Positions 1 through 5,735 of a DNA stretch of 5,735 nucleotides are shown here, piece by piece (positions within the stretch are counted from its first letter, which is position 1; every line of letters starts with the position of its first letter). The position numbers were made by a program, and so were the translations under genes. Source of the stretch: an uncultured Flavobacterium sp. (GTDB lineage: Bacteria; Bacteroidota; Bacteroidia; Flavobacteriales; Flavobacteriaceae); NCBI RefSeq assembly GCF_946479975.1, contig NZ_CAMLIX010000280.1, positions 1 to 5,735 on the forward strand, given 5' to 3'. The notes below the pieces were generated by a model that saw nothing but the letters and a program-made list of their open reading frames with translations, was not told where the DNA came from and made no database searches.

Positions 1-68
1 CTTTATGGAATAACGGCATACAAACACATTCTCACGATAGTATTCGATAATATTATATAAAATTAATA

Positions 69-140
69 AACCATATAAGTGATATAAGTTCATATATGCT
101 TTGCGCATAGATTAAATGAACTTATATCACTTATATGGTT
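69..140. terminator. long inverted repeat, probable bidirectional terminator
   Basis: A perfect 25-base inverted repeat (arms 69-93 and 116-140) encloses a 22-base loop that contains a smaller TATGC/GCATA stem (95-99 with 105-109). On the plus strand it is followed by T-rich sequence (142-160). On the minus strand it is followed by a weaker T-rich stretch, so it could end transcription from both sides, including that of the lipoprotein gene ending at 155. The arms are built from the repeated octamer ATATAAGT (73-80 and 82-89). Positions 1-68 to its left are AT-rich and hold no assignable gene. The terminator role is inferred from position and shape. Confidence 0.6.
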
Positions 141-154
141 ATTTTTTTCATTTT

Positions 155-472
155 TTATTTTACCGAAACGATTTCTGTTACCTTGATATGGTTTTCGTCT
201 TCAGCTTTCCATTTTTCTCCTTTGACAGAAACTATATCACCGATTTTTAATTGTTTGTAGTTTTGAGGTCCGCCAACGTTTACAATGCTGATTGTCGCAA
301 AATATACTTCTTTATTATCTGTCGTAATTTTTGCCGTGTAACCGTCTTTTCCTCCTTCAATAGATTCTACTTTTCCAGAAACTGGAGCATTTGGATCACT
401 TTTCATAGTTGTACAAGAAATTACAAAAGTCATTAGAAGCGCTAGTAAACTTATTCTTTTTAGATTTTTCAT
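155..472 (-). CDS. small lipoprotein, possible OB-fold-like domain, function unknown
   Basis: The protein has 105 residues. A positively charged start (MKNLKR) is followed by a hydrophobic stretch (residues 7-19) and a lipobox ending VISC, so Cys20 should be the lipidated residue after signal peptidase II cleavage. The mature part of about 85 residues looks all-beta: a VSGKVESIEGG strand-turn start (about 31-41), a central stretch VYFATISIVNVGG (56-68), then LKIGDIVSVKGEKW (75-88) and a final strand to residue 104. The pattern of xGxV near the start and GDxVxVKGxxW near the end resembles small OB-fold proteins, but this is a fold guess and no family was recognised. The ATG at 472-470 is preceded by an A/T-rich leader and fits the signal peptide exactly. 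It is the last gene of the minus-strand cluster, 75 bases after its neighbour, so it may have its own promoter, although no good -7 element was found. It ends in TAA. Confidence 0.85.
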   Translation of the reverse strand: MKNLKRISLLALLMTFVISCTTMKSDPNAPVSGKVESIEGGKDGYTAKITTDNKEVYFATISIVNVGGPQNYKQLKIGDIVSVKGEKWKAEDENHIKVTEIVSVK

Positions 473-547
473 ATTTTAAGATTTTAAGCGCGATCCCGAT
501 TGGGAGCTGCATTTTATTTAAGTTAATATATATTCCAGCTTCAAAAT

Positions 548-913
548 TTATGCCAGCCGAACACAGCTTCCTGCAATTACTTTCATGTTTTTTCCAATTT
601 TCTTCCAAACTCTGATGTATTTAAAAACACCATTGATCGGATTGCTATCGTAAGTACCTTTTAATGAAACGACAACAGTAACAACTGCTGAGTTCTCAAT
701 TATTTTTACAATTTGATCAGAAGCTTCTAAAAAATCTACTTTCATTTTTCCAGAACGATACGCCTGCAGGTCTAAATCTTTTGTTATCGTTTGTCCGTCT
801 GGCATGTTGAACAATAGATCATTATGAAGAATGGTTTCCAAAGCCATAACATCCGATTTTTTAATAGCAGTTAGAAGTTCAATTTCTGCATCAATTACGG
901 TTTCTATTTTCAT
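548..913 (-). CDS. DUF4440 / SnoaL-like NTF2-fold protein
   Basis: The protein has 121 residues and no signal peptide, so it is probably cytoplasmic. The order of elements matches small NTF2-like (cystatin-like cone) proteins of the DUF4440/SnoaL type: an N-terminal helix (residues 3-20, with ELLTAIKKSDVMALETIL), a short loop LLFNMPDGQTITKD (33-46), a second helical part, then the beta strands QIVKIIENSAVVTVVVSLKGTYD (67-89), a strand with FKYIRVWKKIGKNMKVIAGSCVRL (97-120). Members of this fold bind or modify small hydrophobic ligands, or serve as scaffolds; the substrate cannot be read from sequence. The ATG (913-911) lies 15 bases after the stop of the S41 peptidase gene, so the two are probably co-transcribed. 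It ends in TAA. The fold assignment is moderately sure and the function is unknown. Confidence 0.85.
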   Translation of the reverse strand: MKIETVIDAEIELLTAIKKSDVMALETILHNDLLFNMPDGQTITKDLDLQAYRSGKMKVDFLEASDQIVKIIENSAVVTVVVSLKGTYDSNPINGVFKYIRVWKKIGKNMKVIAGSCVRLA

Positions 914-928
914 ATTGTAAGATTGAAG

Positions 929-2506
929 TTATTTTTTCGGATTAAGTATTGTTTTAATCATCGCGTCATCTTTCAAGATTACATCATAATAATACAATTC
1001 TCCAAATAGCTGTCGTGCAAACTCAGCTGTAAGATATCTGTTTACAAGCGCTTTGCTTTTGTCTAGTTTTAAATCTAAACCAGTCACTAAAATATAGTTT
1101 TTAAACTTTTTGAAGTACATATCAGAGTTCTTCATTTTATTTAAAAACGTATTGAAATTATCTCCTGCAAAAGCATTTCTATCCTTATCTAATTCTTCAA
1201 AAACAAAATGCCCAACAATTCCTGTTTGAAGCAGGTAACCCACATTTTCATTTCCGTGCTCTGCTTCCATCGGAACAAAAACATCTGGAACAATTCCGCC
1301 GCCACCGTAAACGATTTTACCTTTTGGCGTTTTAAATTTTAGAGAATCTGCTACTTTTATACTGTCTTTTGCATACAATTCTCCTGTCGCAATTCGAGAT
1401 TCTGATTCCTTAAAGTAAGCATCATTTCCTTTTTTATACGGCTTTTGAATTGATCTTCCTGTGGGCGTGTAATAACGCGCAACAGTCAATCGAACGGCAG
1501 ATCCATCATTAAAATCCATTTCACGCTGTACCAAACCTTTTCCGAAAGAACGTCGGCCGACAATTGTTCCGCGATCATTATCCTGAATCGCTCCAGCTAA
1601 AATTTCGCTCGCAGAAGCACTGTTTTCATTAATTAAAACATATACTTTTCCAGTTTCAAAACTTCCTGCTTTTGTAGCGTACGTTTTATCTGTTGAACCA
1701 TTTTTGCTTTTAGTAAAAACGATTAACTGTTTATCTTTCAAGAATTCATCGGCAATAGCGATTGCTTCTTCCATATAACCCCCTCCGTTGTCACGAAGGT
1801 CTATTACAAGCGATTGAATTCCTTTTTGTTTTAATCTTGTTAAACCTGTTTTGAATTCGTTAAAAGTAGTTTCTGCAAAACGGTTTATTTTAATGTAACC
1901 AATATTGTTTCCAATCAATAAAGAGGCATCTACACTTTTAATGGGAATAATATCTCGCTTAACTTTAAACTTTAGTTTCTTCTGTTCTGATTTTCTAAAA
2001 ACAGTCAATTCAATTTCTGAACCTTGAAGTCCTTTCAATTTAGAAAACAAACTATCTGAAGGCAGTTTTCTACCGTACAATTTTGTTTTTCCTGCAAATA
2101 GAATTCTGTCGCCAGATTTTAATCCCGCTTTCGCGGAAGGTCCGTTTTCAATTGGCTTTATAATCGCAACCGAATCTTTATACATATAAAAATTGATTCC
2201 GATTCCAACGAAATCGCCTTTCATACTTTCGGCAACTTCTGCTTGTTCGCTTGGCGGAATATAGACCGAATGCGGATCTAATTTGGAAAGAATATTATCT
2301 ACGGTAAGATTTACAATAGAATCGGTATTGATGCTGTCAACATATTCATTATTAATAAAATCAATAAGTTTGTTGAGTTTGGTTTTTGAGTAATTTTTAG
2401 CCAAAAGCGGATCATCTGCAGGAGCATTCATAAAGCTTCCGACAACCGTTCCCAGAGCAAAAGTGGCTCCGATAATTATGGGTAAATATTTTGAATTAAA
2501 TTTCAT
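929..2506 (-). CDS. ctpA: S41 family C-terminal processing peptidase (CtpA/Prc type)
   Basis: The protein has 525 residues. An N-terminal hydrophobic segment (about 7-25) acts as a signal or membrane anchor and places the enzyme in the periplasm. A PDZ domain (about 88-172, with FVGIGINF and the carboxylate-loop region near 97-104) binds substrate C-termini. The S41 protease core (about 195-360) includes VIDLRDNGGG (234-243), ENSASASE (294-301) and GRRSFGKGLVQ (317-327). By the 25-residue spacing known in this family, Ser298 and Lys323 are the catalytic dyad, with Gln327 as the third residue. A further C-terminal region of about 110 residues (415-525) is common in Bacteroidota members. Such enzymes trim or degrade envelope proteins from the C-terminus; the actual substrates here are unknown. 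Its ATG directly abuts the stop of the dCMP deaminase gene (TAAATG), which implies translational coupling; purine-rich AGAAGAG lies just upstream. All catalytic residues are present and it should be active. Confidence 0.96.
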   Translation of the reverse strand: MKFNSKYLPIIIGATFALGTVVGSFMNAPADDPLLAKNYSKTKLNKLIDFINNEYVDSINTDSIVNLTVDNILSKLDPHSVYIPPSEQAEVAESMKGDFVGIGINFYMYKDSVAIIKPIENGPSAKAGLKSGDRILFAGKTKLYGRKLPSDSLFSKLKGLQGSEIELTVFRKSEQKKLKFKVKRDIIPIKSVDASLLIGNNIGYIKINRFAETTFNEFKTGLTRLKQKGIQSLVIDLRDNGGGYMEEAIAIADEFLKDKQLIVFTKSKNGSTDKTYATKAGSFETGKVYVLINENSASASEILAGAIQDNDRGTIVGRRSFGKGLVQREMDFNDGSAVRLTVARYYTPTGRSIQKPYKKGNDAYFKESESRIATGELYAKDSIKVADSLKFKTPKGKIVYGGGGIVPDVFVPMEAEHGNENVGYLLQTGIVGHFVFEELDKDRNAFAGDNFNTFLNKMKNSDMYFKKFKNYILVTGLDLKLDKSKALVNRYLTAEFARQLFGELYYYDVILKDDAMIKTILNPKK

Positions 2507-2938
2507 TTACTCTTCTAAAACAGGAATATGTTCTACTTCTACACCTGCTTTTATTAAAAATTGAATTCCAGAATCGTCACGATATCCATCTTTATACACC
2601 ACTCGTCTTATTCCAGACTGATGTATTAATTTACTGCATTCTTTACAAGGAGAAAGTGTAATGTATAAAGTTGCTCCTTCGCAGGATTGTGTTGATCTTG
2701 CTACTTTTAGAATTGCATTTGCTTCGGCATGTAAAACATCCCAGCGTGTTAATCCGTCTTCGTCTTCACAGCAATTTTCAAATCCGGTTGGTGTTCCGTT
2801 GTAACCGTCAGAAATTATCATTCTGTCTTTTACGATGATCGCACCAACTTGTTTGCGTTTGCAATACGATAAAAGACTCCATTCTTTGGCAATTCGCAAA
2901 TAAGCTTTATCGTATTTATTTAGTTTTTTTACTTCCAT
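2507..2938 (-). CDS. deoxycytidylate (dCMP) deaminase, ComEB-like
   Basis: The protein has 143 residues and belongs to the zinc-dependent cytidine/deoxycytidylate deaminase superfamily. It should convert dCMP to dUMP and ammonia, supplying thymidylate synthase. The zinc site is complete: His70 and catalytic Glu72 in LHAEANAI (69-76), and Cys98 and Cys101 in SPCKECSKL (96-104). The segment DGYNGTPTGFENCCEDEDG (44-62), with its NGTP turn and cysteine pair, is typical of dCMP deaminases and ComEB rather than of tRNA adenosine or guanine deaminases. The length is usual for the family. It starts at ATG 2938-2936, four bases after the HupE-like stop, and its TAA stop touches the ATG of the S41 peptidase gene, so it is an internal operon gene. 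Its neighbours have no metabolic link to pyrimidines, so the arrangement may be historical rather than functional. Confidence 0.94.
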   Translation of the reverse strand: MEVKKLNKYDKAYLRIAKEWSLLSYCKRKQVGAIIVKDRMIISDGYNGTPTGFENCCEDEDGLTRWDVLHAEANAILKVARSTQSCEGATLYITLSPCKECSKLIHQSGIRRVVYKDGYRDDSGIQFLIKAGVEVEHIPVLEE

Positions 2939-2942
2939 TTAT

Positions 2943-3536
2943 TTATCTGTTCCAAATCGGACTTTCGATAATCATCGGAATTACAACTCCAATAATAAAA
3001 GCCGACATTACAAGTGCCCAGTCGCGTTTTGAAAAACGAAAAACTGTCTGCACTATATATGATATTACCAAAACAACAAAAACGACTACTAACTGTGCCG
3101 CTTCGATTCCTAAAGCGAACTCTCCCAAAGGTAATAATTTTGACGTTGCAGAGCCTCCTAAAATTGTTTTGAAATAATTAGAAAATCCTAAACCGTGAAT
3201 AATTCCGAAGAATAAGGTTATAAAAAATACCAAATTTACGCCAGAATCTTTTGAGGTCTTTCCGGCAGTAAATAAATGATAGAGCGCCGTGATCAAAATT
3301 GTAATCGGAATTAGAAATTCTACAATATTTACTTTGATTGTAATAATTCCGTAAACGGAAAGAATTAACGCCAATGTGTGACCTATTGTAAAAATAGAAA
3401 CCAAAAGAAAAATCTTTTTCCAGTCTTTAAATAAATATGGAACGGTCAGGGCGATTAAAAAAAGAACGTGATCGTAAGCATTGATATCTAAAACGTGTTT
3501 TAATCCTATTTGAAAATAAATCCAAAATTGTGACAT
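2943..3536 (-). CDS. HupE/UreJ-like membrane protein, probable metal transporter
   Basis: The protein has 197 residues, with about six hydrophobic membrane segments (near 23-37, 42-62, 71-90, 101-120, 140-165 and 175-192). It carries histidine motifs of the HupE/UreJ_2 family: GLKHVLDINAYDHVLFL (11-27, with His14, Asp22 and His23), FTIGHTLAL (49-57, His53), FFGIIHGLGFSN (109-120, His114) and FALGIEAAQL (140-149, Glu145 and Gln148). Relatives are linked to nickel or other divalent metal uptake beside hydrogenases and ureases. No such enzyme is present in this window, so nickel is only a possibility and the metal is not determined. In this window it is the first gene of the minus-strand cluster, with a -7 promoter element about 50 bases upstream (3587-3594), four bases from the next gene. 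ATG 3536-3534 begins directly at the first conserved region, consistent with a complete protein without a cleaved signal. Confidence 0.9.
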   Translation of the reverse strand: MSQFWIYFQIGLKHVLDINAYDHVLFLIALTVPYLFKDWKKIFLLVSIFTIGHTLALILSVYGIITIKVNIVEFLIPITILITALYHLFTAGKTSKDSGVNLVFFITLFFGIIHGLGFSNYFKTILGGSATSKLLPLGEFALGIEAAQLVVVFVVLVISYIVQTVFRFSKRDWALVMSAFIIGVVIPMIIESPIWNR

Positions 3537-3586
3537 AGGTATACTTTAGTTAAATAATTAGGGGTTGTAAACTTACGATTAATTTT

Positions 3587-3594
3587 CAAACTTA
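3587..3594 (-). promoter_or_regulatory. -7 promoter element for the minus-strand operon
   Basis: On the minus strand this reads TAAGTTTG, an exact match to the Bacteroidota -7 consensus TAnnTTTG, 50 bases before the HupE-like start codon. A TTG that could serve as the -33 element lies at 3609-3611 on the same strand, but the 14-base spacing is shorter than usual, so only the -7 match is well supported. Confidence 0.5.
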
Positions 3595-3674
3595 GAGATT
3601 TAAGAACTCAAAATCCGATAATTAAAAAAGTTAAATTTTATGAGAAATTTAAAATCAAAATTTAAAAATAGAAT

Positions 3675-3682
3675 TATATTTG
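3675..3682 (+). promoter_or_regulatory. -7 promoter element for the TerB-like gene
   Basis: TATATTTG matches TAnnTTTG exactly and lies 22 bases before the ATG at 3705, implying a short leader of roughly 15-17 bases. No TTG stands at the expected -33 distance; that stretch is only A/T. The rest of the 168-base divergent gap (3537-3704) shows no other clear site. Confidence 0.55.
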
Positions 3683-3704
3683 TTCTTTAAAAACTAATTT
3701 AATT

Positions 3705-4136
3705 ATGCCATTTTCAGAATTATTTGATAACGAATTCAAACAAAGAAACAGAGGTCATTTCTCTGCAATTGTGCGTGTAGCTTTTGCTGACGGAAAAATA
3801 AGCCAAGAAGAACAAGAATTCTTGAATAAAATCGCTTCGACATTACAAATCTCAGAAGAAGAATACCAAGAAATTCTTTCTGATCCTTGGAAACACCCAA
3901 TAAATCCTCCTTACTTATATACACAACGTTTAGAGCGTTTATATGACTTAGCAAGAATGGTACACGTTGACCACCACTTGGGAGATTTACAAGAAGTAAT
4001 GCTAACCCGTATGGGATTAGCGTTAGGATTTACTCCAGGAAACGTAAATTACATTGTTGCAAAAGCACTTTCTTTAGTAGATAAAAAAGTAGATTTGGAT
4101 ACTTTCCTTTTCGAAATGGAGAATATGAATAAATAG
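3705..4136 (+). CDS. TerB-like family protein
   Basis: The protein has 143 residues, is mostly helical and appears cytoplasmic. The N-terminal half carries the TerB-type signature: IVRVAFADGKISQEEQEFLNKIASTL (22-47), with the acidic ADGxIsxEE turn that in TerB folds can bind metal ions (Asp29, Glu35, Glu36). A second related helix pair follows, with VHVDHHLGDLQEVMLTRMGLALGF (86-109), where Asp89, His90 and His91 occupy the matching turn. TerB domains were named for tellurite resistance operons, but single-domain proteins like this one are widespread and their role is not established; no other ter gene is visible here. It is transcribed alone to the right, with its own -7 element and a strong terminator at 4207-4246. 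It ends in TAG, which only fbp shares in this window, and a 7-base repeat follows at once. Confidence 0.85.
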   Translation: MPFSELFDNEFKQRNRGHFSAIVRVAFADGKISQEEQEFLNKIASTLQISEEEYQEILSDPWKHPINPPYLYTQRLERLYDLARMVHVDHHLGDLQEVMLTRMGLALGFTPGNVNYIVAKALSLVDKKVDLDTFLFEMENMNK

Positions 4137-4164
4137 TATTCAGTGTTCAGTTTTTAGTATTCAG
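4137..4164 (+). repeat. degenerate 7-base tandem repeat after the TerB-like stop codon
   Basis: Four 7-base steps with consensus TNTTCAG follow directly on the TAG stop: TATTCAG, TGTTCAG, the degenerate TTTTTAG, and TATTCAG again. The last step begins a small hairpin, ATTCAG (4159-4164) pairing with CTGAAT (4171-4176). A related array follows the fbp stop codon at 4734-4701 on the other strand. Positions 4177-4206 are plain AT-rich sequence. Confidence 0.65.
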
Positions 4165-4206
4165 TTTATGCTGAATGACTTAAAATTGATATTTATAAAA
4201 AACTAA

Positions 4207-4246
4207 AAACCCGAAAGATTTAAAAATCTTTCGGGTTTGTTTTTTT
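4207..4246 (+). terminator. intrinsic terminator of the TerB-like gene
   Basis: The arms 4207-4221 and 4224-4238 are perfect 15-base complements (left arm begins AAACCCGAAAG) with almost no loop, so the physical loop will be about four bases. A G and then seven T follow (4240-4246). On the minus strand the stem is followed by TTAGTTTTTT, so it could also stop late read-through from fbp. Confidence 0.9.
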
Positions 4247-4248
4247 AT

Positions 4249-4454
4249 ACCGACTCACTCCAGAGGAATGTCTGGTTGGTAGCAATTTAATTTGAATTGC
4301 GGTTATACGTTCCGGAGGAACGTTTGATCACATTCCATACATTGCTTTCGAATCAGGTGTCCTTCCAAGACACAACTAAAAACGAACTATTTTTTTTTCT
4401 ACCGACGAGATAATCCTACGGATTATTAATCTGCATACTTTTACGAAATAACAA
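4249..4454 (+). repeat. 206-base tandem unit, copy A, with hairpin series
   Basis: This is the first of two abutting direct copies with exactly 206-base spacing; it differs from copy B at about 16 positions by hand count. In order it contains: hairpin 1 (4256-4270, six-base stem around AGA, one C-A mismatch); GGTTGGTAG (4274-4282); a GCAATT/AATTGC stem (4282-4300); hairpin 2 (4307-4323, ACGTTCC around GGA); hairpin 3 (4357-4373, GTGTCCT type, one C-A mismatch); a run of nine T (4390-4398); CTACCGACGAGA (4399-4410); and hairpin 4 (4410-4426, ATAATCC around TAC). The reverse complement of 4271-4282 matches 4399-4410 at 10 of 12 bases, so the unit has two related, inverted ends. I see no plausible coding frame. 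It may be a composite palindromic mobile repeat or a structured RNA; neither is proven. Confidence 0.9.
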
Positions 4455-4660
4455 ACCGACTCATTCCAGAGGAATGTCTGGTTGGTAGAAAACAATTTTG
4501 AATTGAGGCGATACGTTCCAGAGGAACGTTTGATTACATTCCATACATTGCTTTCGAATCAGGTGTCCTTCTAGGACACAACTAAAAACGAAATATTTTT
4601 TTTTCTACCGACGAGATAATCCTACGGATTATTAATCTGCATACTTTTACGAAACAGCAA
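4455..4660 (+). repeat. 206-base tandem unit, copy B, with hairpin series
   Basis: This second copy begins exactly where copy A ends. Its hairpins lie at 4462-4476, 4493-4505 (CAATT/AATTG), 4513-4529, 4563-4579 and 4616-4632. Hairpins 1 and 3 are perfect here, whereas copy A has one mismatch in each: T4464-A4474 and C4568-G4574 are proper pairs in copy B. Half of all differences from copy A are concentrated at 4489-4509, yet a CAATT/AATTG stem is kept there in a shifted register. The T9 run (4596-4604) and the CTACCGACGAGA leader (4605-4616) are identical to copy A. Copy B runs directly into the second terminator stem. Confidence 0.9.
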
Positions 4661-4697
4661 ACCCTACAGATTTTTAAAATCTGTAGGGTTTGTTTTT
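4659..4697 (+). terminator. second hairpin terminator, same design as the first
   Basis: The arms 4659-4674 and 4676-4691 are perfect 16-base complements (left arm begins AAACCCTACAG), followed by G and five T (4693-4697). The T tract favours plus-strand transcription, although the nearest gene, fbp, arrives on the minus strand, where the stem is followed only by GCTGTTTCG. It may still terminate fbp, or it may end a transcript that crosses the 206-base units. Confidence 0.75.
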
Positions 4698-4700
4698 ATA

Positions 4701-4734
4701 GCCGATACTGAAAACTGCGACCGAAAACTGAAAA
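4701..4734 (-). repeat. degenerate 7-base repeat after the fbp stop codon
   Basis: Read on the minus strand, directly after the fbp TAG, the sequence runs in steps TTTTCAG, TTTTCGG, TCGCAG (six bases), TTTTCAG and TATCGGC. It is the same kind of repeat as at 4137-4164 and is oriented with its own gene, so the two arrays face each other across the intergenic region. Confidence 0.65.
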
Positions 4735-5735
4735 CTAATTAGCTGCCACCATAAATTCCTCAGCTTTTTCTACCATATTATAACTTCCGCAGAAAAAAGG
4801 AACTCTTTCATGCAATTCAGTTGGCTGGATTTCCATGATTCTTCCAAAGCCGTCTGTTGCTTTTCCTCCTGCTTGTTCTGCTAAAAAGGCCATTGGATTA
4901 CATTCATACAATAAACGTAATTTCCCTTTTGGTGCTTTTGAACTTGTTGGATAAATATAAACGCCGCCTTTAATCATATTTCGATGAAAATCGGCTACTA
5001 AACTACCAATATATCTTGAAGTATAAGGTCGGTCTTCTTCTTCACGCTGGCAGTATTTTATGTAATTTTTTACGCCTTGCGGAAAATGAACATAATTTCC
5101 TTCGTTTACGGAATAAATATTTCCGTCTTTCGGAAATCTCATGTTTGGGTGCGAAAGGTAAAATGTACCAATTGCCGGATTCAATGTAAATCCGTTTACA
5201 CCATAACCTGTTGTGTAAACCAGCATTGTTGAAGTTCCATAAATTACATAGCCTGCTGCAACTTGATTGATTCCCGGTTGTAAAAAATCCTCGCTAGTTA
5301 CCGGAGTTCCCATTGGAGTAATTCTTCTGAAAACAGAAAAAATAGTTCCCACAGAAACATTAACATCAATGTTTGAAGATCCGTCAAGCGGATCCATTAA
5401 GATCACGTACTTATTATTATGACAGTTGTCGCTCCCCTGAACTGTAATAAAATCGTCGTTTTCTTCAGAAGCAATACCACAGACAATCTCACGGTTTATT
5501 AACGTCTGGATAAATACTTCGTTTGCATAGACATCTAATTTTTGCTGATCTTCACCTTGAATATTCTGCTCGCCCGCGGCGCCAATAATATCCACAAGTC
5601 CAGCTTGGTTTACTTTATGATTCACAACCTTGGCTGCCAATCGAATAGAGTTGATAATCCGGGAAAGTTCTCCCGAAGAATACTGAAATGCTTTTTGGTT
5701 CTCAATAATAAACTCTCCCAGTGTTTTATTGCGTT
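4735..5735 (-). CDS. fbp: class I fructose-1,6-bisphosphatase, 5' end beyond the window
   Basis: The enzyme hydrolyses fructose 1,6-bisphosphate to fructose 6-phosphate in gluconeogenesis, in the cytoplasm. The frame is open to the window edge and gives 332 visible residues beginning [16 protein letters not shown]. Class I enzymes are about 330-340 residues, so only about three or four codons including the start are missing. The TTG at 5640-5638 could be misread as a start, but it is an internal leucine (SIRLAAKVV): 31 conserved residues precede it in frame. The metal and catalytic sites are intact: ASEEND (visible residues 88-93) supplies the glutamates, [11 protein letters not shown] (113-123) supplies the aspartates and the phosphate loop, and LLYECNPM (274-281) supplies the later glutamate. 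KGGVYIYP (255-262) and [13 protein letters not shown] (239-251) are further family blocks. It converges on the TerB-like gene, ends in TAG, and is followed by a 7-base repeat. Its promoter lies outside the window. Confidence 0.97.

Follow-up and report, generated by a model that had tools for sequence, protein, structure and literature searches.

The window, a stretch of 5,735 nt of Flavobacterium DNA, contains a TerB-like gene (positions 3705–4136, + strand; Pfam TerB, 37.4 bits over 24.4) and fbp, the gene of fructose-1,6-bisphosphatase (4735–5733, − strand, running off the window), which converge on a gap of 598 nt. Terminator-like hairpins lie 3′ of both genes (4208–4237 on the TerB side and 4660–4690 on the fbp side; features quoted without a sign have no strand assigned). 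Between them sits a tandem repeat built of short hairpins, which raises the question of what this feature is and how it came to occupy the junction. With a probability of roughly three in four, we regard it as a non-autonomous mobile element of Flavobacterium, REPIN-/MITE-like in kind, which would be a gene-less derivative of a subclass 1.2 TnpA element and mobilized by TnpA.

The preliminary description had reported two abutting 206-nt copies, and these are recovered by both TRF and a repeat finder with a period of 206 and 92% identity. Copy 1 (4249–4454) and copy 2 (4455–4660) share 190/206 bases in a gap-free comparison (TRF indels 0%), and the T9 run reported for both copies lies at 4390–4398 and 4596–4604. 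The absence of a credible reading frame is borne out likewise, there being no ORF of at least 60 aa inside 4249–4660. Each copy contains a core of 171 nt (4256–4426 and 4462–4632), which consists of two half-elements in inverted orientation around a 17-nt centre. In copy 1 these are 4256–4331 (+ strand; 74.8 bits with the covariance model R1) and 4349–4426 (− strand; R1 match 4349–4425, 75.9 bits), and in copy 2 they are 4462–4537 (+ strand; 80.8 bits) and 4555–4632 (− strand; R1 match 4555–4631, 78.4 bits). All four are themselves seeds of R1, which spans 76 positions and includes no tnpA locus among its seeds. The cores are separated by a 35-nt spacer (4427–4461). Accordingly, 206 nt holds as the tandem period and not as the natural unit, since this spacer is absent from the repeat found elsewhere; because the period equals the 171-nt core plus the 35-nt spacer, the tandem reads as a local duplication.

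The four hairpins of 15–17 nt with three-base loops that had been claimed for each copy are present, except that hairpins 1 and 3 of copy 1 carry one mismatch each. Outer hairpin 1 (CACTCC/CATTCC-AGA-GGAATG; 4256–4270 in copy 1, with the mismatch, and 4462–4476 in copy 2) is followed on its 3′ side by the conserved tag GGTTGGTAG (4274–4282 and 4480–4488, + strand). Inner hairpin 2 (ACGTTCC-nGA-GGAACGT; 4307–4323 and 4513–4529) is followed by TTGAT. On the other side of the centre are inner hairpin 3 (GTGTCCT-TCn-AnGACAC; 4357–4373, with the mismatch, and 4563–4579), the inverted tag CTACCGACGAGA (4399–4410 and 4605–4616) and, directly after it, outer hairpin 4 (ATAATCC-TAC-GGATTAT; 4410–4426 and 4616–4632). 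Reading 21 copies side by side identifies two inverted half-elements as the natural unit. Each half is formed by an outer hairpin, a GGTAG tag situated 6–7 nt off on the 3′ side of that hairpin, a spacer of approximately 20–30 nt, an inner hairpin and [TC]TGAT. The whole unit thus runs as outer hairpin, TCTCGTCGGTAGAA, spacer, inner hairpin, TTGAT and centre, and is then repeated in mirror image.

This architecture folds strongly, and its stems covary. The folding energy of copy 2 as single-stranded DNA is −29.2 kcal/mol, compared with −15.6 for dinucleotide shuffles (z = −4.95), and 0/200 shuffles are as stable. In an alignment of 25 halves, left and right, comprising the four window halves and 21 dispersed ones, 97.9% of the cells pair when the two stems are imposed. 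Simultaneously, 31 cells are altered on both sides, against a shuffled mean of 7.7 (0/500 as high) and at most three in slid structures. Seven pairs carry a double-sided change (shuffled 4.5; 12/500), and further pair types are not enriched among these halves (10 against 11.5). These figures come from stems picked in the same sequences and from statistics that ignore kinship, and one row (L091), a base out of register, counts against covariation. Beyond the outer hairpin, conservation in 17 CATTCC-type ends (two of them window rows, and L081 and L094 being neighbours) drops to a T at the foot (17/17) and scattered A/T positions at 70%; the flanks of dispersed copies are therefore usually unshared.

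The unit is widely dispersed in the genus. The 412-nt query matches 13/19 Flavobacterium genomes at E 1e-3 or better, as single and as tandem copies, with 38 matches in F. panici (G018, the maximum), 30 in F. notoginsengisoli (G013) and 22 in F. hungaricum (G005). The thought that the unit might occur nowhere else, which would have made a mobile or family-wide element unlikely, is thus set aside. R1 detects halves in 16/17 relatives, up to 115 per genome, and in 14/81 genomes sampled across the genus, leaving 67/81 without a match; all per-genome counts are lower bounds, with 59 or 150 candidates scored per genome. Under strict filters, no match is found in 59 other Flavobacteriaceae genomes. 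In 20 stretches of F. panici chosen for their DNA matches, R1 finds 78 halves, 61 of them at E 9e-11 or better; the remaining 17 (3e-7 to 0.01) are excluded from the pairing count. Inverted pairing is seen for 54 of the 61, with a centre of 20–25 nt and a core of 173–180 nt. At L188:1457–1629 of the same species, two halves stand in outward order with 22 nt between their outer hairpins, resembling a joined end-to-end junction.

Tandem arrays of two, four and six copies are present, the six-copy array with a period of 210–214 and the four-copy array with one of 242–245. Spacers resemble each other within an array and differ between arrays, and the same holds in the window. For this reason the tandem form reads as secondary, the product of a putative local duplication after arrival. 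The comparison of the same TerB–fbp junction in sister strains that had been proposed at the outset finds the unit missing from all 78 relatives with both junction genes, taken from the best 80 of 152 Flavobacterium-type loci obtained with a TerB query; their gaps measure 61–882 nt. BLAST of the unit against the 80 loci gives a best E of 0.13, and R1 has zero matches in all of them (818 kb).

The preliminary description left a choice between a composite palindromic repeat element and a structured RNA. The dispersed singles and arrays, together with the absence from the junction in 78/78 relatives, support the first. The second, in the form of a structured RNA or a bidirectional terminator or mRNA 3′-end element, spread by recombination and kept for its function, is unlikely. 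It would account for the strong folding and the covarying stems, and it is favoured by the gene context: of 35 chosen copies or arrays (20 from F. panici and 15 from DNA-match loci, with mechanical ORFs of at least 80 aa), 23 lie between convergent genes, 12 between co-directional genes and none between divergent genes. A short mechanical ORF of 84–89 aa overlaps the copy in 3/35. Terminator-like hairpins also adjoin copies, and at two sites Flavobacterium sp. Root186 (G019) has such a hairpin where F. panici (G018) has the element. However, the halves are inverted copies of one sequence, which places the conserved unpaired bases on opposite strands, and tnpA genes have similar halves directly beside them. 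The 67 genomes of the genus sample without a match also speak against a retained function. Furthermore, an Rfam scan of the window with E up to 1 yields six matches, none of which reaches the gathering score; four of them fall on a palindrome at 66–142.

The link to a transposase comes from the same halves. Y1_Tnp genes exist in 19/19 relatives' genomes, and 60 tnpA loci (198 kb) were assembled from the best 30 loci of the Y1_Tnp search and a further 30 that one such protein retrieved across the genus, representing 58 distinct genes (L165 = L128, L160 = L135). With a threshold of E 0.01, R1, whose seeds contain no tnpA locus, places 70 halves in 26/60 of these loci; in the 818 kb of control TerB loci it places none, even with E up to 1. 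An earlier, simple motif scan did not separate the two sets (1.05 against 0.83 per 3345 bases); some of its matches in tnpA loci look REP-like by eye, and the count itself is no evidence. In 15/58 tnpA genes, a half-element abuts the start or stop codon. For eight distinct genes the nearest upstream half, in the same orientation, ends 2–10 nt before the start codon as placed by script; for eight, an inverted half is the nearest one downstream, no more than 12 nt from the stop codon; L152 belongs to both groups. Since the halves adjoin its start and stop codons, tnpA occupies the position that the short centre holds in the gene-less unit. All eight loci of clade A (proteins at least 78% identical to L134 of F. 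phragmitis, forming one branch with 100/100) contain R1 halves. In the halves adjoining tnpA the outer hairpin differs somewhat (e.g., ATGTTCCGCTAGGAACAT), and their scores range over 26–75 bits, compared with 93 for the best dispersed halves.

The bordering TnpA proteins, of approximately 150 aa, match TnpA(Y1) subclass 1.2 by motif only. DH[IV]H and Y---Q--HH are present in 8/8 clade A proteins and in most others, and the clade A alignment also holds WQ; together these three form the signature published for the subclass (PMC6006769). Five of five tested TnpA exceed the NCBIfam cut-off for IS200/IS605 transposases, all five remain below that for REP_Tyr_transpos (26–33 against 80 bits), and among solved structures the nearest are transposases such as 2xm3.

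It is improbable that the feature is an ordinary canonical REP/BIME, in which a class 2 RAYT would act on inverted pairs of hairpins with GTAG at the foot. The resemblance to REPINs/BIMEs and their RAYT (TnpA-REP) in Pseudomonas and E. coli includes inverted hairpin doublets (here 54/61 halves paired) with a GTAG-containing tag, intergenic spread in tens of dispersed copies, single and clustered in tandem, and similar hairpins on the borders of a Y1 transposase gene of low copy number. However, GT[AG]G belongs 5′ at the hairpin foot in canonical REPs, as given in the consulted portion of PMC6006769, whereas here GGTAG is on the 3′ side and 6–7 nt away. A second hairpin exists in each half, that is, at each end of the element, and halves abut the gene in several loci. 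Moreover, clade A TnpA possesses Y---Q--HH in place of the class 2 Y---NP, in line with the REP_Tyr_transpos scores. The element works like a REPIN/BIME, and membership is left unclaimed because the tag lies on the other hairpin side and the TnpA belongs to another class.

Other known systems are likewise similar in part. The agreement with subclass 1.2 in Quentin et al. (2018, PMC6006769) extends to the three motifs, the length of approximately 150 aa, the low copy number and the occurrence in Bacteroidetes. Compared with IS200/IS605 elements and MITEs, the element shares its ends with an IS200/IS605-type Y1 transposase and has subterminal hairpins, but its two ends, each with two hairpins, are inverted copies of one another, and a genome has a single clade A gene beside many gene-less units. 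The GTAG/CGTC tagged palindromes (Di Nocera et al. 2013, PMC3733652) are also short, carry an unpaired conserved tag at one end and lie mostly downstream of genes. In the accessible portion of that paper, Bacteroidetes are named for CGTC repeats only, none of them flanking a transposase gene, whereas the present hairpins border tnpA, and the tag of the Flavobacterium element is TCGTCGGTAG in many copies, unlike the GTAG/CGTC type. Among titles and abstract beginnings of the open-licence PMC literature, no description of such Flavobacterium repeats was recognized. The RepRanger tables (PMC12306157) give figures for two Flavobacterium species in rows that mention neither transposase nor IS200 nor RAYT, and may well count these repeats without describing them. 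A term search of PMC2817692 yields no mention of Bacteroidetes.

All eight genomes with clade A TnpA are rich in halves. Clade A TnpA is present in 5/17 genomes, which have 18, 23, 40, 54 and 60 halves, and in 3/81 genomes, which have 22, 24 and 31. Without clade A, the median is five halves over 12 genomes (range 0–115) in the first set, and 67/78 genomes have none in the second. Over the 98 genomes the difference gives a Mann–Whitney p of 6e-8, and among those of at least 4.9 Mb a p of 9e-4, both with kinship ignored. The clade A gene of G025 has two in-frame stops. Several genomes are rich in copies and lack clade A: F. panici (G018) with 115 halves, G097 with 43, G019 with 36, G006 with 31, G075 with 23, G014 with 19 and G095 with 15. 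A clade B TnpA, 59% identical and bordered by similar but weaker-scoring hairpins, occurs in four of them (G014, G018, G075 and G097), and the best TnpA matches in G006, G019 and G095 are 55, 54 and 36% identical. Clade B alone leaves exceptions unexplained, because other genomes with a gene at 59–66% have no halves (G041, G042 and G086) or only 1–4 (G051, G054, G004 and G070). The copy-rich genomes would need a past or related TnpA.

Occupied and empty sites were compared between F. panici (G018) and Flavobacterium sp. Root186 (G019). At four G018 sites the element is missing from G019: one site is clean, two have a terminator-like hairpin instead, and one, the L182 array, corresponds to 3.5 kb of other sequence in G019; at L179, both elements are present in both genomes. 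The insert at the clean site measures 288 nt and comprises the core, a terminator-like hairpin and a spacer, the latter two being common to four other copies. It is bounded on both sides by AATAAAAAAAG, an 11-nt A-rich direct repeat, and the empty G019 site has the same word minus one A. Insertion of IS200/IS605 elements is not known to produce a target duplication, and it adjoins a fixed short target. An 11-nt direct repeat on both sides of an insert that exceeds the core in length, seen at this one site, is not the expected outcome for this family.

The clean site, with its repeated boundary word and its shared hairpin and spacer, would fit a movement of copies through homologous recombination or gene conversion, with A-rich and terminator sequences as the exchanging flanks and tnpA merely sitting in one of the copies; the copy-rich genomes without clade A tnpA point the same way. 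Set against this are the near loss of conservation beyond the outer hairpin in the 17 ends, with flanks usually unshared, and the halves that abut the tnpA start or stop codon in several clades, and we hold recombination to be a poor candidate for the spread. Chance hairpins or decayed coding DNA, the latter already doubted in the preliminary description because of the hairpin density, can be dismissed, since the element is multi-copy, its stems covary, its folding lies outside the shuffle distribution, and nothing was found in favour.

A mobile element derived from a TnpA-encoding parent thus remains the preferred reading. It was probably moved by a single-strand-DNA transposase, because its mirrored halves also border the genes of such transposases. 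In the parent form, a Y1/HUH tnpA of the subclass 1.2 type would lie between inverted halves of the same kind, and in the window the 17-nt centre would replace the gene. Wherever the DNA becomes single-stranded, for instance on the lagging-strand template, the hairpins would fold and be bound by TnpA supplied in trans. Using unpaired bases beside the hairpin foot as a cutting guide, the enzyme could then move or copy the unit, as in the guide and cleavage model for TnpA set out in the consulted part of PMC8266576. By analogy with IS200/IS605 and TnpA-REP, movement in trans as single-stranded DNA is probable. In the window, one unit would have inserted into the TerB–fbp junction, with the terminators of the two convergent genes on either side, and a local duplication would later have doubled it along with a 35-nt spacer.

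Comparable hairpins accompany other TnpA clades. A recurring hairpin within 400 nt of tnpA is found at 47/55 loci, 26 of them with it on both sides, compared with 7/477 control genes of the TerB loci (one on both sides), whose flanks may be coding; the 55 loci remain after dropping two duplicates, one locus without a recognized ORF and two fragments below 100 aa. Table 1 of PMC6006769 lists REP as "no" for subclass 1.2, whereas most of the Flavobacterium genes tested are accompanied by REP-like repeats. A tree was built from 51 TnpA after the removal of nine of the 60 that were duplicates or fragments; 34 of its rows received a hairpin class by visual inspection, and 17 rows are classless. These classes require five changes on the tree (minimum four), compared with 20.9 when shuffled (0/200). 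Classes A and D change once, B and C twice, and E three times. A hairpin listing suggests that different TnpA clades have different hairpins, and joint inheritance of the gene and its ends may explain the fit. The clade C hairpin CTGGACTGAAGTCCAG is dispersed in 12/19 genomes, often as inverted pairs approximately 80 nt apart, and its reversed control pattern is found in 0/19.

We consider it likely, somewhat less firmly than the reading of the window itself, that the subclass 1.2 TnpA of Flavobacterium form a diverse group of REP systems in their own right. Each clade would have its own hairpin family, with inverted two-hairpin ends able to abut the tnpA start and stop codons, and would shed units of four hairpins that lack the gene, disperse and multiply in tandem arrays. 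The element of the window would be such a unit, belonging to one clade. If true, this supplies the missing substrate for a transposase subclass thought to have none, and it forms a bridge between IS200-type sequences, in which the gene lies inside the ends, and REP systems, in which hairpins spread from a gene. Several testable enzyme–substrate pairs within one genus would also become available for following how hairpin and guide change together with TnpA. Simultaneously, the element accounts for a set of short intergenic Flavobacterium repeats.

Further features were observed in the window and at related junctions. The TerB–fbp junction of F. chungbukense (L007) carries three tandem copies of a different four-hairpin composite with CTGGACTGAAGTCCAG ends, which is of the clade C hairpin kind. 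The junction thus carries two repeat families, the window element and this composite, which hints at shared landing sites. The junctions of L004, L006, L041 and L078 contain different inserts, some hundred nt long and small-gene-like by eye. Degenerate CAGT/ACTG words in inverted order lie outside both terminators of the window (4137–4170 and 4707–4737) and are also seen by eye at the TerB–fbp junctions of several relatives. At 69–139 of the window, a long palindrome with a 25-base arm (AACCATATAAGTGATATAAGTTCAT) adjoins a gene at 155–472 (lipoprotein-like by eye), and the weak Rfam miRNA matches on it look like chance. In addition, terminator-like palindromes of the AAACCCGACAGATTTT type, including those at 4208–4237 and 4660–4690 of the window and others at many loci, noted by eye and uncounted, recur intergenically, often adjoining hairpin elements.
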